From NCBI GenBank assembly GCA_029570205.1, contig JAKQSI010000070.1:57263-121262 (forward strand): a stretch of DNA of 64,000 bases, written 5' to 3'. The position numbers and the translations under genes are program-made. The DNA is from Candidatus Omnitrophota bacterium (GTDB taxonomy: Bacteria > Hinthialibacterota > Hinthialibacteria > Hinthialibacterales > JAKPRU01). Within the stretch, counting starts at the first letter, position 1; the number at the start of each line of letters is the position of its first letter. The notes below the pieces were generated by a model, which searched no databases, was not told the origin of the DNA, and worked only from the letters and a program-made list of their open reading frames with translations. Positions 1 to 64,000 of this stretch are shown in pieces.

Positions 1-1531
1 GGGCCATATCCGAAAGAACTTCCGTCGCACCCAGCGCCGTCAGTCGTTTGACTAATGGGAGCCGCAGCGTGCTGTCTGTCGAAGCCTGAGCGGCGGCCGC
101 ACACAACCGAATCGCTGCCTCTTTCTGCTGATTCTTCTCAAGGTCGAGCGAGACTCGAATCGCCGCTTCCGCGGCGGCATTCCTGATATCTTGATCCTCT
201 TGTTCAAGCGCGGCCTGTAGAATGTCCTTAGAGGATCCGTTACCGAACGATCCGAGCGCTTTGAGAGCCGCCATTCGCAGGTATTTGTTCTCGCTTGCCG
301 CCGCTTTGGTGACAGCCGGCAACGCCGCCTCATCCGCACGACTACCTAAAATCCCGACCCACACCGTCTCCATTTCCGCCGATGCGCCATCCATCGCCCG
401 GATCACGGCCTGTGTCGTATCCTCCCCGGGGATCTGTGCCAGGGTCTCGGAAACGGCTTGTACGAGACGCTCGTCTCTGGTCTGAACGGCTTCCCTCCCG
501 ATCGTAATCAATACCGGCGTCGCCTCGGTGATAGCCGAATCTGTTCGCCCCGCCAGTACCGAGACCAGCGCGGCCCGATCTGCGCCCCTCGACCTGTTTA
601 ATGAATTGATAAGAATCCGGGTAACCGTCTCGCCCGGCATAAGGGCCAGTTGGTCCCGCGCGGCCCCAGTGAGTACCGGATCGCTGCCTCCCAGCGCCTC
701 CAACAACTCCGGCATTGCTTTCTCACCACACGCATGCGCGAGGCCGGATAAGGCTGCGCCTTTGACTAGCGAACAGGACACCTCGTTCCAGAGCCGGTGG
801 TACACGGATTCCGGGCCCCGCCCATTGCCCCGCTCCCTGGCAGTCTCCGCCCACTGCAGAAGCGCATCCGCAGCGGCTTTCTTTTCCGCATCCGAGCCGC
901 GTTCCCATATCCGCCATAGGGCTTTTGCAGACCGTGAATCTCCCAGGCGGCCCGCTGCCGCTATCGCCGTCAGCCGAACACTCTCATTCTCATCGGAGAG
1001 CGCTCGTACCACCGCCGAACTCACAGACGGGTCTTTCCGCGCCCCCAATGTTTTCACCAGAGCCGCCTTCCATTCCGGCTCCCTCGCGTTGCGTAGTGCA
1101 TCGGCAACGGCCTTCGTGGCGCTCGGATCGGGAATCCGCTCCAGCGCCCATCGCGCCATCTCGCGCTCCTCCGGAACGTCTAATCGCTCCGAAAGGACGG
1201 CAACCGATTCCTTGCCCCCCACCAGGGAAATCAATCGATATGCGAAATCCTTGACCTCGCGCTTGTGCGCCCCCTTCACGGCGCCCAGAAGAAACACTTC
1301 GGCAGCCGCCTGCTCCTCGCGCGCGCCTGGCCTGGTAGACTGGTAGACAATCCGCTCCGCGGCCTGTTTCGCCTGGAGGCGCGCTGTCGCATCGCCGGTC
1401 TCCATTCGATCGAATTCCGACACGAGCGGCTCGACTATCCCCGGAGATTTCAATTCGTGTACGGTAGCCGTAGAACAGGAGTATAGGAACAGGCTGAAAG
1501 CAAGAATCGTAATATATCGCCATTTCGTCAT
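1..1531 (-). CDS. HEAT-repeat lipoprotein, 3' end beyond the left edge
   Basis: The reading frame is open for 510 codons from ATG at 1531 to the window edge, so the C-terminus is missing. A GGAGAC ribosome site lies just upstream. The N-terminus MTKWRYITILAFSLFLYSC is a short hydrophobic signal ending in a lipobox-like LYSC, so export and lipidation at the membrane are predicted. The rest is alpha-helical HEAT-type repeats (for example SVRLTAIAAAGRLGD and YLRMAALKALGSFGN), roughly one per 30-35 residues. HEAT solenoids are protein-binding scaffolds; no enzymatic motif is visible. The start lies 20 bp after the stop of the Gfo/Idh gene on the same strand, so the two are probably co-transcribed. 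Partner and function are unknown. Confidence 0.8.
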   Translation of the reverse strand, partial: MTKWRYITILAFSLFLYSCSTATVHELKSPGIVEPLVSEFDRMETGDATARLQAKQAAERIVYQSTRPGAREEQAAAEVFLLGAVKGAHKREVKDFAYRLISLVGGKESVAVLSERLDVPEEREMARWALERIPDPSATKAVADALRNAREPEWKAALVKTLGARKDPSVSSAVVRALSDENESVRLTAIAAAGRLGDSRSAKALWRIWERGSDAEKKAAADALLQWAETARERGNGRGPESVYHRLWNEVSCSLVKGAALSGLAHACGEKAMPELLEALGGSDPVLTGAARDQLALMPGETVTRILINSLNRSRGADRAALVSVLAGRTDSAITEATPVLITIGREAVQTRDERLVQAVSETLAQIPGEDTTQAVIRAMDGASAEMETVWVGILGSRADEAALPAVTKAAASENKYLRMAALKALGSFGNGSSKDILQAALEQEDQDIRNAAAEAAIRVSLDLEKNQQKEAAIRLCAAAAQASTDSTLRLPLVKRLTALGATEVLSDMA

Positions 1532-1551
1532 TAGATTGTCTCCTTCGTCGT

Positions 1552-2829
1552 TCACAGATACCACGGCGCGCGATACGGTTTGACTAACCAGCGGTTCGCT
1601 TCGGGATCATCTACAAACTCCTCCCGATCCGGGTCCCAGTACAGTTTGCGACCAAGCCGCAGCGCGATATTACTCAGATGCGCAACAGAAACCGAGCGAT
1701 GTCCGACCTCCACATCGCATATCGGACGTTTGCGCGCACGAATGCTGTTCAGCCAATCGGCATGATGGTCATTGCTTTCATACAGGTGGACATCTTTCGG
1801 ACCCAGAATCTCATACATCAGATCCTTCGGTTCGCTGTCCATCCCGCCGCGCCAGACATGTACCCACCCATCTGCGCCCTCGAATCGAGTTCCGTGCTCC
1901 GGATTCGTAGCGATCATCGTAACTCCATTCGCATATTGCAGAGTCACACTGAAGTCGGTATACGTTTCAAAAAGCCCCTCACTCGGAAGTGTACCGGTCC
2001 CCTCAACGGAAATCGGGCCGGTGAGATCCGTGCCAAGGCCCCATTGCGCGATATCGAAATGATGCGCACCCCAGTCTGTCATCTGCCCGCCGGAATAGTC
2101 GAAAAACCAGCGGAAATTCCAGAACGTCCGGTCCTTGTTATAGGGAACCCACGGCGCGGGACCGAGATACATATTCCAATCGAAGCCATCGGGCGGATCG
2201 CTGTCGGGCGCCTCGCCCCCGGCCGAACCATTCGGCAAGAACACCTTTACCGTATGAACCCTGCCGATCCTGCCGCTTCGGACCAGTTCGCAGGTAAATC
2301 GGAAACGCCAATCGGAGCGCTGCTGGCTTCCGACCTGGAAAATACGATTATACCGGCGAACGGCTTTCACTAGTGCTTTGCCTTCGCCGATAGTCAGCGT
2401 CAACGGCTTTTCGCAGTAGATATCTTTGCCGGCCTCACATGCCGAGACGGCAATTCGGGTATGCCAGTGATCCGGCGTAGCAATGACTACCGCATCGATA
2501 TCGTCGCGGTCCAGCAGCTCGCGGAAGTCGTTGTAGGAAGCGCAGTTCTGATTCCCGTACTTTTCATTGGCTCTCCGCCGGGCTTTTTCCCGATGTTCCT
2601 GGAACACGTCGCAAACCGCGAGAATCTGTGCCTCTGAGTTGTCCAGGAACTTGCGGAAATGGTAATTGCCCTGGCCGCCGAGACCGATAAACCCAAGGGT
2701 GATCCGGTCGTTCGGCGCGGTACCAGCCTGGGGTCGTGAGGGCCGTGTAAGGCAGGCCGACGCCAGGGCTCCCGCCATTCCTTTCCCTGCCCGATTAAGA
2801 AAACTTCGGCGTGTAATTCGGTTTGGCAT
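1552..2829 (-). CDS. Tat-exported Gfo/Idh/MocA-family oxidoreductase
   Basis: A 425-residue NAD(P)-dependent oxidoreductase of the Gfo/Idh/MocA family. ATG 2829 is preferred over an in-frame ATG at 2874 because GGAGGAATAGA sits directly before it and the protein then begins with a twin-arginine signal (RRSFLNRAGKG, residues 7-17). The Rossmann motif GLGGQG is at about 49-54, the family EKP motif at about 140-142, and a DWGAHHFDIAQW segment belongs to the substrate domain. Exported members of this family are common in polysaccharide-degrading PVC bacteria and act on sugars or sugar derivatives. The substrate cannot be told from sequence. It lies downstream of the DUF4838 gene and upstream of a HEAT lipoprotein on the same strand. 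Confidence 0.9.
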   Translation of the reverse strand: MPNRITRRSFLNRAGKGMAGALASACLTRPSRPQAGTAPNDRITLGFIGLGGQGNYHFRKFLDNSEAQILAVCDVFQEHREKARRRANEKYGNQNCASYNDFRELLDRDDIDAVVIATPDHWHTRIAVSACEAGKDIYCEKPLTLTIGEGKALVKAVRRYNRIFQVGSQQRSDWRFRFTCELVRSGRIGRVHTVKVFLPNGSAGGEAPDSDPPDGFDWNMYLGPAPWVPYNKDRTFWNFRWFFDYSGGQMTDWGAHHFDIAQWGLGTDLTGPISVEGTGTLPSEGLFETYTDFSVTLQYANGVTMIATNPEHGTRFEGADGWVHVWRGGMDSEPKDLMYEILGPKDVHLYESNDHHADWLNSIRARKRPICDVEVGHRSVSVAHLSNIALRLGRKLYWDPDREEFVDDPEANRWLVKPYRAPWYL

Positions 2830-2990
2830 TCTATTCCTCCATCGCCCGTATCGGTCTGTCCCGAAACGGAACATTTACCTGTAGCGATTTCATTACCTTA
2901 CGGAGAACATCAATCCGGGATTCCTGAGGTTCTGCCCGACTATTGTTACTCGAATCTCAACCACCGCGACAACCGTGGGCCGTTACCGGA

Positions 2991-5504
2991 TCACATCGGC
3001 GGTTTGTCGAGATACTCAAATGAATACCCGAACGTGAACACCTGACCCGTTTTCAGTTCGACAGGTTTCGTGGTCAATTCCAGGTTCGCCTGCCGACAGG
3101 GCGGCGCCCACCAGAAACCCGTTTTGACGATCTGTTCCGGCTTGTATTTCAACAGGATCCCACACTTCGCCTCGTGATTGAACAGGGCGCATTGCCCCGT
3201 TCCCTTCTGCAACAAATCCTCCAACGGTCCTTTATTTCCTTGCCAGTCCTTATTGAACGGCATCCACTTGTCGGTCTTGACATAAGCGGTAAAGACCGCG
3301 CTATCCTCGCTCCTGGTGAAGGTACAGAAATGCGGAATCAGCTTGAATTGATACGCCTGCGGTTCAGCGCCTTCTTGAATCACAAAGGTCTCGAATCGGA
3401 CTTTCTCCGGCTCATCGGCCCTGAAGCCGATTCGTCTAATCAGAACCGATCCGTCGGGAAAATCGCCGGCGAGCTGTAACCCGTTCGCATCGGCTACCGC
3501 ATGGAACGGTCCGGGGGATTTCCAGCCGTCGCCGGTCAATCGGACTTCCCGAATGGTTCCGATCCAGAACGGGTCGCCGAGACGTCCGCCACCTTCTCTC
3601 GGGGCGAGCATGTTCCTGCCGGATGGCTTGTGGATCATTTCGACTACTTTGCCGCTGTCCTCGGGAATAATGGTCAGCTGCCAGACGGCATTCTCGATCC
3701 GCTGGGCGGCATACCTTCGCCCGACCGCCTCTGTGATCTCCTTGAAGTAGTCGGCGGCGGGGCGGGTCTCGGCGGCCATGGACATGTTGTAGCGTTTGCA
3801 GAGGTCAATGTATCGGTCCATCACGTGCCGCTGCGGCTTCGGTAATCCCACAATGTATTCCCCGTCCTTGTACTCTAATGTCGCACAGGTTTCCAGCACG
3901 GCCTTGTGAGCGCAAATCGAGGCTTTTTCCACACGTGCGCGGACCGCTTTGTCTTTCGTCGAGTGGAGCGCCCGGTCGAAATACGCGAGGGACTTCAACG
4001 AGATTTCCGGGGTCAGCCCGACCTCTGCGGTGGAGGGGAAACAACCCGGATGCATCCCGCAGGCATTCGCGTTATCATGCAGCATTGTGAGATAATCCAT
4101 GATCGGCTGGGCGGCGTCCGCATAGTGTAATCGACAGAACTCCTGCACAAGGTCCCAGCTGTTCCGCGAGGGATCCCAGATGCACCGGGAAATCACGTAG
4201 TTGCGAAGGTCGCACATCTCCCCGGTGTTGCCGTTCCCGTTGGCCTGCATAAAAAGACCTTTGACATGATTCTGCAAAAAGTACTGCACATTCGGACCGA
4301 TGCTGCGCAGATTGGGGAATGGGAGATCGTAGCAACGGAAATTCGTGTTGTAATTCCACACCCAGATGTCGTCACAGATTTTCCCCCAGTCTTCCATATC
4401 TTTACAGAACTCGCGGTTCCGCGAGCAGTCGGGATCGTTGATCGGGTGAAGCGTACAGCATTCAATACTGCATAATTGAATCTGTACATTCTTTCGGGGT
4501 TGGATCGTTTTCGGCGCTTTGCGTGTGTACCAGTAAGCCAGCGTGCCGATTTTTACATCGGGATATTTCTTCTCGACCCGTTCGGCAACCGCGTTCACAA
4601 AGGCCAGGTGAGATCCCATCGGCGTGCCTTCCCGCCGGTTGATTTCCTCGCAACGCTCGCAGCGGCAGTAGGCATCGTTGTCGTTCTGGCTTACACTGAT
4701 GTTCTTCTGGCCGGGATTCTGATCGAGTTCTTTAATTACGTTTTGAGCGACGATCTCGATCACCTCCGGATTCGTTACACAGACCTCCGGTCCGCCGCCG
4801 CCTATCTCCAGGACTCGTTTCCCATCCACGAGCGCAAAATACTCGGGATGGTCTTTTCCGAATTGCTCCACCGGGAGCAAGCGGTAAAGCGAATGATTAA
4901 TCAGGTTCTGCCGGGTAATGCCGCCGAGTTTTTCATCTGTAGTCGTTGTGTTGACACGCAACTTCGCGGCAAATTCGGGATGGTCTGCGTTCTCTTTGTA
5001 GTAGCTCCATCGAAACGAAAACGGTGGGATATACTGATAGTCTCCGCAGGGGATGCTCCATGAGGTCTTTTGTGGAATATAGGTGTGATCGAAAGTCAGG
5101 AATCGAATACCGAGATACTTTTCCATGAATTCATAGACACCATAGAGGGTCCCGCGCGGGCGACCGCCCGCGATAGCGATATGGTCCGCCTGAATGCGGA
5201 TACGGAGACCTTCTTCACCCAGATCGTCAACCTGCAATGCCACGGGACTGGCGGCCAACTCCGCTCCGGGGCCGATAAAAATGTTGCCCGTGCTTTTCGG
5301 CGCGGCATTACGAATCGGCAGATCAAGACCGACGGCCTGGCGGAACAGGCCTTGAAACTCCTCAGCGGCATATTGCTCGCTGGGAATCGCGTCTTTCGCC
5401 ACCACAATGGTCCAGTTGTGCATTTGGGCAAGATCAAGATTCTGCTGCCCGACTGCCGCTCCACAGGCGGCCAGGACAATCGAAACGAAAAGGAATGTGC
5501 GCAT
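2991..5504 (-). CDS. exported DUF4838-domain protein
   Basis: 837 residues with signal peptide MRTFLFVSIVLAACGAAVGQ. ATG 5504 is chosen over ATG 5537 because the signal begins there and GAGAGG lies upstream. The N-terminal region (about 20-140) resembles the small alpha/beta domain at the front of GH67 and related glycosidases, with GGRPRGTLYGVYEFMEKYLG. The central part matches DUF4838, with the Cys-rich CRCERCEEINRREG stretch and the SQNDND motif. The C-terminal third looks like a beta-sandwich. DUF4838 proteins are often next to glycan-degrading genes and are suspected glycoside hydrolases, but no activity can be assigned from sequence. It is transcribed toward the Gfo/Idh gene across a 161-bp gap. 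Confidence 0.88.
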   Translation of the reverse strand: MRTFLFVSIVLAACGAAVGQQNLDLAQMHNWTIVVAKDAIPSEQYAAEEFQGLFRQAVGLDLPIRNAAPKSTGNIFIGPGAELAASPVALQVDDLGEEGLRIRIQADHIAIAGGRPRGTLYGVYEFMEKYLGIRFLTFDHTYIPQKTSWSIPCGDYQYIPPFSFRWSYYKENADHPEFAAKLRVNTTTTDEKLGGITRQNLINHSLYRLLPVEQFGKDHPEYFALVDGKRVLEIGGGGPEVCVTNPEVIEIVAQNVIKELDQNPGQKNISVSQNDNDAYCRCERCEEINRREGTPMGSHLAFVNAVAERVEKKYPDVKIGTLAYWYTRKAPKTIQPRKNVQIQLCSIECCTLHPINDPDCSRNREFCKDMEDWGKICDDIWVWNYNTNFRCYDLPFPNLRSIGPNVQYFLQNHVKGLFMQANGNGNTGEMCDLRNYVISRCIWDPSRNSWDLVQEFCRLHYADAAQPIMDYLTMLHDNANACGMHPGCFPSTAEVGLTPEISLKSLAYFDRALHSTKDKAVRARVEKASICAHKAVLETCATLEYKDGEYIVGLPKPQRHVMDRYIDLCKRYNMSMAAETRPAADYFKEITEAVGRRYAAQRIENAVWQLTIIPEDSGKVVEMIHKPSGRNMLAPREGGGRLGDPFWIGTIREVRLTGDGWKSPGPFHAVADANGLQLAGDFPDGSVLIRRIGFRADEPEKVRFETFVIQEGAEPQAYQFKLIPHFCTFTRSEDSAVFTAYVKTDKWMPFNKDWQGNKGPLEDLLQKGTGQCALFNHEAKCGILLKYKPEQIVKTGFWWAPPCRQANLELTTKPVELKTGQVFTFGYSFEYLDKPPM

Positions 5505-5688
5505 GATTCCAGGTCCTCTCTCATCAGGTTTTCCCAAACGCTAACACACTCGCCATGGCCCGTAAAGACGGTGCAATGGCTTGAGGACAGGAAGAGGGGA
5601 CTTGGCGACACTTTTCAACCCTTCTGCACGTTTCCCCAGTCGGTATACTCTGTTCAACTCCAGACTCACAGAGAGATTGAGAATAACC

Positions 5689-7533
5689 ATGAGAATGCCA
5701 TTCCGTGAAATCCTTCGGGAACGGGTCCTCCTGGCCGATGGAGCGATGGGCACAGAGCTTTACGCCCGGGGCTTCTTTGTCAATCGTTCGTATGATGAGT
5801 TAAACCTGACCTCGCCGGAAACCATCCTTGGGATTCATGAGCAATATGTTGAGGCGGGAGCGGAGATTCTCACAACCAACACATTCGGGGCTAATCGAAT
5901 CCTCCTGAGCGGCTTCGGCCTTGCGGATCGAACCGTGGAGATCAACCGGCGCGGTGTGGAGCTGGCAAAACAAGCCGCCGGGGATGCCGCGTATATCGCC
6001 GGAAGCATAGGGCCGATTCTGGAGAAATTCTACCGTGAAAATGATGAACAAGGCATCCGGGATGCCGTTCAGGAACAATCTTCCGCATTGATTGAAAACG
6101 GGGTGGATCTCATCCTTCTGGAGACATTTACCTCACCGGAACAGTTGGAGCAAGTTTATCGAGCTGTTCGAGCGACAAACGATGAGATTCCCATTATTCC
6201 GTCCGTTTCCCTGCGCATATTCGATGAATCCCAAAGTGTTTCGCCGGCACAGCTGGTGAAACGAGTCCGGGGGTGGGGATCACAGTTCCTGGGATTGAAC
6301 TGCGGCGGTGGCCCGCCGGAAATGCTGGAAATCCTGCCTCTGGTGATCGGTGAAGCGGGGACCGATTTAAGAGTGTCGGTCATGCCGAACGCGGGCCTGC
6401 CCAAAAGCGTGGAGGGCCGGACCCTGTATCTCGCCTCGCCGGAATACATGGCGGAGTACACGCGCCGATTTGTGCAGATCGGCGCGGCGATTGTCGGCGG
6501 ATGCTGCGGAACCACGCCCCGTATGATTAAGGAAATGCGCTCGTTCCTGCGATCCGTCCAGCCCGGCAAGACGGTCTCCATCACCATGTTGGAGACCAGG
6601 GACTCGGACCAATCCATGCCGGCGATTCCCCTGGAGGAACGGACGGCGTTCGGGAAGATCCTCGGGAAGAAATTTGCGGTTTCCGTGGAGCTCGATCCCC
6701 CGAAAGGCATCGAGGCGGAAAAAGCGGTTCAGGGCGCAAAATTTCTTTATGAGCACGGAATCGACGCCGTGAATATCGCCGATGGTCCTCGCGCAACCGG
6801 ACGAATGTCGCCGACTGCGCTGGCGACTTTGGTGAAGCGCGAGGTCCCCATTGAAACCATTATTCATGTCTGCTGTCGGGATCGGAACCTGCTCGCATTG
6901 CAGATGGATTTGATCAGCGCAAATGCCCTGGGACTCAAGAACCTGATGCTTATCACCGGCGATCCGCCGAAAATGGGCATATATCCCGATTCGACTGCCG
7001 TGTTCGATCTCGATTCTATCGGCCTGGTTACCTGCACAAATCTATTAAATCACGGGCTGGATTTCGCTCGGCGACCGTTGAACGGTCAAACGTCGTTCGT
7101 CCTGGGGGTGGGGTGTAATCCGGGCGCGACAGACCTGGAGCGGGAGGTCCGCCGATATGAGCAGAAAGTGGAGGCCGGTGCGGAGTTTGTGTTCTCGCAA
7201 CCGGTATATGACAATGCTCTTCTGGAGAATTTCCTCAGAAGGACTGCTCACGTTCGCGCTATTCCGTTTTTCGTTGGGATTCTTCCTTTGGCAAGCTATA
7301 AGAACGCGGAGTTTTTACACAATGAGGTCCCCGGGATGCAGGTCCCGGAGGAAATTCGCGAGCGGATGCGGCTGGCACAAACCAAAGAGGCCCAGCGCAA
7401 CGAGGGTCTCCAGATTGCCGCCGAGGTTCTCCGTGAGGCCCGTCGCCTTCCGCAGGTCCGGGGCGCGTACATTTTCCCCCCATTCGGCAAGTACGAACGC
7501 ATCCTGGATGTCCTCGAAATGGCCGGGGTGTAA
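5689..7533 (+). CDS. yitJ: homocysteine S-methyltransferase / methylenetetrahydrofolate reductase fusion
   Basis: 614 residues. The first ~300 are a homocysteine S-methyltransferase domain (DGAMGTEL near the start; zinc-ligand cysteines in GLNCGGG and in GGCCGTTP). The second half, from about 330, is a methylenetetrahydrofolate reductase TIM barrel (FAVSVELDPPKG, NLMLITGDPP, FVFSQPVYDN). The fusion matches B. subtilis YitJ, which couples reduction of methylene-THF to methyl transfer onto homocysteine. An open frame extends upstream to 5581, but conserved sequence begins at MRMPFREIL, so ATG 5689 is used; ATG 5695 is also possible and the ribosome site is weak. It is divergent from the DUF4838 gene. 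No S-adenosylmethionine or B12 riboswitch was recognised in the 185-bp gap. Confidence 0.9.
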   Translation: MRMPFREILRERVLLADGAMGTELYARGFFVNRSYDELNLTSPETILGIHEQYVEAGAEILTTNTFGANRILLSGFGLADRTVEINRRGVELAKQAAGDAAYIAGSIGPILEKFYRENDEQGIRDAVQEQSSALIENGVDLILLETFTSPEQLEQVYRAVRATNDEIPIIPSVSLRIFDESQSVSPAQLVKRVRGWGSQFLGLNCGGGPPEMLEILPLVIGEAGTDLRVSVMPNAGLPKSVEGRTLYLASPEYMAEYTRRFVQIGAAIVGGCCGTTPRMIKEMRSFLRSVQPGKTVSITMLETRDSDQSMPAIPLEERTAFGKILGKKFAVSVELDPPKGIEAEKAVQGAKFLYEHGIDAVNIADGPRATGRMSPTALATLVKREVPIETIIHVCCRDRNLLALQMDLISANALGLKNLMLITGDPPKMGIYPDSTAVFDLDSIGLVTCTNLLNHGLDFARRPLNGQTSFVLGVGCNPGATDLEREVRRYEQKVEAGAEFVFSQPVYDNALLENFLRRTAHVRAIPFFVGILPLASYKNAEFLHNEVPGMQVPEEIRERMRLAQTKEAQRNEGLQIAAEVLREARRLPQVRGAYIFPPFGKYERILDVLEMAGV

Positions 7534-7567
7534 CAGCCCTGAAGGTCTATCTCAGAAGTCTCTGAAT

Positions 7568-7605
7568 CTCCCTCCTCCGAAGATCGAGGGAGGCCAGATG
7601 GGGGT
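7568..7605. repeat. dispersed repeat, CCCTCTCC/GGGGTTGA family
   Basis: Short inverted repeat CTCCCTCCTCCG...GAGGGAGG followed by GGGGGTTGA between two convergent genes. It is a member of a family seen about ten times in this window, always outside or at the edges of genes. It may help separate the convergent transcripts, but it lacks a T-tract. Confidence 0.6.
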
Positions 7606-7610
7606 TGAAT

Positions 7611-8576
7611 CTATTCCACCATCCCCAACAGCCACTCCCGGTAGTTCGCAAACATCTCAAAAGGAATATCGACCCGAACCGTATCATCCAGGCCGGGAAT
7701 ATACCGTCCGGACTCCAGCAGTGGCGGAACCTTGCGCTGCAATTCCCGGATCATCGCCTGCTCACCCTGACGCAGGGTGCGGTTATCAATCCCGCCCTGC
7801 AAAGCAAGATCAGGCCCATATTCTCTGCGGACTTGCAGGTAATCCACTCCCGCCGCACACGCCTGATCTATAAACATGCCGTTGATCCCGCAATCCATCC
7901 ACAGTGGAATCAGCGGCAGAATATGGCCGCATGACCATGCAAATCGACGATGAATCCCATGTCTCTCCAATCGCGCGCAAATCCGTCGATAACGCGGCTC
8001 CAGAAATCGGCGTGCCATTTCGGGCGAAATCACGAGACCGGAGTTGGAGGCAATCGGCTCATAGAGAATCGCATAGTCCGGTTTCACACCCGCACAAACC
8101 CGGTCGATCAGTTCCTCGAGGTATTCCGTATAGAAATCCAGAATGTACCGGACTCGTTCCGGTTCATCCATCAGGAAAAGAATGACCGGCACAAAACTGC
8201 GGTAGTTGCGAATCCCCAGGATCTGAAACATTCCCTCCGGCCACGGCTCGAAACTGATCAGATGGTCCCGTTTCGCCGCTTCCTTGCACCATACAGACCA
8301 ATTTTCCGGGAACCGGCGTGGGTCGGCGGCATCGTACCAGGTTTCCGGCGAGGGCCAGATTGTGCGGGGATCCTCAGGAGCATCGAATTTCCGAACCTGG
8401 ATGGGCACAGATTCATGCCGATCCAGGTCAAAAAACTCCTCCGGCGGACGCTTGTCGAGATATCCTTCGGCGCGCCACAACTCCACCGTATCATCCGCAA
8501 ACTTCGACTCAATCCGGGGCGGGCGATCCACCGGACGACCTTCAAGATATGCGGTAAATCTTTCGCGGGCGTTCAT
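7611..8576 (-). CDS. uroporphyrinogen decarboxylase-like (corrinoid-type) methyltransferase
   Basis: 321 residues of the UroD fold (start MNARERFTAYLEGRPVDRPP, typical of MtaA/CmuA-like members rather than HemE). It differs from HemE: the RQAGRY motif is absent, and a CGHILPLIPLWMDCGI segment occupies the place where corrinoid methyltransferases carry zinc-binding His/Cys. A true hemE is present at 20.8 kb, so a role in methyl-group transfer is more likely than heme synthesis. ATG 8576 is chosen because similarity starts there; the open frame continues upstream to 8795 without conserved sequence. The ribosome site is weak (GAAG). The substrate is unknown, and no corrinoid protein gene is adjacent. 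Confidence 0.75.
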   Translation of the reverse strand: MNARERFTAYLEGRPVDRPPRIESKFADDTVELWRAEGYLDKRPPEEFFDLDRHESVPIQVRKFDAPEDPRTIWPSPETWYDAADPRRFPENWSVWCKEAAKRDHLISFEPWPEGMFQILGIRNYRSFVPVILFLMDEPERVRYILDFYTEYLEELIDRVCAGVKPDYAILYEPIASNSGLVISPEMARRFLEPRYRRICARLERHGIHRRFAWSCGHILPLIPLWMDCGINGMFIDQACAAGVDYLQVRREYGPDLALQGGIDNRTLRQGEQAMIRELQRKVPPLLESGRYIPGLDDTVRVDIPFEMFANYREWLLGMVE

Positions 8577-8739
8577 ATTCTTCGCTATCTGTCTACCCCC
8601 CTTCAGCCCCTTTTCTTCGATTTTTAATTTTTTGATCCGGTTCACTCTGTCCGCTATTTTCGTGAAACATCCTTGACCCTGAAGATCGAATGTGAGTAGA
8701 TTGAGCTCGGTCATTCTATCGGAAAGAATCGCCCTTGAG

Positions 8740-8987
8740 GAGATGATCGTATGAACGAGTCCCTGTCCGCTTCTCCCGGGAGAGCGTCCTCGCATCCGTC
8801 ATTCCGGGGAGCGAAGCGACGTGGGAATCTCGCAGTTGCAGCGCACAACATGAGATCGCCACGTCGCGGCCCTTCGCAGACTCAGGAGCCGCTCCTCGCA
8901 ATGACGGAACAGGCATTGCTCCCAGGGGAAACCACGGTTCCTTCATCAAATCATCGGCATCGCCGGTCTGCCGCTCGCCATGATTCG
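8740..8987. repeat. intergenic-type repeat within the 5' region of the beta-propeller gene
   Basis: Between the UroD-like gene and the signal peptide of the next gene lies a repeat with GAGCGAAGCGACGTGGGAAT and GAGATCGCCACGTCGCGG, ending CTCGCAATGACGG. This is a dispersed type of sequence; a shortened relative lies at 25.2 kb (GGAGCGAGGCTCGCGATGACGG). A good ribosome site (GAGGAG at about 8736) and ATG 8751 precede it, and the frame stays open through the repeat into the downstream protein. Confidence 0.6.
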
Positions 8988-10370
8988 ATGCGGTATCCAT
9001 GGATCTTCGCGACATGTTGCCTGCTGATGGTTTGCGGCGTCTGCCGCGCCGAAAACTGGCCCACCTATCAGCATGATAACCGGAGAACCGCCATCACATC
9101 CGAACGTCTCCAGCCGCCGCTGATACACGCATGGACCTACACCCCCAATCAGGAACCGTGCCCCGCCTGGGATCAATCTCCCGCCAAGCAGGATTTCTGG
9201 CAGGAATTTTTTGACCTGCCTCCCAGGGTGACTTTCGACCGGGCTTATTATGTGGTTTCTGTAGAAGACGGCGTTTATTTCGGCTCATCCGCGGATGACC
9301 GGATTTATTGCCTGGATGCTTCCACGGGCAACGAACGCTGGTCCTATTGCACCGATGCGCCCGTGCGCCTGCCGCCGACTGTGGTGAACGGCAAACTCTA
9401 TGCCGGTTCGGATGATGGAAATCTGTATTGCCTCCATGCGCAGGATGGCACGTTGATTTGGAAATACAGGCCTGCGGGAACAGATCGAAGAATTATCGGG
9501 AATAAAAGAATGATCTCCCTCTGGCCGATCCGCTCCGGCGTTCTTGTGGAGGGAGATACCGCATACTGTGCCGCCGGGCTGTTTCCGCAAGAGGGCGCGT
9601 ATCTGTGTGCGGTGGATGCAGCGCAAGGCATGGAAAAATGGAAACGGTCGATGGATGTTTCCCCGCAGGGCTGCCTTCTCGCCTCGACCTCACGCCTCTA
9701 TGTCCCCACCGGCAGGACCAACCCTGCCGCATTCGACCGCGCAACGGGGCAGGCGTTGGGAACCATAGAAGGGAACCGAACCGGCGGAACCTACGCGCTT
9801 ATCAGCGAGGAGGCCCTGATCTTCGGTCCTGGAAGTACACGGCAGCTCGAGGCGCACGACCTGGAAACGAAAGACCACATTGCCTCATTCAACGGCAATC
9901 ATGTCCTTATCGCCGCCGATAGAGCCTACCTCCAATCCTCCGGTGAACTCCTGACCATCGACCGAAAAGGGTATTTCGATCGATCGAGAGAAAAAAGCAA
10001 ATTGGCAGCCCGCAAGGAGGCCGTTCGAAAACTGATTAGAGAAAAGGGCGAAGACGCCAAAAATGAAAATGGAATCACCTTCAAAGAGGAAACACAAATC
10101 CTGGACAAAAAAATCGCCGAGAAAAACGAAGAACTTCTTGCCTGTATCCTGTGGCGAAAGCCCTGTCCATACCCGTACAGCCTGATTCTTGCAGGGGATG
10201 TGCTTTATTCCGGCGGTGCGGGAAAAGTCGCCGCGTTCGGAACCACGGATGGAGAGGAAAGCTGGAGCGCTCCCGTCACCGGCAAGGCGTATGGTTTGGC
10301 CGTGGCAAACGGGCGTCTGCTGGTCAGCACAGATCGCGGCGCCGTTCACTGCTTCACCCCGGCCCGATAA
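8988..10370 (+). CDS. exported PQQ-like beta-propeller protein
   Basis: 460 residues from ATG 8988, starting with signal peptide MRYPWIFATCCLLMVCGVCR. The body consists of PQQ/WD-type beta-propeller blades with tryptophan-docking motifs (YCLDASTGNERWSY, YCLHAQDGTLIWKY, YLCAVDAAQGMEKWK). A charged, helical insert (about residues 325-375, Lys/Glu rich) interrupts the propeller. There are no cytochrome motifs and no catalytic quinoprotein residues that I can see, so a binding or scaffold role is as likely as dehydrogenase activity. The frame is open from ATG 8751, which has a better ribosome site, but the intervening 79 codons are repeat sequence. It is followed 22 bp later by the possible GTG start of a second beta-propeller gene. 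Confidence 0.82.
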   Translation: MRYPWIFATCCLLMVCGVCRAENWPTYQHDNRRTAITSERLQPPLIHAWTYTPNQEPCPAWDQSPAKQDFWQEFFDLPPRVTFDRAYYVVSVEDGVYFGSSADDRIYCLDASTGNERWSYCTDAPVRLPPTVVNGKLYAGSDDGNLYCLHAQDGTLIWKYRPAGTDRRIIGNKRMISLWPIRSGVLVEGDTAYCAAGLFPQEGAYLCAVDAAQGMEKWKRSMDVSPQGCLLASTSRLYVPTGRTNPAAFDRATGQALGTIEGNRTGGTYALISEEALIFGPGSTRQLEAHDLETKDHIASFNGNHVLIAADRAYLQSSGELLTIDRKGYFDRSREKSKLAARKEAVRKLIREKGEDAKNENGITFKEETQILDKKIAEKNEELLACILWRKPCPYPYSLILAGDVLYSGGAGKVAAFGTTDGEESWSAPVTGKAYGLAVANGRLLVSTDRGAVHCFTPAR

Positions 10371-10429
10371 ACCAAGAAGGAGACATGCCCCCGTGATAAA
10401 AACGACACATTCAATATCCCGCGAAGGCG

Positions 10430-10470
10430 CTCCAGGGCGCTCCCTCTCCTTCCGGGAGAGGCTCGGGGCA
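10430..10470. repeat. dispersed CCCTCTCC-type inverted repeat at a gene 5' end
   Basis: CTCCCTCTCCTTCCGGGAGAGG followed by CTCGGGGC, a member of the family also seen at 29.6 and 45.1 kb. It lies in frame between a strong AAGAAGGAG ribosome site with GTG 10393 and the signal peptide start at ATG 10489. Confidence 0.6.
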
Positions 10471-10488
10471 ACGGAATCTTGTCCTCCG

Positions 10489-12711
10489 ATGGTTGGAGTA
10501 AGGGTCTTTTCCGTCTTCCTTCTCACCCTCATTGTCTCAGCATCCCCGCTCTCTGCCCCCGACTCCCTCATTTCTGCAGGGCCATACATTCATTTTGATC
10601 CTGACGGCGCTGTTTCCGTTCTATGGAAAACAACCCAGCCCGCCGACTCCATTGTAGAATTCGGAACCACGCAGGACCTCGGCACAAGGGTAGCCGATTC
10701 CCAACTGACCCGTGACCATACCATCCTCTTGCCGGAACTCCTGCCGGAGACGGATTACTTTTTCCGCGTTCGCAGCCACGCCGGAGAAACTGAATCGGTC
10801 AGCGACATCGAACCGTTCGATTCCACTTTCGAGCGCGTTCCATCCATTTCATGGGAGGAGCGTTCTCCATATCCGAAAGACGCCATGACCGCTGCGTGCA
10901 TAGAGACGGCACAAAAGATCCTCCAGCAGACAGGCATCCGAAACGGGTATTGCCTGGTCCTTGGATTCGGCGATGGCCGACTGGCATATCAACTTGCGGC
11001 ACGTTCCAACCTTCGAATCATCGGGATAGACGACAATCCCAAAGCGGTCGCCGACGCGAGGGAGATATTGAAAAACACTGGGGCGTACGGGTCTCGGATC
11101 AGCGTCCATGAAGGCAATCTCAGTTCCCTTCCCTACAGCGACTATTTCGCAAACCTGATCGTCTCGGAAAGAATACTCGCCACAGGAAAGATTTGTGGTT
11201 CTGCATCGGAATTGTTTCGCCTCCTTCGACCGGATGGCGGAACAGCGTATCTGGGCGCTCCTTCCGCGTCGGGCAAGACTCTGACCTCGTCGGCATTGAA
11301 AGCCTGGGCCGAACAGGGAGGTATTCAGGACTACTCCATCCAGGAAAAGGATGGACTCTGGCTGACTTTTCAACGCCCTGAACTGAACGGCGCAGGAGAG
11401 TGGACCCATACGTATGCCGAGCCGGGCAATACTGCATGTAGTAAAGACACCCGTATCAAACAGCCGACCGAAATCCTCTGGTTTGGCGGGCCGGGGCCGC
11501 GCCTGATGGTGGACCGCCATCACCGCCCCATGTCGTCGTTATATAAGAACGGATGTTCGTTCATACCGGCAAACAATCGGGTGATCGCCATTGATGCCTA
11601 TAACGGCGCACGGCTGTGGGACCTGGATGTTCCGCGATCTCGGCGAATCGGTATCATGCGAGACTGGGGCCAGATGTTCGTGACCGATGAGTACCTGTAC
11701 ATCGCCGCGAAAGACCGATGCACTGCTGTCGATGTTGCCACCGGCAAACCGTCTCTGTTCTTCGACACGCCTCAGCTGATCGATGGCGAAAGGCGGCTGT
11801 GGGGATATATCGCGGGTGTTGACAATCAGATATTCGGAAGCGGCAAAAAGGAAGGCGCATCACTGTACGAGCTCGCCAAGAGTACCATAGAAAACCTGAT
11901 TGAAGGCGATTTCCGCCCCGGGATCACCAGCGATTATCTGTTCTCCCTGGATCGGTTCACCGGTCAAACGCTCTGGACATATCGAAACGGGGTCATTCTG
12001 AACAGCTGTCTGGCAATCGGCGATGGACAGCTGCATTTTGTCGAAAATCGCGGGGCCGCCGCGCTCAGCGACACGGACGGACGAATGAGCATTCGAGAGT
12101 TCTGCACCGGAGACACATACGTGGTCGCTCTGGACGTAAAAACCGGCGAGAAAGTCTGGGAAAAACGGTTTGAGTTCCCGTTCGAGCAGGTCCTCTATCT
12201 CAGTTTCGCGGATCATATTCTGCTTTCGGTAGGATCGTTCAATGTGGGCAACCATGTGCATTACGGTCTGTTCACATTCGATGCCAAGACGGGAAAACCG
12301 ATATGGAATCAGGAATTCGATTCCGGGGATGGTATTGGCGGTTCGCATGGGGAGCAATGGCAGCATCCGGTCATTATCGGCGACAGGATCTATTCCAAGC
12401 CATACGCCTACAATCTGCATACCGGGGAGAAGAACTCCTTCTACCTCGACCGGGGGGGCAACGGTTGCGGCACAATATCCGGCTGCAATGCCTATCTCTT
12501 TGCGCGGGGAAGAAATCCGCGAATCTATCCTGCGGGAAACGAGAGAACCAGCGGGGAACCTCTGACCACCGTTACCCGTCCCGGGTGTTTCATTAACATC
12601 ATTCCGGCGGGTGGAATGGTGCTGATCCCGGAATCCAGTTCCGGCTGCACATGCGCATTCTCACTTCAGACCTCTGTGGCTCTGATTTCTAAAAACCGTG
12701 CCATAAACTGA
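10489..12711 (+). CDS. exported protein: Fn3/purple-acid-phosphatase-like domain, methyltransferase fold, PQQ-like beta-propeller
   Basis: 740 residues from ATG 10489 (signal MVGVRVFSVFLLTLIVSASP), or 772 from GTG 10393, which has the stronger ribosome site but adds repeat-encoded residues. Domains in order: (1) an Fn3-like domain as at the N-terminus of purple acid phosphatases (GPYIHFDPDGAVSVLWKT); (2) a class I SAM-methyltransferase-like fold with CLVLGFGDGRLAYQL, IIGIDDNP and an ISVHEGNLSSLP strand, about 150-290; (3) a PQQ-like propeller to the C-terminus (NRVIAIDAYNGARLWDLD, VVALDVKTGEKVWEK). Whether the methyltransferase fold binds cofactor outside the cytoplasm is unclear. It follows the other propeller gene on the same strand, so the two probably work together. 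Confidence 0.82.
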   Translation: MVGVRVFSVFLLTLIVSASPLSAPDSLISAGPYIHFDPDGAVSVLWKTTQPADSIVEFGTTQDLGTRVADSQLTRDHTILLPELLPETDYFFRVRSHAGETESVSDIEPFDSTFERVPSISWEERSPYPKDAMTAACIETAQKILQQTGIRNGYCLVLGFGDGRLAYQLAARSNLRIIGIDDNPKAVADAREILKNTGAYGSRISVHEGNLSSLPYSDYFANLIVSERILATGKICGSASELFRLLRPDGGTAYLGAPSASGKTLTSSALKAWAEQGGIQDYSIQEKDGLWLTFQRPELNGAGEWTHTYAEPGNTACSKDTRIKQPTEILWFGGPGPRLMVDRHHRPMSSLYKNGCSFIPANNRVIAIDAYNGARLWDLDVPRSRRIGIMRDWGQMFVTDEYLYIAAKDRCTAVDVATGKPSLFFDTPQLIDGERRLWGYIAGVDNQIFGSGKKEGASLYELAKSTIENLIEGDFRPGITSDYLFSLDRFTGQTLWTYRNGVILNSCLAIGDGQLHFVENRGAAALSDTDGRMSIREFCTGDTYVVALDVKTGEKVWEKRFEFPFEQVLYLSFADHILLSVGSFNVGNHVHYGLFTFDAKTGKPIWNQEFDSGDGIGGSHGEQWQHPVIIGDRIYSKPYAYNLHTGEKNSFYLDRGGNGCGTISGCNAYLFARGRNPRIYPAGNERTSGEPLTTVTRPGCFINIIPAGGMVLIPESSSGCTCAFSLQTSVALISKNRAIN

Positions 12712-12769
12712 TCCGCCCTTCTTTCTTTTTCTCCAATTTTTAATCCTCACAAAACACACGCAAAAAGGA

Positions 12770-12798
12770 TTGACAATTCATCCGATTCAAAGTACAAG
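12770..12798 (+). promoter_or_regulatory. sigma-70-type promoter for the DegT/ceramidase/Gfo-Idh run
   Basis: TTGACA at 12770-12775, 17-nt spacer, TACAAG at 12793-12798. It is 53 bp before the DegT start in an AT-rich intergenic stretch. The -35 is perfect; the -10 matches 4 of 6. Confidence 0.55.
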
Positions 12799-12850
12799 TA
12801 TATAGGAGATCAATTTGGTTTAATACATGTTTTTTAAGGAAGGTTTCGAC

Positions 12851-14125
12851 ATGACTGAGCGACTGGCGATTGAAGGTGGTCCGAAATGTCTGGAAGGCCC
12901 CCTGCCCCATTGGCCCTCCTTTGACGAAAAAACCCTGCAAGCGGTTCTGGAGCCTCTTAAGACGGGAAAAGTGAACTACTGGACCGGACCGAAAGGGATG
13001 GAATTCGAGAAGCGGTTCGCAGAGTGGAACGGCGTAAAATACGCGATCAGCACCACGAACGGAACCAGCGCCCTCCATACAGCGCTGTCTGGGCTTGGTA
13101 TCGGGCCGGGAGATGAAGTTATCGTACCCAGTTATACATTCATTGCGTCTTCTTTTTCCATTGTCCAGGCAGGCGCAATCCCGCGTTTCGCAGATGTCAA
13201 CCGGGAGGATCACTGCATCAGCGTGGAATCGGCAAAAAAACTGATTAACGAACGCACCAAAGCCATTATGGTGGTTCATCTTTATGGAAATGTGGCGGAT
13301 ATGGACCCCATTCTGGCGCTGGCGAACAAGCACAACCTGTTCGTGATCGAGGACAATGCGGAAGCTTACGGCGGGGAATACAAAGGCAAGAAAACCGGCA
13401 GCTTGGGACATGTCGGCGCGTGCAGCTTCTGCCAGAACAAAACCTTCACAACGGGCGGCGAGGGCGGAATGGTTACCACGGATGATGAGGAAGTTGCCTG
13501 GCGTTGCCGCAGCTTCCGGGACCATGGATACGATGTCAAAGAGCGCCTGCGGCTGCTGGAACTGGAGCAGAAACTTCCGTACATCCATACCCGGCTCGGT
13601 TGGAACTACCGGATGACTGAAATGCAGTCTGTCATCGGCCTGTGCGAGCTGGACCGCATCGACTCGTGGAATATGCCGCGACGGCGGCGGAACGCGCAGA
13701 TTCTCATGGATGCCCTCCACGATGTTCCGCAAATCCTTTATTTGCCGGTGGATACACCCGAACGACGGAACGGCTGGTATGTGTTCCCGATCACGCTCAA
13801 AATGGAGCGCATGAAATGCGATATCCAGGAGTTCCTGGAAGCGTTGGGGGCGGAAGGCGCTCCCTGCTGGAGGGTGTTCTGGCCTCAGTGCCACACCGAG
13901 CAGGCGTTTCGTCAACACAACGGATTCGGCAACACCGGATTCCCGTTTAGAAGCAAGGAATACACTAATCCCGCTTCGGTGGATTACGCCACTGTGGAAG
14001 TCCCGAACGCGGAATGGCATCAGGATCGAACGTTCATCACCTTTATTTTCCCGACTTACGAAGAGTCACATATACAGGGAATCGCGAAAGCGATTCGCAA
14101 AGTGATCGCTGCTTATGCGAAATAG
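12851..14125 (+). CDS. DegT/DnrJ/EryC1/StrS-family PLP aminotransferase
   Basis: 424 residues. ATG 12851 follows AAGGAAGG with good spacing. It is a fold-type I PLP sugar/cyclitol aminotransferase: TTNGTSALHTAL binds the cofactor phosphate, EVIVPSYTFIAS is the family signature, VIEDNAEAYGG holds the aspartate facing the PLP nitrogen, and FCQNKTFTTGGEGGM contains the Schiff-base lysine. The N-terminal ERLAIEGGPK resembles the StsC/AHBA-synthase side of the family. These enzymes move an amino group from glutamine or glutamate to a keto sugar or keto cyclitol. The next two genes, a ceramidase-like hydrolase (30 bp away) and a Gfo/Idh dehydrogenase, suggest an amino-sugar or aminocyclitol pathway, in which the dehydrogenase could supply the keto substrate. 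The substrate is an inference. Confidence 0.9.
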   Translation: MTERLAIEGGPKCLEGPLPHWPSFDEKTLQAVLEPLKTGKVNYWTGPKGMEFEKRFAEWNGVKYAISTTNGTSALHTALSGLGIGPGDEVIVPSYTFIASSFSIVQAGAIPRFADVNREDHCISVESAKKLINERTKAIMVVHLYGNVADMDPILALANKHNLFVIEDNAEAYGGEYKGKKTGSLGHVGACSFCQNKTFTTGGEGGMVTTDDEEVAWRCRSFRDHGYDVKERLRLLELEQKLPYIHTRLGWNYRMTEMQSVIGLCELDRIDSWNMPRRRRNAQILMDALHDVPQILYLPVDTPERRNGWYVFPITLKMERMKCDIQEFLEALGAEGAPCWRVFWPQCHTEQAFRQHNGFGNTGFPFRSKEYTNPASVDYATVEVPNAEWHQDRTFITFIFPTYEESHIQGIAKAIRKVIAAYAK

Positions 14126-14155
14126 GTGATGGACAAGCCGCATGGATGAAGTGAA

Positions 14156-15550
14156 ATGAGTCAATATGAAGTCGGTTTTTCTGTGATCGAATTCACTCCG
14201 CCGGTCGGCACACCGATCGGGGGGAATTTCCGCGCGGATTACGCCTCTCGTGGGGTGATTGAGCCTCTGCTGGCAAATGCCATGGTGGTGCGCGATGAAA
14301 ACAGCGCCGTTGCCATGGTTTCCGCCGACCTGCTGACCGTCCCGGAAAGTATGATTGAGAAGATCCGGCAAAGGGTTTCCCAGCGATGTCCTTTGCCAAG
14401 TGAGAATATCCTCATCGCGGCGACCCACACCCACAGCGGACCGGCTACGCTGGAACTGACAGACGGCCATCTTGCTTCGGAAGAAATTCTTCAGAGTATT
14501 ACCCAGTCCATCGCCGATGCCGTTGTGAAAGCCTACCGGGCAATGGAACCCTCCATTATTCGCCTCTCGCGATTTACGGAAGATTCCCTCGTATTCAATC
14601 GCCGATTACGGATGAAAGACGGCTCGGTGCGCATGAACTGGGAGAAGCTGAACCCGTCCGACATCGACGCTCCCCTCGGCCCGACCGACCCGGAAGGATT
14701 TATGGTTTCCGTATCGAATAACGGGCGGTTGCGGGGCTTGCTGATTAACTATGCCCTCCATCCGGCGGTCCTGGCCGGAGAGAACTGGAACCTGGGACCG
14801 GACTGGCCGGGATTCCTCCGTGAAGCTCTCGCGCGATACGTCGGCGGAGATATCCCTATACTTTACTTCAACGGAACGCAGGGAAATATCAATCACGTGG
14901 ATGCCTGGGATCCGCTGCAGGGTCGCGGACTGAAAGAGGCTCAGCGAATCGGGTATGTGCTGGCAACTGCGGCGGTTTCTTCCTCATTTCACATGCAGAG
15001 AATTGACGGTCCGGTGGAGGTTTCCGGTGAGGATCTTCTTATGAATCGTCGCCGGATTTCCACCCAGGCGGTCGCCGAGGCGGAAAAACAACTGGCCGCT
15101 TTGGGAACCCTGACGGTGCAGGGACAGGAGGATGGAATGCCGGCCTGGTTTTTTGATAAAGAGCTCGTGGAACACGCGAAACGGCAGAACGAACCGGTTT
15201 CCCTGGAGGTGCAGACAATCCGAATCGGTGATATTGGTTTTGTCGGGTTCCCCGGTGAGTTCTTCGTGGAATACGGACTCGAACTGAAACGGCATTCCCC
15301 GGCTGAATTCACCATTCCCCTGGGGCTTGCCAATGGTGAGGTCGGATATGTCCCCACTCCCGAAGCCCTGGAACAGGGCGGGTATGAAGGGATGACTTGG
15401 CGATACAACCAGTTGGAAGCAGATGCCGGTGAGAAAGTGGTCCATTCGGCGATTCGACAAATGGAAAGACTTTTCGAGAGAGGACGAGTTGTTCCGAGAG
15501 TTGCCGAAATCATGGACATCCCGCGACACGAATACAAAGTCGGCGCATAA
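14156..15550 (+). CDS. neutral/alkaline ceramidase N-terminal-type hydrolase
   Basis: 464 residues without a signal peptide, matching the N-terminal catalytic domain of neutral ceramidases: FSVIEFTPPVGTPIGG, the zinc-binding ATHTHSGP motif, INYALHPAVLAGE and YFNGTQGNIN. The family is metal-dependent amidases; bacterial members near carbohydrate genes often have unknown amide or ester substrates rather than ceramide. The C-terminal immunoglobulin-like domain of true ceramidases is absent, so a different substrate is likely. It is 30 bp downstream of the DegT aminotransferase and 82 bp upstream of a Gfo/Idh gene. A second paralogue, exported, is at 37.5-38.7 kb. Confidence 0.85.
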   Translation: MSQYEVGFSVIEFTPPVGTPIGGNFRADYASRGVIEPLLANAMVVRDENSAVAMVSADLLTVPESMIEKIRQRVSQRCPLPSENILIAATHTHSGPATLELTDGHLASEEILQSITQSIADAVVKAYRAMEPSIIRLSRFTEDSLVFNRRLRMKDGSVRMNWEKLNPSDIDAPLGPTDPEGFMVSVSNNGRLRGLLINYALHPAVLAGENWNLGPDWPGFLREALARYVGGDIPILYFNGTQGNINHVDAWDPLQGRGLKEAQRIGYVLATAAVSSSFHMQRIDGPVEVSGEDLLMNRRRISTQAVAEAEKQLAALGTLTVQGQEDGMPAWFFDKELVEHAKRQNEPVSLEVQTIRIGDIGFVGFPGEFFVEYGLELKRHSPAEFTIPLGLANGEVGYVPTPEALEQGGYEGMTWRYNQLEADAGEKVVHSAIRQMERLFERGRVVPRVAEIMDIPRHEYKVGA

Positions 15551-15632
15551 GTCCGTCTGATTCTTCTGTCCTTTTCGTTCTTGCGGTATCATCTTTCAAG
15601 AATCCAACGACAAATTCCAGGAGTCGTTCACT

Positions 15633-16673
15633 ATGAAAACAAAATGGGGCGTTTTGGGGGCGGGCGGTATTGCACGTCGAAGAACAATCCCCGAAGGGAT
15701 CCTGCGTGCATCGAACGCCGAGCTCGTAGCGGTGTATGACATCAACCCGGCGGCAAACCGGGCCGTGGCAAAAGAATTCGGCGCAACAGCCTGTGCCGGC
15801 GAAGAGGAATTGCTCAAAAGCGATTGCGATATTGTCTATGTTGCAACACCCGCCGATCAACATTATGCGCAGGTCGAACGCGCTGCGAAAGCGGGCAAAC
15901 ATATCCTCTGCGAAAAGCCCCTGGGAATGACCGTCGAGGAAGCCGAACAGATGGTTCTCCTGTGTCGTGATTGCGGCGTCAAACTGGGCGTCGGCTTCAT
16001 GATGCGCTTTCATGCTTACCACCAAGCCGCGCTGAAGATGATCCGGGAGGGAGAACTGGGAACGCCGGTTCTGGGTCGCGCTCAACTTTCGTGCTGGTAT
16101 CCACCGATTGAGGGAGCCTGGCGTCAGGACCCGGCGAAAGGTGGCGGCGGAAGCCTCATGGACATGGGCGGCCATTGCATTGACCTGCTGGAAATGTTCC
16201 TTGGACCCGCACGAAAAGTATCCTGCCTTACCGACAATCTGGTCCATGGATACGCAAGTGAGGATACGGCGGTCGTTCTGCTTGAGTTCGAATCCGGCGC
16301 GAAAGGAATCGTCGATAACCTGTTCAATGTGCCCGATGCCGCTTCCCGCAATCGCCTTGAACTGTATGGCTCTCGCGGAAGCATTCTCGCTGAGGGAACC
16401 ATCGGCCAGGGCGAGGCGGGCGATATGGTCGCTTACATCGAAGGGGAAGACAAAGGCTATGAGGCCCAACAGGAACGCGCGCAAAGCGGCGCGCAGCGCA
16501 TCGCTCCGCCTCCGGTCAACATGTACCGGGCCGAGGTCGAGGCATTTGCGCAGGCTGTCCTGGACAATACCGATCCACCCGTGGACGGCGAAATCGGCCT
16601 ATGGAGCCAGCGCGTCCTGTTTGCTTGCTACCGGTCTGCCGGAACAGGAAAGACTATCTCTCTCGGCGGATAG
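15633..16673 (+). CDS. Gfo/Idh/MocA-family oxidoreductase
   Basis: 346 residues, cytoplasmic (no signal). CAGGAG precedes ATG 15633. The Rossmann segment WGVLGAGGIARRRTIP opens the protein, the EKPLGM motif follows at about 96, and GGGSLMDMGGHCIDLLEMF is the substrate-domain signature with the catalytic-type histidine. NAD(P)-dependent dehydrogenation of a sugar or cyclitol is expected. Being last in the DegT-ceramidase run, it is a candidate to make the keto intermediate the aminotransferase needs, as in kanosamine-type pathways (NtdC/NtdA). That is inference from context only. Confidence 0.88.
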   Translation: MKTKWGVLGAGGIARRRTIPEGILRASNAELVAVYDINPAANRAVAKEFGATACAGEEELLKSDCDIVYVATPADQHYAQVERAAKAGKHILCEKPLGMTVEEAEQMVLLCRDCGVKLGVGFMMRFHAYHQAALKMIREGELGTPVLGRAQLSCWYPPIEGAWRQDPAKGGGGSLMDMGGHCIDLLEMFLGPARKVSCLTDNLVHGYASEDTAVVLLEFESGAKGIVDNLFNVPDAASRNRLELYGSRGSILAEGTIGQGEAGDMVAYIEGEDKGYEAQQERAQSGAQRIAPPPVNMYRAEVEAFAQAVLDNTDPPVDGEIGLWSQRVLFACYRSAGTGKTISLGG

Positions 16674-16739
16674 AGCCATTTAGCGAAACGGGCAGAGTCA
16701 CCCCATGCACAACACTCCGCTCAGGTATTGCCCCGCCTG

Positions 16740-16940
16740 CCGCTTTGAAACTGACCCACCTTTTGATGAAGATTTGGGGATCCCAACCGGGGACGCTCGG
16801 AGGAAAGGATGCGGCGGAGATGAACCAAGTTCACGTGATACCGCATAAGGCGCTGAATCAGGGAGCGAGCATTTCTCAGGGACATTCCTTTACCCGAGGT
16901 AAGCCCGGGGGAGCATACGTCGCCCGTCCGCGATATGGCC
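16740..16940 (+). pseudogene. degraded IS21-family element (left end and istA N-terminus)
   Basis: TTTGAAACTGACCCACC at about 16742 resembles the end of many IS21 elements. It is followed by GGAGGAAAGG and a short frame beginning MNQVHVIPHKALNQGASISQ, which resembles the helix-turn-helix start of IstA transposases. The frame is then lost and nothing of the catalytic core remains. The fragment sits between the Gfo/Idh gene and the 3' end of hemH and reaches close to the hemH stop. Identification is from memory of the family and is tentative. Confidence 0.45.
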
Positions 16941-16965
16941 ACGGTTCAGGATGTGATTGAAGAGG

Positions 16966-17973
16966 TTACAGGGGACAATATCCGCGCGCGGCTTTTACAG
17001 TATTTTCAGAAAGAATCGCCGCCGCCAGCAGTTCGATAAAAGCCGGATTGTCGTTAAGACAGGGGAGATAACAGACATTCGAAATGCGGAATCGCGAGAA
17101 CAGTCGTCTTGCGAAGAGTAACGTCTCTTCATTATCCGCGAAAAAACCGAACGGGAAGTAGATGAAATCCTTTATGCCTTTCTCCCGCATTTCGCGTACC
17201 GCTGTCTCCAGGGAGGGTGAAGTCCACTCACCGCCACGGCGGTGATTCAGCCAGCCGATGGAACTGCAATCGAAATGGGGGTGCAGTCTCGCAAGCAGTA
17301 GTTTCCCCAACGCATTCATGTCCGCAAATCCGCTATCTCGAATTCCCGGCGCCGGTGAGACCACCGTTCCATGTGCGCCCAGCAGCAAGCCCCGCCCTGT
17401 CGTACCGGTGAGATCCCAACCACGCCGTGTCATTGAACCTGTTACATATTCCACCATGACATCCGCGAGTTTGTCTATGTAAAGAATCGGATCAATCCGT
17501 TTCACACAGTCGGGTACTCCCCCGCATTTCTCACGAAATGTCTCAAGGTCTTCGTCGCAAAGGCCGGAGGTGAAATCGGAATGCGGAACATACATGGGAA
17601 CGACTATAACTCGATCCGCACCGGCCCCGAGAACGATGTGCAGCATCTCCGGAAGGGACAACGCAATGAATTGCCGCGCAACATGAACATGCCATTCCAC
17701 CGAGGGGCATTTCTCCTTCAGGGATAACTGAAGAGATTTTCCCTGCCTTATGGTGATTTCATTTAAAGCCGATCGGTAGCCGTGCCTGCGCCACGACAGA
17801 TATCGCGTAACAGCGCGCCATGCGGCAATCAGCGGAACAACGCGATCCGGAATCGGCGCGACTTTCCGGGTGATTCGCTTCAGAATTCTTTTGGAATAGT
17901 CATAGTGGACTCCAAGGGAGTTCTCCTCCGGCTCGCCATAGGTAACCAATATGACCGCGACTTGTCCGGACAT
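16966..17973 (-). CDS. hemH: ferrochelatase
   Basis: 335 residues, last gene of a hemE-hemN-hemY-hemH run. Ferrochelatase inserts iron into the porphyrin. The sequence is divergent but keeps the family landmarks: VAVILVTYGEPE at the N-terminus, VPMYVPHSDFTSG in the middle, the active-site histidine in LLLGAHGTVVSP, and the acidic motif FFADNEETLLFARR, equivalent to the GFxxDxxET signature. The start ATG 17973 is 3 bp past the hemY stop, so translation is probably coupled. The C-terminal end approaches IS21-like debris. Whether the substrate is protoporphyrin or coproporphyrin cannot be read from the sequence. Confidence 0.85.
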   Translation of the reverse strand: MSGQVAVILVTYGEPEENSLGVHYDYSKRILKRITRKVAPIPDRVVPLIAAWRAVTRYLSWRRHGYRSALNEITIRQGKSLQLSLKEKCPSVEWHVHVARQFIALSLPEMLHIVLGAGADRVIVVPMYVPHSDFTSGLCDEDLETFREKCGGVPDCVKRIDPILYIDKLADVMVEYVTGSMTRRGWDLTGTTGRGLLLGAHGTVVSPAPGIRDSGFADMNALGKLLLARLHPHFDCSSIGWLNHRRGGEWTSPSLETAVREMREKGIKDFIYFPFGFFADNEETLLFARRLFSRFRISNVCYLPCLNDNPAFIELLAAAILSENTVKAARGYCPL

Positions 17974-17976
17974 GAT

Positions 17977-19359
17977 TCAACTCAGATAGGATAGTACCTT
18001 CAGGGCGGTTTTTTTGCCGTTGCGGATACAGTCGTTCACCGATACGCCATCAATATAATTTCCGGTAAGGAACAACCCCGGAATCTGCGCGCAAGCGTCA
18101 AACAGATTCCGCGTATTGTTGACATGGCCCAGGGGATACTGTGGGATGGCGCGGGGGTAACGAAATATCTTCTCTGATGTAAATGGGGCTTGCGCGCCGA
18201 CTATCGTATGCAGGTCGGCTATCACCTGCGCGCGAAGATCGGTATCGGAAAGATCATACGCTCCGGGATCAAGGCCGCCGCCGACATAAATAATAAAACA
18301 GTGGTAGTCAACCGGCGCGCGATGACTGAAAATACTCGAACTCCAGATTGTGCCCAATATCCGCGGGCCTTGCTTACGCGGAACCAGGTAGCCGAATCCG
18401 TCACAGGGGTGTTGGACCCGGCTCTTCGGAGTCCCCAGGCCGTAAACGGATAATCGGTTATAGGGCAGCGCCTCCAGAGCGCCACAGACTTGTGGGAGAT
18501 ATGGGCGAAGCAATTCGGGCAATGCGTAGCCGGGGACCGCAAGGACTAAAGCGTCGAATCGAGCGGGGATTTCCCCGGATTCCGCCGTCCGAACTCCGAA
18601 TACTTTGTCGCCGAAAAAGAATTCCTTTACGGTTGCACCAAAATGGAGGCGATTGGGAAAGCGTTCGGTGATTTTCTCAGGCAGGGATCCCAGTCCGTCA
18701 CGGAAGGAGCAGAGATTTCTGGAGCGTTGCTTTTCGCTCTGTTGCGAAGGACCTTTCTTCTTGTTCCCGCCCACAATCCTGCGAACACCGCCGACCAGGA
18801 TACTGCCGTACTGACGTTCGAGGTCGTACAGCGCTGGAAAAATTGCCTGCAAACTGAGCTGTTCGGGGTCTCCCGCATACACGCCGGAGACAAACGGCGT
18901 GACAACATGATCCAATAATTCCTCGCCGAATCGGCGTCGAATAAATGCAGCAATGCTCTCATCCTCCGGCGAGCGATTGCCTTGAATGAACGGCTCTTTC
19001 AGGATACGCCATTTAGCGGATTGAGAAAGAATGCTCGTACTAATCAACCCGATGGGACCTGTCGGGACCTCATGGAGACGCCCGTTCAGAAATATGTAAC
19101 GGGACTTTGTGCGAAGCGGCTGTTTTTCGAGTTCCCCGGTTATCCCAAGCGAGTCACATAATTCAAGGGTCGCCGGGGTATTGTCCAATAAAGAGTTCGG
19201 CCCGGCTTCAAACAGAAATTCGTTTTCACGGACGCTGTGAATCGAGCCTCCAACGCGGTCGGATTGTTCGAATATCGTCACATCATGCCCGGCCTGTGCG
19301 ATCCAGTGGGCCGCGCCAAGTCCTGAAATACCGGCTCCAATGACAGCGATGCGTTTCAT
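17977..19359 (-). CDS. hemY: protoporphyrinogen/coproporphyrinogen oxidase, HemY type
   Basis: 460-residue FAD flavoprotein that aromatises the porphyrinogen before metal insertion. The N-terminal dinucleotide-binding motif is [20 protein letters not shown], followed by the [13 protein letters not shown] sugar-binding segment and [12 protein letters not shown], as in HemY/PPOX. The C-terminal [17 protein letters not shown] closes the FAD site. ATG 19359 overlaps the hemN stop as ATGA, which decides the start; the open frame upstream overlaps hemN. HemY enzymes use oxygen, whereas the neighbouring HemN is oxygen-independent, so the operon mixes the two chemistries. Confidence 0.9.
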
Positions 19360-20765
19360 AGTGTTTGCGAGTACGTGGGCCTTTCTTTTCTTTCGGGGCG
19401 TGTCCGGGTCAAGTATGTGTCGAATGTCATGGCGATCGGACGGACAAGAATCTGACCCAGCGCGGTTACTCGAATGTCGTTCCCGTAATCGCGCTCCAGC
19501 AGTCCATCTTGAATATAGGGAGCGAGAAGGGGAATTTCCTTGTGAAAATAAGTCAGGAAGTCCTGATTCCAGGTTTGGCGGAATCGCGTAAAATCGACAT
19601 GCAGATTGCACATCAGTTCCATGATAACCCAACGACGGATGCGATCATCGATTGTAAGTTCGATTCCGCGCTCAACGGGAAGAATCCGCTCGTTTAATCG
19701 TTGTTCGTATTGTTTCAGATTCTTTGTATTTTGCACATAGAGGGCGGGAAGGCTGCTGATGGCGGAAACGCCGAACGCATAGAGGTCCGTACCGGCTCGT
19801 GTAGTGAATCCCATAAAATTGCGCTGCAAGGTTCCCTGACGCTGAGCCGTCGCGAGCTCGTCGTTTTCTTTTGAAAAATGATCCAGGCCGATATAGACAT
19901 AGCCATTCTGCGTAAATCGTTCGATCGCGGAACGAAGGATCGCGAAGCGTTCCTCGCTGGACGGAAGAGTACCGGGATCGATCCGCCGCTGATAGGGCAT
20001 TGTGGAGGGCAGATAACCGTAGGTGTAACACGCAATGCGATCCGGCGCAATGCGGATGATCTCGGAAAGTGTGGGGTCAAATGACTGTGCGGTCTGGTGA
20101 GGCAGGCCGCAAACAAGGTCGATATTGATGCTGTCGAAGCCGATTTGTCGGCAGAGACGGACAAAGTCGGCTGTCTGCTCCACAGTCTGGATGCGTCCGA
20201 TGGCTTCCTGTACCTGTAGCGAGAAATCCTGGACGCCGAAGGAAATTCGGTTGAAACCGAATTCGCGCAGGACGTGGAGATGTTCCTCCGTAGTAACTCT
20301 TACATCTACCTCAATGGATCGTTCGGCATCGGGCGCAATGGAAAATCGTTTTCCAATGTCAACAAATAATTTCTGTAGCTGTGACGGTGTCAAATGTGTG
20401 GGAGTCCCGCCGCCGAGATGTAACTGAATGACCGTGCGGTCGGGACGGAAGAGGGGGGCAATCAAATCCATTTCCATGGCGAGGAGATCGACATAGCGTC
20501 CCGTTACTTCGTGCCTCGGTGTGACAATAACATTGCAGCCGCAGTAGTAGCAGCGTTTCGGACAGAATGGGAGATGAAAGTACAGGGAAAGAGGAGCCGG
20601 GGACCGGACGCGGTTCGTTTCGGCTATCTGTCGCCGATAGATCTCCGGGCCGACGGATTCGGTCCATTCGGGAGCCGTGGGATAGCTGGTATATCGTGGC
20701 CCGCGCAATGTGTATTTGCGGATGAGATCGGTATGGACATCGGAGAATGTAACAGGATCAGCCAT
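19356..20765 (-). CDS. hemN: oxygen-independent coproporphyrinogen III dehydrogenase
   Basis: 469-residue radical-SAM enzyme. The cluster motif [12 protein letters not shown] has the CxxxCxxCxC pattern of HemN rather than of the HemW-like proteins, and [10 protein letters not shown] at the N-terminus and [15 protein letters not shown] further on are HemN signatures. It decarboxylates two propionates to give protoporphyrinogen IX. ATG 20765 overlaps the end of hemE by 8 nt (ATGGCTGA), and its stop overlaps the hemY start as ATGA. An upstream in-frame extension to 20879 lies inside hemE and is rejected. Confidence 0.93.
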
Positions 20766-21798
20766 ATCTGTAGTTTCGAACCGTTTCGACAAATGCGTGG
20801 ACACTCTCAACGCGGGTGTTCGGGAGAATCCCGTGTCCCAGGTTCGCGATGTGGCCGGTGCATCGGCTAAACTCGACAATCATCCTTCGGGTAAGATCGG
20901 CTACCGTTTCCGGGGGCGCAAACAGAGCGCAGGGATCAAGATTGCCCTGTACGGCACACCGGCCGCGCAGGGCGTCGTACGCATCGCGAAGGTTCGTGCG
21001 CCAATCCACGCTCAGAACGTCAATGTGGGACTCGGCTATAACCGGAAGGTACGGGGCGCAGCCGTTTACATACAGGATGACCGGTCGGCCTTCTTTCCGA
21101 ACAGCCTCCGCGATAAGTTTCTGATAAGGCAGGGCGAATTCGCGGTAGTCGGAGAAGGTCAATATCCCGGCCCAGGTATCAAACACCTGAACGATATCCG
21201 CACCCGCGTCGATTTGAATCCGGATATAACCGAGGACGGTTTCCGTGATGATTTCCAGGACGCGTTTGAGCAGATTCGGGTTTTGAAAGCGGAGGTCCTT
21301 AATCCGGATAAAGTTCTTGCTCATGCTTCCTTCCACCGCGTAGGCAGCCATGGTGAAGGGCGCGCCGATGAAACCCAGGATGGGAACATCGGGACCGGCC
21401 TGCGCCCGGATTCGCCGGATGGTGTCAAATACGGGCGGGGCCTCGTCGAATGTGGCCTTGTGGATGTCGGCGAGAATCTCCTCGGAGCGTAACGGCGGTT
21501 GGACCTCGGGTCCGGTCTCGGTAAACAGCACGGAGAATCCCATGTTTTCCAGCGGGATCAGAATATCATTGAACACGATGATCCCGTCCACATCGAAAAT
21601 CCTGCAAGGTTGAAGGGAGACCTCTGCGGCGAGATCCGGTGTTCTGCAGAGGTCGCTGAATGAATGATGCTGTTTGATCGCCCGGTACTCCGGAAGATAC
21701 CGTCCGGCCTGGCGCATGAGCCATACAGGGGGACGGTCTACCGGCTCTCGGCGAATCGCCCGCAGAAAACGTTCTCGTTTGGTCAGGGATGTCAGCAC
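20758..21798 (-). CDS. hemE: uroporphyrinogen decarboxylase
   Basis: 346 residues from GTG 21798. True HemE by PPVWLMRQAGRYLPEYR near the N-terminus, FDVDGIIVFNDILIPL, and GFIGAPFTMAAYAVEG; the C-terminus keeps NLGHGILPNT. It converts uroporphyrinogen III to coproporphyrinogen III. GTG 21798 has AAGAGAG 8 nt upstream. The frame is open to another GTG at 21894, but the intervening codons overlap a degraded CCCTCTCC-type repeat. It is the first gene of the heme run and is followed by hemN with an 8-nt overlap. Confidence 0.93.
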   Translation of the reverse strand: MLTSLTKRERFLRAIRREPVDRPPVWLMRQAGRYLPEYRAIKQHHSFSDLCRTPDLAAEVSLQPCRIFDVDGIIVFNDILIPLENMGFSVLFTETGPEVQPPLRSEEILADIHKATFDEAPPVFDTIRRIRAQAGPDVPILGFIGAPFTMAAYAVEGSMSKNFIRIKDLRFQNPNLLKRVLEIITETVLGYIRIQIDAGADIVQVFDTWAGILTFSDYREFALPYQKLIAEAVRKEGRPVILYVNGCAPYLPVIAESHIDVLSVDWRTNLRDAYDALRGRCAVQGNLDPCALFAPPETVADLTRRMIVEFSRCTGHIANLGHGILPNTRVESVHAFVETVRNYRYG

Positions 21799-21811
21799 AG
21801 GAACGACTCTC

Positions 21812-21857
21812 TTGTTCTCCCTCTCCAGTCGGCAGAGAGGATCGGGGTGATGGGGGA
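21812..21857. repeat. degraded CCCTCTCC/GGGGTGA-type repeat before hemE
   Basis: CCCTCTCCAG...AGAGAGGATCGGGGTGATGGGGG, a diverged member of the dispersed family. It lies in the leader of hemE and explains the nonconserved N-terminal extension in that frame. Confidence 0.5.
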
Positions 21858-21898
21858 TGGACCCTCCGAATTCACATTTCCAGCCTATTGACACAGGT

Positions 21899-22300
21899 TA
21901 CCATTTTCGCGGCCTTTTCAACAGATTTCCGCAATCCGGGGGCGACGGAAGAAATGTCCCGCCCTCCCCTGGCGAAATGCACGGGAGGCTACCGGGGTTC
22001 CGAGACGCGGCAGAATACGACGAAGCGCGGCGCCGGGCGCTGAAAGTTACTCCGTGGAGTGATCGAAGCCGCATGGACAACAACGAGAAAAACCGGTGGA
22101 CCGATTCGCCGGTATATCGCGACCACGACGTGGTTGGGGATTGCAAAGGACGTTTCTGGCAACCACACCGGGTTGCACTTACACGGGGATATCTCCCTGG
22201 CCTGCTTCTACGGGACAGACCCACGTGCCTGCCTTCATCGCCTTCTCCCTCTCCTCCCGTTGCAGTCAGAGCAAGAAAAGGGGCCGGCGATGCGAGGAAA
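21899..22300. other. spacer with no recognised gene
   Basis: About 400 bp between hemE and the 3' end of mltG. Open frames of 154 and 184 codons exist on the two strands, but they overlap each other, lack ribosome sites and match no family I recognise. A CCTTCTCCCTCTCC fragment near 22245 belongs to the dispersed repeat family. The hemE promoter should lie at the left end; no convincing -35/-10 pair was found. Confidence 0.4.
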
Positions 22301-23365
22301 TCAGGGGACCGGCTGCCCCTGACCGGCCTGAACGCGCTGACGCATGGCGTTGTGCTCCTCAAGGGTCCTCGAAAACTCCGTCTTTCCGTCGCCCGTCGCC
22401 ATGAAGTATAAATAATCGGTTTTCGCGGGAGCCATCGCCGCGGACAGTGAGGCCCGACCGGGATTGCAGATCGGCCCCGGAGGCAACCCCTTATTCAGGA
22501 ATGTGTTGTAAGGGTCTTCGATCAGTTTGTCTTCCGGCGTGAGAGGACGAGTCCAGTCACCGAGGATATAGTGAATGGTCGCGTCCGATTGAAGCGGCAT
22601 TCCCTGTTTAAGCCGATTGCGAAACACGGACGCCACGAGGGGCCGATCCTCATCGCGTTTAGCCTCCCGTTCCACCAGGGAAGCCAACGTAACCATGGCG
22701 GGAACGCTGCCATCCTCTTCCAGAAGCCACCACCGTTCCGTCTCCGGAACTTGTTCGAGCAGTTCGTTATATACCTGGTTGAACCGTCGCATCAATCGGT
22801 CGCGGACCCGCTCCGGTTCGGCATTCTTTTCCATGAAATAGGTGTCGGGGAACAGAAATCCCTCGGAACCGGGAGCGGTAGCCCGCCTGCCGGATTTCAA
22901 TCCGGTATCCTGGTAAACCTCACCGTAACCGGCTACCCGAAGGAAATCCGCTGCCTTGCAAATCTGGTTTTCTTCCAGGATCTGCGCGACCTGGTTGATG
23001 GTGATTCCTTCGGGCAATACAAAACGATGTAGATAAATATCCCCTCGGCCGATCATTTCCACGATCTCAAGCGGACTGGATGCGCCGCTGATCCGGTATT
23101 CCCCGGCCTTGAGCGATCCCCCGAATCCCTGTAAATCGGCCATAATCAGAAAGAATGTCGTGTCTTTCAAAACCCCCTTGTCTTTGAGGAGATCGGCAAT
23201 CTGCTCGGCAGACATGCCTTTCTCGATGTCGATCAGGAATTCCTGCTCCGCCGTGCCCCAGGGGCGGTTCCACTCGCTCCAATAACTATAAATGACTGTA
23301 CCGACGATTCCGATCACGACAAGTCCGATCACTAAGCACAGGATCAAAATGGTCTTTCCGGACAT
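22301..23365 (-). CDS. mltG: endolytic peptidoglycan transglycosylase MltG
   Basis: 354 residues. One N-terminal membrane helix (ILILCLVIGLVVIGIVGTVI, about 5-25) places the catalytic part outside the cytoplasmic membrane. A LysM-like region (IEKGMSAEQIADLLKDKGVL) precedes the YceG fold. The catalytic glutamate is in LASLVEREAKRDEDRPL, and VFRNRLKQGMPLQSDATIHY and GLPPGPICNPG are conserved MltG motifs. MltG cuts nascent glycan strands and sets their length. ATG 23365 follows AAGGGGG. It is not obviously in an operon; the membrane glycosyltransferase gene upstream ends 170 bp away. Confidence 0.92.
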   Translation of the reverse strand: MSGKTILILCLVIGLVVIGIVGTVIYSYWSEWNRPWGTAEQEFLIDIEKGMSAEQIADLLKDKGVLKDTTFFLIMADLQGFGGSLKAGEYRISGASSPLEIVEMIGRGDIYLHRFVLPEGITINQVAQILEENQICKAADFLRVAGYGEVYQDTGLKSGRRATAPGSEGFLFPDTYFMEKNAEPERVRDRLMRRFNQVYNELLEQVPETERWWLLEEDGSVPAMVTLASLVEREAKRDEDRPLVASVFRNRLKQGMPLQSDATIHYILGDWTRPLTPEDKLIEDPYNTFLNKGLPPGPICNPGRASLSAAMAPAKTDYLYFMATGDGKTEFSRTLEEHNAMRQRVQAGQGQPVP

Positions 23366-23535
23366 AACGACCCCCTTTTCCGTTGGGAATTGTCCTTTTG
23401 AGGAGAGCAGAACGATTCTCGCGGGGAGATGGTATCGGTCTGTCTCGCCTGCTCTCGATTTGTGGTCAAGATTCTACCATACATTATCCCCGTAGTGGAG
23501 CGAAATGGAACCGGATTCTCGATTCCTCCAGACAA

Positions 23536-25089
23536 TCATTCAAATCGATACACAGCATATCGGTCGCCGAAGGCCCGGTCCGTCTCGAACAGGAATCGGA
23601 ATCCGCTGTCCGGTTCGTCCGGGCGGATGTGCAGATATAAATCGTCCCAGGTCGGATGGACAACCAGAAACCCGCTCCCTTTGTTGTGAATCCAATCCCG
23701 GATATCTATTCCGCCGGTCTGACGAAGTCTCGACATGGCGGGATCGGTTAATCCCACCAGGTCTGCAACCGGCATCTCCGTGAAATATCCGAGGACGCCG
23801 ACATCATGCGCCGCGACAATGTCGCCGGGTTTCGAGAGGCTGTTAAGCCGTTTCGCCAGCGGGATCAGGACGTTTCCGACGGATCGCACACAGTCTGCAT
23901 AAACCGTCCGGCTTCCGATGTAAGTCATAACGGACCCGAACAACAGGGAGATCATCAAGAGGGTCAGCGCGGCCCGGCGCATCCGGAGACTGTGCATTCC
24001 GAAACGGATCGAGTCGATTCCCCACGCAACAGCCAGAAAAATCCACGGAAGCAGAATGTGCTGATACCGAAAATCCAAATGCGCCGTCGATGACGGCAGG
24101 CAGGCAATGTACGCACCATAATAAAGCAAGAAAAACGCTGTGAGCGACATAAAAAAACCTTGAGGAAGCCGTGCTTTCCGCACGGCACATTCCGGACCCC
24201 GACAGGCAGTGAACCGCAGAATCATCGCAACAAACGGAATCGCCAGGTACCATCGGAGGAAGTAAGCGAACAATGCCACCCCGTCAAAACCAACTTGCAG
24301 TTTCTCCCACACCGGCCACTGATATTCACCGTAAAACATCATCTTGACACGCCAGGAGGGGATTTCCTGTGACAGGAGGTCCCCCGCCAGGATCCGGAGA
24401 GGCGCCAGTATCAACGCTGCCGGGATGAGAGAATCCTTCCAGCCAAAAGGCTCTTGCTTCTTCCATGAAAACAAAAGCGCCGGGAACAAAGCGACGACAA
24501 GCAAGACCCCCTCCGGGCGGCAGAAACAGAGAAGCCATGCTGTGAGAACAATCCACAGCTTGTTGCGCAGATCAGGGACCTGTATGGCAATTCGGAGAAA
24601 TGCCACCGAAAGAAAATGAAACAAGCTGGTTTCCAGACCGTTCAGGCTGTCCTCGACGAGAAATCCACAGGTTGCCGCAGCGGACACGGAGGCCACAGTG
24701 AACATCAGCCCGAAGCCCAAGTCCCTCAATAGAAAGAAAAGGAAAACAAGAAAAAGGCTGTGAAAAAGACACCCCAGGAAGCGTGCCGATGTCACCGGAT
24801 CGGGAAGGACCTGCCGAACTGAGGCCAGCAGAAAGACATGCAGCGGGCTGGTTGCGCCCTGTGAGGGAGTCTCACCGTTGTATGTGAACATGCCGGTGCG
24901 GAACAGGTTTCGGGCATATTGCTGGGCGATGTAGGAATCATCGAACGGGAGTTGCGGGTACGGCAGCGCCGTAGCATATCCCCACCAGGCCAGACAGAAC
25001 AGCGCCAGGGGCGCCGCCGCCCAGAACAACGACGCGCGATTCTTCCCCTCTGCTGAGAAGGGTTCCTGTGCAGGATCTGCTGTCATCAT
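23536..25089 (-). CDS. GT-C-type integral membrane glycosyltransferase
   Basis: 517 residues with about ten hydrophobic segments. The first extracytoplasmic loop carries FDDSYIAQQYARNL and GATSPLHVFLLA, and NGLETSLFHFLSV follows. This arrangement of acidic pair, downstream TSPL and GLET motif is found in GT-C fold, lipid-phosphate-sugar-dependent glycosyltransferases, including the arabinosyl/mannosyl type. The C-terminal soluble part contains DIVAAHDVGVLGYFTEMPV and LVGLTDPAMSR, also seen in this family. It is likely to glycosylate an envelope polymer or lipid; donor and acceptor are unknown. Two consecutive ATGs (25089, 25086) begin the protein and the ribosome site is poor. Confidence 0.75.
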   Translation of the reverse strand: MMTADPAQEPFSAEGKNRASLFWAAAPLALFCLAWWGYATALPYPQLPFDDSYIAQQYARNLFRTGMFTYNGETPSQGATSPLHVFLLASVRQVLPDPVTSARFLGCLFHSLFLVFLFFLLRDLGFGLMFTVASVSAAATCGFLVEDSLNGLETSLFHFLSVAFLRIAIQVPDLRNKLWIVLTAWLLCFCRPEGVLLVVALFPALLFSWKKQEPFGWKDSLIPAALILAPLRILAGDLLSQEIPSWRVKMMFYGEYQWPVWEKLQVGFDGVALFAYFLRWYLAIPFVAMILRFTACRGPECAVRKARLPQGFFMSLTAFFLLYYGAYIACLPSSTAHLDFRYQHILLPWIFLAVAWGIDSIRFGMHSLRMRRAALTLLMISLLFGSVMTYIGSRTVYADCVRSVGNVLIPLAKRLNSLSKPGDIVAAHDVGVLGYFTEMPVADLVGLTDPAMSRLRQTGGIDIRDWIHNKGSGFLVVHPTWDDLYLHIRPDEPDSGFRFLFETDRAFGDRYAVYRFE

Positions 25090-25135
25090 GATCGAAAGCA
25101 GTATGTCACAAAATCATAAGTCTCCTAAGAATGCT

Positions 25136-25260
25136 TGCCCTTCGACAGGCAGAAACGCCTGTCCCACCAGTAGGTCAGGCGTCTCTGCCTGACAAAGAAA
25201 GGCTTTCTTCACCCCATCACCGGCCCTGCCGGAGCGAGGCTCGCGATGACGGGATGGGCA
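25136..25260. repeat. single copy of the GGCGTCTCTGCC hairpin repeat plus GATGACGG repeat
   Basis: TCGACAGGCAGAAACGCCTGTCCCACC, then AGTAGGTCAGGCGTCTCTGCCTGACAA, the same unit that is tandemly repeated at 63.6-64.0 kb, including its flanking CGACAGGC and CCCACCAGTAGG. Adjacent is GGAGCGAGGCTCGCGATGACGGG, related to the repeat at 8.8 kb. The block fills most of the 290-bp space between two divergent genes. Confidence 0.8.
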
Positions 25261-25379
25261 CGGGGCTCGGTAGCCTCTGCTTTTCTTCAATCCCCAATCC
25301 GCAGTTCTTTCGTGACTTTTCACACGGTAGAACGTAGACTTTTCTGTTCACCACCCATCCTCGTTCGGGGGGAAATCGA

Positions 25380-25979
25380 ATGGATATCAGCCTATTGGCC
25401 GGGCCGATCATTGGAGCGTTTATCGGCTGGGTGACCAACCGGATTGCGCTGTGGATGCTGTTTCATCCGTACCATGCGTGGGGACCTTCGTGGTTCTCAT
25501 GGCAGGGGCTTATTCCAAGCCGGAAAAGCGATCTGGCACAGGCCATTGCACGCACTATAACCGAGAAGATTCTTACCAAAGAGGACCTGAACGGCATGTT
25601 GAAAGACATCAACTTGCGAGCGTATCTGCGGGAGATCACGGATGCCATGGTGGAACGCCATTTGACCGGAACGATTCGGGGCTATTCGTTGATCCCGGCG
25701 CCCGTGCGTGAGCGTCTGGTGGGGATAGTTCAGGAGCTTGTGGCAGAACGTCTGCCGGAGCGGATCGATGATCTTTCGCCGGGCCTTGCCGATCGGCTGA
25801 TCCATGACATGGCAATCGGCGAGCATTTGCGGAATCGGATTGCAAATTGGCCGGTGGAGGATGTTGAGCATGTGACCCGATCCGTCGCGGGGCGCGAAAT
25901 GCGCGGCATTGAGATGGCCGGCGCGGTTCTGGGATTCCTGGTGGGGATTATTCAAACCGTGGCGCTTTTCTTTCAATGA
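25380..25979 (+). CDS. DUF445-family membrane protein
   Basis: 199 residues. The N-terminal helix GPIIGAFIGWVTNRIALWML followed by FHP is the DUF445 signature (GxxTNxxAxxMLF.P), and a second hydrophobic helix closes the C-terminus (AGAVLGFLVGIIQTVALFF). The family function is unknown; related B. subtilis YheB/YtfJ-region proteins are membrane-associated. GGGGGGAA lies before ATG 25380. The gene is convergent with rph, and the two coding regions overlap by 32 bp at their 3' ends. Confidence 0.85.
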   Translation: MDISLLAGPIIGAFIGWVTNRIALWMLFHPYHAWGPSWFSWQGLIPSRKSDLAQAIARTITEKILTKEDLNGMLKDINLRAYLREITDAMVERHLTGTIRGYSLIPAPVRERLVGIVQELVAERLPERIDDLSPGLADRLIHDMAIGEHLRNRIANWPVEDVEHVTRSVAGREMRGIEMAGAVLGFLVGIIQTVALFFQ

Positions 25980-26697
25980 CTACCTCCGCAAGTGCGGCAC
26001 GCTGAATCTCGAATAAACGCCGGATCCCCTGCTTCCCCAGTGCAAGAACCTGGTCGATCTGTCCCTGGTCGAAAGCCCCATGCTCGGCGGTTCCCTGGAA
26101 CTCGACAAAGGAACCGTTTTCTTTCATGACAATATTGAAATCCGCCGCAGCAAGATGATCCTCACTGTAATCCAGGTCCAGCAGAAGCCCCTCCGGGGTC
26201 AGTCCGATGCTGATGGCAGCAACGAGTTCGCGCAACGGCATGACCTTCAGAACATCCTTTCGCTGCATGGTAAGAAAAGCATCGTGCAGGGCAATCACGC
26301 CGCCGGTGATCGCAGCGGTGTGTGTGCCGCCATCCGCCTGAATGACATCGCAATCCACGGTGACCGTGCGTTCCCCAAGCGCGGAGAGATCGGTTACGCT
26401 GCGCAGGGATCGACCGATCAGGCGCTGAATCTCCTTGCTGCGCCCGCCCTGAATATGATCGCGCGATACGCGGGACGGAGTGGAGTTCGGCATCATGCAG
26501 TATTCGGCGGTAACCCAGCCTTTCCCTGAACCGGCAAGAAACAACGGGACCTCATCCGAAACCGAAGCGCTACACAAAACTCTGGTTCGCCCCATCTGGA
26601 TGAGGCACGACCCCGCCGCAAAATCCAGGTAATTCCGTCGGATCGATACTTGCCGAAGTTCATCCCATTTCCGACCGCTCTCTCGCTGTGGCCTCAT
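25948..26697 (-). CDS. rph: ribonuclease PH
   Basis: 249 residues, a phosphorolytic 3'-5' exoribonuclease that trims tRNA 3' ends. Near-complete family conservation: the N-terminal MRPQRESGRKWDELR, GSGKGWVTAEYCMMPNST, RSKEIQRLIGRSLRS and the phosphate-site DGGTHTAAITGGVIAL. GGAGGAGCGCC directly before ATG 26697 decides the start over ATG 26724. The 3' end overlaps the convergent DUF445 gene by 32 bp, and the 5' end faces the divergent sigma-54 activator. Confidence 0.97.
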   Translation of the reverse strand: MRPQRESGRKWDELRQVSIRRNYLDFAAGSCLIQMGRTRVLCSASVSDEVPLFLAGSGKGWVTAEYCMMPNSTPSRVSRDHIQGGRSKEIQRLIGRSLRSVTDLSALGERTVTVDCDVIQADGGTHTAAITGGVIALHDAFLTMQRKDVLKVMPLRELVAAISIGLTPEGLLLDLDYSEDHLAAADFNIVMKENGSFVEFQGTAEHGAFDQGQIDQVLALGKQGIRRLFEIQRAALAEVVIERKAPRFE

Positions 26698-26865
26698 GGC
26701 GCTCCTCCATGAATGAATCTGCAATGCCTTATCTTACATTGCCCCCTTGGCGCTAAAGAGTGTCGCATAGGGCGGCACGGACAATCTTGCCGGGAAATTC
26801 CCGCCATTTTGCTTGTGCTTTTAATGGAATGAAATAAACTGTTTCCGGTTAATGAAAGCACGATC

Positions 26866-29463
26866 ATGACCGGACAAGACTTCACTCAACCTCGTATTCT
26901 GGTGACGGGCGATACGCCATCGGCGTGGGATACCTACCGGTCTGCCCTGAATCCGGGCACAAATGTGCCGGAGGGTCCGCCGTTCGTTTTTAACCTCGCT
27001 TTCTGCCATTCACGGGAAGAAACCTGTGACAGGTTGCGTTCGGCCAGGTTGGAGAACCGCCCGTACGCCGTTGTTTTTATTGAAATTATGGATTTGTCTC
27101 AGCCGGACTGGGGCAATTTGGCACGAGGAATCCGCGCCATCGACTCCGATGTCGAGATTGTGCTTGCGACAACACATTCCGATCATCATTTAGACGACAT
27201 AATCCGCGGAGTGCTTCCGTTCGACAAGATTCTGGTTCTTCGTAAACCGTGTCATCCGGTTGAAATCCGCCAGTTGGCCATCTCCCTGTGGGGGAAATGG
27301 CGAGCCGAGAGACAATTGCGTTGGATTGAGCGCGAGACACAGCAGGAGTCTGCCGGCCCATTCGAATCTCCCGGCTCTGATGTCCCGGAACAAGACACAC
27401 AACAAAGGAACCAGCAGGCTGTGGAGGATCACCTTCAGGCCGTACTGGACGCCATTCCGGGATGCGTTTCCTGGATTACATCCGATTTACGATATGTGGG
27501 GATCAATCGATACCTGGCCAGGTTACTGGGAATTCCTGCCGAGCAGGCCATCGGTCAACCCGTGGGATTCAAGCACACCGACTCGGACTTCTGCCGGTTC
27601 GTAGAGCGTTTTTTTGCATCGAATGTTCAGTGGGACAGCACACAGACCAGTGGGACCATGCAAGGCGAACAACACGATTTCTTTGTGGTGGGTCAAAAAT
27701 ACCGGAACAGCAAAGAAGCGGTTTTTGTGGGATTGGACGTAACCGAACAGAAGCGGGCAGAACGGGCGTTGCGCGAAAGTGAAGAGGACTTTCGCCAACT
27801 CGCAGAGAACATCGGCGAAGTATTCTGGCTCGCCGACAAGGAGTTACGAAAGGTTGTTTATGTCAGTCCGGGGTATCAAGAGCTCTGGGGACGCCGTTGT
27901 GAGGATGCGTATCGCGAACCTTCGTCGTGGCTTGAGACCGTCCATCCCGAAGACCGAGAGCGTGTGTTGCAGGCGCTTTCAACAGTTCGGGCGACAGGCG
28001 CGCTCAGCGAAGTATTCCGAATTATCCGTCCGGGTGGCTCGGTCCGGTGGGTTCGAGACCGCGCGTTTCCGATTCGCGACGAGTCCGGCGAGGTTTACCG
28101 TTATGCGGGGATTGTGGAGGACATTACCGATTCCAGGCGGGCGGAAGAGGAACGGGCAATGCTCGAAGAGCATCTGCTCAATACGGTTCTGGATGGGATT
28201 GTAACGGTCAATCGCGAGGGGGTCATTCTGGCGCTGAACAGCACGGCGGCCACATTGCTCAATGTTCCGCCCGGCAAGGCTGTCGGGATGTACCTTTCGA
28301 CGGTGTGCGGCTCGGACCGTGAGGTGATTGCGGACCTGGTCGAAAAGTCCATTGTTGCGGGGAACGTTGTGCGGGAGCTCCCGGTGACCTTTGAGTCGGC
28401 GGGACGGGTGTGGACGTTCACAGTCAGTGTGACGCCGCTGACCAGCGGGCGGGAGGATGGCGCGCTTTTGGTGATCCGCGATGTCAGCCGACTGCGGGAC
28501 CTGGAGCGCGAAATCTCGGATCGATTTTCATTTAAGAACATTGTCGGCAAAAGCCCGCAAATGCGACGTGTTTTTGAGATGATCCGCAACCTGGCCGATA
28601 CCGACATTACGGTATTGATCCGGGGACCGAGCGGGACCGGCAAGGAACTGGTGGCGGAAGCCCTGCATTATCACGGTTCCGGTCGGATGGGACCGCTTGT
28701 GAAAGTGAATTGCTCGGCTTTGCCGGAGACACTTCTGGAGAGTGAACTGTTCGGCCATGTGCGTGGAGCGTTTACCGGCGCGACCCGCGACAAGGTTGGG
28801 CGGTTCGAACAGGCGGATGGCGGGACGATTTTCCTCGACGAAATCGGGGACATGTCTCCGGCCCTGCAACAGCGATTGTTGCGGGTTTTACAGGAGCGTG
28901 AAATCGAACGGGTCGGGTCCACACAGACCATCAAAATCGACATCCGTGTTCTTGCGGCAACCAACCGAGATCTGTACGAGCTGGTTTCTATCGGCAAGTT
29001 CCGGGAGGATCTTTATTATCGGTTGAACGTGGTGACCATTCAGCTGCCTCCGTTGCGGGAGCGACGTGACGATATTCCGCTTCTGATCCAGCATTTTCTG
29101 CGCCGATCTCAAGCGCACTTGGGACGAGTCATCAAGGGGATTGCTCCCGATGCCATGGAAATACTCCTTCATTACGATTGGCCCGGCAATGTGCGCCAGT
29201 TGGAGAATGCCATCGACCATGCCGTGGTGTTGAGCAGCGATGGATTTATCCGCACCGAGTGTCTTCCTCCGGAACTCCTGCGTGCCGTTCGGACTCCCCT
29301 TGAGCCGCGTCCTGTTGTGCAACCCACGATAGACAGGGAAACTCTTCAGGAAACGCTGAACGCGGTTGGCTGGAATCGGATGCGCGCCGCCCGAAGGCTT
29401 GGAATCAGCCGAACAACCCTCTGGAAAAAGATCAAGGAATACGAACTTATTCCGCCCGAATAA
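26866..29463 (+). CDS. sigma-54-dependent activator with pseudo-receiver and three PAS domains
   Basis: 865 residues. Domains: receiver-like fold about 8-130, in which the phospho-accepting Asp is replaced by Glu (E73 in VVFIEIMDL) while Lys127 (LRKP) is kept; three PAS regions about 190-290, 305-425 (with PAC) and 435-540; an AAA+ sigma-54 domain about 550-785 with Walker A GPSGTGKE (~585), GAFTGA (~634) and Walker B TIFLDEIGD (~652); and a C-terminal Fis-type helix-turn-helix (NRMRAARRLGISRTTLWKKI). It should bind upstream enhancers and drive RNA polymerase-sigma-54. The Glu may mimic a permanently phosphorylated state, leaving signal input to the PAS domains. No histidine kinase gene is adjacent. 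Targets are unknown. Confidence 0.92.
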   Translation: MTGQDFTQPRILVTGDTPSAWDTYRSALNPGTNVPEGPPFVFNLAFCHSREETCDRLRSARLENRPYAVVFIEIMDLSQPDWGNLARGIRAIDSDVEIVLATTHSDHHLDDIIRGVLPFDKILVLRKPCHPVEIRQLAISLWGKWRAERQLRWIERETQQESAGPFESPGSDVPEQDTQQRNQQAVEDHLQAVLDAIPGCVSWITSDLRYVGINRYLARLLGIPAEQAIGQPVGFKHTDSDFCRFVERFFASNVQWDSTQTSGTMQGEQHDFFVVGQKYRNSKEAVFVGLDVTEQKRAERALRESEEDFRQLAENIGEVFWLADKELRKVVYVSPGYQELWGRRCEDAYREPSSWLETVHPEDRERVLQALSTVRATGALSEVFRIIRPGGSVRWVRDRAFPIRDESGEVYRYAGIVEDITDSRRAEEERAMLEEHLLNTVLDGIVTVNREGVILALNSTAATLLNVPPGKAVGMYLSTVCGSDREVIADLVEKSIVAGNVVRELPVTFESAGRVWTFTVSVTPLTSGREDGALLVIRDVSRLRDLEREISDRFSFKNIVGKSPQMRRVFEMIRNLADTDITVLIRGPSGTGKELVAEALHYHGSGRMGPLVKVNCSALPETLLESELFGHVRGAFTGATRDKVGRFEQADGGTIFLDEIGDMSPALQQRLLRVLQEREIERVGSTQTIKIDIRVLAATNRDLYELVSIGKFREDLYYRLNVVTIQLPPLRERRDDIPLLIQHFLRRSQAHLGRVIKGIAPDAMEILLHYDWPGNVRQLENAIDHAVVLSSDGFIRTECLPPELLRAVRTPLEPRPVVQPTIDRETLQETLNAVGWNRMRAARRLGISRTTLWKKIKEYELIPPE

Positions 29464-29554
29464 TTGGCAATCTTGGCTTGTAGTTTGATAGCGCGCAGGG
29501 GTGCATGACTGCGTGCCTGCGTCATCTTGATTGCTCAACTGCCACATTCTCTCT

Positions 29555-29579
29555 GGATTCCGGCTTTCGCCGGAATGAC
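29555..29579. repeat. GGATTCCGGCTTTCGCCGGAATGAC repeat family, single copy
   Basis: Palindrome TTCCGGC-TTTC-GCCGGAA. The same sequence, in either orientation, is at 37334-37358 and 47912-47936, with a tandem version at 43924-43984. It is a widespread intergenic repeat type in bacterial genomes. Confidence 0.85.
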
Positions 29580-29726
29580 GGCTCTTGTCTCCTCTTGCAT
29601 TGGAGGAACCTCTTTTCTCCCTCTCCCACCGGGAGAGGGTTGGGGTGAGGGGATGTTCACCGTGTTCACTCTGTCCACCCTTCTCCCACGGTCTGAGTGC
29701 GATGAGAATTTCTTCCTCCCCCATAA

Positions 29727-29766
29727 AAAATCCTCCGGTCGGAACAATTTCCAACCGGAGGATTTT
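29727..29766 (-). terminator. intrinsic terminator of the exported unknown-protein gene
   Basis: Perfect 13-bp stem (29727-29739 with 29754-29766), extended by GGAA/TTCC after one mismatch. In the minus direction it is followed by TTTTTTATGG. It is 40 bp past the stop of the gene at 29806. Confidence 0.85.
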
Positions 29767-29805
29767 GGTCACCGCAAGAACCGATTACTCACATCGGCAT
29801 CTGGC

Positions 29806-31254
29806 TCAGTGGAGCTCCCAATCGGAGACCCCTGTGCCCTTAGCGGGATTCGGGAACACACTTACCACGCAATCGCTATTGCCGAAGGCTTGGGTTCCCC
29901 ACGCGAACGCAACGAACTCATTGTTCATACCCGGCATGAGCTGGCCCGGCTTTCCACCTTTATCCGGGGGGAATTCCGGCAGATTGTGCGGAATGAAAGC
30001 ATCCGTGGCCGGTGTACCATCGGCATTGAATACGCGAGCGACCGTGCACTCCATAAAGGTCACATCGTCCGCATAGCCATCTTGCCAGGAGACAGCAAAG
30101 GAACCGTTGGGAGCCATCGCCACACGGTTGCGGCCCAAGCCACGTGTTTCGCTATGTTGAGAAACCAGGATCGGCGGGCCGATCGGGTCCCCGCTGGCGT
30201 TCCACAGCTGTGCCAGAACCACCCCGACTCCAGCCAGTTCCGGAAGCGGTGCGAATCCATCGGGGATTGTGGCTCCCTCGTGAACGGTCACCCATAAGTC
30301 GCCACCGCAGGCTTCCATCCAGGTAGCCCCGGCATTCAACATTGAATCCCGAATCGGGAATTTACTACCCAACAGGCTGCCGTTGTTGTCATAGAACTCG
30401 GCTGTGACACCGTTGTCCGAATCGCTGAACATTACGACGAAACCGTTGGCCAGCGCTCCGCAACGAATCCCCTCCTGTTTTCCGGTCACATCATTGGTGA
30501 AAAACTCATCTTTGAATCGAGACCCATCGGAGTTGAAGATATTGATGGTTGCGACCTTGTTATTATTTGATGAGTAGTCGGGATCGCCCTCATATCGGTG
30601 ATTCTGGCAGTTGGTGACAATGACGAATTTTCCGTCATTGAGCCAGCAACAATCCCAATCCCGGTGCCCGGCGCTGAACTGAGAAATCGAAATCGGTCCG
30701 GTGATCGGCTGAAGATTTCCATCGAACAACATGAAGAATCCATGCCCCTGGCCGTCGTCTTCTACAATTCCGTCCGCGTCGATCACGGTCTCCGGAATTA
30801 TGACGTTTGAGTTGGTCAAACTGCTGGCTGTCCAAGTTGCCGCGGCCAGGAACACATTCTCACCACGCTTGTTCTTGCACAGTGTCCAGTTTGTATTCGC
30901 GCCTGTGTTGACTCCAACAATTATATCCGCCGCACCGCCATCTGTGAAGACGGGGAAGATACGGTTGCCGTTTCGATCCATTCCACTTACATGGTGACTG
31001 CCGCCACGGTTTACCCAGAACACGACCGTAGTTCCGTTGTCCAGGACGCACAGTTTCTGCTCCCGGTCATCGTTGGAGGTCTGGCCCAGCATCATCGGAA
31101 CTTCAGTGTGAATCGGCGCCAATGGGGGTGTCAACTCCGCATACGTGGGAGTATCGTCCTTGTAAGTGATCGGCGAACCGATCGGTTGACTGAACGCCAC
31201 GGGAACCGCAAACGCGCAGATCCCAACAATGAAAAACGTAAAACTCTTCTTCAT
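29806..31254 (-). CDS. exported protein of unknown function
   Basis: 482 residues. The ribosome site AAGGAG is 9 nt from ATG 31254 (MKKSFTFFIVGICAFAVPVA signal peptide) and only 3 nt from ATG 31260, so 31254 is preferred. The mature protein is rich in Gly, Asn, Asp and aromatic residues and consists of recurring beta-hairpin motifs (VVFWVNRGGSHHVSGMDRNG, FVVMFSDSDNGVTAEFYDNN, FAVSWQDGYADDVTFMECT), suggesting a beta-propeller or similar surface-exposed fold. I see no enzyme motif. The motif AxFxxxGxx(G/T)xxF recurs around residue changes, which recalls calcium-independent repeat propellers. It stands alone, with its own terminator and a long leader, so it is probably a single-gene transcript. 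Confidence 0.7.
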   Translation of the reverse strand: MKKSFTFFIVGICAFAVPVAFSQPIGSPITYKDDTPTYAELTPPLAPIHTEVPMMLGQTSNDDREQKLCVLDNGTTVVFWVNRGGSHHVSGMDRNGNRIFPVFTDGGAADIIVGVNTGANTNWTLCKNKRGENVFLAAATWTASSLTNSNVIIPETVIDADGIVEDDGQGHGFFMLFDGNLQPITGPISISQFSAGHRDWDCCWLNDGKFVIVTNCQNHRYEGDPDYSSNNNKVATINIFNSDGSRFKDEFFTNDVTGKQEGIRCGALANGFVVMFSDSDNGVTAEFYDNNGSLLGSKFPIRDSMLNAGATWMEACGGDLWVTVHEGATIPDGFAPLPELAGVGVVLAQLWNASGDPIGPPILVSQHSETRGLGRNRVAMAPNGSFAVSWQDGYADDVTFMECTVARVFNADGTPATDAFIPHNLPEFPPDKGGKPGQLMPGMNNEFVAFAWGTQAFGNSDCVVSVFPNPAKGTGVSDWELH

Positions 31255-31700
31255 GTTCATAGTCTCCTTACCTATTTTTGTTTTTTCGTGAGTGTGCCGA
31301 ATTTCCTCGCACGGTGGTCTTTTTTCACCTCCTCTCCGTCCCCAAACGGGAACAGGACCTCCTTCCGGAAACAGCAGCACAGTCGAATCATAGCACATTT
31401 CGATACCCGATACTACCATGAACGATAAAATTATTACTTTTATTTCCATTTTTTCCGGAACAGAAGGGAAAATTACGTATTAGGAATTGGAAAAAAGGGA
31501 CGGGCACGGATGGGGACAGGAGCGGACTGAATCACGAAAACGCGAAGAAAACGTGGGAATATGAAAAAAAAAGAAGAAATGGAGGACAAAAGGATCTGTT
31601 GCAAGCAGAATACTGACCGGGAAATACCCTCGCGCCGAAGAAAAGCAATGGGGACCGGGATGCGGCCCCTGATGCCGGGTTTCGCAGGAATATCCCTGAA
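31255..31700. other. spacer with no recognised gene
   Basis: 446 bp between two minus-strand genes. It should hold the promoter of the exported protein; a possible extended -10 (TGCTATGAT, minus strand, near 31397) has no clear -35. An A-rich, purine-rich stretch at 31530-31600 is unremarkable. Plus-strand open frames here continue antisense to the next gene and are not supported. Confidence 0.4.
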
Positions 31701-33002
31701 TTATGCGCAGACAGCCTTGCGTTCTTCCGCTGTCATTTCATGGATTTTGCGTAACAGCGCCTCTTCTTCAGGCCCCATTTCCATATCCCGTCTGGACACA
31801 ACCCTCCTGGCCACCTCGATGAACTTGTCCACGCGATACTCCATCACGCGCTTGGCCACCTGGATGAACTTGTCTGCTCGATACTCAACAAATCCATCCG
31901 GACCGCCCCAGCAGAAAGACGGCACATACGTGGGCGGCAAACCGGAGCCATAGATGTTGCATCCGATCCCGATGACGGTTCCAGTGTTCAACATGGTGTT
32001 GATTCCGGTTTTGGAATGATCGCCGATGGTGCATCCGACAAAAAGGCTGCCGGTGTCGATCCGTTCGCCGTTGATTGTGACTTTCACAGTTCCATATTCA
32101 TTCTTCAGGTCGCTGTTATTCGTGTTTGCCCCGAGGTTGACCCATAAGCCCAGGTAAGCATGTCCGAGAAAGCCATCATGCTGCTTGTTTGAATAGCTGT
32201 GAATAATGGATTCCTCGACCTCGCCGCCCACTTTGCAGACCGGACCGATGCTGGTCCCTTCGTAAATCTTCGCGCCGATTTTGATCGCGCTTTTTTTGCC
32301 GACATAAGTCGGCCCTTCAATTACGGCGTTCGGGAAGATTTTCGCATCTTTGTCGATAAAAACCGGTCCCTCTTCCGCATCGATCACCGTGCCAGGCGTC
32401 ACTTTCGCGCCCGCCGCGATATAGACATGCTCTCTCCCCAGAATGTGAACACCTTCGTAAACTGTACCTTCAATCTCTCCCGGCCTGGCCAGGGTCCTGA
32501 ATTCCCGAACGATCTCTTTCGAGTTGTTTTGAACCAGATTCCACGGATACTTAAGAACCGGATAGTCGACCTCGATTTTCTCTACTTGCGGCAGGCGATC
32601 CAATGTGATCGGTTGGGTCCAATCGACCGCAGCCAGGTTCGCGCCGGACAGACGTGCCGCAATGACCGTATCATCCCTCACGAAAATCTTGTCGGGTCCC
32701 TCGATCCGTATGTTCTGGCCGAACTCTTCATACCACAAGGCGCGACCATTAACCAGAAGTGCGTTCTCCGCCTTGCATTCGTTGACCGGACAGTTGATCT
32801 TTCTGTAGCCGAGATATTCTTTCAGAAACGGCTCCAGAAGTTTCCGGACATGATACACAAAAGCGGCTCTCGGATAGGCGGCCTGAATCTTTTCTCCCAG
32901 CATCCTGATTCCGCACCGAAGTGAGTACACAGGATTATTCAACGTAAGCGGGTAGAAATTTCGATACCCCTCGTCTTCGAAAAGTACGACGTGCCCAGCC
33001 AT
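31701..33002 (-). CDS. GlmU-like sugar-1-phosphate nucleotidyltransferase/acyltransferase (TIGR03991-type)
   Basis: 433 residues. The N-terminal ~190 are a diverged nucleotidyltransferase-like domain (VVLFEDEGYRNFYPLTLNNP and SLRCGIRMLGEKI are typical of the alternative bacterial GlmU-like family). The second half is a left-handed beta-helix with hexapeptide repeats (GAKVTPGTVIDAEEGPVFID, IGDHSKTGINTMLNTGTVIG). By family it is predicted to make UDP-sugars, possibly UDP-GlcNAc, from the amino-sugar phosphate. The C-terminus contains an exact-length 15-residue tandem duplication (EYRADKFIQVAKRVM then EYRVDKFIEVARRVV). nagB lies 146 bp upstream on the same strand, which supports amino-sugar metabolism. 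The usual GlmU pyrophosphorylase signature is not obvious. Confidence 0.8.
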   Translation of the reverse strand: MAGHVVLFEDEGYRNFYPLTLNNPVYSLRCGIRMLGEKIQAAYPRAAFVYHVRKLLEPFLKEYLGYRKINCPVNECKAENALLVNGRALWYEEFGQNIRIEGPDKIFVRDDTVIAARLSGANLAAVDWTQPITLDRLPQVEKIEVDYPVLKYPWNLVQNNSKEIVREFRTLARPGEIEGTVYEGVHILGREHVYIAAGAKVTPGTVIDAEEGPVFIDKDAKIFPNAVIEGPTYVGKKSAIKIGAKIYEGTSIGPVCKVGGEVEESIIHSYSNKQHDGFLGHAYLGLWVNLGANTNNSDLKNEYGTVKVTINGERIDTGSLFVGCTIGDHSKTGINTMLNTGTVIGIGCNIYGSGLPPTYVPSFCWGGPDGFVEYRADKFIQVAKRVMEYRVDKFIEVARRVVSRRDMEMGPEEEALLRKIHEMTAEERKAVCA

Positions 33003-33059
33003 CTATGTTTTCCTCCTGTGGGACGGATTTTGATCGTTTTTCAAACTTCCCCGCAATCT

Positions 33060-33120
33060 GTCGTTCCCATCCTGCAGGGGTTCCCATCCTGCAGGGGCAA
33101 GGCATGCCTTCCCCCTGCCA
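33060..33120. repeat. short direct and inverted repeats in the nagB to GlmU-like spacer
   Basis: CCCATCCTGCAGGGGTT occurs twice in direct repeat (33067-33098), followed by the palindromic GGGGCAAGGCATGCCTTCCCC. There is no T-tract, so it is not a typical terminator. Confidence 0.6.
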
Positions 33121-33148
33121 AATGCCTTCCTCTATGCGTTACAACCTC

Positions 33149-33919
33149 TTATTCCGGTTTGTTGTTATAGACCCATTTATAGTAATCCTTCAGTTCGAGT
33201 TGGGAGGCGGCAGCCTCATCGAGGACGAAGATAGCTCTGGGATGAGTTTGCAGGACGGAGGCAGTCACCATGGCGGTGACAGGTCCTTCGATGGCCTTCT
33301 TGATGGTCGCGGCCTTTTTACTGCCGTTGCAGAGCAGCAGGCAGATTCGCGCTTCCATGATCGTTCCGACACCCATGGTGAGGGCATACCGGGGGACATC
33401 CTCTATCTTTTCGAAGAATCGCGAATTGTCGTTGATGGTTTCCTGCGTCAATGTTTTCATGCGTGTGCGCGAAGCCAGGGAAGAGCCCGGCTCATTGAAT
33501 GCGATATGACCGTCTCCGCCGATGCCGAGAACCTGCAAGTCGATCCCGCCTGCCTCGTCGATCTGTTCCTCGTACCATTCACAGTGCGCCTCCGGATCTT
33601 CCGCCATGCCGTCGGGGACGTGGACATTCTGCGGCGACAAATTGATATGATTGAACAGATTATCGTGCATGAAATAGTGATAGGACTGGTCGTGGGTCCG
33701 CGGGAGGCCGATGTATTCGTCCAGGTTGAACGTGATGACCTTGGAGAAATCCAGCCCCTCTTCCTTGTACATGCGAATGAGTTCTTTGTAGAGACCGATA
33801 GGGGTGCTGCCGGTGGCCAATCCCAACACGCAGTTGGGCTTTCTGCGTACGAGAGAGGCGACGATTTTCGCCGCTTCTCTACTCATTTCGTCATAATCGG
33901 CCTTGATGATGACTTCCAT
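33149..33919 (-). CDS. nagB: glucosamine-6-phosphate deaminase
   Basis: 256 residues. It converts GlcN6P to fructose-6-P and ammonia, and the reverse is possible. Motifs: LGLATGSTPIGLYKELI (phosphate loop), TFNLDEYIGLP (catalytic Asp), and IGGDGHIAFNEPGSSLASRT (His/Glu active site). ATG 33919 is preceded by ACGGAG at 9 nt; the extension to 33979 is not conserved. It is upstream of the GlmU-like gene on the same strand. I saw no glmS or glmM in the window. Confidence 0.95.
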   Translation of the reverse strand: MEVIIKADYDEMSREAAKIVASLVRRKPNCVLGLATGSTPIGLYKELIRMYKEEGLDFSKVITFNLDEYIGLPRTHDQSYHYFMHDNLFNHINLSPQNVHVPDGMAEDPEAHCEWYEEQIDEAGGIDLQVLGIGGDGHIAFNEPGSSLASRTRMKTLTQETINDNSRFFEKIEDVPRYALTMGVGTIMEARICLLLCNGSKKAATIKKAIEGPVTAMVTASVLQTHPRAIFVLDEAAASQLELKDYYKWVYNNKPE

Positions 33920-34036
33920 TCTGATGCTCCGTTTCTTCTGTGGGAATTGCGTGATACCTCTGAGTTTGATTCGCGACAAATCGGAAGTATAATCGGCTTT
34001 TTCTCCTGTTCGCTAGGGAAGAATATCGGACAACGG

Positions 34037-34254
34037 ATTGCAGTCGGCAGAGTTTAAAAAAAAGAAGACTGGCCCCAAGCTCCGCTTCGGTACCAGCCTC
34101 AAAAGCTTCAGAAGGTTTTTGGTTAGCTCCGCTAACGTTCGTTCCTTCGAAACTCTCGAAGGTTTGAACGATCTCGGGCGTTCACTCGTTGTCCGTCCGA
34201 GACCACTCCAACCTTCATATCTACAGCACCCAACCCTTTTTTAGCAACTGCAAT
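34037..34254. mobile_element. 218-bp noncoding element with terminal inverted repeats and four internal hairpins
   Basis: The ends are ATTGCAGT (34037-34044) and ACTGCAAT (34247-34254), and each is followed inward by an A/T homopolymer run (AAAAAAAA at 34056-34063, TTTTTT at 34237-34242). Inside lie stem-loops GTTAGC-TCC-GCTAAC (34122-34136), CCTTCGA/TCGAAGG (34144-34162) enclosed by CGTTC/GAACG, TCTCGG/CCGAGA (34172-34202), and a CTGG...CCAG hairpin with AAGC/GCTT inside (34069-34096). It has no coding potential. It could be a MITE-like element or a structured RNA; read on the minus strand, the last hairpin plus T-run looks like an intrinsic terminator. Confidence 0.5.
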
Positions 34255-34463
34255 GCCAAAAAGCGGAATGGTCGATTCCGCGAGGCTTCTATGGTTCATA
34301 ACATGCAGAGTATTAAGGAGTTAGAATCAGGTATCCCCATGGAAATCCCGAATGGGTTTCCGTAATGACAGGTGGAATGAAGACAGGAATTTCTTGCCGT
34401 TCGATATGGGGCAGATGAGACGTTTGCCGGAACAATACCCGGCCTTTGGAACTATCGAAGCGC
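34255..34463. other. spacer with no recognised gene
   Basis: About 210 bp between the inverted-repeat element and the sixA stop. There is an AAGGAGTTAGAATC stretch at about 34314, but no coding frame of note follows it. Confidence 0.4.
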
Positions 34464-34955
34464 CTATTCCGCCAGGGCCTTCATAATTCTGGGTGGGAGA
34501 AGCCAGACCAATTCCATTTCCCCCTCGGATAGCTGAACCCGCGCAACGCCTCCCTTTTTCATCCACACTCCGCCTCGGTGGTGACCACAGGTGGCGAAGG
34601 AGACAAAGCGCGAGAACGCCGGATCATGCCCCACAAGCACGACACAGTCCTTTTTTGTTTTCTGCGCGACCTCCAGAAGGTCCTGAGGGCTTGCGTCCGG
34701 TCCGAGGCGCTCATCCTCCATCAATCCCTCCGAGGGGATCCCAAAGGCTTCCGCGACGATCTCAGCGGTCTGCCTGGCCCGTACCAGCGGACTACTGATG
34801 ATCGCCCCCGGTTTTTCCAGAATCCGCTGCAACCCTGTCGCGATTCTTTCCATGTCTCTGATCCCCTCGGATGTCAGTGCGCGCTCGGCATCGAATCGAA
34901 CGCCCGGACTGCCGAGCGGTTCGGCGGCTGCATGACGGATCAGCACGATATCCAT
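34464..34955 (-). CDS. sixA: SixA-type phosphohistidine phosphatase
   Basis: 163 residues of the histidine phosphatase superfamily. The N-terminal MDIVLIRHAAAEP carries the phospho-accepting RH motif, SSPLVRARQTAEIVAEAF is the second conserved arginine motif, and VVLVGHDPAFSRFV holds the catalytic histidine. SixA enzymes remove phosphate from histidine-phosphotransfer domains or PtsN-type carriers. AAAGGAG at 9 nt decides the start. The gene begins 3 bp after the stop of the HEAT lipoprotein gene, and its ribosome site lies within that gene's end. No phosphorelay partner is visible in the window other than the sigma-54 regulator, which lacks the receiver Asp. Confidence 0.92.
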   Translation of the reverse strand: MDIVLIRHAAAEPLGSPGVRFDAERALTSEGIRDMERIATGLQRILEKPGAIISSPLVRARQTAEIVAEAFGIPSEGLMEDERLGPDASPQDLLEVAQKTKKDCVVLVGHDPAFSRFVSFATCGHHRGGVWMKKGGVARVQLSEGEMELVWLLPPRIMKALAE

Positions 34956-34958
34956 GGT

Positions 34959-35606
34959 TTACTCCTTTGTGCTTGTGGCGCCCGGCGGTGTTTCTCCCAT
35001 CCGTTTGAGAGCCTCTTCGGCGGCTTTCCGAACCTCTTCATAGTGGTCCAGAGTGGCCTCTTGGATCATTTCGAGCGCCCTGGGATCACCGATTTCCCCC
35101 AGGGCCTTGATCGCGGCGGCACGAAGAGCGGATTCCCGGGGGCCGCGGCGACCCGCCATCAGCAGAAGATCCTCCACCGCTTCCCTTGCTCCGAGTCTCC
35201 CCAGCATCATGGCAGCCATCATGTAATAAGGGGTCTCTTTCCGTTCCCAAATCTGTTCCATGGAATGACGATTTCCCATACGGACGATTTCCAGCAGGGG
35301 ATCAACCGCTGTGAATCCATACTCCAGAATCTTTTCCATGCGGGGAAAGACCTCGCGGGATGGCGGCGGCTGGCCTTCCTGGGACCGTGCCAGGTACCAG
35401 GCGAACATCTTGTCGATTGCATCCAACGCCTCTTTTTCCTCGGTAGAGAATTTTTTCGCGTCGATCTCATTGAGCAGCGGGTGCTTGCAGTCCCCGTGAG
35501 ATTCTTTCCAACTTTTCTTTTCATCCGTGAGTGTGCATGAGATGGCCAGGATTGTTATCAGCGCAAGACGCCATCCGAACGGAATTGCATCAGGAAGACT
35601 TTTCAT
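34959..35606 (-). CDS. HEAT-repeat lipoprotein
   Basis: 215 residues. The N-terminus ends in the lipobox-like LAISC (ILAISCTLTDEKK), so an exported lipid-anchored protein is predicted. Two or three HEAT-type helical repeats are visible at about 120-205 (ESALRAAAIKALGEIGDPRA, YEEVRKAAEEALKRMGE). The function is unknown. ATG 35606 overlaps the stop of the sulfatase relic as ATGA, and the stop is 3 bp before sixA, so the three form one transcription unit. Length and repeat type differ from the larger HEAT lipoprotein at the left edge. Confidence 0.85.
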   Translation of the reverse strand: MKSLPDAIPFGWRLALITILAISCTLTDEKKSWKESHGDCKHPLLNEIDAKKFSTEEKEALDAIDKMFAWYLARSQEGQPPPSREVFPRMEKILEYGFTAVDPLLEIVRMGNRHSMEQIWERKETPYYMMAAMMLGRLGAREAVEDLLLMAGRRGPRESALRAAAIKALGEIGDPRALEMIQEATLDHYEEVRKAAEEALKRMGETPPGATSTKE

Positions 35607-35989
35607 CGGTTTGGTATCCTATCTATTCCCCCTCGGTTCCCGTATTTGGGATTGTACCGGCCCTGCTCTCGGAATCTATCGCGCATGTCACGCCTATTCC
35701 CGAAGCGGAGATAGCTTTCAAAAATATCCCCCGTTCCCGAGACACGCAGGTCCTTTTGTTCCTGCAGCAGAGTGTTCAGTTTACCTTGGTGTTCCCGGCG
35801 CCGGACTCGCGCGTGTACTTCTTCCCTGGGATTCTCGAATTTTCCCGACGCCAAGAGGATATTCGGGCGCTCTCTGTCTTTCTCTGCCTGTACGGAGATT
35901 GAGAAAGGACGTCGAGCAAAGGCGGTCATCAGTCCCGCTCCTGCGCAGACTGTGCCTTTCAGGAACCGGCGTCTTTTTATTATGCCCAT
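35603..35989 (-). pseudogene. sulfatase relic: Tat signal plus C-terminal tail, catalytic core deleted
   Basis: 128-residue open frame from ATG 35989 with a proper GAAGGAG site. It starts with a twin-arginine signal (KRRRFLKGTVCAGAGLMTAF), continues to the sulfatase opening RPNILL, and then jumps directly into sequence that looks like the C-terminal end of the same family (QEQKDLRVSGTGDIFESY, compare the usual DPRVxGxGDIFDxYPxY). About 350 residues, including the formylglycine site CxPSR, are missing, yet the frame is intact and the stop overlaps the next gene's ATG. It could be a recent in-frame deletion product that keeps translational coupling. It cannot be an active sulfatase. Confidence 0.7.
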
Positions 35990-36125
35990 CGGAATCTCTC
36001 CTTCGGCTGATGGGACCAATTTTAGGCTGCACTTGTACAATGTCAATAACGATGGAGAAACGCGGCGCTTGACAGATCTGCGGATAAAAGTTACAAGAAG
36101 AGGTCCTGGTGGCGAATTGGCCATG

Positions 36126-36164
36126 TTACAACCCTCACCCCAACATTTTCTTCCGGTGGGAGAG
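36126..36164. repeat. CCCTCACCCC / GGGAGAGGG dispersed repeat
   Basis: Inverted relative to the copy at 29.6 kb: CAACCCTCACCCCAACATTT, then CTTCCGGTGGGAGAGGG. It lies in the space between the sulfatase relic and the divergent UroD-like gene. Confidence 0.75.
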
Positions 36165-36226
36165 GGACGCATCCGGGTGGGTGTCGGACTCGCCCGTACT
36201 TTTGACACAGCAGAGTGTGCGCCGCC

Positions 36227-37318
36227 ATGAATTCCAAGGAACGTGTACATCGTGCGCTGCGACGGGAACCGGTGGACCGGGTTCCTGTGTTTATGTGGTT
36301 TCATCCGGAGACCGCGAAACGGTTCGCGGCTCGGCTCGATATTCCGGTCAGTCGCCTGCCGGAGGCCATGGGGGATGATATCCGGCAGACTTGGGTGAAT
36401 AACAACTACGCCATGGAGGGCATTGTTCATCAATACAACGGTGAGTCGCATGTCGATGAATGGGGAGTTCGGTGGGTAAAGGACGGTCCGTTTAACCAAG
36501 CCGTTGAATTTCCCCTGGCGAACCTGAGCGCGGATGAGGTTCGGGCGTATCGCTTCCCGGTGGATCGCCTGGAGTACCTCCTGTCGCTAATGAACCCCAT
36601 TCTTGCGCAGCGCGAGGACTATTTCATCGGCTGCGATGTTTCGCCGTGCGTGTTTGAGATGTACTGGCGTCTGCGCGGCATGGAGCAGACGCTGTTGGAT
36701 ATTGCGCTGGAACCGGAACTCACACGGGACATGTTCAACCGATGCGCCGAGTTTGCACGGCTTCTCTCTAAAGAGGCCTGCAAGCGGTTCCCGCTGGACT
36801 GGCTGTGGACGGGCGACGACGTGGCCGGGCAGGAGGGCCTCCTGTTCAGCCGTAACCGGTGGCGCGACCTTGTTATGCCGGGCCTCGCGCGGATATTCGC
36901 CGTCGGCAAGGAACACCACTTGTGGGTCGCCTGCCATTGCTGCGGCGCGCTCTACCCGATTATCGCCGACCTGATCGAGATCGGCCTGGATGTTCTCAAT
37001 CCCATCCAGTGTAACTGTAGAGGAATGAACCCGTTCGACTTGAAGCGTGAATTCGGCGACCGCCTCGCATTTATGGGCGGCGTGGATACACAACAACTCC
37101 TGCCGTTCGGAACAGCGAAAGAAGTTCGGATGGAAACCGAGCGGTTGATGGATGGAATGACTACAGACGGTGGCGGCTACATTTTAGCCGCATCCCACAC
37201 CATCCCTCCGGAAACGCCGGATGAGAATATCTTTGCGCTCTACCAGGCTGCGGGAATCGGTCGGGAGGAGATCCTGGACCGCGCGGCAGAGATACGGAAG
37301 TCCTGTGGCGCCGATTAG
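36227..37318 (+). CDS. uroporphyrinogen decarboxylase-like methyltransferase
   Basis: 363 residues of the UroD family, non-HemE branch. It starts MNSKERVHRALRREPVDRVP, lacks the RQAGRY motif, and has HLWVACHCCGALYPIIADLI and LAFMGGVDTQQLLPFG, which are typical of corrinoid-dependent methyltransferases such as MtaA-like proteins; the His/Cys cluster (HCC) could bind zinc. It is only distantly similar to the gene at 7.6-8.6 kb. ATG 36227 is used; the ribosome site is weak, and an earlier in-frame start at 36215 would add four residues. Substrate and corrinoid partner are unknown. It is divergent from the sulfatase-relic operon. Confidence 0.78.
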   Translation: MNSKERVHRALRREPVDRVPVFMWFHPETAKRFAARLDIPVSRLPEAMGDDIRQTWVNNNYAMEGIVHQYNGESHVDEWGVRWVKDGPFNQAVEFPLANLSADEVRAYRFPVDRLEYLLSLMNPILAQREDYFIGCDVSPCVFEMYWRLRGMEQTLLDIALEPELTRDMFNRCAEFARLLSKEACKRFPLDWLWTGDDVAGQEGLLFSRNRWRDLVMPGLARIFAVGKEHHLWVACHCCGALYPIIADLIEIGLDVLNPIQCNCRGMNPFDLKREFGDRLAFMGGVDTQQLLPFGTAKEVRMETERLMDGMTTDGGGYILAASHTIPPETPDENIFALYQAAGIGREEILDRAAEIRKSCGAD

Positions 37319-37333
37319 CAACGTGTCTCAGCC

Positions 37334-37412
37334 GTCATTCCGGTGAAAGCCGGAATCCTCGCAGCGCGGCAGGGCGTATATGTAGATCGCAGGGCGCCCC
37401 TGCGATCTACAT
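37334..37412. repeat. GTCATTCCGG...GCCGGAATCC repeat and a 15-bp perfect hairpin
   Basis: 37334-37358 is a GTCATTCCGGTGAAAGCCGG-type copy. 37380-37394 (ATGTAGATCGCAGGG) pairs perfectly with 37398-37412 around a CGC loop, a REP-like structure with no T-tract. Both lie between two convergent genes. Confidence 0.8.
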
Positions 37413-37453
37413 GTACGATCTTGGCCGCCCCTCCTCTCTACCCATTCTCTACC

Positions 37454-38719
37454 TCATTGCTTGATTCCCGCCGGGACCGGGCAACTGTCTACAAACGCGA
37501 GCGCCTTTTCGATATAGATTTCCCCCGTCATCTCCCCGAGACTTGTGCGCGAAATGTACTCATAACGTTTAAAACTGTTAAAATCGACCTTTGTCAATAT
37601 GTAGCCAAATGCGTCATTCGTCAAGCCAAAAAGGAAGTTGCACTCCCCGTGCATCTTTCGTTTCAAATAGTAGCCGATATTCGGCAGGGCTTCCCCCGGA
37701 ATGGTCAGTATTTGCGCATGGCCCAGGTTGATCACATTCACCTGGGTAGACACCGTTGCATCCTGACCCAGTTCGTACCCCAGAGGAGAATTGCGTACAA
37801 TTGCGCGCATCATGGGCGAGTCGATCGGAAAGACAATCTGTGTTGCGGCACAAAAGAGATCCGGGTCTTTTTGTACAGGAGCATCGGCGATAATCCGAAG
37901 GCTCTCATCCGCGAGCAAGTTCCCGATACGGACACATTCCTCCCACGTCTGCACATCCTTCCCGTTTGCTCCTCGGCAGTCTGCCGTCACCATCCCGCCC
38001 TGAGCGCTGTTCATAAATATCCCAATTCCACCGCCCCTTTCGGCGATTCGATCATATAACGGCCCGACCAGGTCCGGACTGAGAATCTTGCGGTCCGGTC
38101 CCAGGACTTCGGGATGGATTGCATAGTTCACCAACGTGGCGACAGGCGTTCCGTCCTCCCGAAGACACTGGAGAACATTACAACGCCGGTCGTATAATTG
38201 CTCCGCATAGTAGTTGTATGCAATTTTGCCCCTGGCCTCGCCTGTCGCGATTTTAATAGAAACCGGCTGCATCCGGCTTAAGGCGTCTTCGATGGCCCCT
38301 GCGGTCTCTTTGCATACCCGCTCCAGGTAGTTCACATCTGCGCCACAATTGCCTTTTTCATCTGCGAATCCATAGCAATCCGGAGCGCTGTGCGTGTGCG
38401 TTGCGCCGATCAAGATATTCTCCGGCGGTATGTCCTTTACCATCGCGCGTACCCGATTTCCCAAAACAGCCGGGAAACCGAGGAAATCGGTGGCGACAAT
38501 CGCGACGGTTGTATGGTCGTTTTTCAGGACCAATGCCCGCACCGTTAATTCGCCTATCTTTGTTTCAACAGGCTCGGACGGGCCGACACCGCCGGAAATC
38601 GGTAATAACGGGTCTGGGGTAACAATACGAAATGCGATACCGGCCTGGAAATCTGCGAAGGCGGATAGACACGAGAATAGAACGACAATCACAGCGGAGA
38701 CAATGATGTATTTCTTCAT
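37454..38719 (-). CDS. exported neutral ceramidase-like hydrolase
   Basis: 421 residues. ATG 38719 is chosen over ATG 38773: GAGGTG lies upstream and the signal peptide MKKYIIVSAVIVVLFSCLSA starts there. The mature part has the same family features as the cytoplasmic paralogue at 14.2 kb: FRIVTPDPLLPISGG, the metal motif ATHTHSAPDCYG, VNYAIHPEVLG and MNSAQGGMV. A metal-dependent amidase or esterase on the cell surface is likely; ceramide itself is unproven. It is convergent with the UroD-like gene and followed upstream by a repeat-rich spacer. Confidence 0.85.
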   Translation of the reverse strand: MKKYIIVSAVIVVLFSCLSAFADFQAGIAFRIVTPDPLLPISGGVGPSEPVETKIGELTVRALVLKNDHTTVAIVATDFLGFPAVLGNRVRAMVKDIPPENILIGATHTHSAPDCYGFADEKGNCGADVNYLERVCKETAGAIEDALSRMQPVSIKIATGEARGKIAYNYYAEQLYDRRCNVLQCLREDGTPVATLVNYAIHPEVLGPDRKILSPDLVGPLYDRIAERGGGIGIFMNSAQGGMVTADCRGANGKDVQTWEECVRIGNLLADESLRIIADAPVQKDPDLFCAATQIVFPIDSPMMRAIVRNSPLGYELGQDATVSTQVNVINLGHAQILTIPGEALPNIGYYLKRKMHGECNFLFGLTNDAFGYILTKVDFNSFKRYEYISRTSLGEMTGEIYIEKALAFVDSCPVPAGIKQ

Positions 38720-38744
38720 TTTTTTGAACACCTCGATATTCGCG

Positions 38745-38910
38745 TAGAGGCAATTCGTGAATTGTGCCAACACATTCGTGAATTGTCCCTACATATATGT
38801 CTTCCGGTTTCTGCCACCGGCAAGATGCCTGTGCCACCCTCTTTTTCCTCCCCTCTCTCCTACTCTCTCCCCCTCTCCATACTTGGAGAGGGGGCCGGGG
38901 GGTGAGGATT
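38745..38910. repeat. repeat-rich spacer: AATTCGTGAATTG duplication and CCCCTCTCC inverted repeat
   Basis: ATTCGTGAATTGTGCC is followed by a near copy. GCCACCGGCAAGATGCC is near 38814. CCCCTCTCCATACTTGGAGAGG is followed by GGGCCGGGGGGTGAGG at 38865-38906. No gene. Confidence 0.7.
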
Positions 38911-38958
38911 TGGGGGCAGGATTTCCCCAAGGGCCGGGATCAAGGACCTCTGTAATCA

Positions 38959-39852
38959 TTACGTCAAAAACCGCGATGCCGTGTCAATCGCTTTCTGCGC
39001 CGTCAGTAACGGATCGGCGTCCTGGATTTCCTTGTTGAATAACTCGACGGAAAAATAGCCGTTGTATTTTTTTCCCCTTAATCCACGAAGAATGTCTGTT
39101 ATGGGGATGACCCCCTCCCCGGGAAAGACGCGATCCTTATCGGCAAGAATCTCGCGGGGACCGCCGGGGGCATCGTGGAAATGGACATGTTCCAGTTCGC
39201 CCTCACGAAGGAGATCCAAATCCTCCATTTTGCTCTGTCCGATCCAGAAATGGAAAAAGTCGAACAGGGGACGCACATTGGGATGGTCTGCGCCCCGCGT
39301 TAAAGACAGCGCGGTCGGTAAAGTTCCCATAAACCGCTGCATTCGGATAAACTCGATAACAATAATTACACCGAATTCCCGGCCGATTTCGCCCAGCTGC
39401 CGCACGTTCTCGACGCCGCGCTTGTAATCATCCAGCGTGTATTGTTCCTGCGTAAAGGAATGGACAACAAAGCGTTCAATGCCGAGCGCGCCGACCAGTT
39501 CCAGATTCGCTTTTAGTTGCTCGACCCGCTGATCGTGATCCTCGCGAGGCTCGATCAGTTCCCCCATGCAGCAGGAGCAGGGAGCATGAAGTCCCAGATC
39601 CGAAAGGAGCTGCTTTGCCGTGGAGACCGACTCTTTCTCCACATAAGGACGGATTTTGTGAATCCAGGGTTCGACATGGCGAATTCCCGCCTTGGAGTAT
39701 GCCTTCATGCACACATCGAAATCGTGCGACATGGAGGAAGATTCGTTCAAGCAGAGCCTCTCGGCATACGCGGGGGATTGTGAATCCGCCAGGGAGTCTG
39801 TCATAGCAAGTCCTGCCATGCCGGTGTATTTCAAAAAATTACGTCTGTCCAT
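38959..39852 (-). CDS. Tat-exported sugar-phosphate isomerase/epimerase-like TIM barrel
   Basis: 297 residues. The start MDRRNFLKYTGMAGLAMT is a short twin-arginine signal. The body is a xylose-isomerase-like TIM barrel (IRHVEPWIHKI, RFVVHSFTQEQY, VIIVIEFIRM, LFDFFHFWIGQ, LEHVHFHDAPGG, NGYFSVELFNKE), where Glu, Asp and His residues at strand ends form the metal site. It is predicted to isomerise or epimerise a sugar or keto-polyol. It is immediately downstream of feoB (30 bp gap, same strand), but the link to iron transport is probably accidental. Its right-hand neighbour, the ceramidase-like gene, is a second exported enzyme. Confidence 0.82.
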   Translation of the reverse strand: MDRRNFLKYTGMAGLAMTDSLADSQSPAYAERLCLNESSSMSHDFDVCMKAYSKAGIRHVEPWIHKIRPYVEKESVSTAKQLLSDLGLHAPCSCCMGELIEPREDHDQRVEQLKANLELVGALGIERFVVHSFTQEQYTLDDYKRGVENVRQLGEIGREFGVIIVIEFIRMQRFMGTLPTALSLTRGADHPNVRPLFDFFHFWIGQSKMEDLDLLREGELEHVHFHDAPGGPREILADKDRVFPGEGVIPITDILRGLRGKKYNGYFSVELFNKEIQDADPLLTAQKAIDTASRFLT

Positions 39853-39882
39853 TGTGTCCTGTTCCTTTAATTGAAATCAGAA

Positions 39883-42108
39883 TTATAGAAGTAATTGAAT
39901 CAATCGCCAGGTGTGGGTTACAAAAAAACAAACGATAATTCCAATGGCGACGGGCAGGAGAGCCGACACGGCGGCCCATTTCCCGCTGCCGGTTTCCTTA
40001 TAGATTGTATAGATAGCTGTCGAGCAGGGATTGTGAAGAAGGCAGAACAGCAGAAGATTGATCGCTGTAAGCATGGTCCATCCGCCCTGGCGCAGAATAT
40101 CCGCGATGGCCTCGTGGGATTGCATCTCAAACAACACTCCCGAGCCTTCCCCGACACCGTGAATTCCCCCGACCAGAACGGTCAACATGAGAATAGTCGG
40201 AATGACAATCTCATTAGCCGGAATGGCGATGATGTACGCGAGAAGGATCACGCCGTTCAGGCCGATGAGAAAACCGAACGGATCGAGGAATCGAATAAGA
40301 TGCTCACCAAGGGAAATCCCGCCGATTGTTACATTAGCAGTCAGCCAGATTACCGCGCCGGCCGGGAAAGCAAACACGATCGCGCGCCAGAGAACGTAAA
40401 CGGTCCGGTCGATCAGCGACGTGTATAGCGTCTCAAGAATCTTCGGAGGACGATATGGGGGCAGTTCAAGGCTATAAATGGAAGCCTGGCCGCGTAGAAC
40501 CGTATTCGACAGAACCCAGGAAGTGAGAAATGTGAATCCTATCCCGATCAAAACAATCACCATGACCACGGCTGAAGAGACAACGGAAGCAATAACAGGG
40601 GATGCGAAAGCACTGCCGAAGAAAATTGTAGCGATCAGGAACAATGTGGGCCAGCGACCGTTACAGACGGCGAAATTGTTGGTAATGATTGCGAGGAGTC
40701 GTTCGCGGGGGCTGTCGATAATGCGGCACGCGACCGCTCCGGCGGCGTTACATCCGTATCCCATGCTCATGGTCAGCGCCTGCTTTCCGTGCGCGCCGAC
40801 CTTCTTGAACAGATTATCCAGATTAAATGCGACACGGGGAAGGTAACCGAAATCCTCACACAGCGTGAATAACGGAAAGAAGATCGCCATCGGGGGCAGC
40901 ATCACACTCACTACCCACGCCGTCGCCAGGTAACAACCGTCGATCAACACTCCCGACAACCACCAGGGCAAGGCGAGCACAGAGGCAAGTGTATTTAGTA
41001 GAGGATGAATTGTGTCAATCAGAACATAAGAAAGCATGGAGGAGGGGACATTCGCGCCAGAAATGGTGATCCAGAAGACAAGCGCCAGAAGAAGAAACAT
41101 GATGGGGAATCCGGTGAGGCGGCTTGTAACAAGACGATCAAGGAGTCGATCCCAATCCCGGCCGGGTTTCTTTTCGGAGACATGGACAGCCCGGCCGGCG
41201 ATCCGGGCGGCTTCTTCGTAAATGGACTCCATGAGCGAATCGTGAAAGTTGTCTCCGAGTGTCCAGCGCAATCGGGTTGCTGTTGTAAGGATATCGTCAC
41301 AATGGCCTGTTCGCTCAGAAGGCAGTCTTTCTGCCGTCCGTACCAGTTCGCCGGTTCGCACGGCGTCGATCATGCGTGTGTCGTGTTCCAACAGGCGAAG
41401 GGCTACCCATCTGGCATTGGCCAGATCCGGGTAAGCAATCTGTAATTTCTCTACTAATGTATTTAATGCCTGTTTCAGGGCCGGGGATTCGTTCTGAATA
41501 CGGTGAGGTGTGCAACAGCGTCGGCCGGACGCCACCTCGGTAATTCGTTGTTGGAGAAGATCGAGTCCTTCTTTTCGCCGCGCGGCCGCGCCGACCACCG
41601 GTATCCCCAAGTCATGTTCGAGTCTGGCGACATCTACCGTCATACCATTGCGACGTGCCTCATCCATCAGATTAACGCAGAGCACGGCGCGGTCCGTGAT
41701 TTCGAGTACCTGCAAAACCAGGTTCAGGTTGCGTTCAAGGCGGGTGGCGTCGACGACAATTGCGGTGACATCGGGGCGTCCAAACAAAATAAAATCACGC
41801 GCGATTTCCTCATCGGTACTCGCGGAGAGGAGAGAATAGGTTCCGGGCAGATCGACGATCTTATATTTCTTGCCATTGTATTGAAATACGCCTTCGGCCC
41901 GGCCCACTGTTTTGCCCGGCCAGTTTCCGGTATGCTGCCGCAAACCGGTAAGGCTGTTGAATACGGTACTCTTTCCGGTGTTCGGGTTACCGGCCAGAGC
42001 GACAACATAATCACAGTCCGTTGTGTCCATTTCCAGTCGGCGGATGTCGGGAGCGCTGCACAGCCCGCAGGAGGCATCCGTTGCGGCGGGGTTCGGCAGG
42101 GTAGTCAT
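39883..42108 (-). CDS. feoB: ferrous iron (or manganese) transporter FeoB
   Basis: 741 residues. The N-terminal G domain has GNPNTGKST (~40), DLPGTYS (~86) and NLMDE (~146). About eight membrane helices follow with the Gate domains, including VCNGRWPTLFLIA, the cysteine-containing pore motif of the CNGR-type branch. An N-terminal SCGLC pair is unusual. FeoB moves ferrous iron across the inner membrane. The start ATG 42108 overlaps the stop of the regulator gene as ATGA, so the two are coupled; FeoA is not separate but is fused to that regulator. Annotated as Fe; Mn cannot be excluded. Confidence 0.93.
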   Translation of the reverse strand: MTTLPNPAATDASCGLCSAPDIRRLEMDTTDCDYVVALAGNPNTGKSTVFNSLTGLRQHTGNWPGKTVGRAEGVFQYNGKKYKIVDLPGTYSLLSASTDEEIARDFILFGRPDVTAIVVDATRLERNLNLVLQVLEITDRAVLCVNLMDEARRNGMTVDVARLEHDLGIPVVGAAARRKEGLDLLQQRITEVASGRRCCTPHRIQNESPALKQALNTLVEKLQIAYPDLANARWVALRLLEHDTRMIDAVRTGELVRTAERLPSERTGHCDDILTTATRLRWTLGDNFHDSLMESIYEEAARIAGRAVHVSEKKPGRDWDRLLDRLVTSRLTGFPIMFLLLALVFWITISGANVPSSMLSYVLIDTIHPLLNTLASVLALPWWLSGVLIDGCYLATAWVVSVMLPPMAIFFPLFTLCEDFGYLPRVAFNLDNLFKKVGAHGKQALTMSMGYGCNAAGAVACRIIDSPRERLLAIITNNFAVCNGRWPTLFLIATIFFGSAFASPVIASVVSSAVVMVIVLIGIGFTFLTSWVLSNTVLRGQASIYSLELPPYRPPKILETLYTSLIDRTVYVLWRAIVFAFPAGAVIWLTANVTIGGISLGEHLIRFLDPFGFLIGLNGVILLAYIIAIPANEIVIPTILMLTVLVGGIHGVGEGSGVLFEMQSHEAIADILRQGGWTMLTAINLLLFCLLHNPCSTAIYTIYKETGSGKWAAVSALLPVAIGIIVCFFVTHTWRLIQLLL

Positions 42109-43133
42109 AATGCCGTCTCCCGGACTGTTTCGACGGCGATCTGTTCGGCTAATTCCTCACGGAGTGCGATAAGAGTCCCGCGAACACGGTATGCGATCGG
42201 AGTTCCGAGCGGGTTCTCCAGTTCGGCCCGGAGGACGGTTCCGGGGACGATCCCCAGATCCATGAGGCGACGACGTTCCAGCCCCCGGCACTTGGGGGAC
42301 AGGGAGAGGACACGGGCCGCCTCGCCGATGCGGAGCGAGGCGAGCGTGGCCTGCGAACGCTCCGGCTTGTCTTCTTTGGGCAGTTGCCGCACGGTAATGA
42401 GCGCGGCGACCTCCGGGGATAGGACATGCTCGTCTTCCTGGGAAACAAAGCGAAGCCGTTTATCTGTCTTTTCAAGAATGCGCATCTGCATTCCGGGGTA
42501 GATCCCTTCAGCGACCAGCTGGGAATACAGTTCCGGCGGTTCATCCTCGATATGTGTTACAGCGACAGCATCGCCGACGGAAAATGTGACAATGGCAGAA
42601 CCGACGGGAGGCGAAATCTCGCCGTTCTCGGTGGGAATGGGGTCGCCGTGAGGATCATACAGGGGATTGCCGAGGCGATACGCCAGGTCCGCAATCTCCT
42701 CGGGCGTGGCGGTATGTTCGCGGGCATGGGCCATGGTGTGCCATTCAGAGTTGGGGAAACCGGTCTGGTCCGCGAGAAATCGTTCCCAGAGACGGTGCGC
42801 GCGGACAATGCGGGAGGCGTAAGCGTTTCCCTCGGCGGTCAGGCGGGGAAGGCCCTTCTCAAGGGTAAGAAGACCGCGCAATTCCATGCGTTTCAGTAAG
42901 TCCTCTACAGCGCCGTGTGATAGAGGAAGATCCTCGGTAAGGCTGTCAATCGTTGCGGTTTGAGAGGCGCATTCTTTGTTATAGAGGTGTTTTAGCGCGT
43001 CCTCGATGTGGATACGCTCGGATTCTCTCTGCAACCGGGAGAGACGGCTCAGGAGGCCGCTTTTCGGCCAGAGAATCCAGGCCAGAACAGCGAGGAACCC
43101 GATACCGATCAGCAAGAGCGCGCCAGGATGCAT
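42105..43133 (-). CDS. membrane-anchored DtxR-type metalloregulator fused to FeoA domains
   Basis: 342 residues. A transmembrane helix (about 4-22, LLLIGIGFLAVLAWILW) is followed by a DtxR winged helix (about 40-105) and a metal/dimer domain with HTMAHAREH (132-140) and NPLYDPHG (156-163). The site that is Cys102 in DtxR appears to be His here. Two FeoA/SH3-like domains follow, about 185-250 and 263-336 (RGLERRRLMDLGIVPGT). ATG 43133 is preferred over 43241 because the extension is unconserved. The stop overlaps feoB as ATGA. Two reads are possible: a regulator tethered to the membrane, or a FeoB accessory that lost DNA binding. The fusion places metal sensing beside the transporter. Confidence 0.85.
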   Translation of the reverse strand: MHPGALLLIGIGFLAVLAWILWPKSGLLSRLSRLQRESERIHIEDALKHLYNKECASQTATIDSLTEDLPLSHGAVEDLLKRMELRGLLTLEKGLPRLTAEGNAYASRIVRAHRLWERFLADQTGFPNSEWHTMAHAREHTATPEEIADLAYRLGNPLYDPHGDPIPTENGEISPPVGSAIVTFSVGDAVAVTHIEDEPPELYSQLVAEGIYPGMQMRILEKTDKRLRFVSQEDEHVLSPEVAALITVRQLPKEDKPERSQATLASLRIGEAARVLSLSPKCRGLERRRLMDLGIVPGTVLRAELENPLGTPIAYRVRGTLIALREELAEQIAVETVRETAL

Positions 43134-43261
43134 GAATCCTGCCTTTCCGAGAGTATGCGGAAAAACAATTTGCGCACAGCTTATGAGATTTGATGAGGAG
43201 GATTCAAGGGGAAATCGCCTGTTCCCCCCTATATGTGGCACGGGCGTTCCGCCTGTGATTT

Positions 43262-43289
43262 GTAGGGGCGCACGGCCGTGCGCCCCTAC
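43262..43289. repeat. 28-nt perfect palindrome
   Basis: GTAGGGGCGCACGG and its exact reverse complement side by side. It lies between the FmdE-domain gene and the DtxR-FeoA gene. Related GGCGACGC/GCGTCGCC palindromes occur at 51785-51804. Confidence 0.8.
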
Positions 43290-43325
43290 GCCCTGTCATT
43301 TCCGATTCCGCAATCCACAATCGGA

Positions 43326-43850
43326 TTACTCAATCTCAAACAACTCTTCCGCCTTCATTTTGAAAATCCGGAGGCCGCCTTCTTCCACGTCAACCCCTTC
43401 ATCCGTCCATTTCTTCAGCAATTCTTTGGTGGAGGACTTGAGGGTGTAAGTGACTTTGTTATCCGTACCGTTTTGCGAAATGGTCACTTTGAACTCATCG
43501 GCCTGGACATGCCGAATGTTCTTCTTGCCCATGGTTGCGCCGGTTGCTGCCTGAAGGCCATCGATGATGCAAGATCCGGGTGGCTCCGCCGGGCATTCCA
43601 CCACCACGGTCAAACCGAAATACTTCGGGATTTTATGCACAGTCACCGCATGTTCGCCCATGCGTGCCCCCATTGCCACATTCGGTCCCAGATGTCCATG
43701 GAATCTTTCCAGTTCCTCTACGGTGACGGGGTGAAACTCCACTTTGGAGTGCATCTCCGTGTGGGAATGCGTTTCCGTTTTTGATGCGGGAATGGTCATG
43801 GTGAGTAATCCTAACGCTGTGATCGGAATGAATAACGCCCAGGTTTTCAT
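43326..43850 (-). CDS. exported FmdE-domain protein
   Basis: 174 residues. ATG 43850 is set by GGAGGCAAAA directly before it and by the signal peptide MKTWALFIPITALGLLTMT. Behind the signal lies a His-rich stretch (THSHTEMHSKVEFHPVT), then an FmdE-type domain with the ELERFHGHLGPNVAMGARMG motif and the ECPAEPPGSCIIDGLQAATG zinc-ligand region. FmdE was named in formylmethanofuran dehydrogenase, but free-standing, exported versions are of unknown function and may bind metal or a pterin. No methanofuran genes are visible. It is next to the iron transport genes and on the same strand. Confidence 0.82.
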   Translation of the reverse strand: MKTWALFIPITALGLLTMTIPASKTETHSHTEMHSKVEFHPVTVEELERFHGHLGPNVAMGARMGEHAVTVHKIPKYFGLTVVVECPAEPPGSCIIDGLQAATGATMGKKNIRHVQADEFKVTISQNGTDNKVTYTLKSSTKELLKKWTDEGVDVEEGGLRIFKMKAEELFEIE

Positions 43851-43923
43851 TTTTGCCTCCGAACGATTGGTTTCATTTGTGTTCCACAGGCTGGAAACCT
43901 GTGCCATCCACTTTATGGACGCT

Positions 43924-43984
43924 GAATGACGGCTTTCGCCGGAATGACGGCTTTCGCCGGAATGACGGCTTTCGCCCGGATGAC
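43924..43984. repeat. tandem copies of the GAATGACGGCTTTCGCCG repeat
   Basis: Three consecutive units ATGACGGCTTTCGCCGGA (last one CGCCCGGA) starting at about 43924, the tandem form of the repeat at 29.6, 37.3 and 47.9 kb. Confidence 0.85.
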
Positions 43985-44024
43985 CGTAGGGGCAGCCTGT
44001 GCAACCTTCCGGAGATCGCCTCTT

Positions 44025-44066
44025 CCCCCCTCTCCATGCCTGGAGACAGGGCCGGGGGGTGAGGAA
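44025..44066. repeat. CCCCTCTCC / GGGGGGTGAGG dispersed repeat
   Basis: CCCCTCTCCATGCCTGGAGACAGG followed by GCCGGGGGGTGAGG, close to the copy at 38865-38906. It abuts the 3' end of kdgK. Confidence 0.8.
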
Positions 44067-44072
44067 ATAATC

Positions 44073-45059
44073 CTACCTCACAATCCGCAATCCCCCTCCG
44101 CCGACAAGACGTTTGACCTCATCCGGGGTGCACCAGTTCACATCCCCCGGCACGGAATGTTTAAGAGCGGAAAACGCAACACCCCAATCGATGCCTTTCT
44201 GAACATCCCCATCTTGCAGATACCCATACAGGAATCCTGCCGAGCAGGAATCTCCGCCACCCACACGATCCACAATCTCCACCTCGTAAGTCCTGGTCTT
44301 GTAAACCTTGCCGTCATGCAGGGCGATAGCCGTCCACTTGTTTCGCCAGACGCTCAGGTCTTCGCGAAGGGTAATCAGGACCAATTCAAAACCGAATCGA
44401 TCGTGGAGTTTCCGGGCCACTTCCTCGTAATCTTTTCCCTCGATCTTGAACACCCGCATGGTGTCCTCCTCGGTGGTGATGAGGATATCGGTATACTTCA
44501 TAGCCATGGTCATGCACTCCTGCGCTTCCGCCTCGGTCCATAACTTCGCGCGATAGTTCAGGTCGATGCTGACCTTGACCTTGTTCTGTTTGGCCTTTTC
44601 GAGGGATTCCAGGAACGCCTCACGGGCGGTGGGGGAGAGCGCTGCCGTGATGCCGCTTGTGTGGAACAATTTGGCGCCCGAAAGCGCGGCGTCCCAATTC
44701 ACTTCGCCCTTTTTGATCCGCGAAATAGCCGAATCTTTGCGGTCATATATGACATTGGACGGTCGCGGGCTGGCTCCGAACTCCAGGAAATACAATCCGG
44801 CGCGGTCTTCTTTCGTCCATACGACATGGGAGCAATCCACACCATGCTCGCGCGTTTTGTTGACGATCATCCGTCCCAGGGGATTCGTCGGTACCCGGGT
44901 GACAAACGCCGACGACATTCCCAAGCGGGCGACCCCAATAGCCACATTGAACTCCGCGCCCCCGACTCTAACATCCAGGGTTGCAGTCTGTTCCAGCCGG
45001 TTGAAATCCGGCGGCGACAAACGAACCATTGCCTCACCAAACGTAACTACATCAGCCAT
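44073..45059 (-). CDS. kdgK: 2-keto-3-deoxygluconate kinase (PfkB family)
   Basis: 328 residues. PfkB/ribokinase fold: N-terminal VVTFGEAMVRLSPP, VGGAEFNVAIGVARLG, and the C-terminal signature DRVGGGDSCSAGFLYG with the catalytic Asp. KDG kinase makes KDPG from 2-keto-3-deoxygluconate. The preceding gene on the same strand is KDPG aldolase, which supports this assignment over fructokinase or adenosine kinase. A GGAG-like site precedes ATG 45059. Products of pectin, alginate or glucuronate breakdown would enter here and end as pyruvate and glyceraldehyde-3-P. Confidence 0.9.
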   Translation of the reverse strand: MADVVTFGEAMVRLSPPDFNRLEQTATLDVRVGGAEFNVAIGVARLGMSSAFVTRVPTNPLGRMIVNKTREHGVDCSHVVWTKEDRAGLYFLEFGASPRPSNVIYDRKDSAISRIKKGEVNWDAALSGAKLFHTSGITAALSPTAREAFLESLEKAKQNKVKVSIDLNYRAKLWTEAEAQECMTMAMKYTDILITTEEDTMRVFKIEGKDYEEVARKLHDRFGFELVLITLREDLSVWRNKWTAIALHDGKVYKTRTYEVEIVDRVGGGDSCSAGFLYGYLQDGDVQKGIDWGVAFSALKHSVPGDVNWCTPDEVKRLVGGGGLRIVR

Positions 45060-45130
45060 GAAACCTCGCTCCTTTCTATCTATTTCAAAGGACTATCCAG
45101 CATTCCATACCTGAACAATGTGACTTCTTC

Positions 45131-45197
45131 TCCCTCTCCCGCCGGAAAGGGTCGGGGTGAGGGTGTCTCCGGGCGCCACCGGCATCTTGCCGGTGGA
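45131..45197. repeat. CCCTCTCC/GGGGTGAGGG repeat and CCACCGGC hairpin
   Basis: TCCCTCTCCCGCCGGAAAGG, then GTCGGGGTGAGGG, then CCACCGGC-ATCTT-GCCGGTGG. Both lie in the 189-bp gap between eda and kdgK; no promoter was recognised. Confidence 0.75.
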
Positions 45198-45248
45198 CAA
45201 GTCTCCCTCTCTCATCCCCATCGGTCCTATTCATCCTGCCCGGTTCTC

Positions 45249-45896
45249 CTACGACCGCGCCTTCCTGACCTCTTCAATAAACCGCCGCGCATTCTCTGTA
45301 ATGGTGGCCCAGTCCCGGTCGGCGATGGCCTTTTTGGGAACCAGATTGCCGCCGACTGCGATGCAGCACGCGCCGCAGCGGATAAACTCGCCCGCGTTCG
45401 ACAGGTCTACTCCGCCGGTCGGCGAAAGGCGAATGTGCGGCAGCGGCCCCTTGATATCCTTGAGATATTTCGGCCCGACCGCCGTCGCCGGAAAGACTTT
45501 CACGATATCCGAGCCGCACTCCCAGGCGGTCAGAATCTCCGTTGGAGTGAATGCGCCGGAGATCATCACCTTGCCGTATCGTTTCGCCATTTCGATAGTC
45601 GCCGGATTGAGAGTCGGTGTGACAATATACTCCGCACCTGCCAGGATCACCGCGCGCGCCGTTTCGGGGTCCAGCACAGTCCCAGCGCCCATAATGACTT
45701 TGCTCCCCATTTCCGCGGCCACCGCCTTGATGACATCCATCGCGCCGGGAGTGGTCATGGTGACTTCGAGCGCCACCAGCCCTCCCTGAACCAGCGCGTC
45801 GGCCACCTCCGTCAGTTCCTCGCTTCGGTCCGCTCGGATCACGGCGATCACACCGGACTCAATAATGGTATCCAACACCTGTTGCTTTCGATCCAT
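45249..45896 (-). CDS. eda: KDPG/KHG aldolase
   Basis: 215 residues. Class I aldolase: VIAVIRADRSEE at the N-terminus, the catalytic Glu in LEVTMTTPGAM, GAGTVLDPETARAV, and the Schiff-base lysine in KVFPATAVGPKYLK. It cleaves KDPG to pyruvate and glyceraldehyde-3-P. ATG 45896 follows GGGAGAAATTC; the in-frame 45920 start has no such site. It is upstream of kdgK on the same strand. Confidence 0.95.
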   Translation of the reverse strand: MDRKQQVLDTIIESGVIAVIRADRSEELTEVADALVQGGLVALEVTMTTPGAMDVIKAVAAEMGSKVIMGAGTVLDPETARAVILAGAEYIVTPTLNPATIEMAKRYGKVMISGAFTPTEILTAWECGSDIVKVFPATAVGPKYLKDIKGPLPHIRLSPTGGVDLSNAGEFIRCGACCIAVGGNLVPKKAIADRDWATITENARRFIEEVRKARS

Positions 45897-46041
45897 GAAT
45901 TTCTCCCTTCGTCGGGTCAAAATGCCTGGACTGATCTTCCCGCTCTCCTGCTATGTTGTGAAGGATACGGCATATAGAGGATGGCGGTTTTTGCGAGGAA
46001 AGGGTACAGTGGAAACTGGTCATACCGGAGAGGCAGGCCCC

Positions 46042-46770
46042 ATGTCCAAACCGAATATCCTTGGCGCGTGGAGAATTGTTCAGGGTTCCGGGTCTATCCA
46101 GGAAGACCCGACGACCGGAGAGTACCGCATTCGGGCCGGTGGTTCTCTTGTTGTTCGCAGTTTCGATCATCCACCCTTTGAGGCGGAGCGGTATGCGGTT
46201 GCGGAGGTAGCGATTCAGGCCGACACGGATGGAGTACTCCATCTTGCCTGGGAGCGCTCCGGCGGCAAGATCGACGGTTCCCTGTCACAGGCGATTCGCG
46301 GCGGTCATCGCCATGTCGCACGATTTCCGGTTTACGTGGACCCCGGATGGACCCATGAAATCCTTGCCGTTCGTCTGCGGTTGCCGGAGGGATTATCGAA
46401 GGGTGTCCTGGGACCGTTCTATCTTTATGCGTTCTCCGATTTAGATCCAAAAGAGCTTCAAAAATTCGCGACGCTTTCCGCGAGGGTCTCTCTCGTGGAG
46501 AACAAAGGATTGAAAGTCTCTGTCCAATATACTGGTGTTTACCTTGCGCCGGTGGAGTCGGAGAAATGGATTCAGGTGAGTCTGTTGGATGATACGGGCC
46601 ATGAGAATATCTCTGTGGCCAGGGCGACCCACGGTAATTATGATGCTCGGTATATCCATACGGAGTTCTTCTTTCCTGAAATGGACCGTGTCTGGGATGC
46701 GAATGTGTATCTGCTCGACAACGGCACCGGTTACAGTCTTGTCTGCCGTGCCCGCCCCGAACCGAAATAA
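46042..46770 (+). CDS. protein of unknown function
   Basis: 242 residues, no signal peptide or membrane helix. The start ATG 46042 follows GGAGAGGCAGG. The N-terminal half is beta-rich with ISxxxGxYRIRAGGSL and VRSFDHPPFEAERYAVAEV type strands, suggesting a jelly-roll or carbohydrate-binding-like fold. The C-terminal half has LSARVSLVENKGLKVSVQYT. I do not recognise a family. It is divergent from eda and followed 75 bp later by a Gfo/Idh gene on the same strand, so a role in sugar metabolism is possible but unproven. An ATG-less extension to 45865 is unlikely. Confidence 0.6.
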   Translation: MSKPNILGAWRIVQGSGSIQEDPTTGEYRIRAGGSLVVRSFDHPPFEAERYAVAEVAIQADTDGVLHLAWERSGGKIDGSLSQAIRGGHRHVARFPVYVDPGWTHEILAVRLRLPEGLSKGVLGPFYLYAFSDLDPKELQKFATLSARVSLVENKGLKVSVQYTGVYLAPVESEKWIQVSLLDDTGHENISVARATHGNYDARYIHTEFFFPEMDRVWDANVYLLDNGTGYSLVCRARPEPK

Positions 46771-46845
46771 GGGCGTTGGTTCCCGCAAAAAAACAAATCA
46801 TGGTAGATTTCGCGCTGAGCTTCATCAAAGAAGGGAGTCCCATTC

Positions 46846-47850
46846 ATGACATTACGGATTGGAATTATTGCTTTAGGCAAAATCAGTGAACGAACGCATC
46901 TGCCTCTGTATAAAGAGGTGAGGGGAGTGCAAGTTGTGGCCGCATGTGACCCCGACGAAGAACGCGCCCTGCTCATGCAGGATCAATTCAAAATCCCGCG
47001 CATTTACAAGTCCTATCAGGAGATGTTTGCCCACGAGGAACTGGATGCGGTTTCGGTCAACAGCCCGCACCGGTTTCACGCGGAACAGGCCGTCGCCGCC
47101 GCAAAGCACGGGCTTCATGTTCTTGTCGAAAAACCCATGGCGCTTTCTGTGAAAGATATTCGCGCCATGATCGCCGCCTCCAGGAAGGCGGGAAAAGTTC
47201 TGATGGTCGAACAGTTCATGCGTTTTCATCCGGCGGTGTATAAGGCCCGCGAAGTGATCCAGTCCGGGAAACTCGGCAAAGTCCTCACGATTCGCGGGCA
47301 TTTCGGTCATGCCGGGCCGGAATACTGGTCGCCGGAGGGCAAGTGGTTCCTGCAGAAAAAAGAAGCGCAGGGTGGAACGATGCTGGATATCGGTGTGCAT
47401 GAGATTGACCTGATGCGCTATATCTCCGGCAAGCAGGTGGCTCAGGTTGCCGCTTTCCTGGGGACTCTGAAGAAGAAAATCGATGTGGAGGACAACGCGG
47501 TTGCGATCCTGCGGTTCGATGACGGAACCCTTGGGACGCTGGAATCCTCCTGGACAAATGATCCGGGCAACTGCCGCACGGAGTTCTATTGCGAGAAAGG
47601 GAACCTGGAGATGAATCTTTCCGGGAAAGATCCCCTGGTGATTTATCGTCCCAACAAAACACCTCAGCCGGTCTCTCTGGCAAAAAAACATCCCGAAAAA
47701 AGCCCGATGGCCTATTTTGTGAAATGTATCCGAGAGGGTCTGGTTCCACATTGCGATGGTGTAGAGGGTGGCAAAAGTTGCGCCGTGGTCCTCATGGCCG
47801 CCATCTCCGACAAGGAGAAAAGAATCGTCAAAGTCCCGGAAATCGGGTGA
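46846..47850 (+). CDS. Gfo/Idh/MocA-family oxidoreductase
   Basis: 334 residues, cytoplasmic. AAGAAGGGAG precedes ATG 46846. Rossmann motif IIALGKISERTHLPL, the EKPMALS motif at about 97 and GGTMLDIGVHEIDLMRYI in the substrate domain identify the family. It is the third member in the window, and the closest to kdgK/eda, so oxidation of a uronate-derived or amino sugar is plausible. The 3' end is followed by the repeated GGATTGC sequence and a dispersed hairpin. Confidence 0.9.
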   Translation: MTLRIGIIALGKISERTHLPLYKEVRGVQVVAACDPDEERALLMQDQFKIPRIYKSYQEMFAHEELDAVSVNSPHRFHAEQAVAAAKHGLHVLVEKPMALSVKDIRAMIAASRKAGKVLMVEQFMRFHPAVYKAREVIQSGKLGKVLTIRGHFGHAGPEYWSPEGKWFLQKKEAQGGTMLDIGVHEIDLMRYISGKQVAQVAAFLGTLKKKIDVEDNAVAILRFDDGTLGTLESSWTNDPGNCRTEFYCEKGNLEMNLSGKDPLVIYRPNKTPQPVSLAKKHPEKSPMAYFVKCIREGLVPHCDGVEGGKSCAVVLMAAISDKEKRIVKVPEIG

Positions 47851-47852
47851 TT

Positions 47853-47936
47853 CGATTGTGGATTGCGGATTGCGGATTGCGGATTGCAGGATAACAGGGA
47901 GGGGCGCAACCGTCATTCCGGCGAAAGCCGGAATCC
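47853..47936. repeat. GGATTGC tandem heptamer plus GTCATTCCGGCG repeat
   Basis: GGATTGC appears four times in a row from about 47862, preceded by GATTGT. A GTCATTCCGGCGAAAGCCGG copy follows at 47912-47936. They mark the start of a 1.36-kb gene-free block. Confidence 0.75.
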
Positions 47937-48062
47937 AGCGTCCACACGCATAACGCTCGTGATAGCCTTTCTACTTCGAATAGCAGGACGGTTCCATTCC
48001 GTCCGCTATGTCCACTCTCCGACTCCTCCAAAAAATAAAAATCAAAAATTTCGAAAAAAAGC

Positions 48063-48090
48063 TAAAGGTTTTGCTAAGGTTTGCCGATAA
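48063..48090 (+). promoter_or_regulatory. sigma-28 (FliA)-type promoter, plus strand
   Basis: TAAAGGTT at 48063-48070 and GCCGATAA at 48083-48090, with a 12-nt spacer, against consensus TAAAGTTT-N11-GCCGATAA. The -10 is perfect. It lies about 1.1 kb before the first flagellin gene and reads toward it; the downstream RNA would contain stems at 48120-48142, 48162-48202 and 48297-48335. Confidence 0.75.
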
Positions 48091-48119
48091 AGGAACCGAC
48101 AAGGCAGTAAACCCTTTAT

Positions 48120-48335
48120 GAGGTGTCTGTCGAGGACATCTCCGGGGTTGGCGTTTTCCGTCTGTGGGCATACGGCGAGGCGATACGTCAATCGGCCCAC
48201 AGGGAGCTCTCGGCCCTCTGCGATGGATATCGCGGAGAGGATTCAGAGGAGGATAGTAGCAAGGCCTGGGTGACGCTCATCGGGGCGTTCCTCCGGCAGG
48301 TAAGAATGCGGGTGCCTCGGAAGTATTCTTACCTG
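48120..48335 (+). ncRNA. predicted structured transcript downstream of the sigma-28 promoter
   Basis: Three strong stems: GAGGTGTC/GACATCTC (48120-48127 with 48135-48142, one GU pair), CTGTGGGC/GCCCACAG (48162-48169 with 48195-48202) and CAGGTAAGAAT/ATTCTTACCTG (48297-48307 with 48325-48335, 11 bp perfect). A 92-codon frame (GTG 48123 to 48401) crosses the stems without a ribosome site and resembles no known protein, so RNA is preferred. No T-tract terminator follows the last stem. Confidence 0.45.
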
Positions 48336-48371
48336 TCTGACAAAAGGCGAAAATACATCGAGTCATTGCTG

Positions 48372-48496
48372 GCATCCCGGCCAAGAGCATGGGTCCGGTG
48401 AACGTGACCACCCTCCCGCGCTCTCATGTGAGTAATGGCTTGATCGACCGCCGCAGCCACTGTAGCCGGATTTCGATCCTGCAGGCGGCTACGCCT
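48372..48496. repeat. structured element, copy A
   Basis: Contains GCATCCCGGCCAAGAG (48372-48387) and GGCTTGATCGACCGCCGCAG (48437-48456), then CTGCAGGCGGCTACGCC (48479-48495). CCGCCGCAG (48448-48456) pairs with CTGCAGGCGG (48479-48488). Copy B is at about 48956-49038. The inner part differs in a way that keeps pairing. Confidence 0.65.
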
Positions 48497-48499
48497 TTT

Positions 48500-48930
48500 C
48501 AGTCTCAACGGACCCACCCCTTCGCAGGCTGACGGATTCAACCTGTACTCGCTCAAGGCCAACCGATTGATTCACAACAGAAGGAACCGAGCCGGGGGCC
48601 GGTGTAATCCGGCCTTCCCGGAAGGCATCAACAGATCGGCCCGCCGGTATTCTCAACACGTATCCCGATCGTCCCGGCGCCCGAACGGTTGATCCGCCTT
48701 CCGCCGGGTACCGGCTGACAACCGGCCTCCACCTCGGTTACAGAAACAGTGGAAGGGCGAGGTCCCAAAGCTGTCTCAGAACGTGATCACTGACCTGGAG
48801 CCCTCTCCCCCAAAGATTGGGGGAGACACAGAGGGGGTTGAGTCAGTCGGACATTAAGGAGCAACATAGACGCGAAAACAGGAGGAATTGCGCGGACAGA
48901 GGAGAACAGGACCGATGATCGCGTGGCCCG
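48500..48930. other. remainder of gene-free block
   Basis: Contains a GGGGGCCGG-TGTAAT-CCGGCC hairpin near 48590, GCGGCC-rich palindromic segments and a CCCTCTCCCCCAAAGATTGG repeat at 48800-48843 of the dispersed family. I saw no coding sequence with a ribosome site. Confidence 0.5.
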
Positions 48931-48941
48931 GTTAAAATAAT

Positions 48942-48985
48942 TAAGCCATAACCAGCATCCCGGCCAAGAGAGTGGGTTATGGCTT
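48942..48985 (-). terminator. intrinsic terminator of the candidate small RNA
   Basis: Perfect 11-bp stem (AAGCCATAACC with GGTTATGGCTT) and 22-nt loop. Reading the minus strand, AATTATTTTAACC follows. On the plus strand no T-run follows, so it works leftward. Confidence 0.7.
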
Positions 48986-49038
48986 AATCGACCGCCGCAG
49001 CACACCGCAGCCCTATTTGGGTCTGCAGGCGGCTACGC
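48956..49038. repeat. structured element, copy B
   Basis: GCATCCCGGCCAAGAGAGTGG, then TTAATCGACCGCCGCAG (48984-49000) and CTGCAGGCGGCTACG (49023-49037). Same outline as copy A. An inner stem base pair is G/C in one copy and C/G in the other, a compensatory change. Confidence 0.65.
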
Positions 49039-49106
49039 TTTATCGTCTTGCCAGGAAAGGTCGTATTCGGTTGTCTCTCCGAAGTTCCGATCTTTCGTAT
49101 CATCTG

Positions 49107-49132
49107 TTATCGGCAGTTCCTCCCAAACATTA
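49107..49132 (-). promoter_or_regulatory. sigma-28 (FliA)-type promoter, minus strand
   Basis: Read on the minus strand: TAATGTTT (49132-49125), 10-nt spacer, GCCGATAA (49114-49107). Seven of eight and eight of eight consensus positions. It points away from the flagellin gene, into the gene-free block, and faces the other sigma-28 promoter. Confidence 0.7.
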
Positions 49133-49209
49133 AGCGATTCTACACATTTTTTTCAATTTTTTGCGGGCACGGATGATTTTCCCGCAGGAGATTCACGGAG
49201 GAAACTGTC

Positions 49210-51615
49210 ATGGTCATCTCCAGCCTGACCCGAAATATCCCTGCTTTGGATGTTATTCTGCGGATGCACCGCACGGAAAGCAACCTCAGCGCCAACATCA
49301 CCCGTCTGTCTTCCGGCCTTCGAATCAATACTCCCGCCGATAGTCCGGGCGACTTTGTCACCCTGAGTCGCCTGGGCAGTCGTATTCGGGGGATCGACCA
49401 GGCAAGCCTTAATTCCCAAACTGCGTCCAACATGGCGGCCACCGCGTCAAACGGGATCAGCGAAATGATCTCTCGCCTCCAGTCGATCCGGACGAAAGCG
49501 GTCGCTGCAGCATCCACCGGAACCTCCGATCGTATTACGCGAGCCGGATACCAGGCCGAGATCAACCAGCTGATCGACGACATGGACCGCATCGCCTCCG
49601 GGACCTCGTTTAACGGAAAGAATCTGCTTGACGGAAGCTATGCCAGTAGCACCGAGTTCGTCGAACCGAACCGGTTCAACGGGTCTATTTCCTTTGGGGC
49701 AACTTCCTCTACCCTTCGGTCCGGAACCAGCATCCTCAACATCGTGCAATTGGATCCCGGATCCGAACGATTTGTGATCGGCGACACTGGCGGGATCAGT
49801 CTGGGAATTCAAAACCGAACCGACATCGCCGTCTCCATCGGCCAACTCATCGACATGGGAACGGGGCTGACCGCCAATGTGACGGACGACTTGGACACGC
49901 TCAATTTCGGAAAAGTCTCCCTCATCAACAATGGGACGATTCAATTCACCGGTAACCTTGCGGATGGGGTGACTGCATTTGCAGGCCAGGTTTCTATCGG
50001 CGGCGGCCAGGATATCAATGACCTGGTTACGGCCATCCAGGCCGCGATTGACGCAGCGGAAACCGGTATCGGCGTCAACGGTGCGGGCACGGGACCTTAC
50101 GAAACCGTGGTCTCCTACGACAACACCACCGGACGGCTGGAGTTCACCAACGGGCAGGGAAATACCATTTCCCAGTTCTCAATCGCATTTACGGTCAAGG
50201 ACAACACCGGAACCACGCAGACCACCACGGGAAGCACACGCACCGCCAATATCTACAACCCGCAAGGGGGAATCGGAACGGTCTCCGGCGCTCAAATCGG
50301 GAACTCTCTGTCTTCCATCACCGGCTCCACCTTCGACCCCGGCACATTTGAAATCACGGTCAGCGACCGGATTGCCGCGCAACAGCGCACCATTTCGACG
50401 ACTTATGCCTTTACGGATTTTGGGGGCGCTCCCGTCGGTGCAGGTACGAACATTAACAATACCGCGTTGTTCAACGGTTCGATCACGCTCTCTCTCAACA
50501 ACGGCGACACGATTGACTTTACCGGAACCAATCCCGATGGAACGACGTTCACGGGTACGATCACCATCGCGGCAGGGGACCCGGCTGTCGGAAACGGCAT
50601 TGCACGGAGATACAGCGACCTGATCGCCGAGTTGAACTACCGCGATCAGCGCGGAACATTCTACGGGTGGAACCAGGCCACCGCGACGCTTTCCGCCGGG
50701 AAAATCCAACTGATCGATGATGTTGCCGCCACCTCCAGCACAGCCATGCAGATGGTGGTTAATACGGCGGGCGGGGATGCAGTGGATGACGGTGTTGTAG
50801 TGTATTCCGGCAACGCGGAACGGGCGACGATTTCCATTGCAGGCGGCGCAAGTCAGACGGTGGAAAGCGGGCAGGTGGTAACCCTGGAAGGCGCGGACTT
50901 GAATGCCTCCGGACAGGATTCCCAAGTTACGTTTCGTGTCGGACGGAATCTCTTCGATGGCAGCGATGACCTGGAGATTACCGCCCAGGAATACATTGCC
51001 AGGTTAAACAATGGACCGGCGGTCACATTCCGCAACGGCGACCAGGGGGTATTCATTTCCGATGGGAACAATCCCACCGGCGATATCGCCGGAGCACAAC
51101 AGGTCCAACTTAACTTCGACACGGTTTTGGGGATTACTTCCAATGCCTCTTCCGGTGGCGAGAACTTCGTCCTTACAACCGTAGCCGACCGGCTGAATTA
51201 CCATATCGGCCCCGATGCCTGGGAGGACCGCATGTTCTCCTATTTCAATGTGCAGTCCTCCAACCTGGGGATCTCCGAAACCCGAAATCTCGGCAATATC
51301 AGTGTGACGACTCTCACGGGCGCAAATGATGCCATCGAGGTCATAGACGCTGCGCTGGACCAGCTGAACGTTGTTGCGGGTGTTGTCGGCAGCCTGGAAA
51401 CCCGTATGCAGGACACCTCCAGTCAACTCGATCTCTACTCTCTCAATCTGGACACCGCCTTTTCGACAATCGCCGATGCGGACATGGCGAAAGAGACAAC
51501 CAAACTTGCAATGAACTCACTCCTGATGACTTCGCAGACGGCGGCGTTGCTCCAATCGACAATGTTGCCGACCGAAATTATCCCGCTTCTGCTTGGAATC
51601 GACTTGAAGTCATAA
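49210..51615 (+). CDS. flagellin-family protein, 801 residues
   Basis: The start ATG follows GGAGGAAACTGTC. The N-terminal D0/D1 region is flagellin-like (ISSLTRNIPALDVILRMHR, NLSANITRLSSGLRINTPAD), and the C-terminal D1/D0 helices (TLTGANDAIEVIDAALDQL, DTAFSTIADADMAKETTKLA) close it. Between them are about 550 residues of Gly/Thr/Asn-rich beta repeats, such as NNGTIQFTGNLADG and NNGDTIDFTGTNPDGTTFTG, giving a filament subunit about twice the usual size. It extends slightly past the usual end (PTEIIPLLLGIDLKS), which departs from normal flagellin. It is a paralogue of the next gene; the N-terminal SPGDFVTLSRL replaces the canonical AAGLSIA segment, so it may be a minor flagellin or hook-associated-like protein. 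Confidence 0.88.
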   Translation: MVISSLTRNIPALDVILRMHRTESNLSANITRLSSGLRINTPADSPGDFVTLSRLGSRIRGIDQASLNSQTASNMAATASNGISEMISRLQSIRTKAVAAASTGTSDRITRAGYQAEINQLIDDMDRIASGTSFNGKNLLDGSYASSTEFVEPNRFNGSISFGATSSTLRSGTSILNIVQLDPGSERFVIGDTGGISLGIQNRTDIAVSIGQLIDMGTGLTANVTDDLDTLNFGKVSLINNGTIQFTGNLADGVTAFAGQVSIGGGQDINDLVTAIQAAIDAAETGIGVNGAGTGPYETVVSYDNTTGRLEFTNGQGNTISQFSIAFTVKDNTGTTQTTTGSTRTANIYNPQGGIGTVSGAQIGNSLSSITGSTFDPGTFEITVSDRIAAQQRTISTTYAFTDFGGAPVGAGTNINNTALFNGSITLSLNNGDTIDFTGTNPDGTTFTGTITIAAGDPAVGNGIARRYSDLIAELNYRDQRGTFYGWNQATATLSAGKIQLIDDVAATSSTAMQMVVNTAGGDAVDDGVVVYSGNAERATISIAGGASQTVESGQVVTLEGADLNASGQDSQVTFRVGRNLFDGSDDLEITAQEYIARLNNGPAVTFRNGDQGVFISDGNNPTGDIAGAQQVQLNFDTVLGITSNASSGGENFVLTTVADRLNYHIGPDAWEDRMFSYFNVQSSNLGISETRNLGNISVTTLTGANDAIEVIDAALDQLNVVAGVVGSLETRMQDTSSQLDLYSLNLDTAFSTIADADMAKETTKLAMNSLLMTSQTAALLQSTMLPTEIIPLLLGIDLKS

Positions 51616-51898
51616 AAACCAACCGATCGCAGGATCGGAAAAGGAGGTTGAAAATTCGCGAAATGACGTAGTTGTAAGTCCTGGAAATTCCGAGTACAAT
51701 AGCCGTCGGGGTCGGAGGAAAGGACTCCTTCGGCTGGGGTCGAGGGTGTTACCCGTGCTATCCGATAAAGGTGTCATTCGGCAAGGGCGACGCGTGCGTC
51801 GCCCCTACCGGACGATACCAGGCATCGCTCCCGGAACAGGGGGCATGGTCGGAAGTGGAATAATCAACACAAACACAGCATCACGGAGGAAGATGGTC
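51616..51898. other. inter-flagellin region
   Basis: 283 bp with a possible sigma-70 promoter (51672-51700), a GGGCGACGC-GT-GCGTCGCCC palindrome (51785-51804) and a CCGATC/GATCGG hairpin just after the first flagellin stop. TCCGATAAAGG at 51761 resembles a sigma-28 -10 but has no -35. Confidence 0.5.
51672..51700 (+). promoter_or_regulatory. sigma-70-like promoter before the second flagellin
   Basis: TTGTAA at 51672-51677, 17-nt spacer, TACAAT at 51695-51700. Spacing is ideal; the -35 matches 4 of 6 and the -10 5 of 6. It is about 200 bp before the ATG. Confidence 0.45.
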
Positions 51899-54304
51899 AT
51901 GGATTCCCAACGGATTGGCAGACAATTATTCAATTATTCTCAATACCAGGCGCTTTACTCGAACAAATTACAGAAGGTTCTCGAATCGCTCTCGTCGGGG
52001 TTGCGGATCAACCGGGCGGGGGATGATGCGGCGGGGCTGTCCATCGCCAAGCGGCTTCAGGCACAGTTCAGTTCCCTCAATCAGGCCATGTCGGATGCCC
52101 AGTCCAGTCTGAATGTCGCGGCTGTCGCGGACCAGGCGTTGGGCGAGACCTCGGATCGCTTGGGGCAAATGCGTGAACTTGCGATCCAGGCGGCAAACAC
52201 CGGCGTATATGACAAGCAATCTCGGCAGGCGCTCCAGGCAGAACTCAGCCAGTATGTGGATGAAATCAACCGCATCGCCGGTGCAACGCAGTTCGGAACC
52301 AACAGGCTTCTGAACGGTGATCTTTCGGCACAGGCCGGTCTCCGTGCGGGTCAACCGAACATCGGAGCAACGGTGGATACCGGGCCGTTTGCATCCACGC
52401 TGTCCACGGAAACGAATTACCTCACGATCACCCAGACCCGTCAGGGATCGGCCCAGATCCGCGCGGGAGAAGCCTACGGCCGCACACAAACAATCAACCT
52501 GGGGGTGCAGAATGCGACGGATATCGCGGTCACCACGGGGACCATGTTCAATTCCGCCGCTGCTGCTCCCTCAGCGGCGGGCGACAATCTGACCGATACC
52601 ACGTTCAATTCGGTCACCCTGCAGGCAGGTGGCACAATCACATTCCAGGGCCAATTGGCCGACGGAACCACGGGCTTCTCCGGAACGCTCAGCATCGGGG
52701 CCGGAACGACGATCCATGATCTGGTCAACACGGTCCAGGCTGCCATCGACCAGGCCGAAACCGGGCAGGGAATCAATACCGCAAGCGGAACGGGCGCTCG
52801 CGAAACCAATGTCCGATTCAATGCCACGACAGGCCGGATAGAATTTGTCAACAGCGCCGGGAATGCAGTCTCGGAGTTTGATATCAACTTCACGGTCGAA
52901 AATGCCGCCGGAGTTCAGCAGACCCGGGTTGGTGTGACCCGGCAGGCCCAGATGAACGGTGTCGCGACCGGCGCGCAAGTCGGCAATAATGTGACCGCCA
53001 TTACCGGCAACACATTCGACACCGGCCGGCTGAATATCACCGTGACCGATGTCCAGGCTGCGACCAACCGGCGAGTGGAAAGCAATATCGCGTTTCGCGA
53101 CCAGGGTGGCGCGGCGCTTGCCGCCGGGGGACAACTGGTGGGAGCAGTCTATAACGGTGTTACCCTCGCGGCGGGAGACACTATTCAACTCCAGGGAACC
53201 AATTCTGACGGCACGACGTTTACCAACACGATCACAATTACCGCCGCCGGAGTGGATACCGGGGCAGGGAACGGGACAGCCTCGACATTCCAGGACCTGG
53301 TTGACGAAATGAATGTCCGCGACAATGCCATGGCAGCGGGCGGAGCGGGCAACCAAAGCGGATTCACCTCCGCGCGGGCGACACTCACCGGCAACGGGAC
53401 CATCCAGGTCGTGGACGATCTCGCCGGGACTTCTCAAACCAACTTCACGCTCACCGTCAACGACCGTACCCCCGTCGGTGGTCAGACAGCCGGAACGATG
53501 GTGGATCGCGCGCGCGTTGTTGCCGCCGGAAACGCCGAGTCGGCCACGGTGCGCATAAACGGCGGACCGGCGCAGCGAGTCGAGGCCGGGCAGATGGCAA
53601 CGCTCTATGGACAGAGAGACGCGACTGGAAATAGATCGCAGCTCACCATGCGGATCGGAACCGGCCTTACCGCCGGAACGGATGTGATGGATGTCCGCGC
53701 CGATGAATATGTGGGCCGGCTGAACAACGGCACGGCGGTCACATTCCAGGCCGGCGACCAGAATGTCACGTTCACCAGCGGCGCGGCCACAGGTGTCGCC
53801 GAGACGCTCACCATGGATTTCGGGGCTGTTCTGGATATCCCCGGTGTCGGAGCGGCGAACGCCCAGACTGTGATTATTTCCGCCACGAATCGAAATGCCA
53901 ATTTTCAGGTTGGAGCGTATGCGGACCGGAACATGCCGCTCTTTTTGGGCGATGTTCGGGCGAACCGGTTGGGCCTCGGTGCAGGACAGACCCTTGAGGA
54001 TATCGATATTACCACCCTCTCCGGCGCGGAGCAGGCCATCGGGATCATTGATGCCGCGCTGGAGGATGTCAATACCAGTCGAAGCCGGATCGGGGCGTTT
54101 TCGAACCGAATGGAGAGTTCGACGCGGGATATGGGGGTCGCAATCGAGAACCTCACAGCGGCCTATTCCCGCATGGCCGATACGGATATGGCCCGCAGTT
54201 CAACCCGTCTCGCGACAGAGAATCTCCTGATGCGGTACAACCTCGCTGTGCTGACACAGACCAATCAGTTGCAAAACCAGATGTTCACCGGGCTGTTGCC
54301 GTAG
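51899..54304 (+). CDS. fliC: flagellin, 801 residues
   Basis: ATG 51899 is preceded by GGAGGAAGATGGTC, nearly the same leader as the first flagellin. The canonical N-terminus has YSNKLQKVLESLSSGLRINR and AGDDAAGLSIAKRLQAQ, and the C-terminal D1/D0 has DIDITTLSGAEQAIGIIDAA and AYSRMADTDMARSSTRLATE. The central region is a Gly/Thr/Asn-rich surface domain of about 550 residues whose modules match those of the first flagellin (NVRFNATTGRIEFVNSAGNA beside VVSYDNTTGRLEFTNGQGNT). It is the best candidate for the main filament subunit; its size implies a thick or decorated filament. Confidence 0.93.
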   Translation: MDSQRIGRQLFNYSQYQALYSNKLQKVLESLSSGLRINRAGDDAAGLSIAKRLQAQFSSLNQAMSDAQSSLNVAAVADQALGETSDRLGQMRELAIQAANTGVYDKQSRQALQAELSQYVDEINRIAGATQFGTNRLLNGDLSAQAGLRAGQPNIGATVDTGPFASTLSTETNYLTITQTRQGSAQIRAGEAYGRTQTINLGVQNATDIAVTTGTMFNSAAAAPSAAGDNLTDTTFNSVTLQAGGTITFQGQLADGTTGFSGTLSIGAGTTIHDLVNTVQAAIDQAETGQGINTASGTGARETNVRFNATTGRIEFVNSAGNAVSEFDINFTVENAAGVQQTRVGVTRQAQMNGVATGAQVGNNVTAITGNTFDTGRLNITVTDVQAATNRRVESNIAFRDQGGAALAAGGQLVGAVYNGVTLAAGDTIQLQGTNSDGTTFTNTITITAAGVDTGAGNGTASTFQDLVDEMNVRDNAMAAGGAGNQSGFTSARATLTGNGTIQVVDDLAGTSQTNFTLTVNDRTPVGGQTAGTMVDRARVVAAGNAESATVRINGGPAQRVEAGQMATLYGQRDATGNRSQLTMRIGTGLTAGTDVMDVRADEYVGRLNNGTAVTFQAGDQNVTFTSGAATGVAETLTMDFGAVLDIPGVGAANAQTVIISATNRNANFQVGAYADRNMPLFLGDVRANRLGLGAGQTLEDIDITTLSGAEQAIGIIDAALEDVNTSRSRIGAFSNRMESSTRDMGVAIENLTAAYSRMADTDMARSSTRLATENLLMRYNLAVLTQTNQLQNQMFTGLLP

Positions 54305-54579
54305 TTGGTTTATGTCCCCCCTCAATCCCCCGTGAACGGGGAAAAGTATTCTCGTCTCCCTCCCCCGTTTACGGGGGAGGGTTGGGGGTCAGGGTTCCCA
54401 GGGTGTCGCCGGCATCCTGCCGATGATTCGCCCGTAACAGGGGCATCTCGCCCATGACAACAAAATTGGACAGCCATCCATCCTTGTATTCCCCCAATCC
54501 CGCAATTCTCTTGCCTCTTTTTCTTTAATTTTCAATTCTTATCACTCCACACTCTAAATAGTAGACAAAACAATGCTGT
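54305..54579. other. spacer with repeat hairpins
   Basis: CCCCCGTGAACGGGG, then CTCCCTCCCCCGTTTACGGGG with GGAGGGTTGGGGGTCAGGG (54356-54393), a CCCTCTCC-type family member, then GCCGGCATCCTGCCG (54410). They may end the flagellin transcript but lack a T-run. No gene. Confidence 0.6.
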
Positions 54580-54843
54580 TTACTCCACCGCGTAATGGAC
54601 CGACGGTGCATGAAAGAACTTGCGGACGACATCAGGTTGTTTCTGGATACTCCACAGGTAGTCACGCACATTGGCTACCATGTCCTCTCGGCTGGAAGCG
54701 CGCCGGCGGCCCACCGCGTTCTGTTTCACATCGGGATTAAGGAACTCGTCGGGATTCAGGTCGGGCCTGTACGAGGGAAAGATGCTCACACGAATCCGGT
54801 TCGAAGGTCCTTTGGCTCTCTTGACTCAGGGAACACGCATCCG
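54580..54843 (-). pseudogene. IS630-family transposase, C-terminal fragment
   Basis: The protein fragment FPSYRPDLNPDEFLNPDVKQ carries the DDE endgame (PSYSPxLNPDE with the third catalytic acid), and NVRDYLWSIQKQPDVVRKFF is the usual C-terminus of IS630-family transposases. The frame continues upstream as NRIRVSIFPSY and then meets stop codons. The first two catalytic aspartates are absent. It is a decayed remnant, with no inverted repeats recognised. Confidence 0.75.
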
Positions 54844-54917
54844 GTTTTGTCATAATCGGGCAGTCTACCCTGGTCAATTCGATAGACAAGCCACTTGCCT
54901 GCTATTGATTATTCGGA

Positions 54918-56357
54918 TTAGTAATTTTCTTTCCCCATCAGGTATCGGTCCACATCCGCCGCCGCTTCCCTTCCCTGCATAATGGCGCGAACCACCAGCG
55001 ATGCGCCGAGGACACAATCCCCGGCGGCAAAGATACCCGGGACGGATGTCCGGTGCCCCTCCTGTACGGCAAGATTTCCTGCGTTGTCAGCGCTTATTTT
55101 CAGCCCTTCGACTAATGGCCCGTGCTCGGTGTGCAGAAATCCCAGCGAGAGTAGAACGAGATCGGCATTCAGTTCAAAATCCGAGCCGGGGATTTCACGG
55201 AATGCCGGTTTTCCGGATTGGCCCGTATCGGTCCATTCCAGTTTGACACAATGCAGTTTTTTGACTTGGCCCCCTTCTCCCAGAAATTCTCTAGTCAGGA
55301 TGCTCCACAGTCGTGTACATCCTTCCTCGTGTGAGGTAGAGGTTTTTAACACTTTCGGCCAAACGGGCCAAGGATTGTCTGCCGGACGTACATCCGCCGG
55401 TTTCGGCAGGATCTCAATCTGACAGATGTCGATTGCGCCCTGACGTCGACTGGTTCCGACGCAATCGGAGCCGGTATCGCCACCGCCGATGACGACTACT
55501 TTTTTTCCGGAAGCGAGGATTTCCTGTTCTTTCGGTATACGATCCCCGGCATTGCGCTTGTTCTGCTGAACCAGGAAATCCATGGCGAAATGAATGCCTC
55601 CCAGATCCCGTCCGGGGATGTTCAGGTCCCGTGGTCTCGAAGCGCCCGCTGTTATCAGGATGGCATCAAAGGTGCGCTGTAGGTAGCGGGGCGAAAGATC
55701 CGTCCCGGCGTCGACGCCGGTTTCAAAACGGACCCCTTCTTCCCGCATCTGATTCAGGCGTCGGTCGAGTATCCACTTTTCCAGTTTGAAATCAGGGATT
55801 CCGTATCGAAGGATACCGCCGATCCGGTCGGCCTTTTCAAAGACAACAACCTCGTGGCCGTTCCGGCCCAATTGCTGCGCGGCGGCCAGGCCGGCGGGGC
55901 CGGAGCCGACAATGGCTACTTTCTTTCCAGTCCTTTCCTCCGCCGGCTGTGGTTGAATCCAGCCCTCTCGCCATCCGCGCTCGACGATTTCCAGTTCGAT
56001 CAGCCGGATGGCAACCGGCGGCTGGTGGATCGACAGGGTACAGGCGGCCTCGCATGGGGCCGGGCAAATCCGCCCGGTAATTTCCGGAAAATTATTCGTT
56101 GAGTGCAGGATATCCAGCGCCCGACGCCATTGTCTTCTGTACACTAACTCGTTGAAATCCGGCATACGGTTCTTTACCGGGCAGCCGTAAACGTGGCAGA
56201 ATGGAATCCCGCAATCCATGCAACGCGCAGCCTGTCTTTCCACGCGGTCCCACGGCAGAAACTCTTCGATTTCGCGGAAATCCCGTACGCGGACCTCGAC
56301 CGGCCGTTTGGGCGCGTCTTCACGGGTATACTCAAGAAATCCTGTAGGTTTAGGCAC
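54918..56357 (-). CDS. gltD: glutamate synthase, small subunit
   Basis: 479 residues. GTG 56357 overlaps the gltB stop as GTGCCTAA, and GAGG in gltB is its ribosome site. The N-terminal ferredoxin-like part has RCMDCGIPFCHVYGCPVKNR and ICPAPCEAACTL cysteines for the 4Fe-4S clusters; the FAD motif VGSGPAGLAAAQQLG and NAD(P) motif VIGGGDTGSDCVG follow. It supplies electrons from NAD(P)H to GltB for glutamate formation from glutamine and 2-oxoglutarate. The open frame upstream to 56441 overlaps gltB and is rejected. Confidence 0.96.
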   Translation of the reverse strand: MPKPTGFLEYTREDAPKRPVEVRVRDFREIEEFLPWDRVERQAARCMDCGIPFCHVYGCPVKNRMPDFNELVYRRQWRRALDILHSTNNFPEITGRICPAPCEAACTLSIHQPPVAIRLIELEIVERGWREGWIQPQPAEERTGKKVAIVGSGPAGLAAAQQLGRNGHEVVVFEKADRIGGILRYGIPDFKLEKWILDRRLNQMREEGVRFETGVDAGTDLSPRYLQRTFDAILITAGASRPRDLNIPGRDLGGIHFAMDFLVQQNKRNAGDRIPKEQEILASGKKVVVIGGGDTGSDCVGTSRRQGAIDICQIEILPKPADVRPADNPWPVWPKVLKTSTSHEEGCTRLWSILTREFLGEGGQVKKLHCVKLEWTDTGQSGKPAFREIPGSDFELNADLVLLSLGFLHTEHGPLVEGLKISADNAGNLAVQEGHRTSVPGIFAAGDCVLGASLVVRAIMQGREAAADVDRYLMGKENY

Positions 56358-59300
56358 GGTACACCTCTTCGGTAGCCGAAACGGTCTCATCATCCAAATG
56401 CTGTTGCAAACGCATCCGTTCCAGGACTTTCCGGTACTCAATCGGCATTACTTTTACAAATAGCGGGAGTTGCGACTCCCAATTGTCCAGGATCATTTTG
56501 CCTCGGATGCTGCCCGTATACCGGACATGTTGCTCGATCATGGTTCGCAATTGCTGTTTGTCCTCAACGGTCCACACACTTTCCAGATCGACCATATCGA
56601 GATTACACCGCGTGTCGAACAGTTGCGTTTCATCGTAGACATAGGCGATTCCCCCGCTCATTCCGGCCGCGAAATTGGACCCGGTCGGACCGAGAATGAC
56701 CACCACGCCGCCGGTCATATACTCGCATCCGTGGTCACCGACGCCCTCTACAACGGCCGATGCGCCACTATTCCGAATCGCAAAACGTTCTCCGACAATG
56801 CCGTAAACATACAACTCACCTCCCGTTGCACCGTACAGGAAGACATTGCCGCCGATCACATTCTCGTGCGGCAAATAGGTCACATTGGCGGGCGGAACCA
56901 GTACAATCCGACCGCCGGACATGCTCTTACCCAGGTAGTCATTCGCGTCCCCCACGATGCAGGCGGTGATCCCCGGGGCAAGAGCCATACCGAAACTCTG
57001 ACCGGCAGATCCTTCGAACCGGATTTGAATGGTGTTGTCCGGTAACCCTTTTGCGCCGTATCTCCTCGCAATCTCACCGCTGAGCATTCCGCAAACCGTG
57101 CGGTGAACATTTCGGATGGGCATTTCCAGTTGCACCGGTTCACCGTTTTCCAGAGCGGGCGTGCAGAGTCGAATCAATTGACAATCGAGCGCTTTGTTCA
57201 ATTCGTGTTCCTGCCTGCGAATGCAGCGCAACGGCCCTCCATTTGTGTTTCTCGGTGGCGCAAGGATCGCGCTGAAGTCCAAGCCTCGCGCTTTCCAATG
57301 GTCGATAGCCGGTTCGACTTCCAGGAGGTCCACGCGCCCGATCATTCCATCGAGCGTCCGAAATCCGAGTTGAGCCATGTACTCGCGCAGTTCCTGCGCC
57401 AGGAACCGGAAGTAACGTTCGACATATTCGGGTGTTCCGCCGAATCGCCGTCGCAATTCGGGGTCCTGTGTCGCGACACCGACAGGACAGGTATTCAGAT
57501 GACACTTGCGCATCATGACGCATCCCAACGTTACCAGAACGACCGTGCCGAACCCGAATTCCTCCGCGCCCATGAGAGCCGCAATCGCCACATCACGGCC
57601 GGTGCGGAGTTGACCGTCCACCTGCACACGAATTCGGTCACGCAGGCGGTTGTTTACGAGAGTTTGCTGTGTTTCCGCAAGTCCGAGTTCCCAGGGCAGA
57701 CCGGCGTGCTTGATCGAAGTGAGCGGAGACGCGCCCGTTCCGCCATCATAACCGGAAATGAGTACCATATCGGCCTTCGCCTTGGCCACAGCCGCCGCCA
57801 CTGTGCCGACACCCGCCTCGGAAACCAACTTAACCGAAATTCGGGCATTGGGATTGACCGCTTTCAAATCGAAAATCAGCTGCGAAAGATCCTCAATAGA
57901 GTAAATATCATGATGCGGGGGCGGCGAAATGAGGGTCACCCCCGGAATGGTGTGACGTACGCGGGCGATGTCCTCATTTACTTTATGGCCCGGCAGTTGG
58001 CCGCCTTCACCGGGTTTCGCGCCCTGGGCTATCTTAATCTGTAATTCTTTACTTTGAACAATGTACTCGGTGGTAACACCGAAGCGAGCCGATGCGACCT
58101 GTTTGATATTGGACCGCTTGCTGTCGCCGTTCGGTAACGGGTAATACCGCGCAGGGTCTTCGCCCCCTTCGCCGGAGTTGCTGTTGGCGCCCAGGCGGTT
58201 CATGGCGATGGCGATGGTTTCGTGCGCCTCCCTGCTGATGGATCCGAACGACATCGCGGCGGATACGAATCGCGGAAAGATCGCCTCGACAGGTTCTACT
58301 TCCTCAACAGGAATCGGCTCCGTTTTCTTGAACCGAAACAGGCTGCGGAGAGTGGCACACCCGTGGGACTGCTCATTTACCAACCGCGAGAACTCCCTGT
58401 AAGCCTTTTCGCAATTCGCCCGTACAGCATACTGGAGATGATAGACAACCTCCGGCGACATGAGGTGTTTCTCGCCGCCGTTGCGAATGTGGTAGTCGCC
58501 GCCCGGATCGAGAAGCGGCGCCGGTTTTCCGCGGAGAGGGAATCCCCTTCGATGCCGAGCGCGGGTTTCCGCAGCAATTTCATTCAGGCTGATTCCGCCG
58601 ATTCGGGAGGCCGTGCCGCAGAAGTAGCGATCGACAACGCTTCGATTCAGACCGACGGCTTCAAACATCTGCGCGCCCAGGTAACTGCGTACGGTAGAGA
58701 TTCCCAGGCGGCTGAAGGTTTTCAGTAGACCCTTCTTTATCGCGGTAATGTATGCGTCCACAGCCTGATCGGCTTTGATTTCCTCTTCCAGCAACCCCAA
58801 GTCCGCCATTTCGCGGATGCTCGACAAAGCGACATACGGGCAGATCGCGTTCGTGCCATATCCGAGAAGCAGTGCGAAGTGCATGATTTCGCGTGCCTCG
58901 CCCGTTTCGACAACCAGGCTGGCGGAGGTGCGCAACCCTTTACGGATGAGATGGTGATGCAATCCCGCTGCCGCCAGCAGGGCCGGAATCGGCGCGTGTT
59001 CACGATCCGAGCGGCGGTCCGTAAGGATCAGGATCGTTGCATCGTTCCGGATATGTCGTTCCGCACGGCGAAAGATCGTATCGAGCGCCTCGGCCAGGGC
59101 CTCACCGTTGCCGTCCGCAGGGAACAGGGTGTCGATCTCCGCCGGGATGATATCCGGATGCGTGGTCTGGCGAAGGCGCATCATGTCCTGCGGCGTCAAA
59201 AGGGGATGAGGCAATTTGAGACGCGCGCAATGTTCCGGTGTTTCGCCGAGTAGATTTTTCTCCCGTCCCACAAAACCGGTCAACGACATGACTAATTCTT

Positions 59301-60927
59301 CCCGAAGAGGGTCGATGGGCGGATTCGTCACTTGCGCAAAAAGTTGTTTGAAATAGGAAAACAGCAATTGTGGGCGATTGGACAGAACCGCCGGTGCCGC
59401 GTCGTTCCCCATGGACCCGACCGCCTCCTGCCCGCGCGAGGCCATCGGCGAAAGAACCCTTTTCAGCTCTTCATCCGTATAGCCGAATGCGTGTTGTTTC
59501 CGACGAAGAATATCGGGGTCCTCTTTCGGGATTTGAGGGGGAACAAACAGCCCGCGCAATCCGATGACATGATCTTTCAGCCAGTGGCGATATGGGCGAT
59601 GGCGAGAGATCTTCGCTTTGACTTCGTTATCCGGGACGATTCGGTGTTGGGCAAGATCGACCAGGAACATCCTGCCCGGTTGTAGCCGTCCACACCGAAG
59701 AATCCGGTCCCCGGCGATCTCCAGCACGCCGGTCTCCGATGCCATGACAACCATGCCGTCACGGGTAACGGTATACCGAGCCGGACGAAGACCGTTGCGG
59801 TCCAATGTTCCACCGATGTAACGCCCGTCGGTAAAGATCAACGCCGCCGGGCCATCCCATGGTTCCATAATGGCCGCGTGGTATTCGTAAAAGGCCCGCT
59901 TATCCTCGCTGATATGGAATTTCGACCCCCACGCTTCCGGAATCATCATCATCACGGCGTGCGGAAGCGAACGTCCGGCCGCTACGAGCAGTTCCAGGAC
60001 ATTATCAAAGATCGCCGAATCGCTTCCTCCCTCCACAATAACCGGCTTGATTTTTTCCAGGTCCGGCCCGAACAGATCCGATTCCAGCGTTGCCTCGCGC
60101 GCTTTCATGGCATTGATGTTTCCGCGAAGCGTATTGATTTCGCCGTTATGTCCCAGGAACCGGAACGGCTGGGCGAGATTCCATGAAGGAAACGTATTTG
60201 TACTGTATCGCTGGTGAACAACGGAAAACGAGCAAGCAAGACGGGGGTCACTGAGATCGGGATAAAAAGAGGCTAATTGAGTTCCTGTCAGCAGGCCTTT
60301 GTAATTGACGGTTCGGCTGGAGAAGCTGGGGACATAAAACTGGCTGGTGTCCTGGTCCAGCCATCCGGCAACTTCTTTTTCGACAACCCTTCGGATGACA
60401 TAGAGTTTGCGTTCGAACTGTTCCGGCGCAACTGCTCCGCGCCCGACAAACAGCTGCCGAATCTCCGGCTGGGTGGATCGGGCGAATTCACCGAGGCCCG
60501 CCGATACGGTCGGGACCGTGCGCCATCCGAGGACCTCGCATCCTTCCTGCTGCACAGCGCTTTCAAATACCTTCATGGCGCGTTCTGCCGGAACAGTATC
60601 GGTCGGCAGGAACACCATGGCCACCGCGTAATCGTTCAATGCGGGGAGAATCAATCTCTGGTCCTCGCAGACCTGCCGAAAAAACAGGTCGGGCATCTGC
60701 AGAAGAAGCCCCGCGCCATCGCCGGTGGTCTTATCTCCGCCGATGGCCCCACGATGTTCCAGGTTGATCAGAACCCGAAGTACGTCTTGCACAACCGAAT
60801 GCCGTGGCTGCCCATCCAGCTGCGCGACAAAGCCGACACCGCAGCTGTCGTGCCCATTCGCCGGGTCATAAAGGCCGTACGGGGTCAGAGTCCCATCGGC
60901 TCTGCGCTCAATGTTGAATCCGTTCAT
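56350..60927 (-). CDS. gltB: glutamate synthase, large subunit
   Basis: 1525 residues, typical length. ATG 60927 follows CGGAG. A propeptide of about 28 residues precedes the nucleophile Cys29 (HDSCGVGFVAQ). Domains: N-terminal glutaminase, central domain, FMN-binding synthase barrel (SGYDGGTGASPLTSIKHAG and the 3Fe-4S cysteines in MMRKCHLNTCPVGVA), and C-terminal beta-helix (GGNVFLYGATGGELYVYG). It is coupled to gltD by an 8-nt overlap. The frame runs upstream to 61392, but that part has no conserved sequence. No ammonium-responsive promoter was identified. Confidence 0.97.
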   Translation of the reverse strand: MNGFNIERRADGTLTPYGLYDPANGHDSCGVGFVAQLDGQPRHSVVQDVLRVLINLEHRGAIGGDKTTGDGAGLLLQMPDLFFRQVCEDQRLILPALNDYAVAMVFLPTDTVPAERAMKVFESAVQQEGCEVLGWRTVPTVSAGLGEFARSTQPEIRQLFVGRGAVAPEQFERKLYVIRRVVEKEVAGWLDQDTSQFYVPSFSSRTVNYKGLLTGTQLASFYPDLSDPRLACSFSVVHQRYSTNTFPSWNLAQPFRFLGHNGEINTLRGNINAMKAREATLESDLFGPDLEKIKPVIVEGGSDSAIFDNVLELLVAAGRSLPHAVMMMIPEAWGSKFHISEDKRAFYEYHAAIMEPWDGPAALIFTDGRYIGGTLDRNGLRPARYTVTRDGMVVMASETGVLEIAGDRILRCGRLQPGRMFLVDLAQHRIVPDNEVKAKISRHRPYRHWLKDHVIGLRGLFVPPQIPKEDPDILRRKQHAFGYTDEELKRVLSPMASRGQEAVGSMGNDAAPAVLSNRPQLLFSYFKQLFAQVTNPPIDPLREELVMSLTGFVGREKNLLGETPEHCARLKLPHPLLTPQDMMRLRQTTHPDIIPAEIDTLFPADGNGEALAEALDTIFRRAERHIRNDATILILTDRRSDREHAPIPALLAAAGLHHHLIRKGLRTSASLVVETGEAREIMHFALLLGYGTNAICPYVALSSIREMADLGLLEEEIKADQAVDAYITAIKKGLLKTFSRLGISTVRSYLGAQMFEAVGLNRSVVDRYFCGTASRIGGISLNEIAAETRARHRRGFPLRGKPAPLLDPGGDYHIRNGGEKHLMSPEVVYHLQYAVRANCEKAYREFSRLVNEQSHGCATLRSLFRFKKTEPIPVEEVEPVEAIFPRFVSAAMSFGSISREAHETIAIAMNRLGANSNSGEGGEDPARYYPLPNGDSKRSNIKQVASARFGVTTEYIVQSKELQIKIAQGAKPGEGGQLPGHKVNEDIARVRHTIPGVTLISPPPHHDIYSIEDLSQLIFDLKAVNPNARISVKLVSEAGVGTVAAAVAKAKADMVLISGYDGGTGASPLTSIKHAGLPWELGLAETQQTLVNNRLRDRIRVQVDGQLRTGRDVAIAALMGAEEFGFGTVVLVTLGCVMMRKCHLNTCPVGVATQDPELRRRFGGTPEYVERYFRFLAQELREYMAQLGFRTLDGMIGRVDLLEVEPAIDHWKARGLDFSAILAPPRNTNGGPLRCIRRQEHELNKALDCQLIRLCTPALENGEPVQLEMPIRNVHRTVCGMLSGEIARRYGAKGLPDNTIQIRFEGSAGQSFGMALAPGITACIVGDANDYLGKSMSGGRIVLVPPANVTYLPHENVIGGNVFLYGATGGELYVYGIVGERFAIRNSGASAVVEGVGDHGCEYMTGGVVVILGPTGSNFAAGMSGGIAYVYDETQLFDTRCNLDMVDLESVWTVEDKQQLRTMIEQHVRYTGSIRGKMILDNWESQLPLFVKVMPIEYRKVLERMRLQQHLDDETVSATEEVYRA

Positions 60928-61261
60928 AAGTCTCCGGAAACTCCATGAAAAGCATCCCTGACATTGTATGGAACGACCTGGGTTCCTTGAATGCAGGCGC
61001 GGGATACAATCAGCGAGAATCAATCGGCACAAAAAGGCAAGATATCGCCGGGGGAAGTTGAGCGCAACAGAGGTCGCCAACGAACAACATGCGTTATTGA
61101 AATCATGGGACAGACCTCCGTGTCTGTCATTACCTGTAGATCGACAGACAGGTAGAGATGCCTGTCCCACAGGGAAAATCCTCACCCCCCCCCATGCCCC
61201 TCTCCAAGTGCGAAAAAAGGGCAATTCTGGGGCAGATACCCCCGCTCCTCTTTTCTCTTCA
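60928..61261. other. spacer before gltB with diverged repeat
   Basis: 334 bp. It holds GGGACAGACCTCCGTGTCTGTC at 61106 and CGACAGACAGGTAGAGATGCC, then TGTCCCACAGGG, a diverged relative of the GGCGTCTCTGCC hairpin repeats at 25.1 and 63.6 kb. A run of C (CCTCACCCCCCCCC, 61186) and CCCTCTCCAAG belong to another family. No gene seen. Confidence 0.55.
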
Positions 61262-63421
61262 CTATTTTTGCTGCACCGGATGGAAAACCAGGAGAAGCGC
61301 ATCCCGCGCGGGCACATTGACGGTATATGTGAACCGTGAGGCCTGCTGCGGGGGCAATTCAATGGATCTGTCCGGTGAGATCTGCTCCACATTCAACTTG
61401 GACATTCCCCGTATGCGACCGGCAGTTACGCCCGGAGGAACGGAAAGATAAGCGGCCGAATCGAAGTCAAAAGTGTATGTTTGGGATTCCGTGTCGGCAT
61501 TTGCCAGGAAGACACCTGCATCGCCATCCCTGCTTCTCCATAGCGTCGCCTGAACCGCCTGGAGGGTAACCGGGCCATCACCACCGGGTTTGTTCCAGGT
61601 CCCGGAAAGTGTCGGAACAGAGTTGATCGGCTCCAGGACCTGCAACAGCTCTCCATAGACCATGAAATCGGCGGCCTTGGCACGGAGTTGGGCCAGACGT
61701 GCCAGGAATTTTAATTTGGGTTCATGTTCGGCTTTGAGAAGATCGACGCCATCCCAGCCCAACTGAGTCCCCCACACAAAATCGCGCGCTTGACACATGC
61801 AATACGAAACATCCCCATGCTGGAATGCTCGGTTGCTGGCGAAATAAAGGGAATATCCGCTGTACACGGCTGTAATCATCGGGATTTCGGTGTCGCTGCG
61901 CTCTGTCCAGATCAGGTTCGCATCGATATTGTCCATGTACGGTTCGGCGTTGTTCTCACTGGTGAGAGCAATCGACCGGCCACCGGATGTGCACCATCGC
62001 TTGATGGGTGTCAGCAGGTCCCGGTAGCCATCCACCCACCAGGAGCCTGCTCCAAGCGTATGCCCATGTTGCGGATCGAAACACCAACGGGGCGGTGCGG
62101 AAGCAATCTGATCGAGATAGACAGCATTGACGCCGCACTCCGTTCCGAGACGTTGAATAATCTCCTCTACTTTTTTCTGCCAGAGCGGCTGAGTGGGGCA
62201 CATCACGGCCAGTTTGGCCCCGGAGCCGTAGGTCTCGATGGTGACATCGCCGGTGGCATCTTTCACCGCCGCCGGTCCGGCCTCCTTAAAATTCTCATTG
62301 CCCGAATCCCACAGGCGAGAATTGATATAGGGCATAACGGTGATTCCCCGGGATGTCAGATCACGCACGGCCTCCGCAAAACCGGGCTTAGTCGGGAAAT
62401 AGTTGGGGTAATACGTATCGAAGGGAATCTGGTGCCAGTTATACCAATGTACTCCGACCGGGGTACCGATGGCTTCAGCAAACTGTTTCACCACAGGGGC
62501 AACCTCCTCCGGCCCGCCACTCACGCAGAGCCAGGCCGTGACGCGCGTGATGGCCTCCGGGACGTCTTTTCGCGACTCAAGAGAACCTTTCTTCGTCCAG
62601 GGCGTTTCGCGGGTGACCCAGGCACGGTACTGTTTGCAGCCATCCATCCAGGAACCCTCGTATATGGAGAGAGCGAACGGGTACGGAGCAGACCAGTCCC
62701 TGCCGGGAACTCCCATATCCATAACCGGCGTATCGACACGGAACTCCTTGCCGGCTTCGATTATGAAGGATTTCTCGAAAGCCCGGGGATCGTATGCGGC
62801 CAAGTACAGCCCGTTGCGATTCTCCTGAACCAGGATGAACTGCATGGGCAACGCATGGGACGGATATTTGCCCTGAAGACGCTCTTTCGGGTGGTGGTAT
62901 AGCGTTCCCCAAGTTCCCCGCCCCATGGCAACATCGGAACGATCCGGGCCGCCAAGCCCCGCAACGACCGGAAAAGAGACCTCCCAGAGGCCGTATTTTG
63001 TGCTGCGGTTATCGACCCAGATATTCAAATAGGCCGTATCATTACCTGATTGGAAGCGGCAAATCACGCGGACATCGATCACCTTGGATTCCTCGCCGAG
63101 CGTCAGGTTTTGCCACTCCAACGTGAGCATCCGAGTTTTCGTGGTATATTGCGGGGAAAGAGCCTCGCTATTATTGAGATGAATTTCCTCGCCATTCTTG
63201 CCACGGAACTGGAGTCTCCAAAGCAAAGGCTTCTCGCCGGGCATGGAAATGAAAGAATGGCCGTTATCCAAGTTGGAGATATCCAGGATGCCGCCGGTGA
63301 CCCGGCTGAATGTAATCGCGGAGCGCCCGTTCGATACAGAAATGCTGTCATCTCCCCCGGCTTGCGCGAAAGCAGCCGCAAGGAGAAGAGCGAAGACGAA
63401 GAGTCGGGATAGGGGATTCAT
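61262..63421 (-). CDS. exported predicted glycoside hydrolase (DUF6259-type)
   Basis: 719 residues with signal MNPLSRLFVFALLLAAAFAQ. AAAGGA precedes ATG 63421. The N-terminal ~250 residues form a beta-sandwich (RSAITFSRVTGGILDISNLD). A TIM-barrel-like part follows: GTPVGVHWYNWHQIPFDTYY, GITVMPYINSRLWD, VNAVYLDQIASAPPRWCFD and SIALTSENNAEPYMDNIDA contain Asp/Glu in positions expected for the catalytic acids of GH101/GH13-like enzymes. A small C-terminal beta domain ends the chain. By family it is DUF6259-like; the substrate is unknown, possibly alpha-linked galactose or N-acetylgalactosamine. It is on the same strand as gltBD but separated by 334 bp. Confidence 0.75.
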   Translation of the reverse strand: MNPLSRLFVFALLLAAAFAQAGGDDSISVSNGRSAITFSRVTGGILDISNLDNGHSFISMPGEKPLLWRLQFRGKNGEEIHLNNSEALSPQYTTKTRMLTLEWQNLTLGEESKVIDVRVICRFQSGNDTAYLNIWVDNRSTKYGLWEVSFPVVAGLGGPDRSDVAMGRGTWGTLYHHPKERLQGKYPSHALPMQFILVQENRNGLYLAAYDPRAFEKSFIIEAGKEFRVDTPVMDMGVPGRDWSAPYPFALSIYEGSWMDGCKQYRAWVTRETPWTKKGSLESRKDVPEAITRVTAWLCVSGGPEEVAPVVKQFAEAIGTPVGVHWYNWHQIPFDTYYPNYFPTKPGFAEAVRDLTSRGITVMPYINSRLWDSGNENFKEAGPAAVKDATGDVTIETYGSGAKLAVMCPTQPLWQKKVEEIIQRLGTECGVNAVYLDQIASAPPRWCFDPQHGHTLGAGSWWVDGYRDLLTPIKRWCTSGGRSIALTSENNAEPYMDNIDANLIWTERSDTEIPMITAVYSGYSLYFASNRAFQHGDVSYCMCQARDFVWGTQLGWDGVDLLKAEHEPKLKFLARLAQLRAKAADFMVYGELLQVLEPINSVPTLSGTWNKPGGDGPVTLQAVQATLWRSRDGDAGVFLANADTESQTYTFDFDSAAYLSVPPGVTAGRIRGMSKLNVEQISPDRSIELPPQQASRFTYTVNVPARDALLLVFHPVQQK

Positions 63422-63580
63422 AATGAGAGGTCCTTTCCGAATTGGGCGACCTCTTGGAGAGAGAGGAAGGCCCTGACAAGACTATGGACATTATGGACAA
63501 AGTAGACGGGATGGACAGGGGGATTATTGGCCGGAGAAGGTCAAGGAGCGCCTGCTATCCGACGATGGCATACTCCTGAA
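63422..63580. other. spacer upstream of the glycoside hydrolase gene
   Basis: Should contain its promoter; GGACAnnnTGGACA triplets (TATGGACA, TTATGGACA, ATGGACAGG) at 63480-63520 are a short repeat. No clear -35/-10 pair. Confidence 0.35.
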
Positions 63581-63589
63581 AAAACCGGC

Positions 63590-64000
63590 TCATCGACAGG
63601 CACAGAGGCCCGTCCCACCAGTAGGCCAGGCGTCTCTGCCTGGCAAGGAGGCCAGGCGTCTCTGCCTGGCAAGTAGGCCAGGCGTCTCTGCCTGGCAGGA
63701 GGCCAGGCGTCTCTGCCTGGCAGGAGGCCAGGCGTCTCTGCCTGGCAGGAGGCCAGGCGTCTCTGCCTGGCAGGAGGCCAGGCGTCTCTGCCTGGCAGGA
63801 GGCCAGGCGTCTCTGCCTGGCAAGTAGGCCAGGCGTCTCTGCCTGGCAGGAGGCCAGGCGTCTCTGCCTGGCAAGTAGGCCAGGCGTCTCTGCCTGGCAG
63901 GAGGCCAGGCGTCTCTGCCTGGCAGGAGGCCAGGCGTCTCTGCCTGGCAGGAGGCCAGGCGTCTCTGCCTGGCAAGTAGGCCAGGCGTCTCTGCCTGGCA
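63590..64000. repeat. tandem array of hairpin units, running off the right edge
   Basis: At least 15 units of 25-26 bp, the last truncated by the window edge. The core GCCAGGCGTCTCTGCCTGGC folds as a 7-bp stem (GCCAGGC/GCCTGGC) with loop GTCTCT; units are joined by AGGAG, AAGTAG or AAGGAG. The array is preceded by CGACAGGCACAGAGGCCCGTCCCACCAGTAGG, which matches the single copy at 25.1 kb. Long open frames on the minus strand across it come from the repeat alone. It is not a CRISPR array: there are no spacers. Confidence 0.9.

What the first reader, a model, noticed from the sequence alone, without database searches (positions are those of the whole stretch)
48063..49132. Convergent sigma-28 promoters enclosing a gene-free block beside two giant flagellins
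Plus-strand TAAAGGTT-N12-GCCGATAA (48063-48090) and minus-strand TAATGTTT-N10-GCCGATAA (49132-49107) face each other across 1 kb with no supported protein gene. Both -10 boxes are perfect. Flagellar sigma-28 normally drives flagellin genes directly, yet neither site does so simply here. That suggests flagellar-stage noncoding RNAs, or opposing transcripts that could regulate each other or the flagellin mRNA. Promoters are seen in the sequence; the regulatory role is inference.
Basis: partly seen in the sequence, partly recalled or inferred. Interest (0 to 1): 0.75.

Follow-up and report, generated by a model that had tools for sequence, protein, structure and literature searches.

The report
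Convergent flagellar promoters, paired antisense RNAs
Upstream of two giant flagellin genes in an uncultured bacterial phylum, two flagellar (sigma-28) promoters point at each other across a conserved non-protein block that appears to encode a long flagellin leader and a ~160-nt antisense RNA able to pair with it, which suggests a dedicated RNA brake or timer on flagellin production.

Summary
Both sites are where stated. In five relatives (one same genus, four another family, flagellins ~43% identical) the arrangement recurs. Across ~160 kb of these six loci, sites scoring at least 11 on a sigma-28 matrix are P1 (+ strand, 6/6), P2 (- strand, 6/6, 59-80 bp before the flagellin ATG) and one stray. 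Between them lie 2-3 copies of a ~110-nt element absent from Rfam and found only here. Within the genus P1, element A, element B and P2 are 96-100% identical, while flagellin synonymous sites differ by 45%; the 92-aa ORF shows no protein selection. Copy A behaves as a + strand RNA (G-U wobbles, T-run 3'); the last copy, B, as a - strand RNA (wobbles, U-run after its 14-15 bp hairpin), giving a ~160-nt transcript from P2. A and B form ~100-nt duplexes, best within the same genome in 5/5. Best reading: P1 starts a long flagellin leader; P2 makes an antisense RNA that pairs with it and modulates flagellin output. Architecture is well supported; transcription and effect are inferred. Found in 6 of 14 genomes of phylum OLB16/SURF_12. 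New variant of a known kind.

The parts
48063..48090 (+). P1: sigma-28 promoter TAAA-N16-GCCGATAA, preceded by an A-rich tract (about 48030-48060)
   Evidence: unchanged in G001 (0 of 30 differences); same place in all six loci, 692-1147 bp before the flagellin ATG
48096..49209 (+). Inferred untranslated leader of the flagellin mRNA from P1
   Evidence: inferred: no conserved + strand promoter between P1 and the ATG; long sigma-28 leaders before other giant flagellins
48349..48500 (+). Element A: stem-loop with loop GGCATCCCGGCCAAGAG, linker CGACCGCCGCAGC, 3' hairpin ending GGCTACGCC, then TTTT
   Evidence: repeats D1-D3; 1 difference in 151 to G001; + strand G-U wobbles; R1 hit, 66.6 bits
48546..48720 (+). 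Conserved middle segment of unknown role (7% divergence to G001); middle copies of the element occur at about this place in three or four relatives
48932..49040 (+). Last copy of the element as read on the + strand (B'): arms 48940-48953 / 48975-48988, loop 48954-48974, linker 48989-49001, hairpin 48996-49037
   Evidence: 0 of 109 differences to G001; R1 hit, 105.9 bits; inverted repeat I2
48935..49101 (-). B RNA: predicted 167-nt antisense transcript from P2; upstream hairpin(s), hairpin CGTAGC..GCTGCG, then a 14-bp stem with loop CACTCTCTTGGCCGGGATGC and a U-rich 3' end
   Evidence: 157-169 nt in all six loci; - strand wobble polarity and U-run
49107..49132 (-). P2: sigma-28-like promoter TAATGTTT-N10-GCCGATAA, 77-80 bp before the flagellin 1 ATG and facing away from it
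   Evidence: 1 of 26 differences to G001
49210..51615 (+). Flagellin F1 (801 aa), Flagellin_N and Flagellin_C domains
   Evidence: separate clade with full support
51746..54304 (+). Flagellin F2 (ORF of 852 aa; the real start is probably internal, near 51845-51899)
   Evidence: separate clade

Best explanation
The block is a regulatory RNA module for the F1-F2 flagellin operon. When FliA becomes active, P1 starts a long untranslated leader that carries two or three copies of a stem-loop element and runs into flagellin F1. P2, of the same promoter class, starts a ~160-nt RNA (B) on the opposite strand; B ends at a hairpin plus U-run formed by the minus strand of the last copy. B is perfectly complementary to the last copy in the leader and pairs strongly with element A, most likely starting from the complementary loops (CAUCCCGGCC / GGCCGGGAUG) and the linker (CGACC.CCGCAGC). 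Pairing, perhaps with collision of the two polymerases, lowers or delays flagellin mRNA by terminating or destabilising the leader (A is followed by a T-run and could be an attenuator). Shown by sequence: promoters, elements, conservation, strand polarity, complementarity, no protein gene. Inferred: transcription, termination sites, pairing in the cell, and the sign of the effect.
For: Convergent sites recur in 6/6 loci and are nearly the only strong sigma-28-like sites there. Element copies occur only at this locus and only where the F1-F2 pair exists. Conservation peaks on P1, A, B and P2 (0-4% differences) against 45% at flagellin synonymous sites and 23-31% in spacers. Helix 1 has changes on both sides in 8 pairs, 0/500 shuffles. 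Strand polarity: trimmed stems give G-U(+):G-U(-) of 9:2 in first copies and 0:3 in last copies, Fisher p 0.027 (untrimmed 11:1 vs 0:6, p 0.0004). First copies have T-runs of 4-8 on their 3' side against 1-4 for last copies; last copies have A-runs of 4-8 on their 5' side, i.e. U-runs on the minus strand. B is 157-169 nt in all six. A:B duplex -117 to -163 kcal/mol, and each A pairs best with its own genome's B, 5/5. fliA, Hfq and CsrA genes are present.
Against: No transcript data. P2 is imperfect (TAAT in the window's genus, GCCTATAA in the other family) and may be weak or read partly by another sigma factor. The + strand terminator after A is not a strong canonical one, and the simple scan finds no intrinsic terminator at A or B in the window (its loop limit of 8 excludes B's long loop). 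B's own helices hardly vary (13 of 15 pairs invariant), so covariation within B alone is not significant, and polarity rests on few changes. Pairing of B to the flagellin ribosome site is not consistently better than shuffles. Only six loci exist in the collections searched.
Confidence: 0.58

Rival explanations
1. Tandem sense-strand leader elements: the copies are repeated binding sites or aptamers in the flagellin leader (for a protein or ligand) that control termination or translation; P2 is incidental or minor.
For: P1 and the copies lie in the leader in all loci; loop and linker are near invariant; middle copies also exist.
Against: P2 is conserved 6/6 at one place; the last copy carries - strand wobbles and a - strand U-run; within-genome A:B matching; no known riboswitch found.
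Confidence: 0.2
2. Two independent sigma-28 small RNAs (A from P1 ending at its T-run, B from P2) that act in trans on other mRNAs or titrate each other, while the flagellins use a different promoter.
For: In G008 and G004 the distance from P1 to the A T-run is only about 140-150 nt; Hfq is present and both RNAs end in U-runs.
Against: No conserved alternative promoter before F1; other flagellins also lie behind long sigma-28 leaders; the cassette always accompanies F1-F2.
Confidence: 0.14
3. B is a decoy for CsrA: its loop shows GGGAUG in a GC-closed hexaloop, resembling the GGCAnGGAUGCC hairpins just before the ribosome sites of the other giant flagellins.
For: Only the minus strand shows GGA in the loop; csrA is present; GGCAnGGATGCC-type hairpins about 38 nt before several flagellin starts.
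Against: One such loop per RNA is few for a decoy, the motif lacks the usual A, other GGA sites in B are not conserved, and the sequence is already explained by complementarity to A.
Confidence: 0.05
4. Chance promoters and bidirectional-terminator repeats without regulatory role.
For: GCCGATAA is not rare in this genome.
Against: Conservation at fixed places across two families with ~43% identical flagellins, and near absence of comparable sites elsewhere in the loci.
Confidence: 0.03

Closest known systems
[quoted passage not shown] coli (PMC10578931)
   Same: small RNAs made under FliA; some affect flagellin levels
   Different: those come from UTRs and base-pair with mRNAs encoded elsewhere; here one RNA is antisense to the leader of a flagellin operon and its sequence is repeated in that leader
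CjNC1/CjNC4 sRNA paralogs of Campylobacter (PMC4626219)
   Same: duplicated sigma-28-dependent ncRNAs linked to flagellar genes
   Different: about 44 nt, predicted trans targets; here the copies are ~110 nt, sit beside the flagellins and appear to be used on opposite strands
CJnc180/CJnc190 antisense sRNA pair of Campylobacter (PMC8687705)
   Same: two opposing RNAs that pair, one antagonising the other, with RNase III processing
   Different: there one piece of DNA is transcribed both ways; here the two RNAs come from two separated direct repeats; RNase III was not examined here
FliA promoter inside hypD giving an antisense RNA in E. coli (PMC4183435)
   Same: FliA promoter producing an antisense RNA
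   Different: weakly expressed, inside an unrelated gene, no evidence that it regulates the overlapping mRNA; here conserved across families next to flagellin
Convergent promoters with antisense RNAs, e.g. scbA-scbR of Streptomyces (PMC3134472)
   Same: face-to-face promoters with overlapping transcripts that can make a switch
   Different: there the two promoters serve two protein genes; here no protein gene lies between and both promoters look sigma-28

Membership tests
sigma-28 (FliA) promoter | -35 TAAA and -10 GCCGATAA at about 15 bp | tested here: met
   P1 TAAA-N16-GCCGATAA; P2 -10 perfect but -35 TAAT with 14 bp in the window, -35 perfect and -10 GCCTATAA in the other family
sigma-28 (FliA) promoter | a fliA gene and a FliA regulon in the genome | tested here: met
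   TIGR02479 hit above cut-off; a FlgM-like gene behind TAAAGTTC-N11-GCCGATAT
sigma-28 (FliA) promoter | FliA-dependent transcript start | not testable with these tools
   needs dRNA-seq or in vitro transcription
cis-encoded antisense RNA | promoter and terminator on the strand opposite to the target transcript | tested here: inconclusive
   promoter met; terminator-like hairpin plus U-run in 6/6 but not a compact canonical one
cis-encoded antisense RNA | extended complementarity to the target | tested here: met
   perfect to the last copy by position; -117 to -163 kcal/mol to element A, strongest within genome
cis-encoded antisense RNA | effect on target RNA or protein | not testable with these tools
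   none available
known Rfam RNA family or riboswitch | covariance-model match | tested here: not met
   no family at gathering threshold in the window, and no credible hit at relaxed E-values in window or relatives
protein-coding gene in the block | purifying selection on the encoded protein | tested here: not met
   pN/pS about 1.2 for the 92-aa ORF vs 0.15 for flagellin F1
sigma-28-dependent trans-acting sRNA (E. coli / Campylobacter type) | pairing to mRNAs elsewhere in the genome | not tested
   only pairing to the flagellin F1 ribosome site was tried, not consistent

The most novel reading that the evidence does not exclude
A self-timing flagellin switch: duplicated copies of one RNA element, one used as sense in the leader and the other turned into an antisense RNA by a conserved opposing sigma-28 promoter, kept complementary by co-evolution, so that the same sigma factor switches on flagellin and its own brake.
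Probability: 0.4. Interest if true: 0.78.

Novelty: new variant of a known kind. Interest (0 to 1): 0.64.

Why it matters
Flagellin is among the costliest proteins a cell makes, and these bacteria make giant versions (~800-950 aa, several per genome). A conserved RNA module that puts the flagellar sigma factor in charge of both the flagellin leader and an opposing antisense RNA would be a new layout for flagellin control. It also gives a new, Rfam-absent RNA family in a barely studied phylum, and a clean case of a repeat whose two copies appear to have been recruited on opposite strands.

Tried and rejected
Protein gene in the block: rejected by substitution pattern. Known riboswitch or sRNA: no Rfam support. 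tRNA/tmRNA: none. Occurrence outside the phylum: the core pattern in 84,980 genomes hit three members of this lineage plus Agromyces and Micavibrio, whose sites look like chance, without the element's fold; no viral contigs. sigma-54 or sigma-70 promoter between A and flagellin: nothing conserved. B pairing to the flagellin ribosome site: clearly better than shuffles in only 2 of 6. Shared CTTCGCACCCG loops in other flagellin leaders as B targets: rare and not consistent. Scoring other flagellin leaders without regard to strand was wrong for minus-strand loci and was redone.

Full report
Observation. Both sites are present exactly as described. P1 (48063-48090, +) is the only TAAA-N12..18-GCCGATAW match in the window, 0.05 expected. 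P2 (49132-49107, -) has a perfect -10 but a weak -35. GCCGATAA alone is not rare here, and the exact pattern is not enriched over its reversed control genome-wide, so the pair needed outside evidence. fliA is present.

Relatives. A DNA search of the block found a full homologue in a same-genus genome (G001, 88% identity) and short, highly conserved patches in four genomes of another family (G003, G004, G005, G008). Fetching those loci showed that in every case the patches lie just upstream of a pair of giant flagellins homologous to the two in the window (41-44% identity for F1 in the other family). NCBI titles are SURF_12, USCA_maxbin.089 and RI_285; the lineage is OLB16/SURF_12, which was once filed as 'Omnitrophica', a filing called a misclassification (PMC10066038). 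It probably corresponds to Candidatus Hinthialibacterota, but that link is from my own knowledge.

Promoters. Each of the six loci has a + strand sigma-28 site 692-1147 bp before the flagellin ATG, with an A-rich tract in front, and a - strand site 59-80 bp before the ATG. In the other family the - strand site reads GCTAAAGTTTTT, a short variable stretch, then TTTGCCTATAA, i.e. the same -35 as P1 and a -10 one base from consensus. Scoring all positions of ~160 kb on both strands with one generic matrix, every site at 11 or more is P1 or P2 in the six loci, except one stray at window 29015. This is the main evidence that the convergent arrangement is real and selected.

Elements. The block holds two direct copies of an element. 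Its core is a stem-loop with an almost invariant loop GCATCCCGGCCAAGAG, an invariant linker CGACC, then CGCAGC..GCTACG. Helix 1 has changes on both sides in 8 of 14 pairs, not reached by any of 500 shuffles, and far better than slid versions. A covariance model finds it only at this locus, in 6 of the 14 genomes of the phylum. It has no Rfam match. Some relatives have a third, middle copy.

Conservation. Between the window and G001, P1 has 0 of 30 differences, A 1 of 151, B 0 of 109 and P2 1 of 26, while spacers differ by 23-31% and flagellin F1 synonymous sites by 45%. The longest + strand ORF of the block changes its protein as fast as its silent sites (pN 0.095, pS 0.078), so it is not a conserved gene.

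Strand of action. G-U wobbles are asymmetric: a G-U on one strand is a C-A mismatch on the other. In first copies the non-Watson-Crick pairs are mostly G-U on the + strand; in last copies they are G-U on the - strand (trimmed stems 9:2 vs 0:3, p 0.027; untrimmed 11:1 vs 0:6, p 0.0004; the sequences are related, so these p-values are indicative only). The runs of T agree: first copies have T-runs of 4-8 downstream on the + strand; last copies have A-runs of 4-8 upstream, which read as U-runs after the hairpin on the - strand. From P2 to that U-run is 157-169 nt in all six loci. The C-A/U-G position in the second hairpin is present in all copies and does not discriminate. B alone varies too little for significant covariation.

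Pairing. A and B form long duplexes (-117 to -163 kcal/mol). Every A pairs best with the B of its own genome (5 of 5); for example G004 has the same unusual CGACCAACGCGGC in both copies. That points to co-evolution or gene conversion. Pairing of B with the flagellin ribosome site is not consistently better than shuffles.

Context. Other giant flagellins of this phylum also have sigma-28-like sites 266-774 bp upstream (TCAAG..GCCGATAA, GACGATAT), so P1 plus a long leader is probably the normal flagellin layout here, and P2 plus element B is the special addition. No conserved promoter lies between A and the flagellin. In a 33-protein tree F1 and F2 form two supported clades (100/100 and 98/99) found only in the genomes with the RNA cassette, plus G002, whose contig breaks inside F1; G006 and G007 lack both. 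csrA and hfq are present in nearly all genomes, and a FlgM-like gene lies behind a sigma-28 site.

Interpretation. The most economical model is a sigma-28-controlled antisense RNA acting on a sigma-28-driven flagellin leader. Whether it attenuates, destabilises, delays, or instead protects the mRNA cannot be told from sequence. Related precedents exist for each ingredient (PMC10578931, PMC4626219, PMC8687705, PMC4183435, PMC3134472), but my six paper searches (open-licence papers only) showed none with this combination, so I rate it a new variant of a known kind.

Noticed in passing
window 48789-48853: The spacer between the two elements holds a dispersed ~40-bp repeat (CTCTCCCCCAAAGATTGGGGGAGACACAGAGGGGG) with about 40 further copies in the genome, a REP-like element.
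   Followed up: partly
L070, L077, L080, L089, L090, L091, about 38-40 nt before the flagellin start: Other giant flagellins carry a hairpin GGCAnGGATGCC just before an AAGGAGGAA ribosome site, which looks like a CsrA-binding hairpin; csrA is present in 13 of 14 genomes.
   Followed up: partly
window 49163-49209: Flagellin F1 has its own GC hairpin with ACGGATG in the loop (GCGGGCACGGATGATTTTCCCGC) followed by AGGAG and ACGGAGG, also CsrA-like; not seen in all relatives.
   Followed up: no
window 48546-48720: A middle segment of the leader is conserved at 93% with G001 but has no clear match to the element; three or four relatives have middle copies with CATCCCGGCCAA and CTGACCGCCGCAG at about this place.
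   Followed up: no
whole genome G000 and relatives: Most genomes of the order carry four to nine flagellin genes with open frames of about 800-950 aa.
   Followed up: partly
L070, L090, L099 (leaders of other giant flagellins): Hairpin loops CTTCGCACCCG recur in leaders of other flagellins and resemble the loop TTCGCATCCCGG of this element.
   Followed up: partly
L053, L055, L056 just before the flagellin ATG (reverse-oriented coordinates): P2 in three relatives lies inside an imperfect palindrome (e.g. AAAATCCG-CTAAAGTTTTTA-CGGATTTT), possibly an operator or an RNA hairpin before the ribosome site.
   Followed up: no
window 47854-47881 and 47913-47941: Behind the upstream oxidoreductase gene lie a short GGATTGC tandem repeat and a palindromic repeat CGTCATTCCGGCGAAAGCCGGAATCCAG.
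   Followed up: no
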